Assembly: GCF_018143015.1 (NCBI RefSeq)
Contig: NC_054741.1
Span: forward strand, 57,055,048-57,119,047
Length of the DNA stretch: 64,000 nt
Source: Lytechinus variegatus
Lineage: Eukaryota; Echinodermata; Echinoidea; Temnopleuroida; Toxopneustidae
Direction of reading: 5' to 3'
Of the stretch, positions 1 to 64,000 are shown piece by piece. The notes under the pieces were generated by a model. It had not been told where the DNA came from. It worked only from the letters and a program-made list of their open reading frames with translations, and searched no databases. A program made the translations under genes and the position numbers. Numbering within the stretch: position 1 is the first letter of the stretch; each line of letters starts with the position of its first letter.

Positions 1-570
1 GCATTCAGAATACATTTTACCCATGTGGATTAGCACAGTGCATGGTAATGTCTTGCCCTGCAAAAGTATGGCTGGCTGACTTTATATTTCCATGCTAACT
101 GAGGCAATCCAGAGCTGCAGTCTGACACACATATAAATATCTTAAAGTAAGCATTCCATTGCCAGGGTGAAATGAATGATATACATGTACTCCATGTAAA
201 AATAACATTAAAGGGGAATCCAGCCTTGGTCATAATATGTTGTGTTTGAAAGGAGAACAAATAAAACAGAATGGTGAAAGTTTGAAAAAATCGGACAAGC
301 AATAAGAAAGTTATGGGTGTTTTAAAATTGAGATCCCTAAAGGTGACTGCATACCTTACAATTGGTCTGCGACTCAATTTTGAAATAAAACGTAGAATTT
401 GATGCTAATATTGAGACTTGGAATATCTTACTGTGTAATGTTCTAAATCATTCTACGAGTACCCATGTTCAAACCTGTGACTATGCTATCATCCTTAATA
501 GATTAAAAGCAAATTTAATATCTAGTCGTAATGATGTCATAGCAGTCGTACGATTGGCTACGATTTTTCA
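1..570. other. Intergenic; one end of a dispersed TTAA-flanked repeat at 208-345
   Basis: No gene is seen. Positions 208-345 begin with TTAA followed by AGGGGAATCCAGCC and match one end of the TTAA-flanked element at 28879-29473 in inverted orientation. Beyond about 345 the similarity stops, so this is a fragment or a divergent relative. The remainder is AT-rich and unassigned. Confidence 0.5.
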
Positions 571-946
571 TTCATTTCATTTCGTTTATTTCCACAATAA
601 CAGCAAAGATAATTATTTTACAACAGAAATGTGAGTATAGAATAAATTAACAATTAGAAATATTGAAATAGTTCACAAAGGTCCAGTACACAGATATAAT
701 GTATAATTGAATTTTAGAAAGTTCAGTTTTAACTTAAATGCTAGCTGTATATTGTGGGGGAAACCTTGGAAAGCGGAGCTTGTAATTCAGGTTCCCCAAA
801 ATAATATTACAGTATCATTAATTAATGAAAATGGTATAAAAAGATACAAACTAGACGGGACGATACAAGACTACACTAAACGGGACAAGTACATCAGAAC
901 AACTCAAGCACAAACATGGGACAATGAACAGCCTCCTGCAGGAAAA

Positions 947-2650
947 TCATAGTGTAACATTATAGTTATTTATCAGTGTAGTCTTAAGCTTATGTTTGAA
1001 CGAAAATAAGCTTGGTGTCAGTTTTAAAGATTCATCTAGAGAATTCCAAAAATGGGGACCAGTATAAACAATAGTCTTCTGTTTGTAAAAAGTTCTGAGC
1101 TTCGGAAGATGGAAAGATGACGATAATCTGGTGGGGTAGCTGTGCAAAATCTCGTTTCTTAAAAACAGTAAACTTAAGGAAGTTGGCAGCTCTCCTTGGT
1201 TTAACTGAAACATAAAGCAGCCCAGGCGAAGAGAGTACAAATCCTGTATTTTTAAAACTTTATTGGAGAAGAACAATTGATCTGAGTGAGCTAATCTGTG
1301 TTTATGACAAATGATTCTCATTATTCTTTTCTGTGTAAGTAGTAGTCTATCCAACTGATTTCTAGAGGAACTGCCCCAAGCTAATATCCCATAATTTAAG
1401 TAAGAAAGAATAAGGGTATTATACAAATTTGATAAAACGTTTGGAGGCAAAAAAGTTTTTAGTTTGTTTATGACGCCAACATTTCTAGATAAAAGTTTTG
1501 ATAAATACGTAATGTGCGGCTTCCATGAAAATTTGTTATCTATATATAGACCAAGAAATTTCGTTGAATCGACAATATCGATTAAAATATTATTAAGAAA
1601 GACGTTCCTGGGTAGAGCTGTGATTGAATTACTAAAAAGCATGCACTGGGTCTTTGCAACATTTAAAGAAAGTTTGTTACAACAGATCCATTCATGAATA
1701 CATCTGAGTTCAGTATTTACTATGTTTACAAGAGTATCAGGATTTTTATGTGAAAAGAAAACACTGGTGTCATCTGCATATAATATGAAAGACAAGGCCT
1801 TTGATGAATCCTGAAAATCGTTGATATATAGAATGAATAATAATGGCCCCAAAAGCGAACCCTGGGGTACTCCGCAAATCATGTCATTATAATCGGAATT
1901 AGAATTGTTTATGGAGACAAACTGTTTTCTTCCAGTAAGATAACTTCTGTACCACTCCAAGGCCTTCCCCCTAATTCCATAATGTGATAGTTTAGACAAT
2001 AAGATTTCATGGTCAATGGTGTCAAAGGCCTTGGAGAGGTCCAGAAAGATACCAAGAGTGTGAAGGTGGTCGTCAACAGCAGTCGCTATATGATTAATGA
2101 AATATAAGATTGCATGTGTTGTTGAATGCTTTTGCCTAAAGCCAAATTGTGATTCTGATAAAAGACCAAAACTCCTCACAAATTTTATTGTACGATTGTA
2201 TATAATTTTTTCTAAGACTTTGGAAATAGAAGATAAGAGAGATATAGGTCTATAATTACTTATATCGGACGGATCTCCCTTTTTGTAGATAGGAACTACC
2301 TTCGCAATTTTCATTCGGTCGGGAACTATACCATTAACAAGAGATAAATTCATGACGTGTTCTAAAGGAATAACAATTTCGTTAATGATATCTTTTAACA
2401 AGTCATTACTTATTTCATCATAGCCTGGACTTTTTTTACTTTTAAGTTCTTTTACTATCTTTATGATTTCATTAGCATCGGTTGGAATAAAAAATAGTGA
2501 ATGTGGGTTTTGGTTCTTTAGAAAGCATTCAAAGGTTTTATCTGTGTGTGGTATTTCGTTGGCAAGATTTGGACCAATGCCTGAGAAATAATTATTAAAG
2601 TTCATAGCTATATCAAAATTATCATTAATAACTGAATTGTTGATCTTCAC
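947..2650 (-). CDS. LINE reverse transcriptase, C-terminal part of the polyprotein
   Basis: A 567-residue frame with a complete LINE reverse transcriptase. Visible motifs are KKSPGYDEISNDLLK, IYKKGDPSDISNYRPISLL, FGFRQKHSTTHAI, the catalytic block FLDLSKAFDTIDHEILLSKL, GVPQGSLLGPLLFILYIND, the YADD box in FILYADDTSVF, and the thumb region KFLGLYIDNKFSWKPHI. The C-terminus carries the tryptophan-rich GPHFWNSLDESLK stretch common in Jockey/L2-type elements. No RNase H domain is seen. The annotated methionine is arbitrary, since the frame is continuous with the endonuclease region apart from one frameshift. Confidence 0.9.
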   Translation of the reverse strand: MKINNSVINDNFDIAMNFNNYFSGIGPNLANEIPHTDKTFECFLKNQNPHSLFFIPTDANEIIKIVKELKSKKSPGYDEISNDLLKDIINEIVIPLEHVMNLSLVNGIVPDRMKIAKVVPIYKKGDPSDISNYRPISLLSSISKVLEKIIYNRTIKFVRSFGLLSESQFGFRQKHSTTHAILYFINHIATAVDDHLHTLGIFLDLSKAFDTIDHEILLSKLSHYGIRGKALEWYRSYLTGRKQFVSINNSNSDYNDMICGVPQGSLLGPLLFILYINDFQDSSKALSFILYADDTSVFFSHKNPDTLVNIVNTELRCIHEWICCNKLSLNVAKTQCMLFSNSITALPRNVFLNNILIDIVDSTKFLGLYIDNKFSWKPHITYLSKLLSRNVGVINKLKTFLPPNVLSNLYNTLILSYLNYGILAWGSSSRNQLDRLLLTQKRIMRIICHKHRLAHSDQLFFSNKVLKIQDLYSLRLGCFMFQLNQGELPTSLSLLFLRNEILHSYPTRLSSSFHLPKLRTFYKQKTIVYTGPHFWNSLDESLKLTPSLFSFKHKLKTTLINNYNVTL

Positions 2651-2715
2651 ATGTTTTATAGTATTGCGATCTTTTTTCTTATTTAAGACATCATTGATTA
2701 CTTTCCATGTATCTT

Positions 2716-4041
2716 TTATATTATTTGAACTCGCTGCAAATTTAGAACAATAAAATTTCTTTTTTCAGATCTCAAAAGAGTTGTCAAGGTGTTTTTATAT
2801 TTGACGTATTTTTCACGAGCAGCATCTGACGGGTTTGCACGATACTTGTAGTAAAGGTTATTTTTTCTATTGATAGATCTTAAAAGTGATTTACTAACCC
2901 AGGGGTTTCGTGGTGTCCGTTTGTTGTTTGGTTTATATTTTACAAGAGGGATACATTCATTAAAAGAATCGAGAAGGATAGTCATGAAATTATCATATGA
3001 TTCGTTAACATCGTTTGTAACTAATACTTCGTTCCATTTGAGTGAACTTAGCTTATCCTTGAGTTTGGCAATCTTTTCAGGGGTAATTTTCCTAACCATT
3101 TTTACATGAGAAGAGTACGAGTTGTTATCAAAGAGAGATGGTATCCTAGCGAAAATAAGAAAATGGTCAGAGATGTCAGACAGAATGACACCAGAATCAA
3201 TTTCTCTCTCAACGTTTGAAAAAATATTGTCAATTAAAGTTCCTGAATGAGAAGAAAATCTAGTGGGTCTGGTAATCAACGGAATAAATGAAAATGATAA
3301 TAAAGTGTTTAGAAAATCTTGAGAGAAATTCTCCTCTCTGCATTTTAAGAGGTCAACATTAAAATCGCCCATCAAAAAGCAATGTTTATTTTGAAGCAAA
3401 GGATTAGAAAGCAGTTGTTGTAATTCATTTAGAAACGTATTATGATCGGAAGAAGGTGGACGATAAACTGTACCTATAACTACGTTTTTTCTTTTGGATA
3501 ATGTTATTTCGATAAAAACCGTCTCCATCGTTTCATTCATAAGATTTAAGTCATGAAGTACAATGTAATGCAGGTGTATTGGAACGTACAGCGCTACTCC
3601 ACCACCTCGCCTATTTACTCTATTATTAAATATAAGGTTATGCTGAGACAAGGAATGTATAGTGTGAGGAGCATCCGTAAACCAGGTTTCGGTCAGGCCA
3701 ATAACAAAAGAATCTACTTTAGTATTATCTAATAATAAGCTCAGTTGTTCGAAATTTTTATTTGCACTGCGGATGTTAAGATGCAAAAGGTTCAAGTCAT
3801 TCTTTCCAGCTGACTTTAAATTGTTGACAAATTGGTTCTGGGTGTAGTATTGAGATTTAACAAAGGATTTGTCATTGACATCAAAAGTATATTCAAATTC
3901 TTCTACGTTGTTGTTCATAGTGTCAGAAATATTTTGTTCATATTGTTCGTCAGAAATCGAAAAACTGCCAGCATTTTGCTGTAATTGAAAAAGAAGGTTC
4001 AAATCAAAGTCACTGACATCACTAAATGGAAAACTACTCAT
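2716..4041 (-). CDS. LINE endonuclease domain (APE type), N-terminal part of the polyprotein
   Basis: This 441-residue frame holds an apurinic endonuclease-like domain that would nick target DNA for target-primed reverse transcription. Motifs in order are LHLNIRSANKNFEQL (about residue 88), LTETWFTD (about 116), RRGGGVALYVP, TVYRPP, FLMGDFNVDL, ITRPTR, TLIDNIFSN and SDISDHFLIF; the GDFN and SDH signatures are intact. The first ~70 residues are acidic and of unknown role. Near 2757-2766 the frame slips: the +1/-1 frame continues as FYCSKFAASSNNIKDTWKV into the reverse transcriptase. One indel in a short T/A run therefore explains why endonuclease and RT appear as two ORFs. Confidence 0.85.
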   Translation of the reverse strand: MSSFPFSDVSDFDLNLLFQLQQNAGSFSISDEQYEQNISDTMNNNVEEFEYTFDVNDKSFVKSQYYTQNQFVNNLKSAGKNDLNLLHLNIRSANKNFEQLSLLLDNTKVDSFVIGLTETWFTDAPHTIHSLSQHNLIFNNRVNRRGGGVALYVPIHLHYIVLHDLNLMNETMETVFIEITLSKRKNVVIGTVYRPPSSDHNTFLNELQQLLSNPLLQNKHCFLMGDFNVDLLKCREENFSQDFLNTLLSFSFIPLITRPTRFSSHSGTLIDNIFSNVEREIDSGVILSDISDHFLIFARIPSLFDNNSYSSHVKMVRKITPEKIAKLKDKLSSLKWNEVLVTNDVNESYDNFMTILLDSFNECIPLVKYKPNNKRTPRNPWVSKSLLRSINRKNNLYYKYRANPSDAAREKYVKYKNTLTTLLRSEKRNFIVLNLQRVQII

Positions 4042-4289
4042 GCCAAGTAAAACAAGACTGAAAAATGAATATTTCCAGGTGAAGCAAGACTACATAATCA
4101 ATTGAGGTTAAACAAATAAGGAGCACCAAAGAAACTTCAGGCAACAGCTGCAGAAGGCCACATAGAACGAATAAACAGAACATGAATTTGAACGGAAAAT
4201 TTAAGCACATATAACTACAACGATAAGCATACGTGTAGATTTTCCTCTGTAGATGGCAGCTAAATCAGCTGTGGCTTTCAGCCTATGCC

Positions 4290-4402
4290 CTATACATGTA
4301 TACAAAGATCAATATCATTTGCAATTAAATCTTGTAATAATCTTGACTGAATGAACTTAACAATTATGTTATACAGTACCATCACAGTGAGCATGATGAG
4401 AG

Positions 4403-4441
<39 letters not shown>

Positions 4442-5340
4442 GTGAGCACATTGTAGGTAAGCATTCCAATAAAAAATTCATACTTTTCATGGTGGAAAGG
4501 AAAAGAAGAAAGAAGTAAATTGAAAGAGAGAGAGAAAGAGAGAGAAAACCACGCATACGATCTGTTAAATAATTATATACAGCATTAAAGATATAATCTT
4601 TCGGTGTTGATGGAAATTCAAACGAGTGTTGTTAGCGGTATCATTCCCACCATGATACTAAAATTATTTTTCTTTTCTTACTCTTCTTCCTTTTCAAAGA
4701 CAGCAACTAGAAAAAAAAAAGCTCATTCCCAATACAGGAAACACTCATTCTATATACTTAACATTAGCGTTTGACTAACCAAAACAGATCTGGCTGTGTG
4801 CATCAAAGTTCACATGTTTACGAATTTACTTTTTCACTCCCCGAGCAACCAACCAAGAAGCCACCGAGTCGGCCAAGGGACGAATCCGTCACAATTTAGT
4901 ATACTGTTCTACTCAATTCTTCATGCTTTAGTTTCCAAGTCGGCAAACTCAACCCCAATCCAGCCCGACAAATCCCAGCCAATTGCTCGAAGAGTGTGAC
5001 ATTGAAAACTAGGCCTATATGAAAAAATGAACATGTTATAAAGAAAAAAGAAAAGGCAAACAAACAGCCTTGTAAGGCTATTCTGTAAAGAGCTTTGAAG
5101 GATGAGAATAATTGACTCACTGATCGCAGAGAATGATGTTATTCAACTGATTCAGCGATTCATATAAGACAGGTTCAATGACAAGAGAAATTGAGTTGCA
5201 TTGGTGATTTGTAAAATTATTCATTAAAATGTGATACTCTGTTGATTTCAGTTTCAGCAGAATACTTGCATGTTACTGTGTTATAATGTTCAATACAGAA
5301 GCTAGTTCGTGGAGAGGTATGAATTAAATTTTTTGAAAAG
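4290..5340. other. Intergenic AT-rich stretch with a poly-A run
   Basis: No gene is seen. An uninterrupted run of about 37 A lies at 4403-4439, followed by a GA-rich patch near 4520-4550. The poly-A could be a LINE or SINE tail on the plus strand, but nothing recognisable lies in front of it. Confidence 0.4.
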
Positions 5341-5347
5341 TGTCTTC

Positions 5348-5490
5348 AGGGGAGCGTCCCACGAAGGGCTCCGCCAGCGATTCTTCACCGACAAATGTCA
5401 CAAGCTACCGAAAATCCTCTCATGTAATTGGCTGACAGCATATTAGTCGGTGAAAACCGCCGACAAAACCCCTCAAGAAACGCTCCCCTG
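5348..5490. mobile_element. Small hairpin MITE, copy 1 of a three-copy family
   Basis: Inverted ends read AGGGGAGCGTCCCACGAAG on the left and CAAGAAACGCTCCCCT on the right, about 143 bp apart. The same end sequence (GGGGAGCGTTTCATGA) bounds similar elements at 8681-8847 and 52464-52626. No coding capacity, so a non-autonomous element. The superfamily is unknown. Confidence 0.6.
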
Positions 5491-5573
5491 ATCAGTCTTT
5501 GAAATCGAGTACAAATACAGGCTAATGACTTGTTAAGAATGTGAACTTTCAAAGGTAAGTGATAACACAAAGA

Positions 5574-7065
5574 CATGAAGATAACAAGTCTATATCAAGT
5601 AACTGGTTGCATGCAAGCAGTATGTTTGACACATTTTCTTCTATCATGCGTAAGAAATTCCAAGAGCATAATAAGACAGGCACGTTGAATAACGGCTTGA
5701 ATTAAGTATAAAGCCATGCCTTGAAGCACTGAATACAGATTCATGAAAGTTATCCTTTTTTTATGTAAATAGTAGTAGAATGTACAATGTATAGAGCAGG
5801 GTTAAAAAGAAACAGTCAATGTTTTTATGGGCAGCTACTATATACCCAGATCCAGAATTTTTATGCATAACCATAACATGAAGATAACAAGTCTATATCA
5901 AGTAACTGGTTGCATGCAAGCAGTATGTTTGACACATTTTCTTCTATCATGCGTAAGAAATTCCAAGAGCATAATAAGACAGGCAGGTTGAATAACGGCT
6001 TGAATTAAGTATAAAGCCATACCTTGAAGCACTGAATACAGATTCATGAAAGTTATCCTTTTTTTATGTAAATAGTAGTAGAATGTACAATGTATAGAGC
6101 AGGGTTAAAAAGAAACAGTCAATGTTTTTATGGGCAGCTACTATATACCCAGATCCAGAATTTTTATGCATAACCATAACATGAAGATAACAAGTCTATA
6201 GCAAGTAACTGGTTGCATGCAAGCAGTATGTTTGACACATTTTCTTCTATCATGCATAAGAAATTCCAAGAGCATAATAAGACAGGCAGGTTGAATAACG
6301 GCTTGAATTAAGTATAAAGCCATACCTTGAAGCACTGAATACAGATTCATGAAAGTTATCCTTTTTTTATGTAAATAGTAGTAGAATGTACAATGTATAG
6401 AGCAGGGTTAAAAAGAAACAGTCAATGTTTTTATGGGCAGCTACTGTATACCCAGATCCAGAGTTTTTATGCATAACCATAACATGAAGATAACAAGTCT
6501 ATAGCAAGTAACTGGTTGCATGCAAACAGTATGTTTGACACATTTTCTTCTATCATGCATAAGAAATTCCAAGAGCATAATAAGACAGGCAGGTTGAATA
6601 ACGGCTTGAATTAAGTATAAAGCCATACCTTGAAGCACTGAATACAGATTCATGAAAGTTATCCTTTTTTTATGTAAATAGTAGTAGAATGTACAATGTA
6701 TAGAGCAGGGTTAAAAAGAAACAGTCAATGTTTTTATGGGCAGCTACTATATACCCAGATCCAGAGTTTTTATGCATAACCATAACATGAAGATAACAAG
6801 TCTATAGCAAGTAACTGGTTGCATGCAAGCAGTATGTTTGACACATTTTCTTCTATCATACGTAAGAAATTCCAAAAGCATAATAAGACAGGCAGGTTGA
6901 ATAACGGCTTGAATTAAGTATAAAGCCATGCCTTGAAGCACTGAAAACAGATTCATGAAAATTATCCTTTTTTATGCAAATAGTATATAGTAGAATGTAC
7001 AATGTATGCTTTTATGGGCAGCTACTATATACCCAGATCCAGAATTTTTATGCATAACCATCATA
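5574..7065. repeat. 303-bp tandem repeat, five copies
   Basis: The marker ATAACAAGTCTATA recurs at 5581, 5884, 6187, 6490 and 6793, an exact 303-bp period. Copies are nearly identical, with scattered substitutions such as ATGCGTAAG/ATGCATAAG, and the last copy has a short internal loss near 6980-7010. Each unit keeps an open frame of about 69 codons on the minus strand (starting MNLYSVLQG); that frame simply follows from the repeat and has no recognisable domain. Confidence 0.95.
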
Positions 7066-7075
7066 ACGTTTCAGG

Positions 7076-7409
7076 TTGACGTGGCAAGATAAACCAATCG
7101 TATAGTGACCTCTTATTGACTTTCACAGGCTCACAGTGAGAAAACTCTGTTGGGTATATAGGCCTATAAAGCAGCCACATTGCCCAACATAACATTTCTT
7201 TTCCAACAAAATTTCAAAATTTGAAACTATTTTGGCCTTTACTCCAAAATAAAGGTTTGAAATCTTTCAAAATGGTTATATTAGTATTCTTTCAAGTAAT
7301 TTTAACCTCAAATAAAATGATATGTTCCATTCACTTTTTCAGAAAATTAGCAAAATGCAATTTGTTCCAAAATCGGATCGCAAACAGTCGTAAGGTGTGC
7401 GGTGGCCTT
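7076..7409. other. Intergenic, no gene seen
   Basis: AT-rich unique-looking sequence between the 303-bp array and a dispersed element fragment. No coding exon or repeat boundary is recognised. Confidence 0.3.
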
Positions 7410-7868
7410 AAGACTATGTAGATTTCAAATTGGCAGCTGGGTAAGTAGATTATGACAAGGGGCAAGGACAACTTTCCCCATATGCCATGTACTTTATCAT
7501 CAGGGATTTGTGGTTTTCTTCCCATTCACCTGGGACTGTAATCTAAATATAGCCTAGGAAGTGTATTGTTTTATGTCCTCATGTAAGAAAAATAAAATTT
7601 GATGTAAAACATTTGAAAAATGTAATTTTAGTCATTTTATGTATTGGAGTACATGAAAGAGTAGCCCTTGCCTTTAATACATCACTATGACATTACATTT
7701 GTTGCCAATTTGAATTTTCCATAGGTATAGTGATTACCAATATTCACAACCTTTAAAAATTCATAACTTTCTTATAGTTTTTCCAATATTGTTCAATCTT
7801 TCACCTATCAACTTGTCTGTTTTTCCTTTTTCCTCTAGAAGCAAGTTTTCATTTGGGTTGGCGCCCCT
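7410..7868 (-). mobile_element. Truncated copy of the TTAA-flanked element family
   Basis: Reverse-orientation relative of 28879-29473. Shared stretches include TAGATTTCAAATTGGCAGC, ACAAGGGGCAAGGACAACTT and CAGGGATTTGTGGTTTTC. It ends in GGCGCCCCT followed by TTAA at 7869-7872. The opposite terminus is missing, so this copy is broken at about 7410. Confidence 0.65.
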
Positions 7869-7872
7869 TTAA

Positions 7873-8680
7873 AGCTAGAAGTTTTAAATGGCTCTTGCAT
7901 AGTAAGGCTTTCTAATATGCATCAACTACAAGCAAGTGAAGCAAGCATATTTACACATTGACATTAATATAAAAAAAAAACAGTATAAGCAATGTAACAT
8001 TCTTACTATTCCTCAAATCATTTGACATTGAGTTGATATCTATACATTTCTATATAAATCTATGGTCTTAAAAACTAATGAATCACTAATAAATTTCTGC
8101 TCTATCCCTTTCATAGGTGGATGTAATGAACGAAGATCCATGATGCAAAAATATATAAGCACAATACTTTACTACTATTTGAAAATATTTATAACTTACT
8201 TGTTTAACCTTCTCAGGTAAAGACCTAACTGTTAACATTTGATAGCTAGAATAACCCCCAAAGCTACAACTTGTGTAAGTTTTAAAATTGATTCACAAAT
8301 CAATAGCATGAATGAAGGTAAGATATTATAATCCAATGTTTGCTCATTCTATGTGTGGGAAAACAATCATAGGTAATGACTTGCACTTTCAAAAACACAT
8401 ACACCAGCAGACAAGAAGCTTAAAAAAGTACAAATTATAGCACCAGTAATGTGTCTCATTCACTTTTATCACAGACACTTGGTATTTCAAAATTCATTTC
8501 AATCATGAAATATTCAGTAAGCACATCCTCGGCATGACTAGGTATCATATGACATTCTATTCAGATACATGCATCATGTTGGTTACCAGAGTCAATGTTT
8601 GATGTTTATCCTGTAGAAATCAAGCCTCACCCATTCAAACTGGATGAATCTAGCCATCTTGACTTCCATAATCCAACCAC
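7873..8680. other. Intergenic AT-rich sequence, nothing recognised
   Basis: No exon, RNA gene or structured repeat is visible. It lies downstream of the stop codon of the 5-phosphatase gene and could include part of its 3' UTR or flank. Confidence 0.3.
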
Positions 8681-8847
8681 ACCTGGGGAGCGTTTCATGA
8701 AAGGACTTGTCAGACGTTTTATCCGACAAGTACCATTTTATCCGACAGTTACCATAGTAACAGTGCCTCACAGCCAATCAGAGTCAAGAAAAGTTGTCAG
8801 ATCTGACAACTTGTCGGACAAAAATGTTGATGAAACGCTCCCCAGGT
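8681..8847. mobile_element. Small hairpin MITE, copy 2 of a three-copy family
   Basis: Near-palindromic ~167-bp element. The left end CCTGGGGAGCGTTTCATGA and right end TGATGAAACGCTCCCCAGG are inverted matches, and inner arms carry the inverted motifs ACTTGTCAGACG and GTTGTCAGATC/ACTTGTCGGAC. It is about 430 bp past the phosphatase stop codon. No coding capacity. Confidence 0.75.
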
Positions 8848-9273
8848 CCCCGAGTGAGAATGATAGGTGAGAGGCAGCAAACATGTATGTCGCAGTTCAG
8901 CAGCCTGATCAACACACAACAATCTATGTGTTTTTTATATTAAACTATAACAAGGAGAATGCAATGTTCCTCAATCAAGTTTGAAGAAAACAATCGGGTT
9001 ATCTCCACCCATCGATCTCACTGGTAACAGCTCTCTCCATGTCCGTCTTCTTTGCCATCTCTCTACCTCAATTTTGCACTGAATTTCAGTGAATAACTTG
9101 CACGTATACCCTGCATAATTATGCTGACATACTTACAGGCAAGGTGTTAAAATCCTCACATTGGTGTTTAGGTCCTCAAACTGGTTTGCAGTCTTCTCAC
9201 TGGTGTCTATAATATCTGACAACTGTGCTGACCCTGGATTGGTGCATAAGATCTAATGAGTGTGCGCAAGTCC

Positions 9274-9366
9274 TCACATTGGTGTTTGGTAGGTGACACT
9301 CATTGCGTTGCTGGCCATGACTTGGGCTTGCTGCAACTGACGTTCTTCTGCATCAGAAGGTAGAAT
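9274..9366 (-). CDS. INPP5K: 5-phosphatase terminal exon with stop codon
   Basis: 30 codons, ILPSDAEERQLQQAQVMAS then NAMSVTYQTPM and TGA at 9274-9276. It joins in phase to ..VFR, resembling the human SRPFQIPPG tail. The intron before it is about 3.8 kb and holds two transposons. The last codons overlap a short CCTCACATTGGTGTTT repeat that recurs at 9154-9170. Confidence 0.75.
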   Translation of the reverse strand: MLPSDAEERQLQQAQVMASNAMSVTYQTPM

Positions 9367-11286
9367 CTATATAATAAACATAATTAATAAAAACAAGGTT
9401 CGAAATTTAATGCTCACTCCAACATAATTGATTTGAATTGATGTCTACAAATTATCAAAAATACAATAAACGTAATAATAATGATACTATTCCACTCCTC
9501 CTCCTCCTCCTCCTCCTCCTCCTACTACTACTACTAAGCCTGAGTCGAATCGATTTTAAAATCGGTGTTCGATCGATGTAATCGAACACCGGTGCAGATT
9601 TTGCAAAATCGGTGCATCGAAAAAAAAAAAAAAAAAAAAAACGTCGGCCGGCCGATTCGTTTGGTTTACACAATCAATCATCAAAATATCAGCAATGTCC
9701 AACTTTACTACCACTTACTTGATTTCTATTGCCCCCAAAATGAAACCGATTGAGTAATTATGATGCTATTCACCATTAATTTGAAGTTTATTTCGATCAT
9801 AGTTCGAGTCTTACTCGTCTGCTCGTGCCGAGATAATTTATGCACGATGAATTCATGAATGGAAGTCATGGCCATCGATCGTGCATGCGCAGTACTGTTC
9901 TTTAATCAAACCAGAAAATGGCCGGAAATTGACGCGATCAACGTAAAATAAATCTTGCTTTCATGAACAATATTAATATCATGACCATAGAACATTATTG
10001 AATCGTAATATTTAACAATAATTTGCATATGATAATCATTAATATGAATTTAGAGCTTGATGTGAAACGTTTGTATTTCGTTTCAATTTTCAATGGCGGG
10101 CATCTCATGACGATCGACTTGACTTCTTGAGTCGAGCTAGTGCACTTGTCTAAAAAAAAAAATCATCACGTCAGGATTGATTCTCGAACATTGTCTACAT
10201 GCAAAAACTCTGTTCAAGTTCGTAATATCACCATATAATAACATTTTACATGACAAAACAGAGAAAATTGCGTTTGATTTTTTTTCCCCATCAATTTGAA
10301 GCTAGTTTGTGCCCAACTTTGGGTTCTGATTTCATGAATGGAAAAATATGTCATACGTCATCGAACACGCATGCGCATTGTGCTTATTTTCTCGGAGCTT
10401 GGAGGAGACGTCCAGAAATGGAATCATAGAAATAATCCCAGTATTAATTCTTCCATATGAACATAACATACTTTGCTGACATCGTCAATATTCTTAGTAT
10501 GACCATAAAATCTTGTTAAATCGTAATAATTTATATGAATTTAGGGCTCGATTCGAACCATTCGTATTTATTTTGATCGCATGCTCAATTGCGCCTAAAA
10601 AACTGGATTGTCATCAGGATTAATTCTCGAACATCGTCATAACTCATATTCCACAATCTTTCCTCACAATCGTTATATCAGCATTGAATAGCAATTCAAA
10701 TGACCATCCAGAGAAAATTACGTATTTATTCCCATAAATTTATTTGGAGCTCATTTTGGATCCAACTACACAATCTCAGGCAAGTTACAGCGCTCTCCGT
10801 TGATTGCACTTGTTTGCTGGCGCTGACGTCAAGCACGCCTGTCGTTTCGGGAGAGTGAGTGTACGGAGCTGCGGACGGGGCTGGTGAATGGACTGCGAAT
10901 GCTAGTTGACCGAAAATCATTCGGATCGACTCTGCGTGATTCATGTCTTTATTATTGTTTCATTTTAAACTTATATGTTGTCATCTGCAAATATCATTGT
11001 TGAAGATATTTTGGGAAGAATTCTGCTTTGGTCCCCGGCATTTTTTGTGTGTTTTGTGATCATGAAAAATACAAACGAACTTTGCTCTGTCATCTGCTTG
11101 TGCAACGCTCACCCGGCCAACGCCAGCGCAGACCGTCAGTGCGTATAGTGCATATGCAAAGCGCATCGCATCGACGCAAAAACAAGACTAAATTTTCCCC
11201 GCCTTCAATATTCGATGCATCGATGTTCGATCGAATTAGAGCTGTCGAACACCGGTTTTCAAAATAATCGATATGACTCAGGCTTA

Positions 11287-11322
<36 letters not shown>

Positions 11323-14300
11323 ACTACTACTACCACTACCACTACTACTACTACTACTACTTCTACTACTACTACCACTACCACTACTACCACTACCACT
11401 ACCACTACTACAACTACCACTACCACTATTTCTACTACTACTTCCACTACTATTACTACTACTATTAATAATAATAATGATAATAATGATAATAATAACA
11501 ACAAGTGGAATGCCTCTGGCTGTCTCACCTGCATCACGCGGTTCAATATAGCAGCAGTGCTGACTTTGCATACTACTCTAACTCGCACAAGATGTTCAGT
11601 GATACATGGTTACTCTTATGTCCTCTTTTTATGAACTAGACCAATAAACTTACAGAGATATGATGGTTATTCAACAAAAAACCCCAACATGGCCAAAGTT
11701 CATTGACCTTACATGACCTTTGACCTTGATCATGTGACCTGAAACTGGAACAGGATGTTCAGTGATACTTGATTACTCTTATGTACAAGTTTCATGAATC
11801 AGATCCATAAACTTTCAAAGTTATGATGGTAATTCAACAGATACACCCAATTCGGCTAAAGTTCATTGACCTTTGACCTTGGACATGTGACCTGAAACAC
11901 GCACAGGATGTTCAGTGATACTTGATTACTCTAATGTCCAAGTTTAACGAACTAGACCAATAAACTTTCAAAGTTATGATGGTAATTCAACAGATACCCC
12001 TGATTCGGCCAAAGTTCATTGACCCTAAATGACCTTTGACCTTAATCATGAGACCTGAAACTTGCACAAAATGTTCAGTGATGCTTGATTACTATTATGT
12101 CCAAGTTTCATGAATCAGATCCATAAACTTTCAAAGTTATGATGGGAATTCAACAGATATCCCCAATTCGGCCAAAGTTCATTGACCCTAAATGACCTTT
12201 GACCTTGATCATGTGACCTGAAACTTGCACAAAATGTTCAGTGATGCTTGATTACTATTATGTCCAAGTTTCATGAATCAGATCCATAAACTTTCAAAGT
12301 TATGATGGGAATTCAACAGATATCCCCAATTCGTCCAAAGTTCATTGACCCTAAATGACCTTTGACCTTGGTCATGTGACGTGAAACTCATGCAGGATGT
12401 TCAGTGATACTTGATTAACCTTATGTCCAAGTTTCATGAACTAGGTTCATATATTTTCTAAGTTATGATGACATTTCAAAAACTTAACCTCAGGTTAAGA
12501 TTTTGATGTTGATTCCTCCAACATGGTCTAAGTTCATTGACCCTAAATGACCTTTGACCTTGGTCATGTGACATGAAACTCTAATAGGATGTTCAGTAAT
12601 ACTTGATTAACCTTATGGCCAAGTTTTATTAACTAGGTCCATATACTTTCTAAGTTATGATGTCATTTCAAAAACTTAACCTTAGGTTAAGATTTGATGT
12701 TGACGCCGCCGCCGCCGCCGTCGGAAAAGCGGCGCCTATAGTCTCACTTTGCTTCGCAGGTGAGACAAAAATGATAATTACCATCTTATAATGTGGTATC
12801 ACCAGTTATATTGACCACCTGTCAATAAGACCAGATTTAGTTTCCCTTAAATGGAATCTCCATTAAAACATTTAATTTAGGAACCTTTCTACTCATTAAA
12901 GACCGCATATCAATTCTGCCCTCTTTGAATGTCTTTTTTGCAGTTAATCCTGTATATAAAGACAACACAACGGATTCAAGAAAAGTGGTCTTTATGAGGA
13001 CTTGGTCTTTATAAACTGGTTCCTGTCATAGATTTTTCATTTAAGAACTATTTTCAGGAGAGACCAAACTTGTACAGTTACATGTAGATGGTCTTTCTAT
13101 GAATCTATCAAGGTGGTTACTTGCAGGCTTGACTGTATACACGATTACTTTACACTCAGTCAGTAACGTTGAAACTCACCCTGAAGACATTGCTGACTCC
13201 CAGCACACAGCTCATAGTACGACTCACATAGCAGAGAACATATTTACTACATGTATCCTCAGGAAGGTAGCCTGCACCAAACTTAACTCGACCAACGCCT
13301 GTATCAGTTTCTCCGTTAGAATCAGCCCATACGTAGGTGATGTAATGCTTCTGTGCAGTGTTGAAACCAACCTGCATTAGGGGGAAAAGAAAGGAGTAAA
13401 TCAAAGTATTCAAAATGAATAAGGAAAACAGATTCAGAAACATATCGTGTTTCATAATATATATTCTTTCATGCATCTTCTATTCCTCCCCTTCTTTCTT
13501 ATCCATCTTCTCCTCCTTGTTCTATCTCCTATCTTCCCCTTTCACCTCTTCCTTCTCTTGTCCTCCTCTTCATCCATTTTACTTTTCCCCTTCTCTTATC
13601 ATCTTCCTCCTGCTTACGACCAATTCTGTATAAGCAATTATAAAATGCACAATTTTTTTGCATTTTTATATAATGTATTATATAGAAAAAAGATGAGAGC
13701 TACATGCTCTCCCCTCAATCAATTTGGTAAATTGAAAATGGCCATTCCTCGGCAAAGTCATGAGCTTACAATGGATTCAAAATACCTTGTCTCACTTTTC
13801 ATATAGTCAGCTAAGGACACTGGTTTCTAAAAACAGGTTGTGAATGATCTATTAGACATTGTTAGTATAAATTATTGAAACCAGACAACTCATTGTTCTT
13901 ATAGCAAAGTTAGCATACGTGTCATCAATAGGATTTAGTGTAATCACCTTATAAAGTCCAACCCAGTCCCAATTACTTGTTTTGGTGTCAGGAAGAACGG
14001 TATAGGAACACTCTGCCTCTTGCCCTCTACTCCACGATTCAATGGGAGTGAATGATACTAAAGGCTGCGCATCTTCTATTGTTATCTGAAGAAAAACAAC
14101 AGAAAAGGGAAGGATGGTTATGGACATACACATGTACACAACAAAAAAAGTAAGTCCCCCTAAATCAAATTGCTGTAACTTTTGAACAGAATAACTTTGA
14201 GATATGGTATTTCGAAATTGATTTTTACACTCATTAAGCAACTCCTTGGGGGAAAATGAGATCGATCGGTTGAGTCATGCATGAGTAATCAAAGATTTAT

Positions 14301-17300
14301 TTAAAAATGACCAAATTTTAAAGTCACAGGAGTCTTTTTTCAGATTGTGTAAATACAAAGTTGGGCAAAGGTTGTTTTCAGGTGAATTTATGGTGCTAAT
14401 GCTGTTATGCTATCCATCATTTAGCCACTCCACACAAAATTTTGATAACGTATATGTTCATGGTTGAGTGAGCACAATTTTTTGTGACGTATTTGGTCAT
14501 CATAATGGTTTATGCTAGTAACCTCCAAAACTTGTTAAAGCATTTTGAAATGGGAAAATGTTAATGGCTCCCCCCAATTACTCTAACCCTTCCCATTTTC
14601 AAATTCTGGATCCACAATTGATTTGTCCATAAATTCATCTGATCCTGAGAAATTGTTAGGAAAAGAATACATTTATGCAGTAACATAAAGAGAATTCATA
14701 TCCAAGTTTTCGAATGTGCTTGCTCAACCATAAAAATGTAAGAATTCAGAAAGTGTGTGGTGATAAAAATGATGGATGTTAAAAACAACAGCAATTAAGT
14801 CACATTTGAAATCGAATTTGCCCCCATTACTCACTTTATTACCCCTCAAAATGAGTCTGTGACATTGAAAATGCCCCTTTTCCCACTTTAATGCGTGCTC
14901 ACTCATCCATGAATAAACAAATCGATTTCGTATTTGCAAAGAATTCTGCCCATAGGTTGATAAACATTACTGCCAAATGACATTGCTAAAGACAGCCTTG
15001 AAAAAAAGTTCCACCTTATTGAATAAGGGATTACTTTTCTTAAACATGTGCACCCATATTGTATACAATGTCTATGAGAGAGGAAGTAACAATTTTAACA
15101 AAAGTGAAATGAGGGTTTGTTTCATGGCCGTTTTTTTTTTTACTTCTGCCCACAGTTAAAGAATTTGGAATTAATATTTGACATCTGGTATCCACTCACA
15201 ATAATGTTATTATTTTTTATTAAAAAATAGACAAATGGGCACTGTACTTTACAATACAGTATTAAGAAGCAACAAAGATTATATCCTGAAATTTTCAGCA
15301 CATTAAATGCTTGAAAAGCCTTTTATACAATATTAATAAGACACAAAAAATACAGGTATTCTATTTGGATTGGGCACCTGATCAAAATAAATGTTGATGT
15401 CAAGTCGGTAAATTAACCAATTAAAACAATTTCATCTTTATTTCTATGCAACATAACTGTTTTACGGCTCACACATTCATGTAATCTAGTAATGCACATA
15501 TTCATGTACTTTAGGGATTTATAAAACATCACTGTGACTAGATTATGTGCAAAGAATGTTTAATGTCTTAATGTTAGTAGGAATATTAGGTAAAACTATT
15601 AATGATAAAAATCAAGTTTTTTTCATTTCCCCTCTTGTTCCTTCCTACATGGACATGTAGGTCACTACAAAACCAGATAAAAGTTTGGTCAAATTATTCA
15701 TAAAAGTTTCCACGTATCTTGAGAACAAACTCCCTCCAATTGTCAGCAATGTTCATCATCAGGCTTGAGGTATTTTTAAAAAGCATTTGAAAATACAATT
15801 ATGAAATAAATCTTAATATGCCAAAGTCTTGAAAGGAAGTTGTACACTCCGTAAAAGTTGGTACAGAAATCTAGTTACAGATAATCATTATTACAAGTTG
15901 GCAGTAATCCAAGTCAACACAATGCCATTGTTAAATGGCAGCAGTGACCTGAAGCAGTATGGTAGAAGGAAGTAAGAAGCCTAAATAAATTGCTACTGAC
16001 CAATCACAAGAGGGAGACATTTGGCTATTATGAATATCAGAGCAAACACCCCAGGAGTGTTTGTTACTTTGATTCAATGAACATTATTCTATGCCAAATA
16101 CATGTATAACACCCAAATTCAAATCAAACCATTAGCTTTTTATCTCTCCCATGATTTAATCCTTAGCTTCACATTATTATTATTATTATCATTATTATCA
16201 TTATTACTATTATTATCATAATTATCATTAGTAGTAGTATTATCATTATTATCATTATTACAAACTTTATCACAGACCTCACTCTAACTTAATAATATCT
16301 TCAGAGGAATTATGCCAGGGGCAAAACCGGGTCAGCATTTGAGTTCACACAGCACCGCTCCATGATGCTCACAATATCTCTCTTGACATTATTGTGAAAG
16401 GAATTTGCCTATTTGCTTGTTTGCTCCAAAATACTTCATTTGAGTGGTTCTTATGCATGGCAAAACTATAAAACATTGGATTAGAAGCCACCTGTCTTTA
16501 AACCCTTAAAACAAATTTAAAGGGGGCATTCCTTTAAAAAGCTTTAGGTATTGCGCACCATTTGGAAAGAAGTTTATTAGAAAAATAGGATAAAGAGGAC
16601 TCAGGGTCCTGGCTCATTTCGTAATCCAGGGGCCGTATTCTGAAAATTGTCTTAGCAGAAATATTCTTGTATCTTTGGAGTTACAATAAAACCTATATAC
16701 TGAAAACTCTTGTATCTTTTCTTCTAAATTTTCTTGTAACTTTCACGGAGCGCTTATGACGTCAGAGTTACAATGATGCGTAAAGTTTAAAATAGCGCAT
16801 ATATCTCTGTGCGCAAGATAACATATCGAGATAAAAGGTATTCTGAAAATTCTCTTATCTTTGCGTTCTCTTGCAACTTCCTTGCAAAATTTACAAGAGG
16901 TAGGGGGCTATTGAATGCGATATTTCTCGGTCAACAATAATATTTTCTTGCTGCATCCTGCAAGAACATCATGTTTTACAAAAGGAGACATCCAGAGATA
17001 TCATAACAATGGATTGGTAGACTTTTCAGTAAATGAAAATTATTATCGAAATGATTTTAATCTCTTCAGAGAAAATATGACTCTGAGAAAAGCCACATGC
17101 ATTTTAGCGCAGTAGCGTACAAACATAAGCGTCACTGGCGCAAAGGAAATTACGCCGCATGTCAACAATGCACTTGATTATTTTTTAGAAGGGACGTTTC
17201 TATTGGTTGACCGAAACATAAAAAATTTAATGATTTGTTGATGATAAAATATTAGGCGTGTCAGAGATAAAATGGGACGTCCTTCATACAGAGATACAAC

Positions 17301-20300
17301 AATTTTTCAGAATATCAATTTAAGAGAATTTTAGCGAGCTGTTATCTTGCTCAGTTACAAGAAAAGTTAAGACAATTTTCAGAATACCACCCCAGGATGT
17401 TTACAATGTGAAATAAGTCATAAATCAAACCGTGAATGAGGCATGACACATAGATGCTCTCTATTATAATGTCTATCGAGAAATTACTGGTAATTGGTGA
17501 TGTCTGTAAATGAGTGCAGCATTGATATTTTGATAGGGGGCAAGATCACCTAAAGGGAAGTAATTTTTTCTTTAAATTTAAAAAACGGAGACCTTTTCTT
17601 TTTAAACTCTTCTTCATTTTTTTTCCTTTTTCTCTTTTCACCTTTATTTTCCATTGTCTCATTACTTGCAAAATCATGGGAATGGATGCCACCCCCCTCC
17701 CACTTTGTTGCGCCGCCGCTGGTTACCAACAAACAAATCAGACCGATGTATTACAAGCACGTACCTTGGCAAGAAACTCCGCACTGACAGGTCGATGGTC
17801 ACTCCAGAGTATATCCGAATGGGAAGTGTAGGAGGTTTGTGTTATACTCAGGTAATTCTGATCTATGCTGGCACGTAGGTTGACCTTCCATAAGATCCTA
17901 TCCGTCCAGGCGGGTGATCTTTGCTTGGGACTGAGGCAAAAAAAAGGGACATAGAATTATTAGTGAGATATTATGATGATATTCATAAATACATACATAC
18001 CTTTTTGGTGTGTGTCGATATGGGAACTTATTTCTTTTTACCGCAAAAATATAGGGACATTTGTGTGTGTTAATGTTACACTGTAAATTTATTTTCAACA
18101 ACTTCTTCCACTGACCAGGCTCATTTTCAGACAAAATAAACACAAAAAGTGAACACTGTCCACCAATTAGGGATGCAGCCTACAATGGGGATTTTCTTTG
18201 GCCTAAAGTGGACAATTCCCAAAATAGGCATTATATACATGACTATACAAAACTGGTTTAAATTGTTAAGAGGAATATTGATTGGCATGGTCTTCTGGAC
18301 CAGGGTCCAGTCCTCAGTTGTCTGGCATCCCCATTTAGTGAATTAAAAAAAAACAGTGTTGTCCCTAATTGCAGGTCGAAACAAGTCCTCCAATACATAT
18401 TTTTTCATGATACCTTTCAATTCTGCTGAAAGAAGATAGTGATATATTGGAATTGTATAACCATGACACCAACTCAACTTGCATGTAGATCACTACATTG
18501 GCATTATAATTGATAGAAATCTGAAGAAGAAAAAAAAACCTTCTCTAGTGTGACAAATCACAAGGCTGGACTGGAGGTCTACTCGTTTACCTCAACTCAT
18601 TGTTGGTGGGCCAATAAACTAAAATTTTCTCGACAATGCAAAAATCTGAGCTTTAGAATTATGGCAATGGTAGCATATTTTCTGAAAACAGTCTTATAAT
18701 GTAAACAAGTGGATTGCCTCTGGCCGTCTCACCTGCATCACGCGGTTCAATATAGCAGCAGTGCTGACTTTGAAAACTACTCTAAATCGCACAAGATGTT
18801 CAGTGATACATGGTTACTCTTATGTCCACTTTTCATGAACTAGACCAATAAACTTACAGAGATATGATGGTTATTCAACAAAAAAAACCAACATGGCCAA
18901 AGTTCATTGACCTTACATGACCTTTGACCTTGATCATGTGACTTGAAACTCACACAGGATGTTCAGTGATACTTGATTACTCTTATGTCCAAGATTCATG
19001 AATCAGATCCATAAACTTTCAAAGTTATGATGGTAATTCAACAGATACACCCAATTCGGCCAAAGTTCATTGACCTTTGACCTTGGTCATGTGACCTGAA
19101 ATGTGCACAGGATGTTCAGTGATACTTGATTACTCGAATGTCCAAGTTTAACGAACTAGACCAATAAACTTTCAAAGTTATGATGGTAATTCAACAGATA
19201 CCCCCAATTCGGCCAAAGTTCATTGACCCTAAATGACCTTTGACCTTGGTCATGTGACATAAAACTCACGCAGGATATTCAGTGATAATTGATTAACCTT
19301 ATGTCCAAGTTTCATGAACTAGGTCCATATATTTTCTAAGTTATGATGACATTTCAAAAACTTATCCTCAGGTTAAGATTTCGATGTTGATTCCTCCAAC
19401 ATGGTCTAAGTTCATTGACCCTAAATGACCTTTGACCTTGGTCATGTGACATGAAACTCTAATAGGATGTTCAGTAATACTTGATTAACCTTATGGCCAA
19501 GTTTCATGAACTAGGTCCATATACTTTCTAAGTTATGATGTCATTTCAAAAACTTAACCTCAGGTTAAGATTTGATGTTGACGCCGCCGCCGTCTGAAAA
19601 GCGGCGCCTATAGTCTCACTCTGCTATGCAGGTGAGACAAAAACTTCTTTCTGGACAAAAAGGGGTTGCCACAATAGGCCAATACTCAAAAATTAAGTTT
19701 TTCTGATTTGTCTTCTATCATTTGAGACACAAGGTTTTTAGAGCCAACAGTTGTTGACTGAATGAATGTATTTATTTCAATCTTCTAAATGCAATGGCAA
19801 ATGACTCATCTTCCCCTTGATTTAGAATTACCATAATAGAAATCTTCGTTCAACTGGCTTGAAAGTATTAAATTTTACCTCAACTTATTATTTCAATGTT
19901 GTGATAACAATGTCAAATGATTAATATCCCCCTGCCCCTTGACTTAGATTTAACCAGAATCCAATTCTTCATTTACCCGGTTAAGAAATTAATGCTGTAC
20001 ATACCTAGTATCATACTCATTTGACTTCAGATCAAATTTATATGTGGGCATGAATGTGATAAGCCCTTCATGGAATCCACTGAAAGCTTTCTTTTTCCTC
20101 ATGCTGTTCAGGAGCTGATCTTTCTCCAGTAGGACGTGAAGTTTCTTCGGAGCTGCCAGGAATTTAATCGCCTCGGTTGAGAGGTCTTCTATCCGGTAGT
20201 TCAGATCACCAAACCACAAAACATAGCTATAAACAGTGTTGAAACAAATACACAAAATATATCAATCTTCATTAAAAATCTCAAGGAAAAAAGGGAGAAT

Positions 20301-23300
20301 ATAGCATACATGTATATACAGTGGGCTTTTAAAACCTTGTCTCTCAAAATTGAACAAAAAATGAGGACAGCAGAAAAAAAGATATATTTTAGCGTGATGA
20401 CATATAACGCAACCTTCCATGCCTCTGAGTAGTTCTCTACAGAAAGTAAGAGACTGTTTTCAGAAAATATGAGGTTGCAGCCATTGTCATAATTTTGAAA
20501 TACAGCTTTCTTCTTCATTTGCTGTTTTCTGAATTGTCATTATTCAATATTGAGATACAAAGTTTCAACAGCTCAATAATATGGCTCACAAAAGAATGAA
20601 CAAAGAAATGCTTAAGATGGATAGTCACAAACTCTAATTTGATCTACATGTTATAAAAAACTTAAAGCGAATATCTACAAATATAATATTTGTAGTTTTC
20701 AAAATTACTGTTATTATAAAAACTTGTTTTTTCTGTCCATTGCTTTTATTCAGGAACATGAGAAACAATTAATGTATGCTACGAAAACAATTTTGTTAAG
20801 TTTGTCAAGTAACAAACAAGACACAAATATATGCATAAAGAACCCCATTTATAACTTCAGAATACTGATTAATGTCCAAAAGTTAATCCATAACCATTAA
20901 ACAAAGCTAATGGCTTCATTATCATAATCTATAATGTTCAGTGGGCTTTTAAGGTTGTTTACTTACAATAGAGAGGATACGAGTAAAAGAGATGAAGTTT
21001 CACTTTCTAAATAACACTCTTTTTATTCACTTAGTCATTTTCAAGGTAATATTCATAAGTATTTTAGTGAAAACATCCTTGAGTATTTTGAGGTTCCAAA
21101 CTGTATAAAGTGAAGATAATTTCACTTAGTATTTTAAAATTTTGCATCTAGGGTGTCTTGGGGATAAATACATGTATGAAGTATGGCTACACCATTTAAG
21201 GAAACAAAATAGGTAATTAAAGGTAAATGCCAGTTTTGGTAACGATATCAACATGAGTTTGTACAGAATCCAATGAAATGACCACCAAAGTGTCTATTTG
21301 TATAAATAAAGAGTATGTGCCAAAGGATTCTGGAAGAAATTGTGTAATTGCTTAGAAATTAGCAAATAAGCACAGGATTCGGGTCAAGCGTCGGGCACGA
21401 CATTCAAAGCAATAATAATACACTGTCCCACGTGCGCTTATCTGTGTTAGTGATCTTCAGTGTGAATATTTTTCAGCGTAGATTTCAAGATTTCACAAAG
21501 TTCAGTTTATGTGACTGTACCAGATCTAGATCCTCGATGATATACTGACAATTATAAAGCTTGGTTTTACAGACTTTCTCATGAAATCAGTGTTTACTGC
21601 AACTACTGGCATTTCTCTTTCACATACAAATGAATGAATAAATGAATAAACCAATAAATAAATAAATGAATAAAGAAATACATAACAGAAAATTTCTTAA
21701 TGAATCAAATACATAAATGAATAAATAAATTAATAGACAAATTATCGAATAAACATATAAAATGACCCTTTTTCGGGCTAAGCATATGCCGCTGGTCAAT
21801 AATGAAGGAAACAAATTTAACAAATAGGAACTGAAAGAATAAATAATTGAGGTATAATCGTAGAAAATCTTTCTTAAAGTTTGTTCACTTACTCATGATC
21901 TAGGATAGTGGTTGGATTGCACTGTGGAAATTCTTGAGTAGAGACAATGGTTTGGAACTCCTTATCCCTCTTCTCCCAACCATCCTGGTGAGGTGATAAA
22001 TGTACGTTGAGAAGACATATACTCCGACCATAGCAGTCAAAACGAATGGTGACTGCACCTTTATTGCCCTGTAATCAAATCAAATCAAATCACATCATAA
22101 AATCAGACTTAGAGAGATATTACTACATACTGTAGGTAAACACTGCTTTGGTAATCAACTCAAATCATGAAATCAAACTTAGAAAAATATTCATACCAAA
22201 GATTTAAACATGAATGATGAAAGCCCCTTTATTTCCGTGGTAATCAAATCAAACCAAATCACATCGTGAAATCCAATTTTAGAGAGATACTCCTAACAAA
22301 GGTTAACATGAATAATGACAGGCTCTATTTTACTTGGTAATCAAATCATATCATGAAATCAAACTTGGAGGGATACTTCTATCACAAGTTAACCTGAATG
22401 ATGACAGCCCCTTTATTTCCTTGATAATCAAATCAAATACTGAAATTAAACTTCTCCTCTTACCATAGGTTAACATGAATGATGACAGCATTTTCATTGC
22501 TTGGGTAATAAAAACAAATCATGAAATAAACTTTGTCTATTATAATTACGTGAAGATTTCAAAAATCTTTAATACATCAAATGAATGAAAATGTTATAAA
22601 CGGCAAAACTGGTACTGATGAGTCAGAAATCTTTCTCACTGGCAGAAAAAGTTGTCAGCCATTCAAGAGCTGCAGCCGGTAATAAAAATGTCCCCTCCCC
22701 CACTTCCCCAGAATTACCCCCCCCCCCCAAGAAACTTACCCAAACTCCTCCTAGTCCGGTCCTTGTGAGTGCTGTTTGTACATTATGGATGAAAGGAAGG
22801 TGTAGCATCCTAACATACAGCAGTATGACAAGACCCTGAAGCCTCACAGAATTGATCTGAAAGGAGTAGACATTGAACGTAGCATCCAAATGAGTTCCTG
22901 CTAAAAGCAGATTTGTTTACAACTACTAAGGATTTTAATAAAGACAAATACTCTCTTTGGCATAATTTCATATGAATAAGATACAAAACAATTTCGTCAG
23001 CGAAAAAAACAAATACACAGGGACACCATTTATGTCTCAATGTCCATACAAAATTTAGCATTGATCAGACATTCCATGGCGAAGATCTGAGGAGTGGGTC
23101 GATCTGACCCCTCCCCCAGTCAAAACTTAAAATAATCCATTCTCAAAGGCAAGTTCACTCAAGAAAAATTTTGATTTGAATCAATAGAGAAAAATATGAC
23201 AAGCATAACTTTGAAATGTTCATCAAAATCAGATATAAAATAAATTTATGATCTTTTGAAGTTTTGCTTATTTACACAAAACACTTAATGGCACAACTTA

Positions 23301-24511
23301 GTGAAATGCAAATTAGAGAATTGATGATGTCCCTCACTCACTATTTCTTTTGTTTTTTATTGTTTAAAATATTTTATTACATTTCAATATTTACAGATTT
23401 GACAAAAATGACCAACTTGACAGAACATTGGCAGTTCCACATGTTCCGGGAGGTTTAAAATGTTGTTTCACATGACAATGACAAAATTCAAATATTTCAC
23501 ATTTCATAATGAAAAACAAAAGAAATAGTGCACGGATGATGTCATCAGTCCCCTCATATGCGTACTGACCAGGATGTGCATTTTTAACTGTTTTGTGAAA
23601 TTAAGCTAAACTTTAAAATGTCATAATTTTCATATTTTACATCCGATTTTGATGAAATTTTCAGTACCGGTACTATGCTTATCGGATTTTTCTCTTTTTT
23701 ATTCAAGTGGTGGACTTGTCCTTTAATTTGAAAAAGGCCCAGTTAAACTATTTTCATGTCTCCCAATTCAGATTGGCAAATTATGCTTTTTAAGTGCTTT
23801 TCAGTACATTTTTCTAAATCTTACCATGTTATTAGTTTTGTTGAAATGATGTATCTAAAGAACCATTCAAAACAAACTAATTCCTTGGCTGCTGGACAAA
23901 ACTAAACACCTTAAGAAGAAACAAAAGGAGACGCTTTCCTCATTGACAAATTACATGTATGTTTTGTTCAGTACTTTTCATTGCATTTGTCTAAATCTTA
24001 CCATTTTATTAGTTTTGCCGACATGATGGATCAAAAGAACCATTTAAAACAAACTAATCCCTGTGGCTACTGGACTAATAAAACCATCTCCTATATTAAG
24101 AGGAGAAACAAAAGGAGACACTTTCCTTCTATGGGAACTTATGTCTACAAGCTATGCTTCTTAATTGGTTCCTCATATTTCACAATATTTTATTTCTTTG
24201 TAAAACTCTAAAATTATGTATTTTTGTCATCATCTTATATGTTCAAGCTGTATGTTTTTGTGGAATGTGAAACAAATCAAATCAAACTTACCATGACATA
24301 ACCCTTTGGGCACACAATGCTTGAGATGACCTCCGTCCAGGGATCATCTGAGAAGGCACTCTGTATAAACTCATGAGGCTTAGAGCTAACTTCCTGCAAC
24401 CCCCAGATGTACATGTCGGGAGCATTCTGAGTCTGTATCCATATCATATCCTTGAACGCTTCAATGGGTGGTGGCTCCTGGGTGGCCACATTCCATGTAC
24501 TAACGCATATT
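9274..24511 (-). CDS. INPP5K: INPP5K (SKIP)-type inositol polyphosphate 5-phosphatase, eight exons, N-terminus missing
   Basis: Type II inositol polyphosphate 5-phosphatase: this family removes the 5-phosphate from PI(4,5)P2, PI(3,4,5)P3 and soluble inositol phosphates, and human INPP5K acts at the ER and cell periphery. The joined exons (24292-24511, 22740-22856, 21893-22068, 20005-20226, 17765-17930, 13948-14085, 13180-13371, 9274-9366) give 440 residues in one frame with all borders GT-AG and matching phase. The order is a catalytic domain (STWNVA, GLQEV, GNKGAV, NVHLSPH, WFGDLNYRIED, PAWTDRIL, SDHRPV) and then a SKICH domain (WDWVGLYKVGF to LCYVSRTMSCVLGVS). Human INPP5K has 448 residues, so perhaps only 10-20 N-terminal residues are missing. 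The first exon, with the start codon and promoter, was not found. Introns carry several mobile elements. Confidence 0.92.
9535..11286. mobile_element. Non-autonomous inverted-repeat DNA transposon with TA target duplication
   Basis: Left end AGCCTGAGTCGAATCGATT and right end AATCGATATGACTCAGGCT are inverted matches, extended by TCGGTGTTCGA / TCGAACACCGG. TA sits directly outside both ends (9535-9536 and 11285-11286), as in Tc1/mariner-like elements. It interrupts a trinucleotide repeat: CTC/CTA repeats on the left resume as ACT/CTG repeats on the right. Internally about 450 bp is duplicated (TTCATGAATGGAA at about 9850 and 10332; GAGAAAATT..G at about 10260 and 10710). No transposase frame is seen. 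Confidence 0.8.
11287..11502. repeat. Trinucleotide microsatellite (CTG, CTA/ACT, ATT/AAT)
   Basis: Runs of CTG are followed by ACT/ACC and then AAT/GAT triplets. Long homopolymer-like frames on both strands (poly-T, V or S) are products of the triplet repeat, not genes. Confidence 0.9.
11503..12770. mobile_element. Composite repeat element with about six internal ~160-bp units, copy A
   Basis: Bounded by GTCTCACCTGC (11522) and GCAGGTGAGAC (12756-12766), an 11-bp inverted pair. The interior is a tandem array of ~160-bp units built on ATGACCTTTGACCTTGGTCA, GATGTTCAGTGATACTTGAT and AAAGTTATGATGG. The right end has GACGCCGCCGCC and GCGGCGCCTATAGTCTCAC. A shorter copy lies at 18704-19642. No coding capacity is seen. 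It sits in the last intron of the phosphatase gene. Confidence 0.8.
13180..13371 (-). CDS. INPP5K: 5-phosphatase exon 7 of those found, second half of SKICH
   Basis: 64 codons starting VGFNTAQKHYITYVWADS and ending YVLCYVSRTMSCVLGVSNVF plus R. This lines up with YVSYAW..FLLCYYSNSLRSVVGIS in human INPP5K. Acceptor AATGCAG, donor GTGAGT. Confidence 0.92.
13948..14085 (-). CDS. INPP5K: 5-phosphatase exon 6 of those found, first half of SKICH
   Basis: 46 codons from ITIEDAQPLVSFTPIESW to TSNWDWVGLYK, the N-terminal half of the SKICH domain, which targets INPP5K/TAX1BP1-type proteins to membranes or partners. Phase 0 at both ends, donor GTGATT. Confidence 0.92.
14086..16628 (-). other. Phosphatase intron, AT-rich, with an (ATT)n microsatellite
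   Basis: No exon is recognised. A run of ATT/ATC triplets lies at about 16172-16262. The rest is low-complexity AT-rich sequence with no clear repeat boundary. Confidence 0.4.
16629..17393. mobile_element. Inverted-repeat element of about 765 bp in a phosphatase intron
   Basis: The left end CGTATTCTGAAAATTGTCTT and right end AAGACAATTTTCAGAATACC are a near-perfect inverted pair, with GGGG and CCCC just outside. Inner arms also pair loosely around GTTACAAGA-type motifs. No transposase frame is seen, so it is a MITE-like non-autonomous transposon. The superfamily is not assigned. Confidence 0.75.
17765..17930 (-). CDS. INPP5K: 5-phosphatase exon 5 of those found (catalytic histidine)
   Basis: Reads PKQRSPAWTDRILWKVNL, then SDILWSDHRPVSAEFLAK. 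PAWTDRIL and SDHRPV are the diagnostic C-terminal catalytic motifs; the histidine and aspartate of SDHR are present. Acceptor CCTCAG, donor GTACGT. Confidence 0.93.
18704..19642. mobile_element. Composite repeat element with about four internal ~160-bp units, copy B
   Basis: Same ends as 11503-12770 (GTCTCACCTGC at 18726, GCAGGTGAGAC at 19628-19638) and the same internal unit, but about two units fewer. The flanking 20 bases on the left (AAGTGGATTGCCTCTGGC) are also shared with copy A, so the element starts before the inverted pair. Inserted in a phosphatase intron. Confidence 0.8.
20005..20226 (-). CDS. INPP5K: 5-phosphatase exon 4 of those found
   Basis: Carries YVLWFGDLNYRIEDLS, the GDLNYR substrate-binding motif, then EKDQLLNSMRKKKAFSGF and PTYKFDLKSNEYDT. 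The first base completes the aspartate of LDHD across the intron. Donor GTATGT. Confidence 0.93.
20227..21892 (-). other. Phosphatase intron, no further gene
   Basis: AT-rich. Contains an AATA/ATGA-type simple repeat at about 21630-21760. No exon or transposon ends are recognised. Confidence 0.4.
21893..22068 (-). CDS. INPP5K: 5-phosphatase exon 3 of those found
   Basis: 58 codons plus two bases. It starts GNKGAVTIRFDCYG, continues through LLNVHLSPHQDGWEKR and ends at TTILDH. NKGAV and NVHL are core catalytic motifs. The intron upstream contains decayed tandem copies of this exon's first bases (22069-22520). Confidence 0.92.
22045..22520 (-). repeat. Intronic tandem copies of the 5' edge of phosphatase exon 21893-22068
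   Basis: The exon's acceptor edge (TAATCAAAT, then the codons for GNKGAV) recurs as decayed copies at about 22209, 22308, 22395 and 22477. On the minus strand the 22395 copy reads GGAAATAAAGGGGCTGTCAT, which still encodes GNKGAV. Each unit is about 80-165 bp and pairs ~27 bases of exon edge with flanking intron (AATCAAATCAAA, GAGAGATA). Most copies have lost the AG acceptor, so they are probably not spliced. Confidence 0.7.
22740..22856 (-). CDS. INPP5K: 5-phosphatase exon 2 of those found
   Basis: 39 codons, INSVRLQGLVILLYVRM to TRTGLGGVW, matching the VRMQGILLLVF..TGLFGYW stretch of human INPP5K. Phase 0 at both ends, acceptor CCTTTCAG, donor GTAAGT. Confidence 0.9.
23143..23725. mobile_element. 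Long-arm inverted-repeat MITE, family B, copy 1
   Basis: Ends TCAAAGGCAAGTTCACTC and GGTGGACTTGTCCTTTAA are inverted. Long inner arms contain AAATGTTCATCAAAATCAG and CCGATTTTGATGAAATTTTC as mirror images. A second copy lies at 48270-48866. No coding capacity. Confidence 0.7.
23790..24140. repeat. Direct duplication of about 175 bp
   Basis: Two tandem copies share CTAAATCTTACCAT, TTATTAGTTTTG, AACAAACTAAT and GAAACAAAAGGAGAC. The first starts at about 23800 and the second at about 23978. Intronic, non-coding. Confidence 0.65.
24292..24511 (-). CDS. INPP5K: 5-phosphatase exon, first one found
   Basis: Encodes ICVSTWNVATQEPPP through GLQEV to CPKGYVM, the first catalytic motifs, including the Mg-coordinating region around GLQE. 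The acceptor is CATTGCAG before AATATGC and the donor is GTAAGT. It enters in phase 2, so an upstream coding exon must exist. Confidence 0.9.
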
Positions 24512-25850
24512 CTGCAATGTTAAGAAGAGATGATGATTCAATTACACTGTATACAGCAAAGTCACAATATGCCACTAAGTGGTCAAAATGGAATATACAT
24601 AAAAGTGGAAAAGACTCACGATTACAGAATTTGAGAACATGATGTGATTACCTGCATGTGTCTGATGAATTTAAGAAAAAAAATGAATTCTATTTATTTA
24701 AAAAATTATTCAATGAAAGAAATTTTGTATATCTTGTGAGAGACTTAAAATATTTCCTTGGTAATTGGTTATATACTAGCTTGGCCTTTACCAGCAAAAT
24801 GCTGTCCTTCTGAGTTCCTATGGGAGTTACCATAAAGAGAAACAGAAATATACACAGAATAAGAGATATCATTTGAGAGAAAATGCAAACATTGACTTAC
24901 ACCAAAATATTTTCTGTTGGAGACCATCATAGAAGAGGCAACCATTGATTATTCAATCCCACCTTTGCTGTCATGACATTATCATTTAAGGAGTTACAAT
25001 CAATCATTCAATCTACTTAACAGTATGACTAGGCTATTTCAGACCCCTGGAGAAACGTTCATGGAGGTGTAGCCCTGCCTCCCCCCCAGACCCTACATGT
25101 AGCTTATGACAAAATTGATTGAAAAAATCTTGTATTCTTAATAAAAAAAATGGATGATCGCAAGGAGAAAGGCAAACAACATGTTAAAATGACAGCTCAG
25201 ATGACATTGTTATTGTTGCACTGAACATCCATATTATCCAGATATAACTTTCAAAATGTTAATATTCAATAATCTAAATCTGTTAATTTTGATAATCCCA
25301 GATTTATGATTTCCGCAAGTAAACACAATGAACTCTCTTAATGACAATGACAAATTAAATTGCAGACTAATAAAATGTCAAATTGAAATGATAGAATCAA
25401 TTTACTCTATTCTTCCTAATGTAGCACACCAATAACATTTTTTGTATTTTGGTACAGAATGGAAGACACAACTTTTGACCATTTTTTTCCAAAGTATACA
25501 TATGAAAATAAACTTTATATTTCTTGTTCCTGAAACTATCATGTATGAAGGACTTAAAGTATTAAAAAATTCAAGAAAATATTGAATTTGAATTTTTAAG
25601 CTCATGTCCACCAACCTGTGGAATTGCCCATAGCTTTTGTGGCTCAACTTACCCACAGATGGGGCAAGTTGAGCCATTTGACATATGTTTTTCAAAGGTG
25701 ACAGTGACTTTCAGTTAAGTTTCAGTGTGGGAGTAGAAATTTATATATAGGTGAAAAATATTTCAAAAGCATTAGATTTTAAGGCAAGGTACTTCTGAAC
25801 CATCTGAAGTTTACACTGGCAGGGCAGTAGACTGCAAATCGCCAGCGTGC
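24512..25850. other. Region upstream of the first recognised phosphatase exon
   Basis: The missing 5' exon of the phosphatase should lie here or further right. One weak candidate donor (ATGCAG then GTAATC, minus strand, about 24654) keeps the phase but has no in-frame start, so I did not annotate it. Otherwise nothing is recognised. Confidence 0.3.
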
Positions 25851-26640
25851 TGCTCACGTGTGGGTTAGAGACAGTGTTGCTCCAAAACTTTCTACTGATG
25901 TTTTGTTTTTTATATAAGGATTCAAGTCATTCCAAGCTCTGATTGTTCTTGGAAAGAATGAGTTTTTGTAAGTATCTGTCCCGGCAAATGGCACTTCTAT
26001 GCGAGTACCACTATTATTCCTCGTCTCCCTTGTCGAAATCACGTTAATGTATTCCTTTTTGTTTATATCAACATTACTTTTCTGGATTTTGTACATCATT
26101 GTCAGTCTGCTCTTTTCCTTCTACTTTCCAGCGTATCGAGTTGGAGATCTTTTAACATTCCACTGACGCTACTTTCACGGCTATAATCGCAACAGCTAAA
26201 ACGGGCTGCCTTGCGTTGAACCCCTTCAAGACTTCTAATTTGATCAACCTTATAAGGATCCCATGCACAAGTGGCGTACTTTAATACTGGTCTGACTAAT
26301 GATTTATAGGCTATGACTTTGACATCCCTTGGACAGAACCATAAATTTCTTCGTAGAAAGCCAAGGGTTTTGTGGGCTTTGTTAGCTGTTTTATCCACTT
26401 GTTCCCTCCATGATAATTTATTGTCCAGCTGAACCCCCAGATATGGATGGGACGTTGTCTTTTCTAGCACCTGTCCACAAAAAATATAGTCCCTGAGAGG
26501 AGGCGATTTCTTCTTGCCAAAACGGTGCACTTTGAAATATTGAAGCTCATTTTCCATGTACTTTGCCATTTTTACAGCAACCGAAGATCATCTTGCAAGT
26601 TGCACATGTCTTCCTCTTTTGCAACTTATTTCTTCAAGAT
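25851..26640 (-). mobile_element. 5'-truncated LINE fragment (reverse transcriptase C-terminus)
   Basis: The minus strand encodes the end of a LINE reverse transcriptase: VLEKTTSHPYLGVQLDNKL, LGFLRRNLWFCPRDVK, KYATCAWDPYKVDQIRSLEG and, in a shifted frame, PRTIRAWNDLNPYIKNK. An in-frame stop near 26574 and a frameshift near 26100 show decay. The sequence differs from the LINE at 572-4290, so it belongs to another family. Everything upstream of the palm/thumb is absent. Confidence 0.85.
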
Positions 26641-27290
26641 CATTAATCATATCAGTTCTAACATTCAAAAGGCAAAAAGTGTCACAACTTACCCTGCCTT
26701 CCCTTATCGAGAGATGGGCATGATTTGAAAATAAAATGTTGGGAAGTGATGCAGAGCTCTACGAAATTTTGCACACCCCTATTAAAGTAGACTACACCTT
26801 CCTCTACAAAAAATATGAGCTTGCAAATCTTGGTGAAAAAAGACATAAATTTTGAATAAAGTGCAGCATTTATATTACTTTTCAGATTAGTTATAGAAAT
26901 TTCTTATGTTGATGTTCTCGTCAACTTTCACACCATTTGAAGAAATGAAGGTGCTGACAGCCTTAAATAAAAGGGCAAATGAATAGCAATATGAATGAAT
27001 TCTCCATCTTCAGAATACCCTTCTGAACTAGGCCTAATGCAAAATTTGATGAAATTTCTTGATTTTGACTAAGTAATAGAGGTTTAACTTGTCATAAGTT
27101 AAAGTTTAACCTCAATAACTGTAGATCTCGTGATACGCCAAAATCCTTAATCCTTTGGAACGTGCTATTCTCAAGAACTTCCAGTTGGGTTATCTTCAAA
27201 CTTAAGCTCAATTGGTCATGTTAATGGCATCAATTGTTACCAAGGAACAAAATAAAGCAAAAGAACCAACGGCATCTATTTTTTTTTTTG
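26641..27290. other. Intergenic, nothing recognised
   Basis: AT-rich sequence between a LINE fragment and a long inverted repeat. No coding or RNA feature is visible. Confidence 0.3.
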
Positions 27291-27667
27291 TATATTTGCA
27301 TTTTATCAAATTTTTGCATATCTTTTGGGCAATCCTGTATTTTAGGGGTCTAAATTATTTTAGGTTGCTAACTTCAGGCAACAGCTCCACGACCGTTGTT
27401 AACAATAGTTCAGTAGTGTGTACGTGCCAGGTATGGCGGGCCGTTAATGCCATTATAGATTATTATAGGACTAGTATACAGCTACACGCCTATGTAGTAG
27501 ATGTAAAAGTTGTATTTACCAAGGCAATGGGGTATCATGCTCACCCTTGGTTTGATGTACATGTCTACCATATTATACTCATCTTCCTTTACCCATTATG
27601 TGCTCAGATACCCCCTGTTATGCCCCAAATAATAAAACCCCCTAAAACCAAGGCGTGCTGCATGCAT

Positions 27668-27720
27668 TAGGTGATCGGGATCACAAATTCATAGATGAAT
27701 TTGTGACCCCCTATCACCTA
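27668..27720. repeat. Short hairpin inside the long inverted-repeat element
   Basis: GATCACAAATTCAT and ATGAATTTGTGACC face each other across an AG loop, flanked by GGTGATC / TATCACC. Function unknown. Confidence 0.7.
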
Positions 27721-28874
27721 ATTTGAAGCTTTTAATCAGCCCGGGTCAGCTGTGCGCACACACAGAACCGACCCGACCAACCGACTAAGCGTACAATGTC
27801 TGCTCAGCTGCGCGGTTGAATCTGATTGGATCGGATTGGATCACGCTAGGTTCGCGACCGTTCTATTTAGAGCAAGGGTGACACGGAGGTGGGCATGGTG
27901 GGAGGGACACATACGGTGATTTATTGAGACTATTTATTTTCAGCAGGCATCGTTTCTTGTCATTTTCTTGTCAAGGAATGTGAGATGCAATTCATTAGCT
28001 GTCTCATCGCTCTCTGCCTACGTGATTATTTTCTGAAGATTAGTACAAATGTCACCTCTCTTCTTCATCTTTTTCTCATTCAATCTCATCGATACCCGGT
28101 GTCGGGTTTCTCTTCCCCTCCCTCGTGGAGAAATGAAATGCGCAAATGTAGCAAAGTTCCCCAAATCAGACGGAGGCTCCAATTTGTTTAATCTTTTGAC
28201 AGGTTTTTTTTCATCCAATGAGAATCATTTATATATCAAAATGTTCAGAATGAACTGAATGACTTGAATCTTTTTCCGGTGGTAAAAAATAGCCCACTCC
28301 CGGCAAGAAACCGCCAGATATAGCCGGAAGCGTTCAGTCAAAAAGTTCAATACCACAGAAATTTTGACCAAATTGATGGAAAATAACAAAAAAATGACGG
28401 TGCGATGTCATCACCATAAAGAAGAAGAGTTAAATTTTCTAATGCTTTTTCCGGTGGTGAACTAGGCCAATCAAATCAAAATATATGGTTGAAAAAATGG
28501 GGGAAATGGCACATTTTTGCGGCTTTTCACGGCGGTGTGTTTGAAGAGGTTGACGCTTAAGTGTATGGGTAAAATCCATTTGGCATTATAACTGCATACC
28601 CCCCCGGCCATGACTAGTCCCTGGTCACGTGACACCCCGACGGCTTTAGGTATACCGTTATTCTATTTCTATACCACCCCCCCCCCCCCCGGCCCATATA
28701 TATCGCATGATACCCCATTGGTAAATACAACTTTATATCTACATAGGCGTGTAGCTGTATACTAGTAGTAGTAGTCCTATAATAATGGCATTAACGGCCC
28801 GCCATACCCGGCACGTACGTATGCACTACTGAACTACATAGAGATGTATATTACATCTCTATGCTGAACTACCG

Positions 28875-29477
28875 TTAAAGGGGAATCCAACCCATATAAA
28901 AACTTGTTTTTATGAGAAAAAGAAAAATCAGACAAGTTGATAGGTGAAAGTTTGAACAGTATTGGACAAACAACAAGAAAGTTATGAATTTTTAAAAGTT
29001 GTAAATATTGGTAATCACTATACTCATGGAGACTTCAAATTGGCCGCATATGGGATGTCATAGTGATGTAAGGCAAGGACTACTCTTTCATATACTCCAA
29101 TACATATTATGGCTAAAATGTCATTTTTCCCAAAAGTTTTATTTCAAATTATATTTTTCTTTCATGAGGACATTAAACAATATACTACCTGGGTTATATT
29201 TAGATTACTGCCCCAGGGGAATGGGTATTTAGGAGAAAACCACAAATCCCTGATAATAAAGTACATGGCCTATGGGAAAGTTGTCCTTGCCCCTTGTCAT
29301 AATTTACTTACCCAGTTGCCAATTTGAAATCTACATACTATTAGTGATCTCAATTTTAAAGCAGCTATAACTTTCTTATTGCTTGACCGATTTCTTTCAA
29401 ACTTTCACCATTCTGTTTAATTTATTTTTCTCCTTCCCAACACAACATTTTATGGCCAAGGCTGGATTCCCCTTTAA
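28875..29477. mobile_element. TTAA-flanked inverted-repeat transposon (family A), whole copy
   Basis: TTAA at 28875-28878 is followed by AGGGGAATCCAACCC, and GGCTGGATTCCCCT is followed by TTAA at 29474-29477. The element is about 595 bp. A TTAA duplication is typical of piggyBac-class elements, but the ends do not begin with the usual CCC, so the superfamily is inferred only. Relatives lie at 208-345, 7410-7868 and 32849-33274. No transposase is encoded. Confidence 0.85.
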
Positions 29478-29826
29478 CAGCAGTCGTGAAGCTGTTGCCT
29501 GAAGTTAGCAACCAAAAATAATTTAGACCCCTAAAATACACGATTGCCATATTTTGAAATATTCAGGTGCAGTACAAGTAGAAATCGCGCGATTTGCCTG
29601 CTGTCGGCAAGCGGAAGACAAAGAAATCAAGATGGCGACGTAAACACGGCCGTAAGCTCTTCCCATCTTTTCATAAACCCATGTACATGTTTTACGTCAA
29701 GGCCTAGATCTTTTAGAGGGTAAGTAGAATTCTCGGGGGCGAAAGTTTCAGGTTTTGTACCCGTACGTGATGTAGCTTGGGATCCCAGGCGTCAGTGGGG
29801 AGTAACCCTACGTAAAATAGATGCCT

Positions 29827-30376
29827 GGGGGGGGGCCACTTCCACTCACGAGTGGATACCATGCGCGACCATGGGGTCTCGAAAAGCACCCTAAACACGT
29901 AATTTCCATATTCTGAAAATGCACCCCTTAACAAGTATTGGCGAGTGAAACCCTACCCTTAACAAGTGTTGGAAACAAAACGATACTCTTGGCAAATATT
30001 CCCTGAAATGAACCCCTAAACAAGTACAGGAATGTTTTATTGTTACGGGTCCTTCGGTCGTCGGCTTTACCTTATTTGGTTTAGTACGATCCCAGCTTCT
30101 ACACCTCGCGCAAATCGGACTCTAAACACAAAGTATTGGGGCAAAAAGGACATCCTTTATAAAACATTTTAATTTTGTTTTATCACCCCCGCAAATTCGA
30201 CCCTAAACACGTAATTTTCCTAGCGAAATAGATACCCTTTTTTCATTATTTTTGTGTTTTTGACACCCTTATCACGTTACGTACGTAACGTGCCCTATCA
30301 TGAAAAAGACATCCTTTTTACGTGTTTTTTTGGTCGCGCATGGTATCCACTCATCAATGTAAGTGGCCCCCCCGGG
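29827..30376. mobile_element. Inverted-repeat element with GGCCACTT ends
   Basis: The left end carries GGGGCCACTTCCACTCACG then GTGGATACCATGCGCGACC. The right end carries GGTCGCGCATGGTATCCAC then GTAAGTGGCCCC. These are clear inverted arms of about 45 bp. The interior repeats CCCTAAACAAGTA-type phrases. No coding capacity and no superfamily assigned. Confidence 0.8.
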
Positions 30377-31955
30377 AGTAGATGACTTTACTCCCCAGAG
30401 GCCAGACGCCTCCAGGCTAAGACCCACTTGTTCACTGCTACCATCTGGCCTGTGGAGAATCTACAGGTAGGACTATGGTATGCCAATGCTGTATAGAGCA
30501 CACACTCTAAAAAATCATTAAAATATCACTTTTGTGACCAAAATTACTAATTTTCATACAGTTTTAATTTATTTATCATTAGTAATGTGGGAATAATTTT
30601 TGTATTCACCAGAGCGCTCAAAAACTTGAATTTTGGGCATATTTTTTTGTACGCCCTCTATTGGTGGAAAGTAATATGGCAAGAAAATTTTCATTTTTTG
30701 ATCTCTATTTTTAATTAAGAAAAAATGATATAAAGAATCAAATTTAAATAAGAGCCAAGCAGTATGAATTAACAGGTCTAATGGAAACTGTCAGTGTAAA
30801 AAAATCAAGCATTTGCCCAAAAGAAAAAGAGAAAATAAGCCAAACATTGCCACCCTTATTTTGTCACACATGGAGATATAACTGAGAACAAGGTTATATT
30901 ATAACCTTGTTCATTGAATGAGTGCTAAGACCGGGAATTCAGGCCACCGCCTTTCGTATCATTCAGATGATTGCGCAGACACGGGACCCCCGCCCTAGGG
31001 CCTAGTCTTGAGGACGCAATGATGATGATTTTTTAGATATGTCATATAGGCCTACTTCTTATATGTATATGACATATCTTAAAATATCATCATCATTGCG
31101 TCTTCAAGACTACCCCCGCCCCCTTCATACAACAAATGCGATGCGCACACATCAAAGTGAATATGTGGGACACTCGTCTGCATTTGCGCTGTCGCGAAGT
31201 CAGACTCTGGTTTATTTTACCTTTAAAACTACAAAATTTACTTAAAATAAGACGTGCTGTATATTCAATAGGCTCACCTAAGCTCTGCCATTATTCATTT
31301 TCACTTTTCAGTTTCAAGATTTAGTTATTAAGAGATAGCAGCTGTCGATTTCCTCCTCGGGCTCCTGTTCAACTTCAACATCAAGCTGACAGACAAAACA
31401 ATAACGTCTCGATATGATCGATCGGATCGATCGTAGGCCTAGTCGGTGCTGGGGTGGGGGACAAGAGGGCCTACTCGTCGCCACCCCCCCCCCCTTATGC
31501 TTTTGTCGACGTTTTCGTCATAGGCCCTATTGCCGCCGTTTATATAATTAATGCATTTTATCAGTTCAGACGCGGATCCATAGGGGGGGGCTTGTCAAAA
31601 CTTTCCAAAAAATTGCCCCCCCCGGCCCCTTTGATAAATCCTGGATCCGCCCCTGTAGTTAAGACTTCCTATCGAAAATCATTAGTTGCGTTTCATAATT
31701 TCCTTTATGCGAAATGATCAAAAGTTTCGTGAAATTTTCCTCGGATTATGTACATATTTAGGTCCCCTGATTTTTCTAAGAAATATCTCTCTATATTTCT
31801 GTCCTCTCCCCCTCTGTTAATTATGTTCATGCCTGTTATGTTTGAGAATCATTATAGGCTAAGATGTAAAATGATGCACTTGTGAGAGAAGGAGTCAGGC
31901 ACGTAGATTTTCCACAGGAGGGGCAAAACCGTCCGCCAAAAAATTTGACAAGCAC
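30377..31955. other. Intergenic with a hairpin and one unproven exon-like stretch
   Basis: Apart from the hairpin at 30999-31117 nothing is firm. On the minus strand at about 31325-31392 an acceptor-like TTTTGTCTGTCAG precedes an acidic open stretch (LDVEVEQEPEEEIDSCYLL) that ends in a stop. It has no homology I recognise and is left uncalled. Confidence 0.3.
30999..31117. repeat. Hairpin of about 119 bp
   Basis: AGTCTTGAGGACGCAATGAT and ATCATTGCGTCTTCAAGACT are inverted arms that extend through GATGATTTT..AGATATGTCATAT to a short loop near 31055. Likely a very small MITE or the remains of one. Confidence 0.8.
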
Positions 31956-32110
31956 TAAAGGTCTTTAAGCTCGTCAGGGGAGGGGGAGGGGGCCAAATAG
32001 GTATTCAAGCTCGTCAGGGGGGGGGGGCAAAATACCGGTAGGTATTCAACCTCATCGGGGGGGGGGGCAAGATAGGTTTTCAAGCTCGTCAGGGGGGCAG
32101 CTAGGGATGG
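31956..32110. repeat. G-rich minisatellite, about four units
   Basis: Units of about 45 bp are built on TCAAGCTCGTCAGGGG followed by a G run, then GGCAAAATAGGTAT. The plus strand is very G-rich. No gene. Confidence 0.75.
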
Positions 32111-32844
32111 GTTGTGACTCGTGACCCCCTCCCCCCTCCCGTAGGTACGCTAGTGGACACACACACAAACAAAAATAAAACAGCCGGCCGCGACCAAAAA
32201 TGTTACCCTTAGTCTCTAGTTTTGAAATTCCTTAACATTTTCATGCACTTTCTTCCTGCCCCTAATTCAGTTGTTCTCTTTTGCATTTTTGTTTTCCAGA
32301 TCTTGCACGTGGTCGCAGATTGCGCATGGGACATAGTGTGTGTGGAAGAGGGGGCGGGGCGGGGAAAGACCTATCCACAAACTTCTCTGATGCAGAAAAA
32401 ATTTGCTACTAATATGGTAAATCTCCACAATACTTCACAAAGAAATTTTTATGTTGTTATTACGTCAATGAAATGTGAATTGTAATTTTTTTTTGGGGGG
32501 GGGATAAAAAAAAGTCACATTGACATATGATTTTGGTGTCCGCCACCTTAGGCCTACTATTTTCTTTTTTATTATCATTATTTTCTTTCCTCCGCCATTT
32601 TCTTTTTCAATTTCTGTTCCTTCTCATCCCCACTGCATTCGAGGAATTTTCCATCAGTTTAAAAAAAATCAATTGGGGATGCCCCACACCCCCTCAAGCA
32701 ACTCACCTTGCTGACTGTATTGTTTTCATATAAAATCCACCGAGATCTTTGTTTTGACATGATAATAGTAAATCATGGATTAAAATTAAAATGTTTGTAT
32801 AATAGGACCTATATATGTTTTATACACATATGCTTACAATATGC
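32111..32844. other. Intergenic, nothing recognised
   Basis: Contains a T/G-rich stretch near 32485-32515 and pyrimidine-rich sequence near 32560-32640. The short open frames here have no domain. Confidence 0.3.
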
Positions 32845-33278
32845 TTAGAGGGCAATCCAACCCAAATAAAAATAGTTTTAGAGGAAAAGGGGAAATCAGA
32901 TAAGTAGGCTTAACTAAGACCCTTTTTTAAGTTTCACTTCAACTTACATTTTTCTTTTGTGACATAAAACAATATACCTTGGTTATATTTTCATTACTGC
33001 CCCAGGGGAATCGGTATTGGTACATTAAAAGCAGAAGACCACAAATCTCTGACAATTAAGTATATGGCCTCTTGTAAAGTTGTCAGAACCATGTCACAAT
33101 ATACTAACCCAGTTGCCAATATAAAATTTACATAGACTTAGGCAGGTTAGGGATCTCAATTTTAAGGAAGTCATAACTTTCTTATTGCTTGTCCAATTTC
33201 TCAAACTTTCACCATTCTGTACTTAATTTTCTCCTCTTTCACACAATACTTCATAACCAAGGTTGCATTCCCCTTTAA
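32845..33278. mobile_element. Internally deleted copy of the TTAA-flanked family A
   Basis: Starts TTAGAGGGCAATCCAACCC and ends GGTTGCATTCCCCT then TTAA at 33275-33278. At ~430 bp it is shorter than the whole copy at 28875-29477 but shares CCCAGGGGAATCGGTATT, AGACCACAAATC and TAACTTTCTTATTGCTTG. Confidence 0.75.
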
Positions 33279-33672
33279 GAAGAGGAAACAATCAAAATCA
33301 GACATTCTTATCTGTTCTATATTTTATTAAACATATTCTTACATATTAAGAATACATACAAACAAAAATATGTATCATGTTTATTATATACTCTTCATCA
33401 ATAAGGGAGTACACATACATTTCATATAAAAGGTCAGGAATTTCGACTCCAGTACAGTTTCATAAATATGACCAAAATATGTCCCTTCCTCAAGAATGCA
33501 TATTATCTTAATTAAGACAAATATACATAATTTAATTTTGTAAAAAAAAGTTATTTACAAGCAATAGAGTACCGAAGAGTGACTATCATGACAACGAACC
33601 GGCTGGTTCTCAACAGAGTCACAGATGACAATCGTCTATACACATTTGTGTAGGCAAGCGATGTAATTCCAA

Positions 33673-34636
33673 TACCGTAAGTAACGGTGTATTAACCGCA
33701 CCTTTTTCTCGGCGGGATAGTAGCAAAAGTCGGGGGTGCGGTTTATACACGGTGACGGGTCTGAGCCAGCCCGCCGTAACCCCTCCCGTACATGTACGTT
33801 GTCTGCCAGTTCACAACACATCGAGTGGCCGGGCGTAGCCGCCCAGGCAATGTCGTTTTGAGGGGTATGAGCCGCGGGTAATGGGAATCGATTAATTAAA
33901 TATTGTCCATAACAAACGCACCCACCTTCATGACACTAATTTTGACTTTATTCTCGATTCAAAGAAGTGAAGTTCCCTGGCTAAGTTAAAAGAGACGCCA
34001 AGCATTCTCGGTAATATTTTGTCACCGCTGCGCTGAGCGAGAGTTGAGTGAGCTTAGAGATTGCGTTGTGATATGGTTACAGTGCGACTTAAGCTGGCGC
34101 TATTCAAAGTCCCGTTTCGCGCCAGCTTGTTTTTTTTCCTTCCTGTTTGCTTTTCATAAGATACCATGTAAGCCACGCACGAGAGAGACGGCACAAAGCC
34201 GTAAGAAACAACTGGAAAAAATGTCAATTTCTTTGTTTCTTGAACCTTCCTGTAATCCCGTATCCAAAATTCATGCTAAGACATCAAATTTCTGAAATTG
34301 ATTGTGAGATTTTGATGCAAGAAATGTGAATGTTTCTTCCTCCTACGCTGGGAAAGACACAGATCATGATTTGATAAAATGTACTGGCATGACTGGTACT
34401 GTATCGTAGTTTGCAATGTACATGTAATGGCAGTGCTGTGTGTGTGTACACTGTGACTGTGAGGTGAGTGTATAAGTTACCAATATTGTCGGGATTGTTC
34501 TTTCTAATATTTGTAGATGAATTGATCAAGAACAGCAGATTTCCGCATACCGGTAATCTCTTTGGATACTTTGAAATCTTAAACTTAGTTTTGTTTCTTC
34601 GTACCTCAAATAAGCATGTAAATATGAGAAGAATTT

Positions 34637-34668
<32 letters not shown>

Positions 34669-34719
34669 TGGGGGTGCGGTTTATACACGGGTGCGGTTAA
34701 TACACCGTTACTTACGGTA
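33673..34719. mobile_element. Inverted-repeat transposon with TACCGTAAGTAACGG ends
   Basis: Left end TACCGTAAGTAACGGTGTAT with TAACCGCACC, right end GGTGCGGTTA with ATACACCGTTACTTACGGTA: a 30-bp perfect inverted pair. A second block, GGGGGTGCGGTTTATACACG, occurs in the same orientation near both ends (about 33733 and 34670). TA at the outer edges fits a Tc1/mariner or pogo-like target, which is inference. It carries a ~20-base poly-T at 34636-34658 and no transposase frame. Confidence 0.85.
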
Positions 34720-36783
34720 GAAGCCATTTTCTCCTATGAAAAACACACTCCGGGTTCATTTGTTTAGAACCCGGCCATCACGACACCATGGCAACTGACA
34801 TCATCGCTTCAGTACTCTGTAGTTAAGAGACTAATCACTAAAAATTCCAAGACAAAATACTTATAAGAATACAATAGCTAGCTTAAAAATATTCATCTAC
34901 TATACTCCTATTTAAAGCAGAACAACATTGAAGTAAAAAACAGGGTTCTAAAACTTAAACATCTAAAAACCCCACCTTCATTCTTTAAATATTACTCACA
35001 ATTTCTTAGAATTTATATTGTTTAAAATCCACGATTGCTCATACATGTATCTTTAACAGAATACATGCATGCATGCTTCCGAACCATAGCTTATATTTCA
35101 CTTTACACAGTGTAGATAAAAGTATAGCAGTATTGCTTGTCTTTTGAACAGAATACATGTATGCTGTCAGAAATCTCCTTACCATTTCAAAGTTGTGAAA
35201 ATAAAACAAAGTATTTCACAGTAATTTTATACCACATTTGAAAAGCGAAATATTGTGCAGTACAAGAAGGGATATTATGTTAAAGGGCTACAATTAGTTT
35301 ACCATTTCATTGCAAACATGAAAATGTCCTAGGTTTACAGAATTTATAATTCCATAAACTTTCCAGAGATAAACTTATATCAAGTACACAGCCCCCCCCC
35401 TTAACTTTTTAATCCACTTAATACCATGACAACTATAATGCACTGGTAATATTCTGGTTTTCATACTTGAACATAAGCTTTAAAGATAAGAATTACCAGT
35501 TAATAAAACTGGATGATGTGAGCTGTAGCTGCATAACAGTATTCAACCAATCAAATTCTTTTAAAACCATCAATAAACAGCGAGTAATTTGATAAGCAAG
35601 AAAAATTGCTAGTATTTCAGGAAAAGCTTAGAATTACAAGTGGCTTGTTATTCAATACAGAACTGCCAACAGTTGGCATTGATCCGTTCACATTACTAAA
35701 AAAAATTAAAAAAACCGCAATGCTACATGTACAACAAACATGTACACATTTCTTTGAATATCTTTCTATGAATATCAAACTTTCATAATACAACAATAAA
35801 ATCATGCCAATGAAAAAGGCAATGTGTAACATGACTTTAAAAAAATGCTCTCTGAATGCAAATACATAATTACAAATATATATATCACACTTTTATATGT
35901 TCAATTAAAAGGCCATCCAACATTCATATGGCAATGTTAAGCGAAATGTTAAAAACATATCAAAACAAATAAGAGAGTAAACTGAAAGATTAACATAAGA
36001 AAATGTGTAACTACCAGTTAAAGTGATGCACAACTAGGTGAATCGGTTTACTGATAGTGACCATCTCATCTATGTTAAAAACAGGCCTGGCAAAATAGCA
36101 CCAATTTCTGAAATGTTTATATTTTAATTTCAGCAATCCACATCGACTGAGGCTATAACTAAAATCATGATTAGGTCTTACTTTTCTTCAATATTAAAAA
36201 AGTAATTCCTTAGAAGAAAACAATATAATTTGTTAGACAATATTAGTATATGTACATCTGATTAGATTTGCCCATCTGAAGATCCCACCAATGGCAGCTT
36301 AAACAAACCCTAACATTTTAATTTGTATCCAAATTCATTTCAAAACTTATGATATCACTAGTTTTATTTTCATATTTTGCCACTCTTCCAAGAGTTATAT
36401 GAATTTGAACTAACAATAACACCTCCAATGCCATTAAAACTCCAGATTTATAACTGGAAATAGCTCTCAAATTCCATCTCATGTCACATGATTCTGGGCA
36501 AAATGTCAAAATCTGCATTACTTGTAATGACAAATTTCACTTAAGAGAGACAGAAAGTGAGAAAGACAGAGAGATAGGAAGGAACAACAAATGCATATCT
36601 GAATCTGAGAATGATATGTTAGTAAGATGAGTCCTAACATTGTGCTCAGATTGGAGTTCATTTTATTTTTGTTTTTGTTGGAATGTACATGGCAACACAA
36701 AAGAGTTTTTTGCAATCCTTGGCACAGTCACATAGTTTACATGTATGTCAGCCAGTTACAATATCCGGGTAGATGAACACAAT
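34720..36783. other. AT-rich flank downstream of POLD4
   Basis: No exon is recognised. The first few hundred bases below 36784 would be POLD4 3' UTR; a minus-strand AATAAA lies at 36662-36667, about 120 bases past the stop, but its use is unproven. Confidence 0.35.
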
Positions 36784-36808
36784 TCATAGAGGGTATCCAG
36801 ACCAGATG
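36784..36808 (-). CDS. POLD4: POLD4 exon 4 (25 bases with stop)
   Basis: A tiny terminal exon: CTTTCAG acceptor, then codons for IWSGYPL and TGA at 36784-36786. The conserved C-terminal WxxYPL signature identifies it despite its size. Confidence 0.88.
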
Positions 36809-39800
36809 CTGAAAGAAAACACAAAATGTTATAAAATAATCAAGTGAATACATGAAATCATATTAAACTAAAATATATATCATATGTAAACATATGTGGA
36901 ATTAATGTAGATTATGTTGAAATTATCAACTTCAGTTTTTCAGTATCATAGTAAAAAAAATACATATAATCCAAATTGGATCAACTAAATCTACAATGGA
37001 AAAAAAGTTCTAATTCTATATACACAAGGTTACAAAAATTCACTCTTGCAGTAAACAAAGTACAAGTAAACATGAGATATAAGAATATCGGTAGTGTTCA
37101 TACTTAATTAGCTTGATGTAAAACTTCCAACTATTTAATTTCATTATGTGGCAGTTATGGGCCCGCTTTTCATCATTTTATGATGGCTCAAAGACCAACC
37201 CCCCAAAACAAACTAACTTATAAATGGAGATTTCACAAAATATGAACAATAGAAATCTAAACTAATACAAATGAGGTGGGGTACTAAGAAAGTCCTAAAC
37301 TTACTTTTGGACAAACTCATCATCATCCTCATATTCTAAAATGAGATCTTTGACATGAGGTGAAGGATTGTGACCATGGCTTTCGGCTCTTTCCCATCTC
37401 TCCAAACGAGTGATTCCTACATTGAGCAATAATAAAATACACGATTAATAATAATAACAATCATGTTAGCCCCCCCCCCCTACAGTGCACAAGCTAGATC
37501 TTACACAATTAGGTTACTATAAGCCTAATATGCCTAACTTAACTGTTTAAGTATTAAACCATATTGCAATTCTCACTTTTAAAGTGAAGTCCAGAGCAAT
37601 TGTCAAAGGTAAAAAAGTGTTGAACCTTCAAGACAGATATGTACTTCATAAAAACTGTATGAAGTTCAAAAGGGATCAATTTCACAACAAGTTTTCAACA
37701 AGGTATTAAGGTTATTCTAGAGACTTCTTAGGTTATCTTGATCACACTTTTATCAACCTGCTATAACAACAGACCTACAGGTACTAAAAATTATTATATT
37801 AATATTATCATCTTCCACATTGATTTGTTAAACATTTTGGAGGCCTTGTCCTTGGCATATGGGTACCGTTTTATGAAGACTTTAAAAGAATACACAATTT
37901 TGATAGCAAATTTATGATCAGCCAATCAGATTAAAAGATTTTAGTAACTTTTAACTGTTATTGCAAATTTGTTATGATAACAGCTGTGATGAAAAGTCAT
38001 AAGGGCAGCCTCATAGCTCAGAAACCATTGGGTCTGTCTTAGAAGGACACACTGTACTAATGATTGGATCAATTGCATGATCTACAGAAACCTAGTGGCC
38101 CAATGCAGAATGCATGTTTGATCAAAATGTATTTCAAATATCATTCATGCATCATTGTATTGACTAACAGGTGTGCTACTTTGTTTTCAACAAGCTATGC
38201 CACATACGTATGGGACTAACTGAAGAGCCGTGCATTCCATCTTGGTAGAGGACCAAAGAGGATTATAGTGCAGCAAGGATGGGGGGGGGGGTATTCACCC
38301 TGAGTAACCCCCATATGACTGTTCTGTTTTGAATCTGTTTTGTGAGTGTGTGTGCACTGATGTATAAACTGATGTATGAAAATTATGATACTGATGTAGT
38401 TTAGACTAATATCAATTATATTTGTAAGTCAAAGCCACATACCCTGAATGGGCTCCATTATTGGGATAGATGATATTCATTTGTATGAATTTCCATGCCT
38501 TCTTTTTGGCTATCACTAGATTCAATACATATTAAAAATTACTGTGAGTGCATACGGCAAATTAGACCAAAAGCTTCGGTCTCTGTTAAATTGTTTTTTC
38601 CCTGAACTCTGTTGGGCATTGGCTGACTTGGCTCCACTCACCAAATACAGAGACCAAAGTTCTAACTTGATCTGTATACAGGGACACAATGGCCATGTTT
38701 ATATATTAAGTTCGGACAAACCATGAAAGTGGGAGTTGCACGACAGCCGAGGTAAATCACTGTTTTTGTCCTTTTGAGTTTATTTTTTCCCGTTTTGGTG
38801 CATTTCAGGCCAAAACAGAATAATAATCTTTGTTTTGGTCCAGTTCTTTTTTTATATATTTTTATGAAATAAAGACAAAAATCTATGAGCCCCATCGGCC
38901 GGGGGGGTGGGGGGGGGGATTTTGCATGATTGTTAATCCCTTAATGGCGGCTGCACAATCGCGAGCCGTCTGTGTACGAGGAGAAATATGAAAAAAAAAT
39001 GTTTAAAAATTCCTCGAAACAGATGACTGCCAGCTGTCTAACAGCATACCTACCCGTACAAGGTCCATATCTCCAATCCAGATCAAATTCCCGGAGTGTG
39101 TTAAGATGTTTCTTTCTGATAAGATCTTCAGCACTCTCAACTATTAAAATGAACAAAATATTAGAATAGATTGTATATATCATCATTCATCATTGAAATT
39201 CAGAGTAACTTTAGAATCCAATGTTATAAATTGATTGTAGAGTCTAAATACTGTTAGAACGAGGCATCACACACACGAGACATCTATATCACATAGCTTT
39301 TAGATCTGTATTCTGTAATCGAATCATGACAATGGATAACAAATAAAGGTAGATTTTTAAGCCAGAAATCATGGAAATGCAGTTTTCTTCTTTTTTCATA
39401 CCCAACAAAGTATTATGAAATGATGGAAATACCATTAACAGTTTGTTAGAATTAACAATTGAATTTTGAAGTAACTTCACACTAAGTAAAACTTACACCT
39501 TTTTGGCTTTTGTTTTACAGAAAGAATTGCAGAAAACAAATAAAATCGAACTGTTACTTTAGATCTACTCCCAAATTATGCCTTTTAGTTTTATGGCAAG
39601 AGTTGGATTTTTCTTGCAACAAATTATAATAATCTACAATCGACAATGCTAAATAAGATAAGTAAAAGCCCAACAACAAAATGTTTACATATTTAAATGC
39701 TTTGGCATGAACACCGGTCTTTTGGGCTTCGACACTACGCAGCAGATCTCGATCGTAATCTACGCGGTCCATGTCGGCTACCGCTCGGTACTCACCTTCG

Positions 39801-39952
39801 ATGGTTCTCCCTGATTTCCTCGGGCTTGCAGCGGGGCTTCGAACAGCTACATTTTGCTTGCCTTTCCCCTTTGACTTCTCAAGAATGCGTCCTGATTTTT
39901 GCTGACTGAATTGATCAGTGATTAGCTGTTGTGATACTGCCTTGCTCGACAT
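36784..39952 (-). CDS. POLD4: DNA polymerase delta subunit 4 (p12), four exons, complete
   Basis: POLD4 is the small accessory subunit that stabilises replicative DNA polymerase delta and contacts PCNA in the nucleus. Exons 39715-39952, 39054-39140, 37305-37416 and 36784-36808 join in frame to 153 residues (human 107), all with GT-AG borders. The N-terminus has MSSKAVSQQLITDQFSQQ: LITD-x-F corresponds to the human KRLITDSYP PCNA-binding segment. The conserved core is LREFDLDWRYGPCTG, then ITRLERWERAESHG, and the end is VQNIWSGYPL, matching human LWHLYPL. A serine/lysine-rich linker of about 50 residues explains the extra length. The start is the first ATG of the open frame. It lies tail-to-head between the phosphatase and rabaptin genes on the same strand. 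Confidence 0.93.
37305..37416 (-). CDS. POLD4: POLD4 exon 3
   Basis: Encodes ITRLERWERAESHGHN and PSPHVKDLILEYEDDDEFVQ. Acceptor TGTAG, donor GTAAGT. The acidic EYEDDDEF stretch is longer than in the human protein. Confidence 0.93.
37417..39053 (-). other. POLD4: POLD4 intron 2
   Basis: AT-rich intron with no recognised gene. It carries a G run at 38281-38290 and a G-rich patch at 38901-38919. Confidence 0.5.
39054..39140 (-). CDS. POLD4: POLD4 exon 2
   Basis: 87 bases encoding ESAEDLIRKKHLNTLREFD then LDWRYGPCT. The exon ends in ACGG before GTAGGT, and the split glycine codon restores the conserved CTGITRL when joined to exon 3. Confidence 0.93.
39715..39952 (-). CDS. POLD4: POLD4 exon 1
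   Basis: 79 codons plus one base, from MSSKAVSQQLITDQFSQQKS to DLLRSVEAQKT. It contains the LITDQF PCNA-binding-like motif and a basic, serine-rich linker. Donor GTGTTC. A TTTTAAATA-like sequence lies about 145 bases upstream on the minus strand, of unproven use. Confidence 0.9.
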
Positions 39953-40530
39953 TTTTTGCTAGAGGTTAACTTTCTGCCTTCAGATCGAAATCGTCGATGT
40001 TTTCATGTGCTACAAACTTTAGAAATGGGCTGGCACTGCATGCACTGGCTAGTATCAGCTGATGACAACAACATGTCATAACATGTGGCGTGGGTATTTA
40101 AAAGTTTTGAGTTAAGATAATAGACTGTAGATGGAACTCCCAATGAATTCGCTCAAAATCTGTGTAGTATCATAGCTCTGGTGATCAAATTTTATTATTG
40201 TACAACAGTGACAAGGATACAAATTAACAACGTGGTCATAAAGTCTAGAGTACAAAAAGGGGAAAGAGATGGAATAGTTTTGACTGCGATTACATGGGGT
40301 TATATTAAAAGACTGTCTATTCTTTATCTACCCTTGTTAGCGTCGTCTGCTATCATACCTAAGCACGGTCTTATCTGTTAATATTTATTTCGCCAATAAA
40401 AAGCAGAAATACTGCAACTAAGAACTGATACGCTCTATCCTACAGTCTCGCCTGCTTTCAATTTTTCTTTCTTAAATTGTTTTCTTGTACACTGCACACC
40501 AATCCCTTCTTCGCTCAGTGTCTCTCCCTC
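39953..40530. other. POLD4 upstream region
   Basis: Contains the POLD4 5' flank. No CpG-rich promoter is evident and no other gene is seen. Confidence 0.35.
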
Positions 40531-41042
40531 TTAAAGAGGAAGTTCACCGTGGCAATTTTTGTCACAAAAATTGCCACAAGTTGTTGTAAAAATAGCAGAA
40601 AAAATCATGAAAAATATTGAAGGTATGAAGAAAATCCATTCAAAAATAAGAAATTTATTAGAATTTCAAGTTTTTGATTGGTGACGTCATAAACGAGCAG
40701 CTGCATGCCTTTTTTATGGTATGTAATATAAAATGCATGAATTTCATTTTTATGATTCTTGATGACTTATTTGTTATTTTCTTTTTAGGAGCGCGTGTGA
40801 AATCATATGCATATTGATATACTGTAGGTACATTGAAAAACATAAATTTTCTGAGAAAACATATTTACCACACAATGTGTAGGAAAGCTGCTCGCCGCAT
40901 ATGTCACAAATCAAATAATTTAAACTCGAATAACTTTTTTATTCTTTTGAGGAATTTTCCTCAAACATTCACCAATATCTTTTTATAATTTTTCTGCTGG
41001 TTTTACAATGAACTTTTTTGTCAGGGTAAACTCCCCCTTTAA
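40531..41042. mobile_element. TTAA-flanked inverted-repeat MITE, family C
   Basis: TTAA at 40531-40534 is followed by AGAGGAAGTTCACC, and GGTAAACTCCCCCT is followed by TTAA at 41039-41042. Inner arms mirror each other loosely (AAAAATAGCAGAAAAA / TTTTTCTGCTGGTTTTACA). About 500 bp, non-coding, upstream of POLD4. Confidence 0.75.
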
Positions 41043-43789
41043 AAATACAGGTAAATTTGCCAAAGTCTAATCTTTCATGACGTACCTCAAAAATCTGCCG
41101 ACGTAGAGAATATAGAGCACATGTTAAGCATTATCTGGTCTAAAGGTGTTGATTCATAAAATATCGACTAATGCAAATTTACCTGTAAAGATAACATGGG
41201 CCTTCATTTTTCTCAATCACTTCTCTCTCATATTCAAGATCACTTATGGTGGTGGGGGGGGGGGGGACAGTGGATAGATAAGATTTGACACTGAATCATA
41301 GTGAGTTTGTGTGTCTATGAATGAGCCTTCTTCCTAATACGAAAGAGGGAGAAGGGCAGGGGGGGCAGGGCCACTTTATAGAACACAATGAAATAAACAC
41401 CCCATGTCAATCAAAAATCATTTTTTCAGGAATTTAATCGCTGAATCTTCAAGAAAACTTGAAATAGCATTTTTACAAGCACAAGAAGAGAGGGTAATGG
41501 GTAAACTGGATCAAAAATAGACACACAAAACAGATGCTACGTAGAGAACTATCCCATAGTGGAATAGGATTTCACGATCTATCTGATCCATCAAATTAAA
41601 ATAATGTACTTGAAACATACATTCTCAATGAAAACTAACATAAATGACAATTTAAAAACTTTGTAACTGGTATAATAGACAATCTTAATGAAGGGAAATA
41701 TTAGGAAAACAAAGTACAAAAAGAGAAATCCAATGTATAATGTGATCTGTAAAACACTGTTAGATGGAACCAATTGTTGTTTTTCCTCATTCCAGTGTAA
41801 AACTTAGCACAACAAAGCCTGGTAGGTTTTTAAATCTTCATTCTATTATCTATTAGATAACATACTTTGTAACTAACTACATGTACTTTAATTGATAGAA
41901 TTAAAAAGATTTGTAAACCATGAAAAGACATGATAAATTGTCATTTAAAATATGAATATTAAATTTTATGAATTAGTATCAATAAAATTGTCAGGATAGA
42001 GTCTGTAGGTAGAATCTGAAAATGTTGAACAAAATGTAACTTTTATTTAACAGGCTGTTGTTCATACAAAGCAATGACTCACTGGTAAGGAATGCTCTCA
42101 TAACCTGAAATAAATGGTTACCAGCTGGACAAGGTATTTCTATCATTGCATGAGTGCCCAAAACATGCCTTGATTGTTCACAATATATTATTAAAATTGA
42201 ACACAGATTAAATCAAATTTTCTGAAATTCTATATGTTCATTTTGTCAGAACCGGGGGAGGGGGGGGGGGGGGGGGGATGTTTAACAAAGATTTACATAT
42301 GACTTAGAGTAGCACTTAAGTATCAAGGCGTACATGATATGCCACATGCAATCTTTTTGATCAATACGCAGTAGTGCGCGTCAGCTTGGCATGATCTGAC
42401 CAATGCAGTACATGTCTTTTACACCGCAAGCAACTAGGTATTTAAGTATGACTCGTAAGTCAAATCTTTGTGAACCCCCACGTTTTCCCTAAATGCTGTA
42501 TATCAGGAATCCTCAAACAGTAGATAAAACATTCAATTACACCATTCTCCCTCTCTCTCTCTGCCATTTGTAATATCAAGAACGTAACAAATAACTGATG
42601 GTAACTGATTCACTGTATCAAACCAAACGGTATAAATTAATAAATTATTTTCCCTTCACATATAACAAAAGAAAAAAAAAATCATGTAACAAAAAGAAAG
42701 AAAGAAAAAATCATTAAGAATGCTAGTCTGGATATAATATAGGGTTACTTTCCACGTATTGGGCATTACATGCTACATTGCACATGGTTATCGAATAATT
42801 TACAAATATACATATAATATACTGCATATGCCATTATATATGATGATGAAAGTTTATAGTTATACTAATATATACAAGTACCAATAATCCTCTAGTAAAA
42901 AAAAGATAATCATAATCTATACAGGTGATAAAGACTAATCAAGGGGATGTTGCACAAAAATGCATTCAATTGCAAGTCAAACTTAAGTCCTCACATTAAT
43001 CTTAAGTCTTTCAACTGTTTGTAGGTTTGAATCTTGCAACAGAAAGTATCACTTCATTTGCTATGGTTTAACACCATAAATACATTCTTGCAACACTCCC
43101 CCTAGTGTCATACTACTACACACATAGAAACCAATTTCAAACAGTGTCGTTCTGATTTGTTCTAAGTATATTAATTCATACATACATTAATTGTTGGATA
43201 CAGTGGCACATAGGATGTGAGACCTTCAGGTGCATAAAATATGAAAGATATCAAACATGGAGGGAGTAATTAAGTAGATGATAGACATGAATTATTATTA
43301 AACTTTGGCTCAGACAGACATGACACAGCTCGGCAAAATTGTTGACGGTGTCCAGACAATGTTCAGTGGTGGAACAAATATTACACTTGTGTTCATTAAC
43401 TCCCAAGACACAAGTCATCTCTCACCAGAATGTCCCAAAGTTGCACAAAAAAAAGTCCTGAAGACATGTCCTACTCTTAAGAACATATCATGCTATACTA
43501 TTCAGATGATGTCAATTTTGGATGTGAAACTTTTGACAAGAATCCTGTTAGGTTATTATCATCATCATTTCAACTGGTCCACAGCTTTTGATAGTCAGCC
43601 ACACAACAAAAAATATATCCAGAATTTGGACGATTTTGAAATGCCTCATTGACTTTGTACACAAATGTTGTTGAGTTCTGTCTCTCTAAGTTTGAACAAG
43701 CTCTAGCTATTACTGCCATACTTCGACAAGAGGAAGCAAGTAAAACAGGGTGGTTTGCTAACACTAGTCTTGCCTGGCCTGATTATGTG
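41043..43789. other. Intergenic between rabaptin and POLD4
   Basis: AT-rich with several G runs (41254-41270, 42252-42278) and a CT run at 42549-42561. No exon or transposon end is recognised. Part could be rabaptin 3' flank. Confidence 0.35.
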
Positions 43790-44410
43790 CACATAATCTT
43801 TTGACCCCTAGATGGCCCTTGACCATATCATTCTCAACAAATATGTGGTATTACCAGAGGATCATTTGAACCAAGTGTGATAAAATTGATGCTGAAATAA
43901 AGAAATGAGAGCAAGTTGAACAAAAAACTTGAAAAAAGAATGAACATGACCTCATATCATTTGACCTTTTGACCACTAGATGACATTTTATCCCAGCATT
44001 CTCACTGACACACATGTGGTATTATCCAGGGATCAAATGTACGAAGTGTGAACATAATTGCTGAAGAAATAAAGTAATGAGGGCAAGTTGAACAAAAACT
44101 TGAACTTTTGACCCCCAAGATGACCTTTGACCCCATCATCCTCACCAGCACACATGTGGTACTACCAAAGGATCATTTGAACCAAGTGTGATCAAAATTG
44201 ATGTAAAAACAAAGAAATAAGGGCAATTTGGAAAAAAAAACTTCAAAAATGATGGAGATAACCTCATATCTTTTGACCTTTTGACCCCTAGATGACCGTT
44301 AATACCATCATCCTCCACAGCACATACATGTATGTGGTATTACCAAAGGATCATATGTACCAAGCAGAAAACTTAATTGATGCAGAAATAAAGAAATGAC
44401 AGCAAGTTAA
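43790..44410. repeat. Tandem repeat of about 150-175 bp, roughly four copies
   Basis: Each unit carries TTTTGACCCCTAGATGACC, a CATCATCCTCAC-like segment, CATGTGGTATTACCA, GGATCATTTGAACCAAGTGT and AAATAAAGAAATGA. Units start near 43800, 43970, 44104 and 44275. Copies are diverged. The TTTGACC phrase resembles the units at 11.7-12.7 kb, but the rest does not match. Confidence 0.75.
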
Positions 44411-46270
44411 ACTAAACAACATTTCAACAGACCAACAGGGAAAAATAATTACTACATGTACAGTATGTTTCCGCCAAACTTCATTCTGGCAAGATAACAA
44501 AAAGTTTAATTTTCTGCCAAAGATTAATCTATTTCTGCAATTCATATAAATGCCATTGCTATAGGATGGTAATCAATCTTCCTTATCCTATTACAGGATC
44601 AGTGCTTTTTTTTAATGAAATTTGGCCTGGAAGAAGAAATCAATAAGTAAGATAGAAACACATCAAAAAGTCAGTTTTAGTTAATATATCACTTGCTTCA
44701 TTTTGTCGAGTAAAGCTGAATAAGAAATAAACATTTCTTGAACAATATAAAAGACTTAAAGAATGAACTGACCTACATGTACATGTATATACTGAGAGTA
44801 ATAAATACTAAAACATATAGATTTGCAGGGATATTATATGCAGACAATGATCTTTTATTGAAAGCTGATAAACCAAAATTCAACAAAAATCAGAATACAC
44901 AATCATGTAATACTGATAAAATAATTCTTAACGATATAAGTAGCACTGCAAAAGAATTGAGTTGCATTTAACTTCATTCAATATCACATTTCACAAGAAA
45001 GGGGAAAATGATTTTAATAACTTAAATTTTGCAATCAAAATATCTCTAAAAAGGAGATTAGAAAGATGTGTTGCACTAGTAATTGAAATATATTTGCTTG
45101 AATTGTAGTATTTTTGTCAAAAATATTCATTCGGCTTTGGAAAATTATTCGATTATTTTAATAAATTAAATAAGTTACCACCTAACAACCTTTCTTTTAT
45201 TTGAACATTTTGTCTCACAATTAACATCATTTTTTTTATATTTGAAAAATATAAATCATGGCAAATTTGATACTCAGAACAAAAAAGGTAATAATTATTA
45301 AAGAGAAGAAAAAATGACATTGTCCAAAAAATAAGATTTCGCATTTCATTGTCTTTCAAGTTTTGTATCATATCTCTAAATATCTAATTAGCCCCAATTA
45401 AGAAAGTGTATTATTGGCCTGATTCCTAATATCTAAAACCATGTTCTCAACATTTGGAACCAGGTCAATAAGAGAAGAAGTCTAGCAACAGATGGGCTGG
45501 CTAAGGTAGGCTTATATGTATTTTAGATGTCTAACAAACGGTATAATTTTGTTGTTGTTTTTTTTAACTAAAATACAAATATAAATAGCAAAAGCATGTT
45601 TACTTTAAGAAAAATGCAAAGTCCATTATATAATGAATACATTTGCCTTTGAACAAGATGAGAAATCAATGGAATGAACATATATGAAATAACCCAAATT
45701 CAAGAAATTATCATGATGATGATGATCATCATCATCATTAAATACAGAACTCACCAATCATCATCATCCAAGTCAGGTTTACTAAGCATAACATGCCCCT
45801 GATATTTGTAATAGATATTTGTAATTATGTATCAAAAGAAATCAATGAGAGGATAATGTGGCTGAAAGTCTGCACATTATTGACAACATGCATTCTTACA
45901 TGTAGATGGATTGATGAAGAATCATTAGGTTCAGTGGTTTCAACCACATAAATGCAAAACAAACTTCTCAAAAAGTGCATATTTTGACCTACAGTTAACA
46001 CACAAACAAAACACTGAATTACATGCATTACCGGTGTCTGATTATCTTGTGAGGTAATCCCAAATTCATATAATTACATTATTAACCCTAATACTCCATC
46101 TCTTAAAGTAAAGAACACCCTGTCCAGCACTTGAACCTTGTTGATGTCCAGGAAATTTGATGTGAATGTGTTGCGATACTTCAGAAATGAAGCTAGGGCT
46201 TGGATGTTCAAGGAATCAGTAATTTGAGGTGTGAAAGAAGCGATTTACATCCAGGCATTCAAACCTTCTC
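44411..46270. other. Intergenic AT-rich sequence
   Basis: No gene is recognised. A short CAT/ATG triplet patch lies at 45712-45740. A 56-codon minus-strand open stretch at about 46075-46245 was considered and not accepted. Confidence 0.3.
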
Positions 46271-46279
46271 TCAATAGGG

Positions 46280-46395
46280 ATGGAGGGCGATATAATCAGA
46301 CTATCGAATTCTACGTCACTGGGTCAGACTGGGTTACTTCGGTCATCGCTGAGGAAGGCTGCAGTTGGCAGCTGAAAATTTCGAGGTAATTCATG
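46280..46395 (+). other. Hammerhead-ribozyme-like core, probably a Penelope-like element remnant
   Basis: CTGAGGA (46349-46355) is followed by a six-pair stem (AGGCTGC / GGCAGCT with one bulge) closed by AGTTG, then GAAA (46374-46377) and ATTTCGAG. Upstream TCGAA at about 46304 can pair with TTTCGA. CTGANGA-stem-GAAA is the conserved hammerhead layout, and such motifs are known in the terminal repeats of Penelope-like elements. Stem I was not resolved, so cleavage activity is unproven. No reverse transcriptase lies next to it. Confidence 0.4.
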
Positions 46396-47162
46396 GATTT
46401 TTTTCTTTGGGTTGAGAGCATAAGTTTGATCTTTCCTTATTTTCAACCAACACAGATGAACTTTCATGATCGTAAGTTTAATCTATAAAATCTGTTTATC
46501 ATCACAAAATGTGCAAAATGTTGTTAAATGTATCAACTATATTTGAAATCAAAATGAATTCAAATGGATAGGATTGCATCGAATTGATCTTGAATAGATT
46601 TTTGAAGGTAAAAATATGGCATAAGCCTTGTAGATCAAGAAAATTATTCGATTTTTTTAAAAGAATCATTACACAAATCAATTGAAGTTGAAACAGATGT
46701 ATTTCCTTTGCACGGAAAATAATTGCATGTACTTAATCTACCAGATAAATTTACTAGTGGTGAATTTTTGCAATCGATCTATTATATTCCTAGAAATATC
46801 AAATGACATGTTTAAAAAACCATGTCATACACTGTAGTGCCAAGTTAGCAATCAACAGCTGATACTAGCATGTGCAATTAAATGTAGGTTAAAATGCTTC
46901 AAAGAGCAATCATACTCAAAAAGAGTAATAATAAACATTTAATTTGTGAAATACGACATGACATTTACTCATGCTGTTGTCCTCTAACTCAATATGAAAC
47001 TGTATCATTTAAGTTTCACTGTTACCCTTGTATCACATATAACATACTACACTATAGCGTCCTACATACAATTATATACTCTTACTAAATACTATCCCTC
47101 TAACTATCGAACAAAGGAAAAGCTACCTCTATTCCTACGATAATACTTCAAATTGTACACTG
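46396..47162 (-). other. Probable 3' UTR and flank of rabaptin
   Basis: Directly follows the rabaptin stop codon on the minus strand. AT-rich; an ATTAAA variant signal lies at 46938-46943, use unproven. No other gene. Confidence 0.4.
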
Positions 47163-47327
47163 CTACGTGTTGTCTGGTGCTTCTTTGCTAAAATAAGGAG
47201 CTGATTCATTGACAAGTAGTGTATGGCAGACATCACAAACAGGCATCTTTCTCCTTCGAGGGCCACTCTCCACAGACTTGGTCACACAGTCCGGGCAGAA
47301 CACCTTACCGCAGTGCTTACAGTGGTT
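47163..47327 (-). CDS. RABEP1: Rabaptin terminal exon, second half of FYVE finger
   Basis: 54 codons and TAG: NHCKHCGKVFCPDCVTKSV, GPRRRKMPVCDVCHTLLV, NESAPYFSKEAPDNT. It supplies three of the four CxxC pairs. The usual RRHHCR basic motif is altered to KKNHCK and RVC to PVC, so PI3P affinity is uncertain. Confidence 0.93.
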   Translation of the reverse strand, partial: NHCKHCGKVFCPDCVTKSVESGPRRRKMPVCDVCHTLLVNESAPYFSKEAPDNT

Positions 47328-50300
47328 CTACAAATTAAACACAGAGGAAAAAATGTAGAGAAAATAAAACTGCATTTTTAAAAAGATTTTGTAACAATAA
47401 TAATAACATTCCGCTTTTATATAATGCTCAATACTTTGAAATGTGTCTAAGCGATACATATTATATTATTACCCCGTCACAAGATCTTGGCAGGCCCGCA
47501 CACAATGTATGCACTTTCTCCAATTCCTGAGGAGAAATTCAACGTCACCGAAGACTGAAAATTAACCTGTGTAAGAACTTCCACATGACATTGAATTTTA
47601 AACTTTACTCAACCAAGTAGATAGGACTATGGAAATAAGATTACCGAGCAGGGCTACTCAATATTCTTGATGGAAGTTATCATTCCGTAACATTATGATC
47701 TCATTGCATTATGTATACGTGCAGCCATATTCATTCTGTTTGTTTGCAACTTGTAATTACTCTGCCAGACCGCTACAGTCAGAGCGTTCTGTGGTGTGTG
47801 ACACAATTGTGTCACACAAGCATGGCAAACAGAACGCAACAATATTGTAATTTTATGGAATTCGAGCAAGAACACTGAGGAATCCTGAATGGTAAATTTT
47901 TTTCCATAGTCCCACTTGATTGATTATATCAGATTTATTTGAAACTTGTTTATGGAATGTTTACTTTGTCAAAGTCTTTGACTCTGTGAACTTGAATTTC
48001 TTACGTAATCCTTCATTTCATTGGTCCATTGGTCTGCATAAAATTACACAGGTCGCATTTATCGCACATCGGTTAACCAACCATTTTGACTCAAACCTAT
48101 GGTGGATGCTACTTTGTTGAATTCCTAACCAATTGTGTCATTCTACTGATCGGTTCAGAAAAGAAATATATAAATATACATAAAGTTCATGAAATATGAA
48201 CAAATAACATATCAGTAAACCATAAGTAAAATGGAGAAAAAAAATCAATGAATCAGTTTTTTAAAAATCATTGAAGGAAAAATCCACCCCCCAAAAAATT
48301 GATTTGAATATGAAAAGAAAAATCCAACAAGTATATCACTGAATATTTCATCAAAATCAGATGTAATATAAGAAAGTTATGACATTTCAAAGTTTCACTT
48401 AATTTCACAAAACAGATATATGTACATCCTGGAGGGTATGCAAATAAGAAGCTGATGACATCATCCACTCACTATTTCTTTTGTATTTTTATTATATGAA
48501 CTAGGTAATATTCTATTTTCCTCCTCATTGTCGAGTGAAAAAACAATTAATTCCTCCCTGAACATGTGGATTGAGCATTGATTAAAACTATATGATTCAG
48601 TCAAGTTCGTCCTTATTGTCAAATTCATAAAAATGAAATATTGTATAATTCAAAGAATAAAAAAGAAAAAGAAATAATGAGGGACATCATCGATTGTCTC
48701 ATTTGAGTTGTACATATCACTGTTTTGTGTAAAATAAGCAAAACTTAAAAATGTCATAGCTTTCTTATTTTACATCCGATTTTTCAGGCAATTTTCAGCG
48801 CTTTGCTAGTTTGATTTTTCTCTATTTATTCAAATCATCATTTTTCTGAAGTGAACTTGACCTTTAATGAAAGTATACATGGAAATCATTTAAAATCTTG
48901 GTCAAACCTTTTTCTTTTTACTAGTTCCAAAGACAGTCTTACAATTATTGCACTTATCAGCATCATCCTCATGCTGCCACCTGACTTCATTGTCTTTCTG
49001 CCTTATGACTTCAAGCTGAACCTGCATTAGAATTAACACAAACACAATTATCAGTTTGTGGGACTACAGTGTGATAAGCAACCCAGAGAGAAAAGAATTT
49101 CAATTATTATCTCACTATTTTAAAAATTCTGAATGAAAACATGGCAATTCAATTTCTCAATTTTACAGTAATACATCTCACAAATATTAAAATTGTCCAT
49201 TCATTAATTTGTCAGTGATTTTACAAACTGGCTCAAGCCTAATTTTCGGTTAAATTTTTGAATTTTTTTTTTTTGCATATACTGGAAGCCTGCGATTCAC
49301 TCTATTGATTTGCCAAATTTCAGATTCAAATTGAAACATTATTTAAAGAAAAAGAGCACATTCAATTTTCTTAAGAACCAGCTCAACTTCCTCCTTTGAT
49401 TTACGAACTGGCTCTAACCATTCTTTGTGTACCATAAAGTCTCTGGAATTGCATGCACAGGTCACCGTAATGTAGTGCGCATGTGCTTTGTGCCTCTAAA
49501 AAACATGCAAATGGTATAAATGATCTTACGAACTGGCTCAAACTATGATTTGTGCCGCTAAAAACAGTGTGCATGGTACGCATGATTTTACGAAGTGACT
49601 CAAACCCCCTGTTTTGGCTAAAAAATAGCAGCTTCTGAAATGTGCTTTATTTCAAATATTGAAAAAATGAATACAAATTGGGGACAAAATGCGAAGGTAT
49701 GAGAGTCTGAAAAACATCCAAACATCCGAACGCGAATATCTCGAAATCATGTTTTGGAGACAAGCTGATGTTTGAGCCGGTTTGTAAAATCACCAACGAT
49801 TTATGTTGATTTGCCATTACACACCCACCTGTAGAGATTGTGATAATTTGACAAAGTCTTTCTGCACAGCCTCTGAGTTTTCTAGCTCTGATTGTAGATT
49901 CTGATTCTTTTTCCTCCTCTCTTGCAATTCGGCTTCTAAATTTGTCTGCAGAGAAAAATGAATTCTTCATAAATGGTCTGACCTAGTGCTGCATGATAGC
50001 AAGAGTATTTTGAAATAATTGTAACATTGAAATTGTAACAGACAATACTGGGTCTAGGCCCTGCTTCATCATAACGGAACACAGCAATCCATCCAATGCT
50101 ATCAGAATTTGGTTACTTTTTCCATTTTTGTTGTTCCAACAATGTACAATGAAAACAAGCAAAACTGATCTATCTGATAGGATCTAGAGTATTCTTTTTA
50201 ATTTTTGCTTTCTCACAACGTTGAAATTCAAATTAAATCTTTACATGCTGATGATGATAACAAATATGTGTATAGCCCCATTTATCCGTGAAAGATACAT

Positions 50301-53300
50301 TCAAAGGTGCTGATTTCCACAGTTTGTCACATATTATTCACACAATTACACAGTCGATGAAAAAGATAAGTCTTTGGTTCAAATTTGAAGGTCTCAAGGT
50401 GAAGAGGCAGGAAGGGGGGTTTCCAACAGACCATCAAAACACTGGATTCCTACTAGTAAGATGTCATCAGAATCCAGTAAGAACCATTTCCAACATGAAT
50501 CTGCCCTACCTTAATAGGCCAATGACATAATATCTCTCACATAACCAGGGTTATACCTTGGCCACATTTGTTCTACGGCGACTGTACGGCAAGTCGGAAA
50601 CAGTAGTTTTATTCATTTTATTCAAACCATCTATATGTAGCTGGTACAAAAAATGTTTAAACGGCTGTTTTCAACTCGCCGTACAGCTGACGTAGAACCA
50701 ATATGACCGATGTATTACTCTTACCAGGCTTATTGACACCTATCACTGATTTATAATCAATTCTATTTCTTTCCTTTTCGTTCTGACAACATCCATGTGA
50801 GCTGTTCTTATTAGGCCCATTGATACCCGTTATTGATTTACAATCAATTTCAAGCTGATTTTAATAACCATAAGCATGTTTGTCTTCCAATCAATGTGAT
50901 ACCAGGGTCCCATAACACAAAGATTAGCGATTGATCGTATGCTTGATTTTAATGATTATACAAGCTATGCTTTTGAGTGAATCCCCCATTTCCACAGATA
51001 CTTTTCTTTCCAAAGTATTATAATTTTTTCTATGAAATATTTTGTATTTTTTTTTATATGTTATTTATCATGATTATCATTAATGTATTGTAAATATTTG
51101 TTAAAATGTATGAAAATGATTTGTATATTTGCTATTTCTGTTGGAAATAAAATCTGAATCTGAATCTGAATGATTGATTGTACATTGTAGTCAATGGAAT
51201 CAATCTTAGAAAAATGTTCAACGATCATTGCTAAGCTTTGTGTCACGGGCCCCTGTTCCATTTTAAAGGAAAATTTTATTTGTTACATATATGTTATCTA
51301 TGGCAGATAAAATGGGTGGGGGGGCTCCATCTTTGCAACAAATATAACCATTTTGAAAAAAAAAACATTGTTTCTCTTGTCAATTTTTCTTCCTCAGAAA
51401 AACTTTACCCCACCTCCTTGTATAGTTTCTATTTGCCATTGCTTACGTTGTGGTGACTAAAAGATATTCAGCTTTAATAATAATATGAACATTTGTGATA
51501 CGCCGGCATCCATCATTAAAAGATGCTCATGGCGCAATAAAGAAAAGAAAAAGAAAGCTTTAATACCTTATGTGCTGATAGTTCTTCAACCTGCTCTCGG
51601 AGTGCAGTGATGACCTCTTTAGACTTTCCCTGCATAGACTTCTTTGATTCCTGGACCTCTCTCAATGTCTCCTCCACTTCACCTCTACTTTTCTTCTCTT
51701 TCTCATAATCTTCTCTTAGGTTCCGTAATACAACTGAAAATAAGAATTAGTCAATATAAAACAACCAATGAGAGATTATGACCTCAATTCTACAGGCAAA
51801 AATAGATAGTCATTCATATTGTGCAATCAAATATTTCTAGATTCTATTCTGATATAGCAAAATTTACCCACTATACCACTTCTATTCTTTCTATTCACTG
51901 CAGTGTACGGGCGGAAGTGGTGGCTTTTGTCATTCATGCTAATCATAGCGGGAATGACAACTGACGGCATTTTCCGTCGTCACTGGTCTTGCGTTCCCAA
52001 TTTTGTGTGTTGTCACACACGTCCGCATATGTGGATGTCATGTGACTTTTCTAGCCAATCAGAGACATGTACCCTGCGAGGTACTGTGCATACGGCACCT
52101 CGACAGAGTATATAAGGCCTGTGTTTACAAACTTTGCTCATTCTCCCGAGGACAAGAACACACTTGAAACGTCGAGATTGGGTGGTCCTAAGATACATGG
52201 TGTACCGTGAAACCTACTACACTATTTGCTCTGGTCGTAATATCTTAGAGGGCATAGGGTTGTATCATAGAGTTTGTGGTTCAGAATATAAAGTAAGGAT
52301 TAGGATTTATTTGGTTTTGGATATCAGGTTATATGTTTGGTTTAACATGCAGATTTTCCATCGGAGCATTCGTTACCGGAGCAGATGTCAGGGAACCTTC
52401 TTCTCATCAGCCATGCATCGTTGTGATAAATCAAAACTTCAAATCATTCCTGACAGTGTACTCCAGGAGAGTGTTTCATCAACATTTTTATCCAACAAGT
52501 TGTCAGATCTAACAACTTTCCTTGATTTTGATCGGCTGAGAAGCAATGCTACTATGGTAACGATCGGATAAACTGGAACTTGCCGGATCAAACTCCCGAT
52601 AAGTCCTTTCATGAAACGCTCCCCTGAGTTAAAATTTATCGGCAACTGGTAAGTAAACTCAATCGCAAATGAAGAGTCAATGTTTACAATCAATTGTGCC
52701 TCCTGAATACAGAGTAATGGCATGGAACTGTGACTGACATCAGACAAAACATTGGACAGATACAGACTAGGATCTTTGTCATTATCTAGGTACAGTGAAT
52801 TTCTGCAATTGCGGAAAATGGACGGAATTAACGGAACGGTATTGAAGCCTTGGCCTTGGAGTTTTATGCCTTGACTACAACACTGGTGTGTACAAAGTCT
52901 ATGGGAAAACGGAATTTCCGTTTTCTGACATGCTGAAACGGAATTTGAGATTTTCTGAAACGGAAAAGGCAATTTTTTTAAACGGAAAATCACTGTCCCT
53001 AATTATCTATTGCACTACTCACGTAGTTCCTCCTTGTAATCATCTAGCTCAGTCTGATAGGTGTCCTCCATGGTCATGCGTTGATGTTGCTCTGATTCCA
53101 GCTGCTCCCTAGTGAAGCTAAGCTCACTCCTCAGCGAGCTCTCCGTATGGTCGGCATTCACTCGCACTGTGATGATGTCATCACGGTACTTCATGCACAG
53201 ACGGGAAAGCTCCTGCACAAAGTACAAGTATTCAGCAACATTTTATCACAATGAAAAATTAACCGTGGGTGAGAGTCTGAAACTGTTCCAGGAAAGTACA

Positions 53301-56300
53301 AGGTGTAATAGTTGGCAACAACAACTACTTCTCTACAAATATCCGGAGCATCTCATGGCGAGTGTTTTGTCAATATAATACAGGTTTTTTTTAAAATCAT
53401 TCTGAATATCTATTTTCATTCTGCCAGTGATTTAATTGCAGGAAGACCAGTATTTCTTCCCCCAAAACTAGAAGCCAAACTTGATAGTGTGGCTAGTTCA
53501 CTCATTGCAATTTGTAGTTTTGTGCAGGTGTATTGACATGCGTAACTTACTAAAGTTTAACCGGACACCCCATCCCACTTAATTTCATCAAGTAGTCAAC
53601 GTCTTACGAACCTGTGGTGATGTTGGCAAGTCAAATGGTTCGCTGCTCTGAAGAGATTGATGTAAAGACCTTTTGGCACTAAGACTGTCATTCTCTTTCT
53701 GTAACTTTGTGACCTGAAGAAAAAAAACCACCAGCACAAATAATGAAAATGTGTCTTGTGGAGACTTTTAAGGGATCAATCCAATCACAGATCGAACTGT
53801 GTATAGGTCATTCGGTGGGAAACACAAACAAGTCACCCTCTCTCCCACCCCAAATTAATGAATTTAGAAGAAAAAAAACTCATGCATCATTCACCTCTCC
53901 TCAGAGTAGTAGCAAAATGATGACAGAAAATTAATAAAAAAGGGTAAAATGGTAAAAAAATACTTGTTTTACAATTCCAAACAAAGGTTTCTTTTCCTTG
54001 GAATCTGGGCATTACAATCATTGAATCATAATAAAATAACCAAATATGGGTTTGAAGCACAAAACATTTTGGGAACTACACAAATTGCACTATTAAAATC
54101 CTGAGGAAAGAAAACAGGCTGGCCAAAACCAAATAAATCAGCTGCTGGCTAAACCTACATGTAGCCTATATAGAAACTACATGTGTATGTTCCAATAAAC
54201 TTTGAGTTACACAAAGAACTTTGATCTTGAATATCTAAATTACACTTACTTCTTGGTAAAGTTGTTCTCTGGATTCAAATAGAATTTGCTGCAGTGAGAA
54301 TATGGATAGAAAATCACATTATTGGAAATGTTAGATGCAGTTTGTGCGTTTGATTGTTTTATTTGCAACACAAACATAAAGAATCTATATCAATATGGCA
54401 GTTCCTGAAAAAAATATGTACAGATTACTTGAAACACATGAAACACACAAAACATTAAAAAATTGAAAATATTGATGAATGAAAGATGCATAATAAAATG
54501 GAACTTACCATTTGGGAATGTAACTCATTTTGTGATTTTAAATATTGGTGTCTAATATTTGATAAAAGCTGCTCTGATTCTCCGTTCTTGGTGGTGAGTG
54601 TTTTGATCTGAAAGGAAATTTATATATGAAGAAAATTATAAAAATTGTGCAAATGCAATTCAGTTATTCACAACTACCACCATCATAATCTTCCTCATGA
54701 TTGTGGTAAATTACCACCATTATTGTCCTGACGATCACTTTTATTATAATCATCATCACGATTATAACCGTCATTAACATCAGAGTTGTCATCATCATTC
54801 TCATTATCCTCGCCAACATCATCACCATCATCATCATGTTCATCATATTCTCAACATAATATTCATCCTTATCAGCATCATTATTTTCATTATTGCCATC
54901 CTCCTCCTCCTCCTCCTCATCCTCCATACCACCTTCATCAATCATGATTACCATCATCAACACAATAAGTAGGACTAGAGCTTGCCTCATTGACAGTACA
55001 TAATTAGACCTGCCAACCTCTGGGAATGAAAAACTGTATTCTGTGATATACAAAAAATGAATTTTTCCCCCAAAAGTGTGTTTTATAATAAAATGCTCTG
55101 CGCACTCGCTCATCGGGGCGCCCAAGCTGCATGCAAGCTAAAATGCGCACTGCTCTTGCAGATGAAAAAAAAATTGAAACTTGTGTATATCTCAACCTGG
55201 TTTTTACAAAATGATTGGGAAAAAATACCTGAAATTACATTGATCTAATAACCATATTTGTGTACATTTTATGAAATAGAGACATTTAGAGATGATTTTT
55301 CTCAATAAATAAATTTTTTTTACAAAAAAAATATTTTGTAAAGAACAAATGTACTGCCGTATTTTGGTTGAAAACGTACTAAATACACCTAAAACGTACT
55401 GGATGGCAGGTCTGCATAACACATGGCATTGTCGAGCAAGTATATGCCTAGCAATGAAAATGAGACCAACAAAGTAAGTAAGAATTTGAACATTTATCAA
55501 ATACAAGGCATTAGCAATGTTGTGTCTCGCCCACTTGTGAAAGTAACCAGAAATATTGTCATTTGCGAGGGCACGCAACAGAATTGTATCAAATGTTCAT
55601 TGTAAAATAACTGGGATGGAATAACATTTGTCATAAGAGTCTTGCGCATAAACTTCAATGTTGAGCTCAAAATGACCTTTGACCTTACCATGTCACCTCT
55701 GAACACAATAAATGCAGGTCTCCTAAGTACAGCTACAACCCAAGTTTGGTTCATAAGTGACTTACGGTAGCAAAGCTATGTCATAACAATGTTGTGTCAC
55801 AATGTTTGTGACGGACAGACGGGCAACATTTGGATCCTTATGTCTCGCCTTCACTTCTGGTTGGCGAGACAAAAAGTGATAAACAGTTGAGTTTTGAAAT
55901 AGGTGATCTCATTAAATTCACCTGTATCTGAGCATCTTCTGCAGCATTCTTCAGGCTTTCCTCCAACTCTGAACGGATCTTCTGTTCTCTTAATACATTG
56001 TCTATCTCCTGCTCAAGTTGCTGAAAAGAAATAATAATTTTAAAAAAATCTTTTCATTGGCCATTATAAATACTAGCAGTAGCTAGAATTACATGGCACA
56101 TTTTCAAGATAATTATGTAGTGAGCATGATATTAACTGCAGACACTAAGAATATGGATTCCACATCATTACTGGGAACCATTCAAAGGCATTTTCCTTTG
56201 AATAACAAGGCCACCTTCCCACACCTTAATTTCTTGATCATCCATGAGTGGCTCTTAAACTTTAATTGACTGATTATAGGAATGTCCACAGGTTCCTACA

Positions 56301-59300
56301 TTTGGAATAGGATCAGATATATTGCTGACAAACAAACATTGAATTGAACACAGGTTCCATATGAAGAAAACTTAGCAAAACATTAAGCACTGCTAACACT
56401 ATACGATTCATTGCGATCCATACTTCAAAGAAATTGTGATAACATTTGATACGGACATTCTAACTGATAAAATCTTACAGATCAGTGTTGGGAATAGTGG
56501 TAGGACTATTGAAATCGAAATTCAGTCAATTTCGAGCCTCCCTGTATGAACAAAAATCAATTCAATTCCAAATTGTAATGACATCATCATTGGCTGCGAC
56601 TTGAAGCCGATTCAGACTTTACTCAGACCACAGGGCTAGCCGCAAAATAAAGATATGATTTTAGTATTTCTGACATCATGTCAAACTTTGAATAAAGTAA
56701 TTTCACTTCTTGGAACTTTCATATTTAATGCAAAGTGTGATTTCTTGAAAAATTGTATTGTATCAGATGGCAGTGTGAGACGGGCTTTAATCACACATAT
56801 ATTTGGTTGGGATTTACTGCGTGCAACTTTTAGGAGTTTGCAAACAAGATGGGGGGGGGGGGGGTAGGACTCAGTGACTGAGAGACATACGCTTCCTTGG
56901 AGTGATTTTAGGGGTTTGACATTCTTACTAGCCTAATTTCAAACTCTTCTCGCTGGTGTACTAATATAAGGCCGAGATCAACCATGAATATTCATGAGCC
57001 CACTCAATCACACCAATAAACATTCTAAAATAGAGGTTTGGTTTGTATAATACTTCATCGTAGCAGGATTCATCTAACCTTAACATAAACATATCCATCC
57101 TAATCCACTCCCTACAATAGTTGAATGCCTTCAACAAAGAGTATTACCTGTCTAAGTGTTCTTGAACTTTCCACGGATTCAGAGTATTTAGTTTGAAGGC
57201 CCTGCAGCTGCTGTTCATAGTTGGTACACATGTCACATGGCCTTCCTAACTTCTCCCGAGCAAACCGAATCTGACAGGACAAGTACATACGGTAAACCAA
57301 ACATTTATTTATTTCATTTCATTTTATTTAATGGTTTTTACAACATTTTCCATAACAAAATGTATATAGTATCCAAAAATATTAAGGAAAACCCCCTCTC
57401 AAAAACATCATCTTTTCAGTGCAGCTCTTCAACAAACTATTTTCTGGATCTCAAACAATAATTCAAGAAGAGGAGACATGAGAGGAAACTTTATTTACAT
57501 GAAGAATCCATTCCCAAAGATGCTGCATACAAAGTTACACTTATTAACCCTGTCCATGTGTAATTTGCACCAATGCACACTCGGTGCTGCTTGAACTTTA
57601 CATTTCATGCTCACACAAGCAATGCATTGTTTCCCTCCCTGAAAATAATTCATTACACAGGGGGTTCATGGCCCAGCACACAAAGAGTTAATCAGCAAAT
57701 CTGTGAAATGGTGTACCCAGGCATACTCACTTCTACGAGATACGGTAACTGCGAGGGATGACATGGATCCATAAATACCATACACATATTTGAAATATTT
57801 GAAGAGTTGACATTATGCATTATCTGATATTGTATCTTTTTTCTGAAAAACTTCAAGATAAATTACACAATAAATCAGCAAATTGATATTCATGAAGAGT
57901 TCTTTCATTCTAGATACTGATATTTCTATATTACACTGAAGGATAGTTAAAATTGTAAACAAAACAACCATAGCACAAGCTACAGTTTATACACTGACTG
58001 AGCTATTTTGACAGCTAAAAAGAAAGAAAGAAAAAGTATATGCAGTGCGTCCCAGAAAAAACGAAACCGAGATTTAGCGATCGTTTATCATAACTTAATC
58101 ATAAATAGAATAGACAAATGACCTACCAATTTAAAGCTTAGAATCTCCTCTTTCATCTGATATTACTTAGGTTATTTCTTATTCACGCATGAGTGAGCAA
58201 AAACAATTTGAAGAAAGGATACCAAAAACTCATTTGGACGGGGGGTATCTGGATTTCAAAAAGAAAACCACATCTCTGAAAAGTTCAATATCTGTATTTC
58301 CATAATTTCACGAGATAAACGTGTTTTCACCGGTTTCCCACAGAAGCTATCGCGTGGTGAACAAAAGATTTAATGCATGACTGATCATCAACAAAACGGA
58401 GTGTCGAGTGAGTTTGAAAGCCAGCCTGGAGAACCTCTTCATTTTATGAAATTATTGAAATTCAAGCCTTATTTTAAATGACCAGAACTTTGTTATTTCT
58501 TGACCATTTTCTGTAATTTAGGTATCAAATTAAAGAGCAGATATTGAACTTTTCAAAACCCAGATACCCCCCCCCCCCAATGAGTTTTGATATCCTTTCT
58601 TCAAATTGTCCTTGCTCACTCATGCGTGAATGAGAAATAATCCAAGTAATATCAGATGAAAGAGGATATTCTGAGCTTTAAATTGGTAGGTCATTTGTCT
58701 ATTTTATTTATGATTAAGTAATGATAAAAAATCGCTAAATCTTGGTTTTGTTTTTTGTGGGACGCGCTGTATATTGCATATGTATCGTGAAAAATCCTAA
58801 CAGGGACCGAATTAGCTCCTGCCTATCACCCAGTCTTTTTAAGGGTTAAAAAACATATTACTGAGGCCTGACAATTACAACCCCCTATTTGTATCCCATT
58901 GTGAAGATTGTTGAAACTACTCTAACCTATGCTCTCACCACTAGACTACACAGGTTTATTGCCATTTCGTCCACTGTCATTTTGTCCACTACCCACATGG
59001 TCTAATATTTCGTCTACCATCAGTTGGTCCACTATCCACACGGTCCAATTACCATTTCGTCCAATCACCATTTCGTCTAATAGCCATTTCGTCTAATAGC
59101 CATTTCGTCTATTATCATTTGGTCTAATAGCCATTTGGTCTAATGGTATTTTTTTGCCAATTGGTCCAATAGCCACTTTGTCCACTATCATTACGTCTAT
59201 TCCCATTTGGTCTAATAGCCAAATGGTCTAAAGGCAAATGGTCTAATAACCACTTGGTCTACTTTCATTTCGTCCATGTTCCATTTGGTCTATCAAACTG

Positions 59301-62300
59301 CATTTGGTCTACTATCACTTGGTCTAAACTCATTTCGGCTAACAATCATTTGGTCTAATTGCCATTTGGTCTAATAACCAATATGTCCAATTGCCATTTT
59401 GGCTAATCACCATTTCGTCTAATACGCATACTGGTCTACTATGCTGCACTAGCGCCCTCTACGACCCGAGTCGACTCTATTCGCGATTGTGGGCCTAATT
59501 AATTACCAATTCTCTTCAACTTCTTGATTTATTTTATCACTGTTGACTAGTGTTGTTCGTCATTGATTACTTTGCATTATGGAAGTGTTTTCCACCCCAA
59601 AGGGGAAGCAATGTGTGTCTTATCGAGGTTATACATACACGATACGGGCGAGGAAAAACGGAATGGTATACTGGCGATGTCGCCAGCGGACAACGTGCTC
59701 TGGCACGTTGGTAACCCCATTAGCAAAAGCTAGATCCGCAAAAGGGATGTGATATAATTATACCCGGCAGGCCTATATACTCGCGACCAAAAATCTACTC
59801 TAGTGATTTCAATACCCCCCCCCTTCCTGTAAACTCCTGGATCCGCGCCTACGTAGTAGTAATTATTTTAATTATGTATATTATTTCTATTATGATTATC
59901 CTTATTATTATCATTTTTGTTAATATTAGTAATATGATCATCATAATTATTATTATTGGTAGTATTATTGTGAATTTTATTATTATTATTATTATTATTT
60001 ATTAGTATCATTATGATGATTATCATTCTTATTATTATATCCATTAATTGCTACAGCATGAGTATATCACAAACATTATACTCATCGTTATTGTCAATAC
60101 TACTAGGCCTACATTTATTTTAGGCGCAGGCGGGCTTCTAGCGACGGGAAACGAACAAAAAGGGAGAGGATAGTACAGGGAAAGAAGATAGGACAGATCG
60201 GGAAGAGCTCTTTTTTTGGGGGGTGGGGGTATATTGATCAATAATATTTCTTTAAAAGGCTATATTGTCTTTCATCTGTTTATCGTATTTTGATATCGGA
60301 ATACAATATTCTCCTTTCTTTTTTTTTAATAAAAATTGAGCGACAAATTAAAATAAAAGGACCCTTTTCCATTTTCCCCATCTTAGTTCCCCTTTTATAT
60401 GTGTGTGTGTGCGTGTGTGTGTGCGTTTTAGGGGGGTGGGGGTGCCTGAATTGCTGTACCCACTGAATCGACCCTTGCGATAGTAGTTATCATCATAGTT
60501 TTTAGGGTTTTTTTAAACTAATATCATCAATAATTTCAAGGTATTAAAGTCATTTCGCTCCCCTCCTCGGATAACGCAAATTATTTGTATTAGACGAAAT
60601 GGCTATTGGACCGAATGGCTATTAGACTAAATGGCTATTGGACGATTTGGGAATTGGACGAAATGGTTAGTAGACGATTTGGTTGGTAGACGAACTGATT
60701 ATTGGACCTAATGGTTGATGGACGGAATGACTATTAGACGAAATGGCAATTGGACGAGTCGATAAGTAGACGATGTGGATATTGGACCAACTGAAATTAG
60801 CCGACATGGCTATTGGACCAAATGAACGGTGGACGAACTGGTTAATGGACGATTTGGCATTAGACCAAATGGATTTAGACGAAATGGTTGGTAGACGAAA
60901 TGGTTGTAGACGAATTGGCTATAGACTAACTGGCTATTAGACTAAATGGCTATTAGACGAAATGGTGATTGGACGAAATGGGTGGTAGACGAAATGTTGA
61001 TGGACGAAATGGCATTAGACGAAATGAATGTAGACCATGTGGTGAGTGGACGGGATGGCAGTAGACGAATTGGCAATTTACCGACTACACATACCACACG
61101 GGTCTTGTGATCTAGTGGTAAGAGCATTGGACACATGATCGCAAAGTTGTGAGTTCAAATCCCCCCTCTGCCACTGCCTCCACTTCGATAAAAAGGCCCA
61201 TTAGTAATTTCCGTTGTCTATAGGGTCAGCCACTATGTCTGATCAACTTTGATGTAAAATTTGTCCTATGTAATTGATTATAGATCAGTTTGGCGTTATA
61301 CCAGCACAAACAAAAGAAAAACCTGTCCTACCAAGTTCCTATGGGAGTTACCATAACAGAAACAGGATTGCTGAAGACACTAACCTCTTCCTGTATTTTT
61401 GTCCATTCAGTATCACTGACGACTCTCTTGCCTGCCAGCAGGGAGTAGAGATCAGTCTTAGAGCGAGCACTGGCCAAAACACTCTTCATCTCCTCTGATT
61501 CAGGAGTTCCTAAAAGTAAAAAAAACATCATAAACAATTACGATGCAGGAAATCTTTTAATGTAGTATCTCTTCCATTTGCTATTTCTTACAAATGCTAC
61601 ACAATTATATTTTTAGCAGGATTTTACATAGGAATTATTGAAATTTGGGGAAACATTTTTCCTCAATGAAAATTGCAGATTCAATTTGAGAATTTAAGTT
61701 ATTCCCTGAGCAAAGAATGATGATGGTGATGATGATCTTTGGGACAATGGTGGTGTGAAGATGACCACAATCAGGAGGAAGATTATGATGATGATCATAG
61801 TGGTGATCCTGATCAGAGGATTTCCTCGCCCACGTTCATTCGCTCACAGAATTGCGGGCGGAATCCTGATTTTACAAGTCCTTCCAAGAAAAATAAATAT
61901 CCACTTTGAGTTCTATACCTGAGATAGCTCTTTCTTGTGCCTCTGTTAAACTGATAGTGGATGATAGCGAAACAGAATCGTAACTGGTGCCCAAGAGATC
62001 AGACGTATTGTGTCCGCTCTGAGCTCCAATCTCTGATAAGCTGCCATGAACTGTTGACTTGGCTCCTGAAGCCGAGTCTGTAGTGTCAAATTGTAACAGC
62101 GCTTCTGGGTCGACATTGGGGCTGACAAAGTTGATAGATGGATGGAGTCTTGAAGGTGTGGAGCTGATAGGCATGTCCATGGAGGAGGGGACCAGGAGAG
62201 CATCGTCGCTGTCCTCGATGTCGTCTCTACTCAGAAGGGAAGATGAGTTGGTTTGTACAGGTGCAGGCGATGCTTGTTGAGTAACTTCTTGCTGCATGGA

Positions 62301-63178
62301 TTAAGAACACATAGTAATATTACAGCATAACTATTAAATCCCCCTACCAGATATAACTATCAAATACATATCTCTGACTTACTATACATGAGACCTTCCT
62401 GAAATCATTCATCTCTTTTTCTAGTTCTCATGGCAATTTTAATATTCTTTTTAAATGATCTTCACTTTGGAAATTAATAGAGCAAAGCAAGCATGGGGGT
62501 TGGACATACAAAGATGATTATTTCATAGGATATGAGTAACATAAAATTACAAATAGTTGTCCCAATTGAGGGTAGGGATTTGTCTGTTGGATGGTCAGCA
62601 CTGAAATTAGATCTACCATTTAAGTATGAATAACTAGTTTTGCAATGGATAATAATGCTCCATTGACATGTAGCAGAACCCCCCGAATTGTCAGAAGGGG
62701 CAACAGTAATTTGTTCCCAACTTTGTTGACTTAATACACTTTCTCTTTAAATTCCTATTGCATTTTTACAGCTGAGAACATACAGGACTTCCCATTACAT
62801 TAATTCAATGAATATTATGTCTTATCACAACCCATTATCTTTACAATTCAGCCATACCCCCAGCCATAGACTGAATCTCAATGAACAAAAGGCAATGCCC
62901 TTTGTTCCTTACCTCTGCCGTCTCCTTGGAATGTCTTTTCTCCAGGTTCTCTCGCTTCTCCTTCAGGACTTTGACCTTCTTCTCCTGCTCCTCACGCTCC
63001 TGGTCCTTCTTCAGGAGCTCGGCGATCTGTCTCTGCTGTTCTTCCGTCAGGACGCTCTCCATCCTCCTCATGTCCATCATCTGCAACCTCTGAGATTCTA
63101 GGAACTGATCGTTGGCCATCTGCCAGGTTTGCTGGAGCTGAGAGTGAGCTTGTTTCTCTTGCTCTAGAATACAGCACA
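47163..63178 (-). CDS. RABEP1: Rabaptin (RABEP1/2-like) Rab5 effector with C-terminal FYVE finger, 13 exons, 5' part not in window
   Basis: Rabaptin is a coiled-coil homodimer that binds Rab5-GTP, and Rabex-5, on early endosomes. Thirteen exons join in a single frame (about 658 residues; human rabaptin-5 is 862). Matches in order: LEQEKQAHSQL..NDQFLESQRL; LTEAQERAISG; RVVSDTEWTKIQEE; GRPCDMCTNYEQQLQGLQ; KYRDDIITVRVNADHTE; and SEAVQKDFVKLSQSLQVQLE, the Rab5-binding C-terminus. Human rabaptin-5 ends ~30 residues later. Here the frame runs on into a FYVE-type finger with four CxxC pairs and a basic KKKKNHCKHCG. An uncharacterised FYVE class in bilaterian Rab effector proteins is known to me from domain databases, so the fusion looks ancestral and human-lost. 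RABEP1 versus RABEP2 is not resolved. Upstream exons lie beyond 64000 or were not found. Confidence 0.92.
47784..47838. repeat. Hairpin with a 22-bp perfect palindrome
   Basis: GTGTGACACAATTGTGTCAC is palindromic, and outer arms GCGTTCTGT / ACAGAACGC extend it. It lies in the last rabaptin intron. Role unknown. Confidence 0.75.
48270..48866. mobile_element. Long-arm inverted-repeat MITE, family B, copy 2
   Basis: Similar to 23143-23725: inner TTTCATCAAAATCAGATGTA, TTTTACATCCGATTTTTC and TGATGACATCATCCACTCAC are shared, and the right end is GTGAACTTGACCTTTAA. It lies in a rabaptin intron, about 40 bases from the FYVE exon. Confidence 0.75.
48908..49021 (-). CDS. RABEP1: Rabaptin exon, junction of Rab5-binding coil and FYVE finger
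   Basis: 38 codons: VQLEVIRQKDNEVRWQHEDD then ADKCNNCKTVFGTSKKKK. The first residues equal VQLERIRQ of human rabaptin. WQHED followed by CNNC is the start of a FYVE finger. Because one exon encodes both, the fusion is not an artefact of joining two genes. Donor GTTTGA. Confidence 0.93.
49022..49828 (-). other. Rabaptin intron with a weak internal repeat
   Basis: The phrase TTTTACGAA/TTTTACAAA-CTGGCTCAAAC recurs around 49215, 49400, 49525 and 49585 with uneven spacing, which suggests an old tandem or palindromic element. Nothing coding. Confidence 0.4.
49829..49945 (-). CDS. RABEP1: Rabaptin exon, Rab5-binding region
   Basis: 39 codons: TNLEAELQERRKKNQNLQSE then LENSEAVQKDFVKLSQSLQ. It matches SEQVQRDFVKLSQTLQ, the C-terminal Rab5-binding segment of human rabaptin-5. 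Confidence 0.94.
50558..50708. mobile_element. Small hairpin MITE
   Basis: TTCTACGGCGACTGTACGGC and GCCGTACAGCTGACGTAGAA are inverted arms about 85 bp apart, flanked by TTGG..CATTTG / CCAATATG. About 151 bp, non-coding, intronic. Confidence 0.75.
50904..51254. mobile_element. Inverted-repeat MITE interrupted by a LINE tail
   Basis: AGGGTCCCATAACACAAAG and CTTTGTGTCACGGGCCCCT are the inverted ends, with GATTGATCG / CGATCATTG inside. The middle (50958-51168) is foreign. AATGATT at 50951-50957 and 51169-51175 marks the split. Confidence 0.75.
50958..51168 (+). mobile_element. 5'-truncated LINE 3' tail, nested
   Basis: About 211 bp ending TTGGAAATAAAATCTGAA with TCTGAA repeats, the tail style of CR1/L2-like LINEs. 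A 7-bp direct repeat AATGATT borders it inside the hairpin MITE. No coding part remains. Confidence 0.7.
51567..51733 (-). CDS. RABEP1: Rabaptin coiled-coil exon
   Basis: Begins by completing a leucine, then VLRNLREDYEKEKKSRGE, TLREVQESKKSMQGKSKEV and ITALREQVEELSAHK. Heptad-rich, phase-consistent, donor GTATTA. Confidence 0.9.
51890..52260 (+). other. Possible Penelope-like terminal-repeat fossil
   Basis: A GC-richer stretch with a TATATAAGG box at about 52109 and CCGAGGACAAG..CTTGAAACGTCGAG at about 52147-52180. CTCGAC upstream can pair with GTCGAG. The pattern resembles the hammerhead-bearing terminal repeats of Penelope-like retroelements. It is broken and has no enzyme frame. Family assignment is tentative. 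Confidence 0.35.
52464..52626. mobile_element. Small hairpin MITE, copy 3 of a three-copy family
   Basis: Left end CAGGAGAGTGTTTCATCAAC, right end CTTTCATGAAACGCTCCCCTG. Inner GTTGTCAGATC and CGGATAAACTGG match the copy at 8681-8847 in inverted orientation. Intronic in rabaptin. Confidence 0.75.
53023..53212 (-). CDS. RABEP1: Rabaptin exon
   Basis: 63 codons plus one base: ELSRLCMKYRDDIITVRVNA, DHTESSLRSELSFTREQLES, TYQTELDDYKEEL. Aligns with LVLKYREDIINVRTAADHVEE in human. Donor GTGAGT. Confidence 0.94.
53612..53713 (-). CDS. RABEP1: Rabaptin exon
   Basis: 34 codons, VTKLQKENDSLSAKRSLHQS then LQSSEPFDLPTSPQ. It matches VRLQKDNDSLQGKHSLHVSLQ of human rabaptin-5. Acceptor TCTTCAG, donor GTTCGT. 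Confidence 0.92.
54250..54288 (-). CDS. RABEP1: Rabaptin micro-exon
   Basis: 13 codons, QILFESREQLYQE, between a CACTGCAG acceptor and a GTAAGT donor, phase 0. Small, but both splice sites are strong and the frame is kept. Confidence 0.8.
54509..54607 (-). CDS. RABEP1: Rabaptin coiled-coil exon
   Basis: 33 codons, IKTLTTKNGESEQLLSNIRH then QYLKSQNELHSQM. Phase 0, acceptor CTTTCAG, donor GTAAGT. Same length as the neighbouring exon. Confidence 0.87.
54660..54960. repeat. ATC/TCA-type triplet microsatellite
   Basis: Imperfect TCA/ATC/CTC triplets fill a rabaptin intron and generate an acidic, methionine-rich frame on the minus strand that is not a gene. Confidence 0.7.
55519..55875. mobile_element. 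Diverged element with GTCTCGCC ends
   Basis: TTGTGTCTCGCCCACTTGTG and CTTCTGGTTGGCGAGACAAA are loosely inverted. The interior has ATGACCTTTGACCTTACCATG, recalling the units at 11.7 and 18.9 kb. A probable distant relative of those elements with a single unit. Confidence 0.6.
55922..56020 (-). CDS. RABEP1: Rabaptin coiled-coil exon
   Basis: 33 codons, QLEQEIDNVLREQKIRSELE then ESLKNAAEDAQIQ. Heptad-like leucines and phase 0 borders. Acceptor TTTTCAG, donor GTGAAT. Confidence 0.88.
56021..57147 (-). other. Rabaptin intron, nothing recognised
   Basis: AT-rich intron with a G run at 56851-56864. No exon or clear transposon ends. Confidence 0.4.
57148..57270 (-). CDS. RABEP1: Rabaptin exon with CDMC motif
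   Basis: 41 codons: IRFAREKLGRPCDMCTNYEQ, QLQGLQTKYSESVESS, TLRQ. RPCDMCTNYEQQLQGLQ is almost identical to RRCDMCSNYEKQLQGIQ in human rabaptin-5. Phase 0 at both ends. About 4.1 kb of transposon-filled intron separates it from the upstream exon. Confidence 0.94.
58037..58774. mobile_element. Long-arm inverted-repeat transposon, 728 bp, with TATAT duplication
   Basis: GCAGTGCGTCCCAGAAAAAA and GTTTTTTGTGGGACGCGCTG are inverted ends of arms that extend about 200 bp (AATTTAAAGCTTAGAATCTC; AGATGAAAGAGGATATTCTG; CTCACTCATGCGTGAATGAG). TATAT stands directly outside both ends. The centre has no transposase frame. It lies in a rabaptin intron. Confidence 0.85.
58860..58943 (-). mobile_element. Possible second tRNA-like SINE head
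   Basis: On the minus strand GTCTAGTGGTGAGAGCATAGG resembles the SINE A-box region and GGTTGTAATTGTC is a weak B box. The foldback element inserted at the edge of this sequence. Confidence 0.35.
59579..59752 (+). CDS. FLYWCH-like zinc finger reading frame inside the foldback element
   Basis: 57 residues: MEVFSTPKGKQCVSYRGYTY, TIRARKNGMVYWRCRQRTTC, SGTLVTPLAK and on to TGA. The pattern (F..TPKGK, Y.GY.Y, YWRC, C.GTLVT) fits the first three quarters of a FLYWCH finger, including both cysteines. The terminal H.H pair is absent before the stop; it could lie in a following exon or be lost. FLYWCH fingers accompany Mutator-like transposases, which agrees with the 9-bp duplication. Intact start and stop, but expression is unknown. 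Confidence 0.65.
   Translation: MEVFSTPKGKQCVSYRGYTYTIRARKNGMVYWRCRQRTTCSGTLVTPLAKARSAKGM
59870..60050. repeat. ATT-rich triplet microsatellite
   Basis: Imperfect ATT/ATC triplets in the centre of the foldback element. Confidence 0.7.
61092..61270 (+). mobile_element. tRNA-derived SINE
   Basis: TGATCTAGTGGTAAGAGC is an A-box-like and GAGTTCAAATCCC a B-box-like RNA polymerase III element about 40 bases apart. The clover-leaf does not close cleanly and there is a non-tRNA body after it, so a SINE rather than a tRNA gene. It abuts the foldback element. Confidence 0.6.
61385..61509 (-). CDS. RABEP1: Rabaptin exon
   Basis: TPESEEMKSVLASARSKTD then SLLAGKRVVSDTEWTKIQEE. SDTEWTKIQEE matches SETEWNLLQKE in human rabaptin-5. 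The incoming split glycine codon fits the previous exon. Confidence 0.92.
61919..62291 (-). CDS. RABEP1: Rabaptin exon, serine-rich linker
   Basis: 124 codons plus one base. QEVTQQASPAPVQTNSSS starts an unstructured serine/acidic linker that ends in SLTEAQERAIS, matching the MLTKDQERAIK of human rabaptin. The linker between coiled coils is where human rabaptin binds GGA/gamma-adaptin ears; an acidic DSDDALLVP lies there, but I cannot assign it as that motif. Confidence 0.9.
62292..62912 (-). other. Rabaptin intron, nothing recognised
   Basis: AT-rich, no exon or repeat boundary. Confidence 0.4.
62913..63178 (-). CDS. RABEP1: Rabaptin exon (most upstream one found)
   Basis: 88 codons after a split valine: CCILEQEKQAHSQLQQTW, NDQFLESQRLQMMDMRRM, then a highly charged coiled coil to RHSKETAE. 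Acceptor CTTCAACAG, donor GTAAGG. Four decayed copies of its first ~100 bases lie just upstream in the intron. Confidence 0.93.
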
Positions 63179-63790
63179 CTGTTGAAGAAACACATTAAAC
63201 ATGGTCACAATCTTCACATTATCTGCAGTATCCGAGATTCTAGGAACTGATCGTTGGCCATCTGCCAGGTTTGCTGGAGCTGAGAGTGAGCTTGCTTCTC
63301 TTCGTCTAGAATACAGCACACTGTTGAGGAAACACATTAAACATGGTCACAATCTTTACATTATCTGCAGTATCTGAGATTCTAGGAAGTGATTGTTGGC
63401 CATCTGCCAGGTTTGCTACAAGCTGAGAGTGAGCTTGCTTCTCTTGCTCTAGAATACAGCACACTGTTGAGAAAATCATGTGCAACATGGTCACAATCTT
63501 CATATTATCTGCACAGTATCTGAGAATCTAGGATCTCATTGTTGGCCATCTGCCAGGTTAGCTTCAAGCTGAGAGTGAGCTTGCTTCTCTTGCTCTAGAA
63601 TACAGCACACTGTTGAGAAAATCATGTGCAACATGGTCACAATCTTAATATTATCTGCACAGTATTTGAGATTCAAGGATCTGATTGTTGGCCATCTGCC
63701 AGGTTTACTACAAGCTGAGTGTGATTTTGCTTCTCTTGCTCTAGAATACAGCACACTGTTGAAAAATCACATCACACATGGTTACAATCG
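63179..63790 (-). repeat. Four decayed tandem copies of the 5' part of a rabaptin exon
   Basis: The exon edge marker ACAGCACACTGTTGA recurs at 63171 (true exon), 63313, 63456, 63602 and 63748: spacings 142, 143, 146 and 146. Each unit is about 100 bases of exon start (the codons for CCILEQEKQAHSQL..NDQFLES) plus about 40 bases of intron with its CAACAG acceptor. The nearest copy is almost identical to the exon but reaches a stop after LESRILQIM. The three outer copies have shifted frame after HSQL (reading VANLADGQQ). Confidence 0.9.
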
Positions 63791-64000
63791 TCACATTACC
63801 TGCAGTAACTGAGATTCCACGAACAACATTCATAAAGTGCTTGACACAATGTTTCAAAGCTCTGCATACTATCACCCTGGCTTTAGCACGGCTACCATGA
63901 TTAAAAGCTTGAGCCATGGCTACCTTGATCAGGTGCTCAACATTCAAGGAATTCCTTACTACAAGATAATCATTTACTACATCTGGGTGGAGAGTGGCAA
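63791..64000. other. Unassigned, possibly a dispersed repeat
   Basis: Contains a less AT-rich stretch with CACCCTGGCTTTAGCACGG and ends in GGGTGGAGAGTGGCAA. A minus-strand frame runs through it but resembles no part of rabaptin. Confidence 0.3.

Follow-up and report, generated by a model that had tools for sequence, protein, structure and literature searches.

A foldback element that appears to derive by internal deletion from a FLYWCH-type Mutator-like transposon

A foldback element of 2,130 bp occupies positions 58953-61082 of the window (the whole stretch of 64,000 nucleotides analysed) and is bounded by perfect copies of the 9-bp direct repeat GACTACACA, read directly at 58944-58952 on its left and at 61083-61091 on its right. 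The first-pass annotation had correctly recognized both the element and the repeats, but its span of 58944-61091 included the latter, which lie outside the element proper. The left arm (58953-59440, forward strand) is composed of the terminus GGTTTATTGCCATTTCGTC and 28 unit cores within 486 bp, the unit being approximately GCCATTTCGTCTAATA, and 21 of the successive spacings measure 15-16 bp; the right arm (60588-61082, reverse strand) carries the units of the left arm in inverted orientation and has the terminus GGTAAATTGCCAATTCGTC (given as reverse complement), with 27 cores in 501 bp, consecutive ones being 15-16 bp apart in 23 cases. The long inverted arms of short tandem units reported at first reading thus stand far above expectation, given that 1,000 dinucleotide shuffles per arm produced at most 6 (left) or 8 (right) cores and no more than one spacing of this size; likewise, all 24 listed best-scoring 500-bp stretches of the window overlap the two arms. 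Over their outermost 52 bp the element's ends are 81% complementary, and the element possesses the long inverted ends made from short tandem units by which the foldback class is defined. No tRNA was detected by ARAGORN within the window.

How the element arrived is recorded at a duplicated locus that is free of it (L143), where the joined flanks can be aligned over 1,187 bp at 96% identity and GACTACACA occurs only once. The 9 bp were therefore produced by insertion, and the element entered with a 9-bp target duplication, in keeping with what had been proposed from the two arms and the flanking pair.

Between the arms, the forward strand at 59579-59752 contains the FLYWCH-like central frame that had originally been suspected, a shortened version of 57 amino acids (PF04500, E 7.1e-10, with 39.4 bits where the cut-off is 23.6) that is collinear with exon 1 of a longer relative bearing the same arms and both termini. 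This relative, hereafter the C10 copy, spans 16,688 bp at C10:6483123-6499810 and is flanked by a 9-bp duplication of its own, AGTTGAAAC. The window copy (locus L009) is collinear with both of its ends, bases 1-765 corresponding to C10-copy 1-789 and bases 763-2130 to 15330-16688, and the two blocks meet at 59715-59717 (element positions 763-765, L009 1637-1639) in an internal deletion junction of 3 bp common to C10-copy 787-789 and 15330-15332. Rightward of the junction, the interior (59715-60587, forward strand), which includes an ATT-rich tract, aligns with the 3' part of the 16.7-kb copy and, taken together with the right arm, is 97.2% identical to C10-copy 15330-16688; genome-wide, 713 candidates match this right interior, of which 40, window included, were scored. 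Because the junction falls where it does, the window frame ends before the His-x-His that we take to be the C-terminal motif of the FLYWCH domain. The frame is a leftover of transposase exon 1 and is itself incapable of supplying transposase.

Exon 1 of the C10 copy encodes FLYWCH (PF04500, E 9.6e-11), and exons 2-5, separated by GT-AG introns and open in one frame, join into a product of 350 amino acids with a MULE domain (PF10551, E 7.9e-17, profile positions 2-98 of 99), the catalytic residues being spaced D-66-D-120-E and a C/H stretch lying 21 residues past the second D. Although our own reading yielded no one-frame GT-AG placement of the border between exons 1 and 2, exon 1 and exons 2-5 presumably constitute one gene. 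A DDE domain of the MULE/IS256 type therefore lies between the ends of the one full-length copy read, and the N-terminal FLYWCH finger typical of the Phantom/Muta type is present on its exon 1, with the linkage to exons 2-5 assumed as above. A full-length relative uniting arms, FLYWCH and MULE is precisely what the first-pass annotation had recommended searching for, and through this single find its assignment of the element to the Mutator superfamily is supported. A Pfam MULE scan of the genome returned 31 matches, none of them near any of the 121 FLYWCH matches (compared by eye) and none at the C10 copy, so the FLYWCH-MULE link depends on the spliced exons, which came to light when the frames that follow the FLYWCH exon were read; the introns splitting the domain likely explain why the scan passed over this copy. 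At high identity the DDE exons occur only once in the genome, the next match being at 37%, and the C10 interior also holds a LINE and two nested foldback units. Since some derivatives are almost identical to one another while the C10 copy is only 94.5-97.2% identical to the window copy, it is probably not the direct source of the latter; it may be inactive, and the transposase source may be missing from this assembly.

What, then, is the window element? We consider it, with a probability of roughly 0.93, to be a derivative, internally deleted and non-autonomous, of a foldback transposon of the FLYWCH-type Mutator-like (MULE) kind. The FLYWCH finger of such a transposase would bind the repeated arm units, the FLYWCH-MULE enzyme would excise the element by cut-and-paste, and the excised element would be joined to target DNA with a stagger of 8 or 9 bp. 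Where the gap left by excision was repaired incompletely, many internal deletions that keep both arms could arise, and these derivatives would later be mobilised in trans by an intact source of transposase, the C10 copy serving here as a full-length stand-in for the parent and not necessarily as the direct donor.

The structure of the family bears directly on this scheme. At each of the 20 loci inspected, which are the 20 best of the 121 FLYWCH matches, the FLYWCH frame lies some 590-650 bp in from the same left end, which excludes for these copies that the frame is a stray insertion unrelated to the element, an outcome that had been named in advance as contrary to the proposal. By our own count, with junctions within 5 bp merged, 17 different deletion junctions are present among 34 loci (four of which are the window copy itself), and in 16 of the 17 the left breakpoint falls at C10-copy 719-945, i.e. 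within or just past the FLYWCH exon. Could the retained frames then be functional? KP products of P elements repress or titrate transposase, and truncated FLYWCH proteins might by analogy bind arm units with similar effect, a suggestion to which the breaks of most derivatives examined in or just after the FLYWCH exon, as well as the lack of an internal stop in most of the 121 FLYWCH matches, would lend themselves. However, five junctions (C10-copy 719, 732, 748, 751 and 775) cut the domain itself, the window frame is without the C-terminal His-x-His, one derivative (L072) breaks at 530, ahead of the frame, and the match of another (L004) stops at 536, its right part not having been found, all of which makes such a function unlikely.

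The derivatives are also numerous and much alike. Matches to the left arm show 96-100% identity over 472-488 of its 488 bp (3,854 first-look candidates, 40 of them scored, counting the window), and full-length matches to the right arm 99-100% (40 scored, window included, of 3,857 candidates). Eleven other right arms score 884 bits against 893 for the window's own, a difference that would amount to about one mismatch, and loci L006 and L007 are identical across 1,971 bp but for 1 mismatch and 1 gap. On the strength of such likenesses the family seems to have been recently active; at C6:34606979-34620062 whole copies are arrayed.

The target-site duplications are less uniform than was at first supposed. 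Among 35 copies read at both ends, an exact duplication of 8 bp was found in 25, of 9 bp in five and of neither length in the remaining five, so that the anticipated 9-bp rule does not hold. These copies came mostly from the 40 best-scoring right-arm matches (L010 and L021 from the best FLYWCH matches), and young copies are therefore over-represented; C14:13235, whose left end was not found in the fetched stretch, and C13:30598, represented by its right flank only, were left out. The 24 distinct 8-bp sites display weak base biases, which reach 0.73 bits at base 6 of the duplicated sequence and at most 0.59 at the other positions. Copies with 8 bp had been designated beforehand as evidence against Mutator, but they do not refute it because Muta1 of Aedes aegypti, an active FLYWCH foldback MULE ('type2 Foldback TE'), transposes in yeast with duplications of both 8 and 9 bp (PMC5225508). 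Both lengths also fall within the 8-11 bp given for Mutator-like elements in PMC6446971.

Once 8 bp had emerged as the main length, in 25 of 35 copies, the possibility that the arms came from a different superfamily that makes 8-bp duplications (of P, hAT or Merlin type) was considered, in which case the MULE exons of the C10 copy would have been captured by chance; it was dropped in view of the FLYWCH and MULE exons that this copy carries between the same ends. Foldback elements of the Galileo type, in the P superfamily, combine a THAP domain with a P-type transposase, whereas the sole full-length copy read here has FLYWCH and MULE. Foldback arms are indeed known in more than one superfamily, Galileo, for which THAP is named, being the P-superfamily case in PMC4079207. 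Nevertheless, exon 1 sits at the same place in all 20 loci examined, so the gene is family-wide and not peculiar to the C10 copy, the mixture of 8 and 9 bp agrees with Muta1, and no other transposase was seen between the C10 arms among the listed frames of at least 90 amino acids, where the transposase exons and two LINE frames were scanned; a foreign origin of the arms is accordingly very improbable. That the window's direct repeats arose by chance in repeated surroundings, the arms being an inverted satellite array and no transposon, deserves hardly any credence, for although the right flank is repetitive (of the 40 matches scored with the joined flanks, 37 are copies of the right half at 84-89%), exact duplications of 8 or 9 bp enclose these two termini in 30 of 35 cases and the element-free locus has a single GACTACACA.

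Several described systems resemble a FLYWCH-type MULE foldback family of this kind. Muta1 shares with the window family an intron-containing transposase with FLYWCH and DDE MULE domains, long inverted ends that combine a terminal motif with short units in tandem, 8- or 9-bp duplications and, by virtue of 12-bp units with 3-4 bp spacers, a 15-16 bp period; together with its relatives it has more than 300 non-autonomous derivatives. By contrast, Muta1 measures 3.2 kb and each of its 145-bp ends has 9 units, as opposed to ends of ~490 bp with 27-28 cores here and a C10 copy of 16.7 kb with a nested LINE (PMC5225508). Tm1 of root-knot nematodes (Mutator/Foldback, Phantom type) similarly has foldback-like composite ends with redundant units of ~14 bp and, next to many non-autonomous copies, a single one that bears a transposase, with FLYWCH and MULE domains, but its duplications of 8-10 bp are mostly 9 bp, unlike the mostly 8 bp seen here, and it has been characterized as senescent and inactive, in contrast to the near-identity of some copies here (PMC3169594). 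Tetris of Drosophila virilis is likewise a foldback element with tandem repeats inside its ends and 8-10 bp duplications; however, no transposase was found for it, and it is tied to satellite formation from its ~220-bp units, while here whole copies form the array (PMC4079207). FLYWCH foldback MULEs are thus already known from Muta1 and Tm1, the window family is a further member, and the choice between 8 and 9 bp does not separate such elements.

TU elements of Strongylocentrotus purpuratus, foldback elements described since 1983, have 8-bp duplications and long inverted repeats whose outer domain consists of tandem units of about 15 bp. The 8 bp of the window family (25 of 35 copies) and its 15-16 bp spacing would agree with these features, whereas the window copy itself has 9 bp. 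The host, too, is apparently a sea urchin: the bindin family (PF02084, E 4.0e-66) is present in the same assembly and in none of 14 control genomes, which would make a weak control were they prokaryotes, and bindin is a sea urchin sperm gene according to PMC4866015. In the titles and passages covered by a search of the openly licensed literature, no transposase is named for sea urchin foldback elements. It is an even bet whether TU elements are deletion derivatives of this FLYWCH-MULE family, dependent on a C10-type transposase, the thousands of first-look arm candidates in this genome then descending recently, through mobilisation in trans, from a very rare parent with introns. Since the full-length copy joins foldback arms, FLYWCH and MULE in an apparent sea urchin, the TU question becomes one of sequence comparison. 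The family offers many junctions of insertions and deletions to examine, and its C10 relative makes testable what moves the long-puzzling foldback elements of sea urchins.

The foldback arms, direct repeats and FLYWCH frame that the first-pass annotation had read as a Mutator-like TU-type transposon are all confirmed in the sequence at window positions 58944-61091. The element itself covers 2,130 bp (58953-61082) and is bordered by perfect 9-bp repeats, GACTACACA, at 58944-58952 and 61083-61091. Its arms are built of units of approximately GCCATTTCGTCTAATA, words of which recur in the element termini; the left arm holds 28 unit cores and the right arm 27, and the spacing between neighbouring cores is 15-16 bp in 21 and 23 cases, respectively; dinucleotide shuffles (1,000 per arm) gave at most six and eight cores and no more than one such spacing. 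The FLYWCH frame lies at 59579-59752 (PF04500, E 7.1e-10). Longer tandem arrays occupy other parts of the window, with units of 303 bp (5573-7007), of 163/192 bp, twice (11580-12703 and 18790-19581), and of 146 bp (63075-63824); the first and last of these have no overlapping frames of at least 120 aa. Elsewhere in the assembly, Bindin (PF02084) is found at E 4.0e-66 and in 0/14 control genomes, a weak control if these are prokaryotic; its presence is consistent with a sea urchin. Both Bindin-family parts occur together at C13:18601949-18603482 and C13:24947663-24949214, 6.3 Mb apart.

The 9-bp repeats of the window copy arose by insertion, because a locus on the same contig (C2:59826172), which aligns with the two flanks joined together and lacks the element, reads through with a single GACTACACA. 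This match is 96% identical over 1,187 aligned bp, from 183 bp left to 1,000 bp right of the site, with an additional 89-bp match on the left side. Judged by eye, two inverted tRNA-like stretches flank the site (58860-58952 and 61092-61190), and ARAGORN returned no tRNA in the window; the right stretch is a repeat with copies at 84-89%, 28 bp of which are missing from the empty locus.

The window spans C2:57055048-57119047 of an 870-Mb assembly, and a full-length relative combining the same arms with FLYWCH and a MULE transposase was found on contig C10 (C10:6483123-6499810; 16,688 bp, 9-bp duplication AGTTGAAAC). Its exon 1 encodes FLYWCH (E 9.6e-11), and four more exons with GT-AG introns join into a single frame of 350 aa that matches the MULE profile at positions 2-98 of 99 (E 7.9e-17), with the catalytic pattern D-66-D-120-E and a C/H stretch 21 residues past the second D. 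On reading, no placement of the exon 1-exon 2 border in one frame was found; the copy may therefore have suffered damage at this point, or the gene model may lack a small exon. At high identity, neither the DDE exon nor the final exon has a second occurrence, the next matches standing at 37%. Downstream of the transposase exons lies a LINE with frames for an endonuclease (E 4.8e-10) and a reverse transcriptase (E 4.4e-39; locus L073:589-3734), and two short nested foldback units sit between exons 3-4 and 4-5 (locus L059:3072-3512, with right-type ends on both sides, and 4364-4782, with one right-type and one variant end), at neither of which was a clear 8- or 9-bp duplication seen by eye.

The element in the window is a deletion derivative of the type seen full-length at C10: its bases 1-765 correspond to C10-copy positions 1-789 (94.5%) and bases 763-2130 to 15330-16688 (97.2%), with 3 bp at the junction common to both parts. 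This junction cuts the FLYWCH frame after TLVT, so that the frame lacks the end of its zinc finger. Junctions of other copies differ, 17 being distinguished in total, the window's included (34 loci, of which four are the window copy, L011 is that on C10 and three, L004, L013 and L070, show one part only; junctions up to 5 bp apart merged). Left breakpoints fall at C10-copy 719-945 in 16/17 junctions and at 530 in one (L072), and right ones spread across 12952-16056; the left ones cluster within some 230 bp around the FLYWCH exon, whereas the right ones range over 3 kb. Since C10 and window copies diverge by 3-5%, whereas some derivatives are nearly identical to one another, the C10 copy is more fittingly regarded as a relative of full length than as the immediate donor.

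How widespread is the family? Of 3,854 first-look left-arm candidates 40 were scored, window included, and all 40 reached 96-100% over 472-488 of 488 bp; of 3,857 for the right arm 40 were likewise scored, window again included, all at 99-100% over the complete 495 bp. For the FLYWCH frame there are 121 matches, of which a few overlap one another, and in each of the best 20 (L009-L028) it lies ~590-650 bp in from the shared left end; five of these come from one C6 tandem array, and one alignment (L028) starts at base 7. In that array (C6:34606979-34620062; L016, L023, L024, L025, L028) FLYWCH matches mostly follow one another at ~2.87 kb; L016 and L023-L025 each show the element inserted into a sibling copy, always at C10-copy position 15984, an arrangement that looks like a nested insertion later amplified. 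In favour of recent movement, copies L006 and L007 are set apart by a single mismatch and a single gap across 1,971 bp.

The 9-bp rule proposed at first pass fails. Among 35 copies read at both ends (31 flank pairs, the window, L010, L021 and C10; a 32nd assembled pair, C14:13235, was dropped as its left end was not found), exact duplications measure 8 bp in 25 and 9 bp in only five (window, C10 and three others). Near matches occur at C8:25378 (9 bp, one mismatch) and at C14:12650 and C19:1630 (8 bp, two mismatches, the latter in a C-rich tract), and no duplication was seen at C1:39190 and C12:4524. Distinct 8-bp sites number 24, because two copies on C1 have common flanks. Such 8-bp copies had been named at first pass as a refutation; they exist, but the refutation does not follow, because Muta1 yields both lengths (8 bp in 21/60 and 9 bp in 39/60 in one assay; PMC5225508) and MULE duplications span 8-11 bp (PMC6446971).

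How, then, would an element that has inserted, that derives from a full-length type and whose relative encodes transposase domains be mobilized? In the best reading, a FLYWCH-MULE transposase would cut and paste it in trans, with the arms as the repeated binding site. FLYWCH would bind the arm units, incomplete gap repair might have produced the internal deletions, and a transposase source was probably active in the recent past.

Among the titles and passages listed from openly licensed literature, none assigns a transposase to the foldback elements of sea urchins. TU elements have 8-bp duplications and ~15-bp units, and on these features a link of the present family to them would be plausible. 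In Aedes, 13 of 14 families carry FLYWCH, and tandem repeats of 9-15 bp occur subterminally in 10 of the 12 families whose ends are long (PMC5225508); Muta1 spaces its catalytic residues by 69 and 136 (D214, D283, E419), the spacings in the C10 transposase being 66 and 120. In nematodes, Tm1 combines a Phantom-type transposase with foldback ends (PMC3169594). Foldback MULEs with FLYWCH are therefore already established, and the sea urchin family adds to them.
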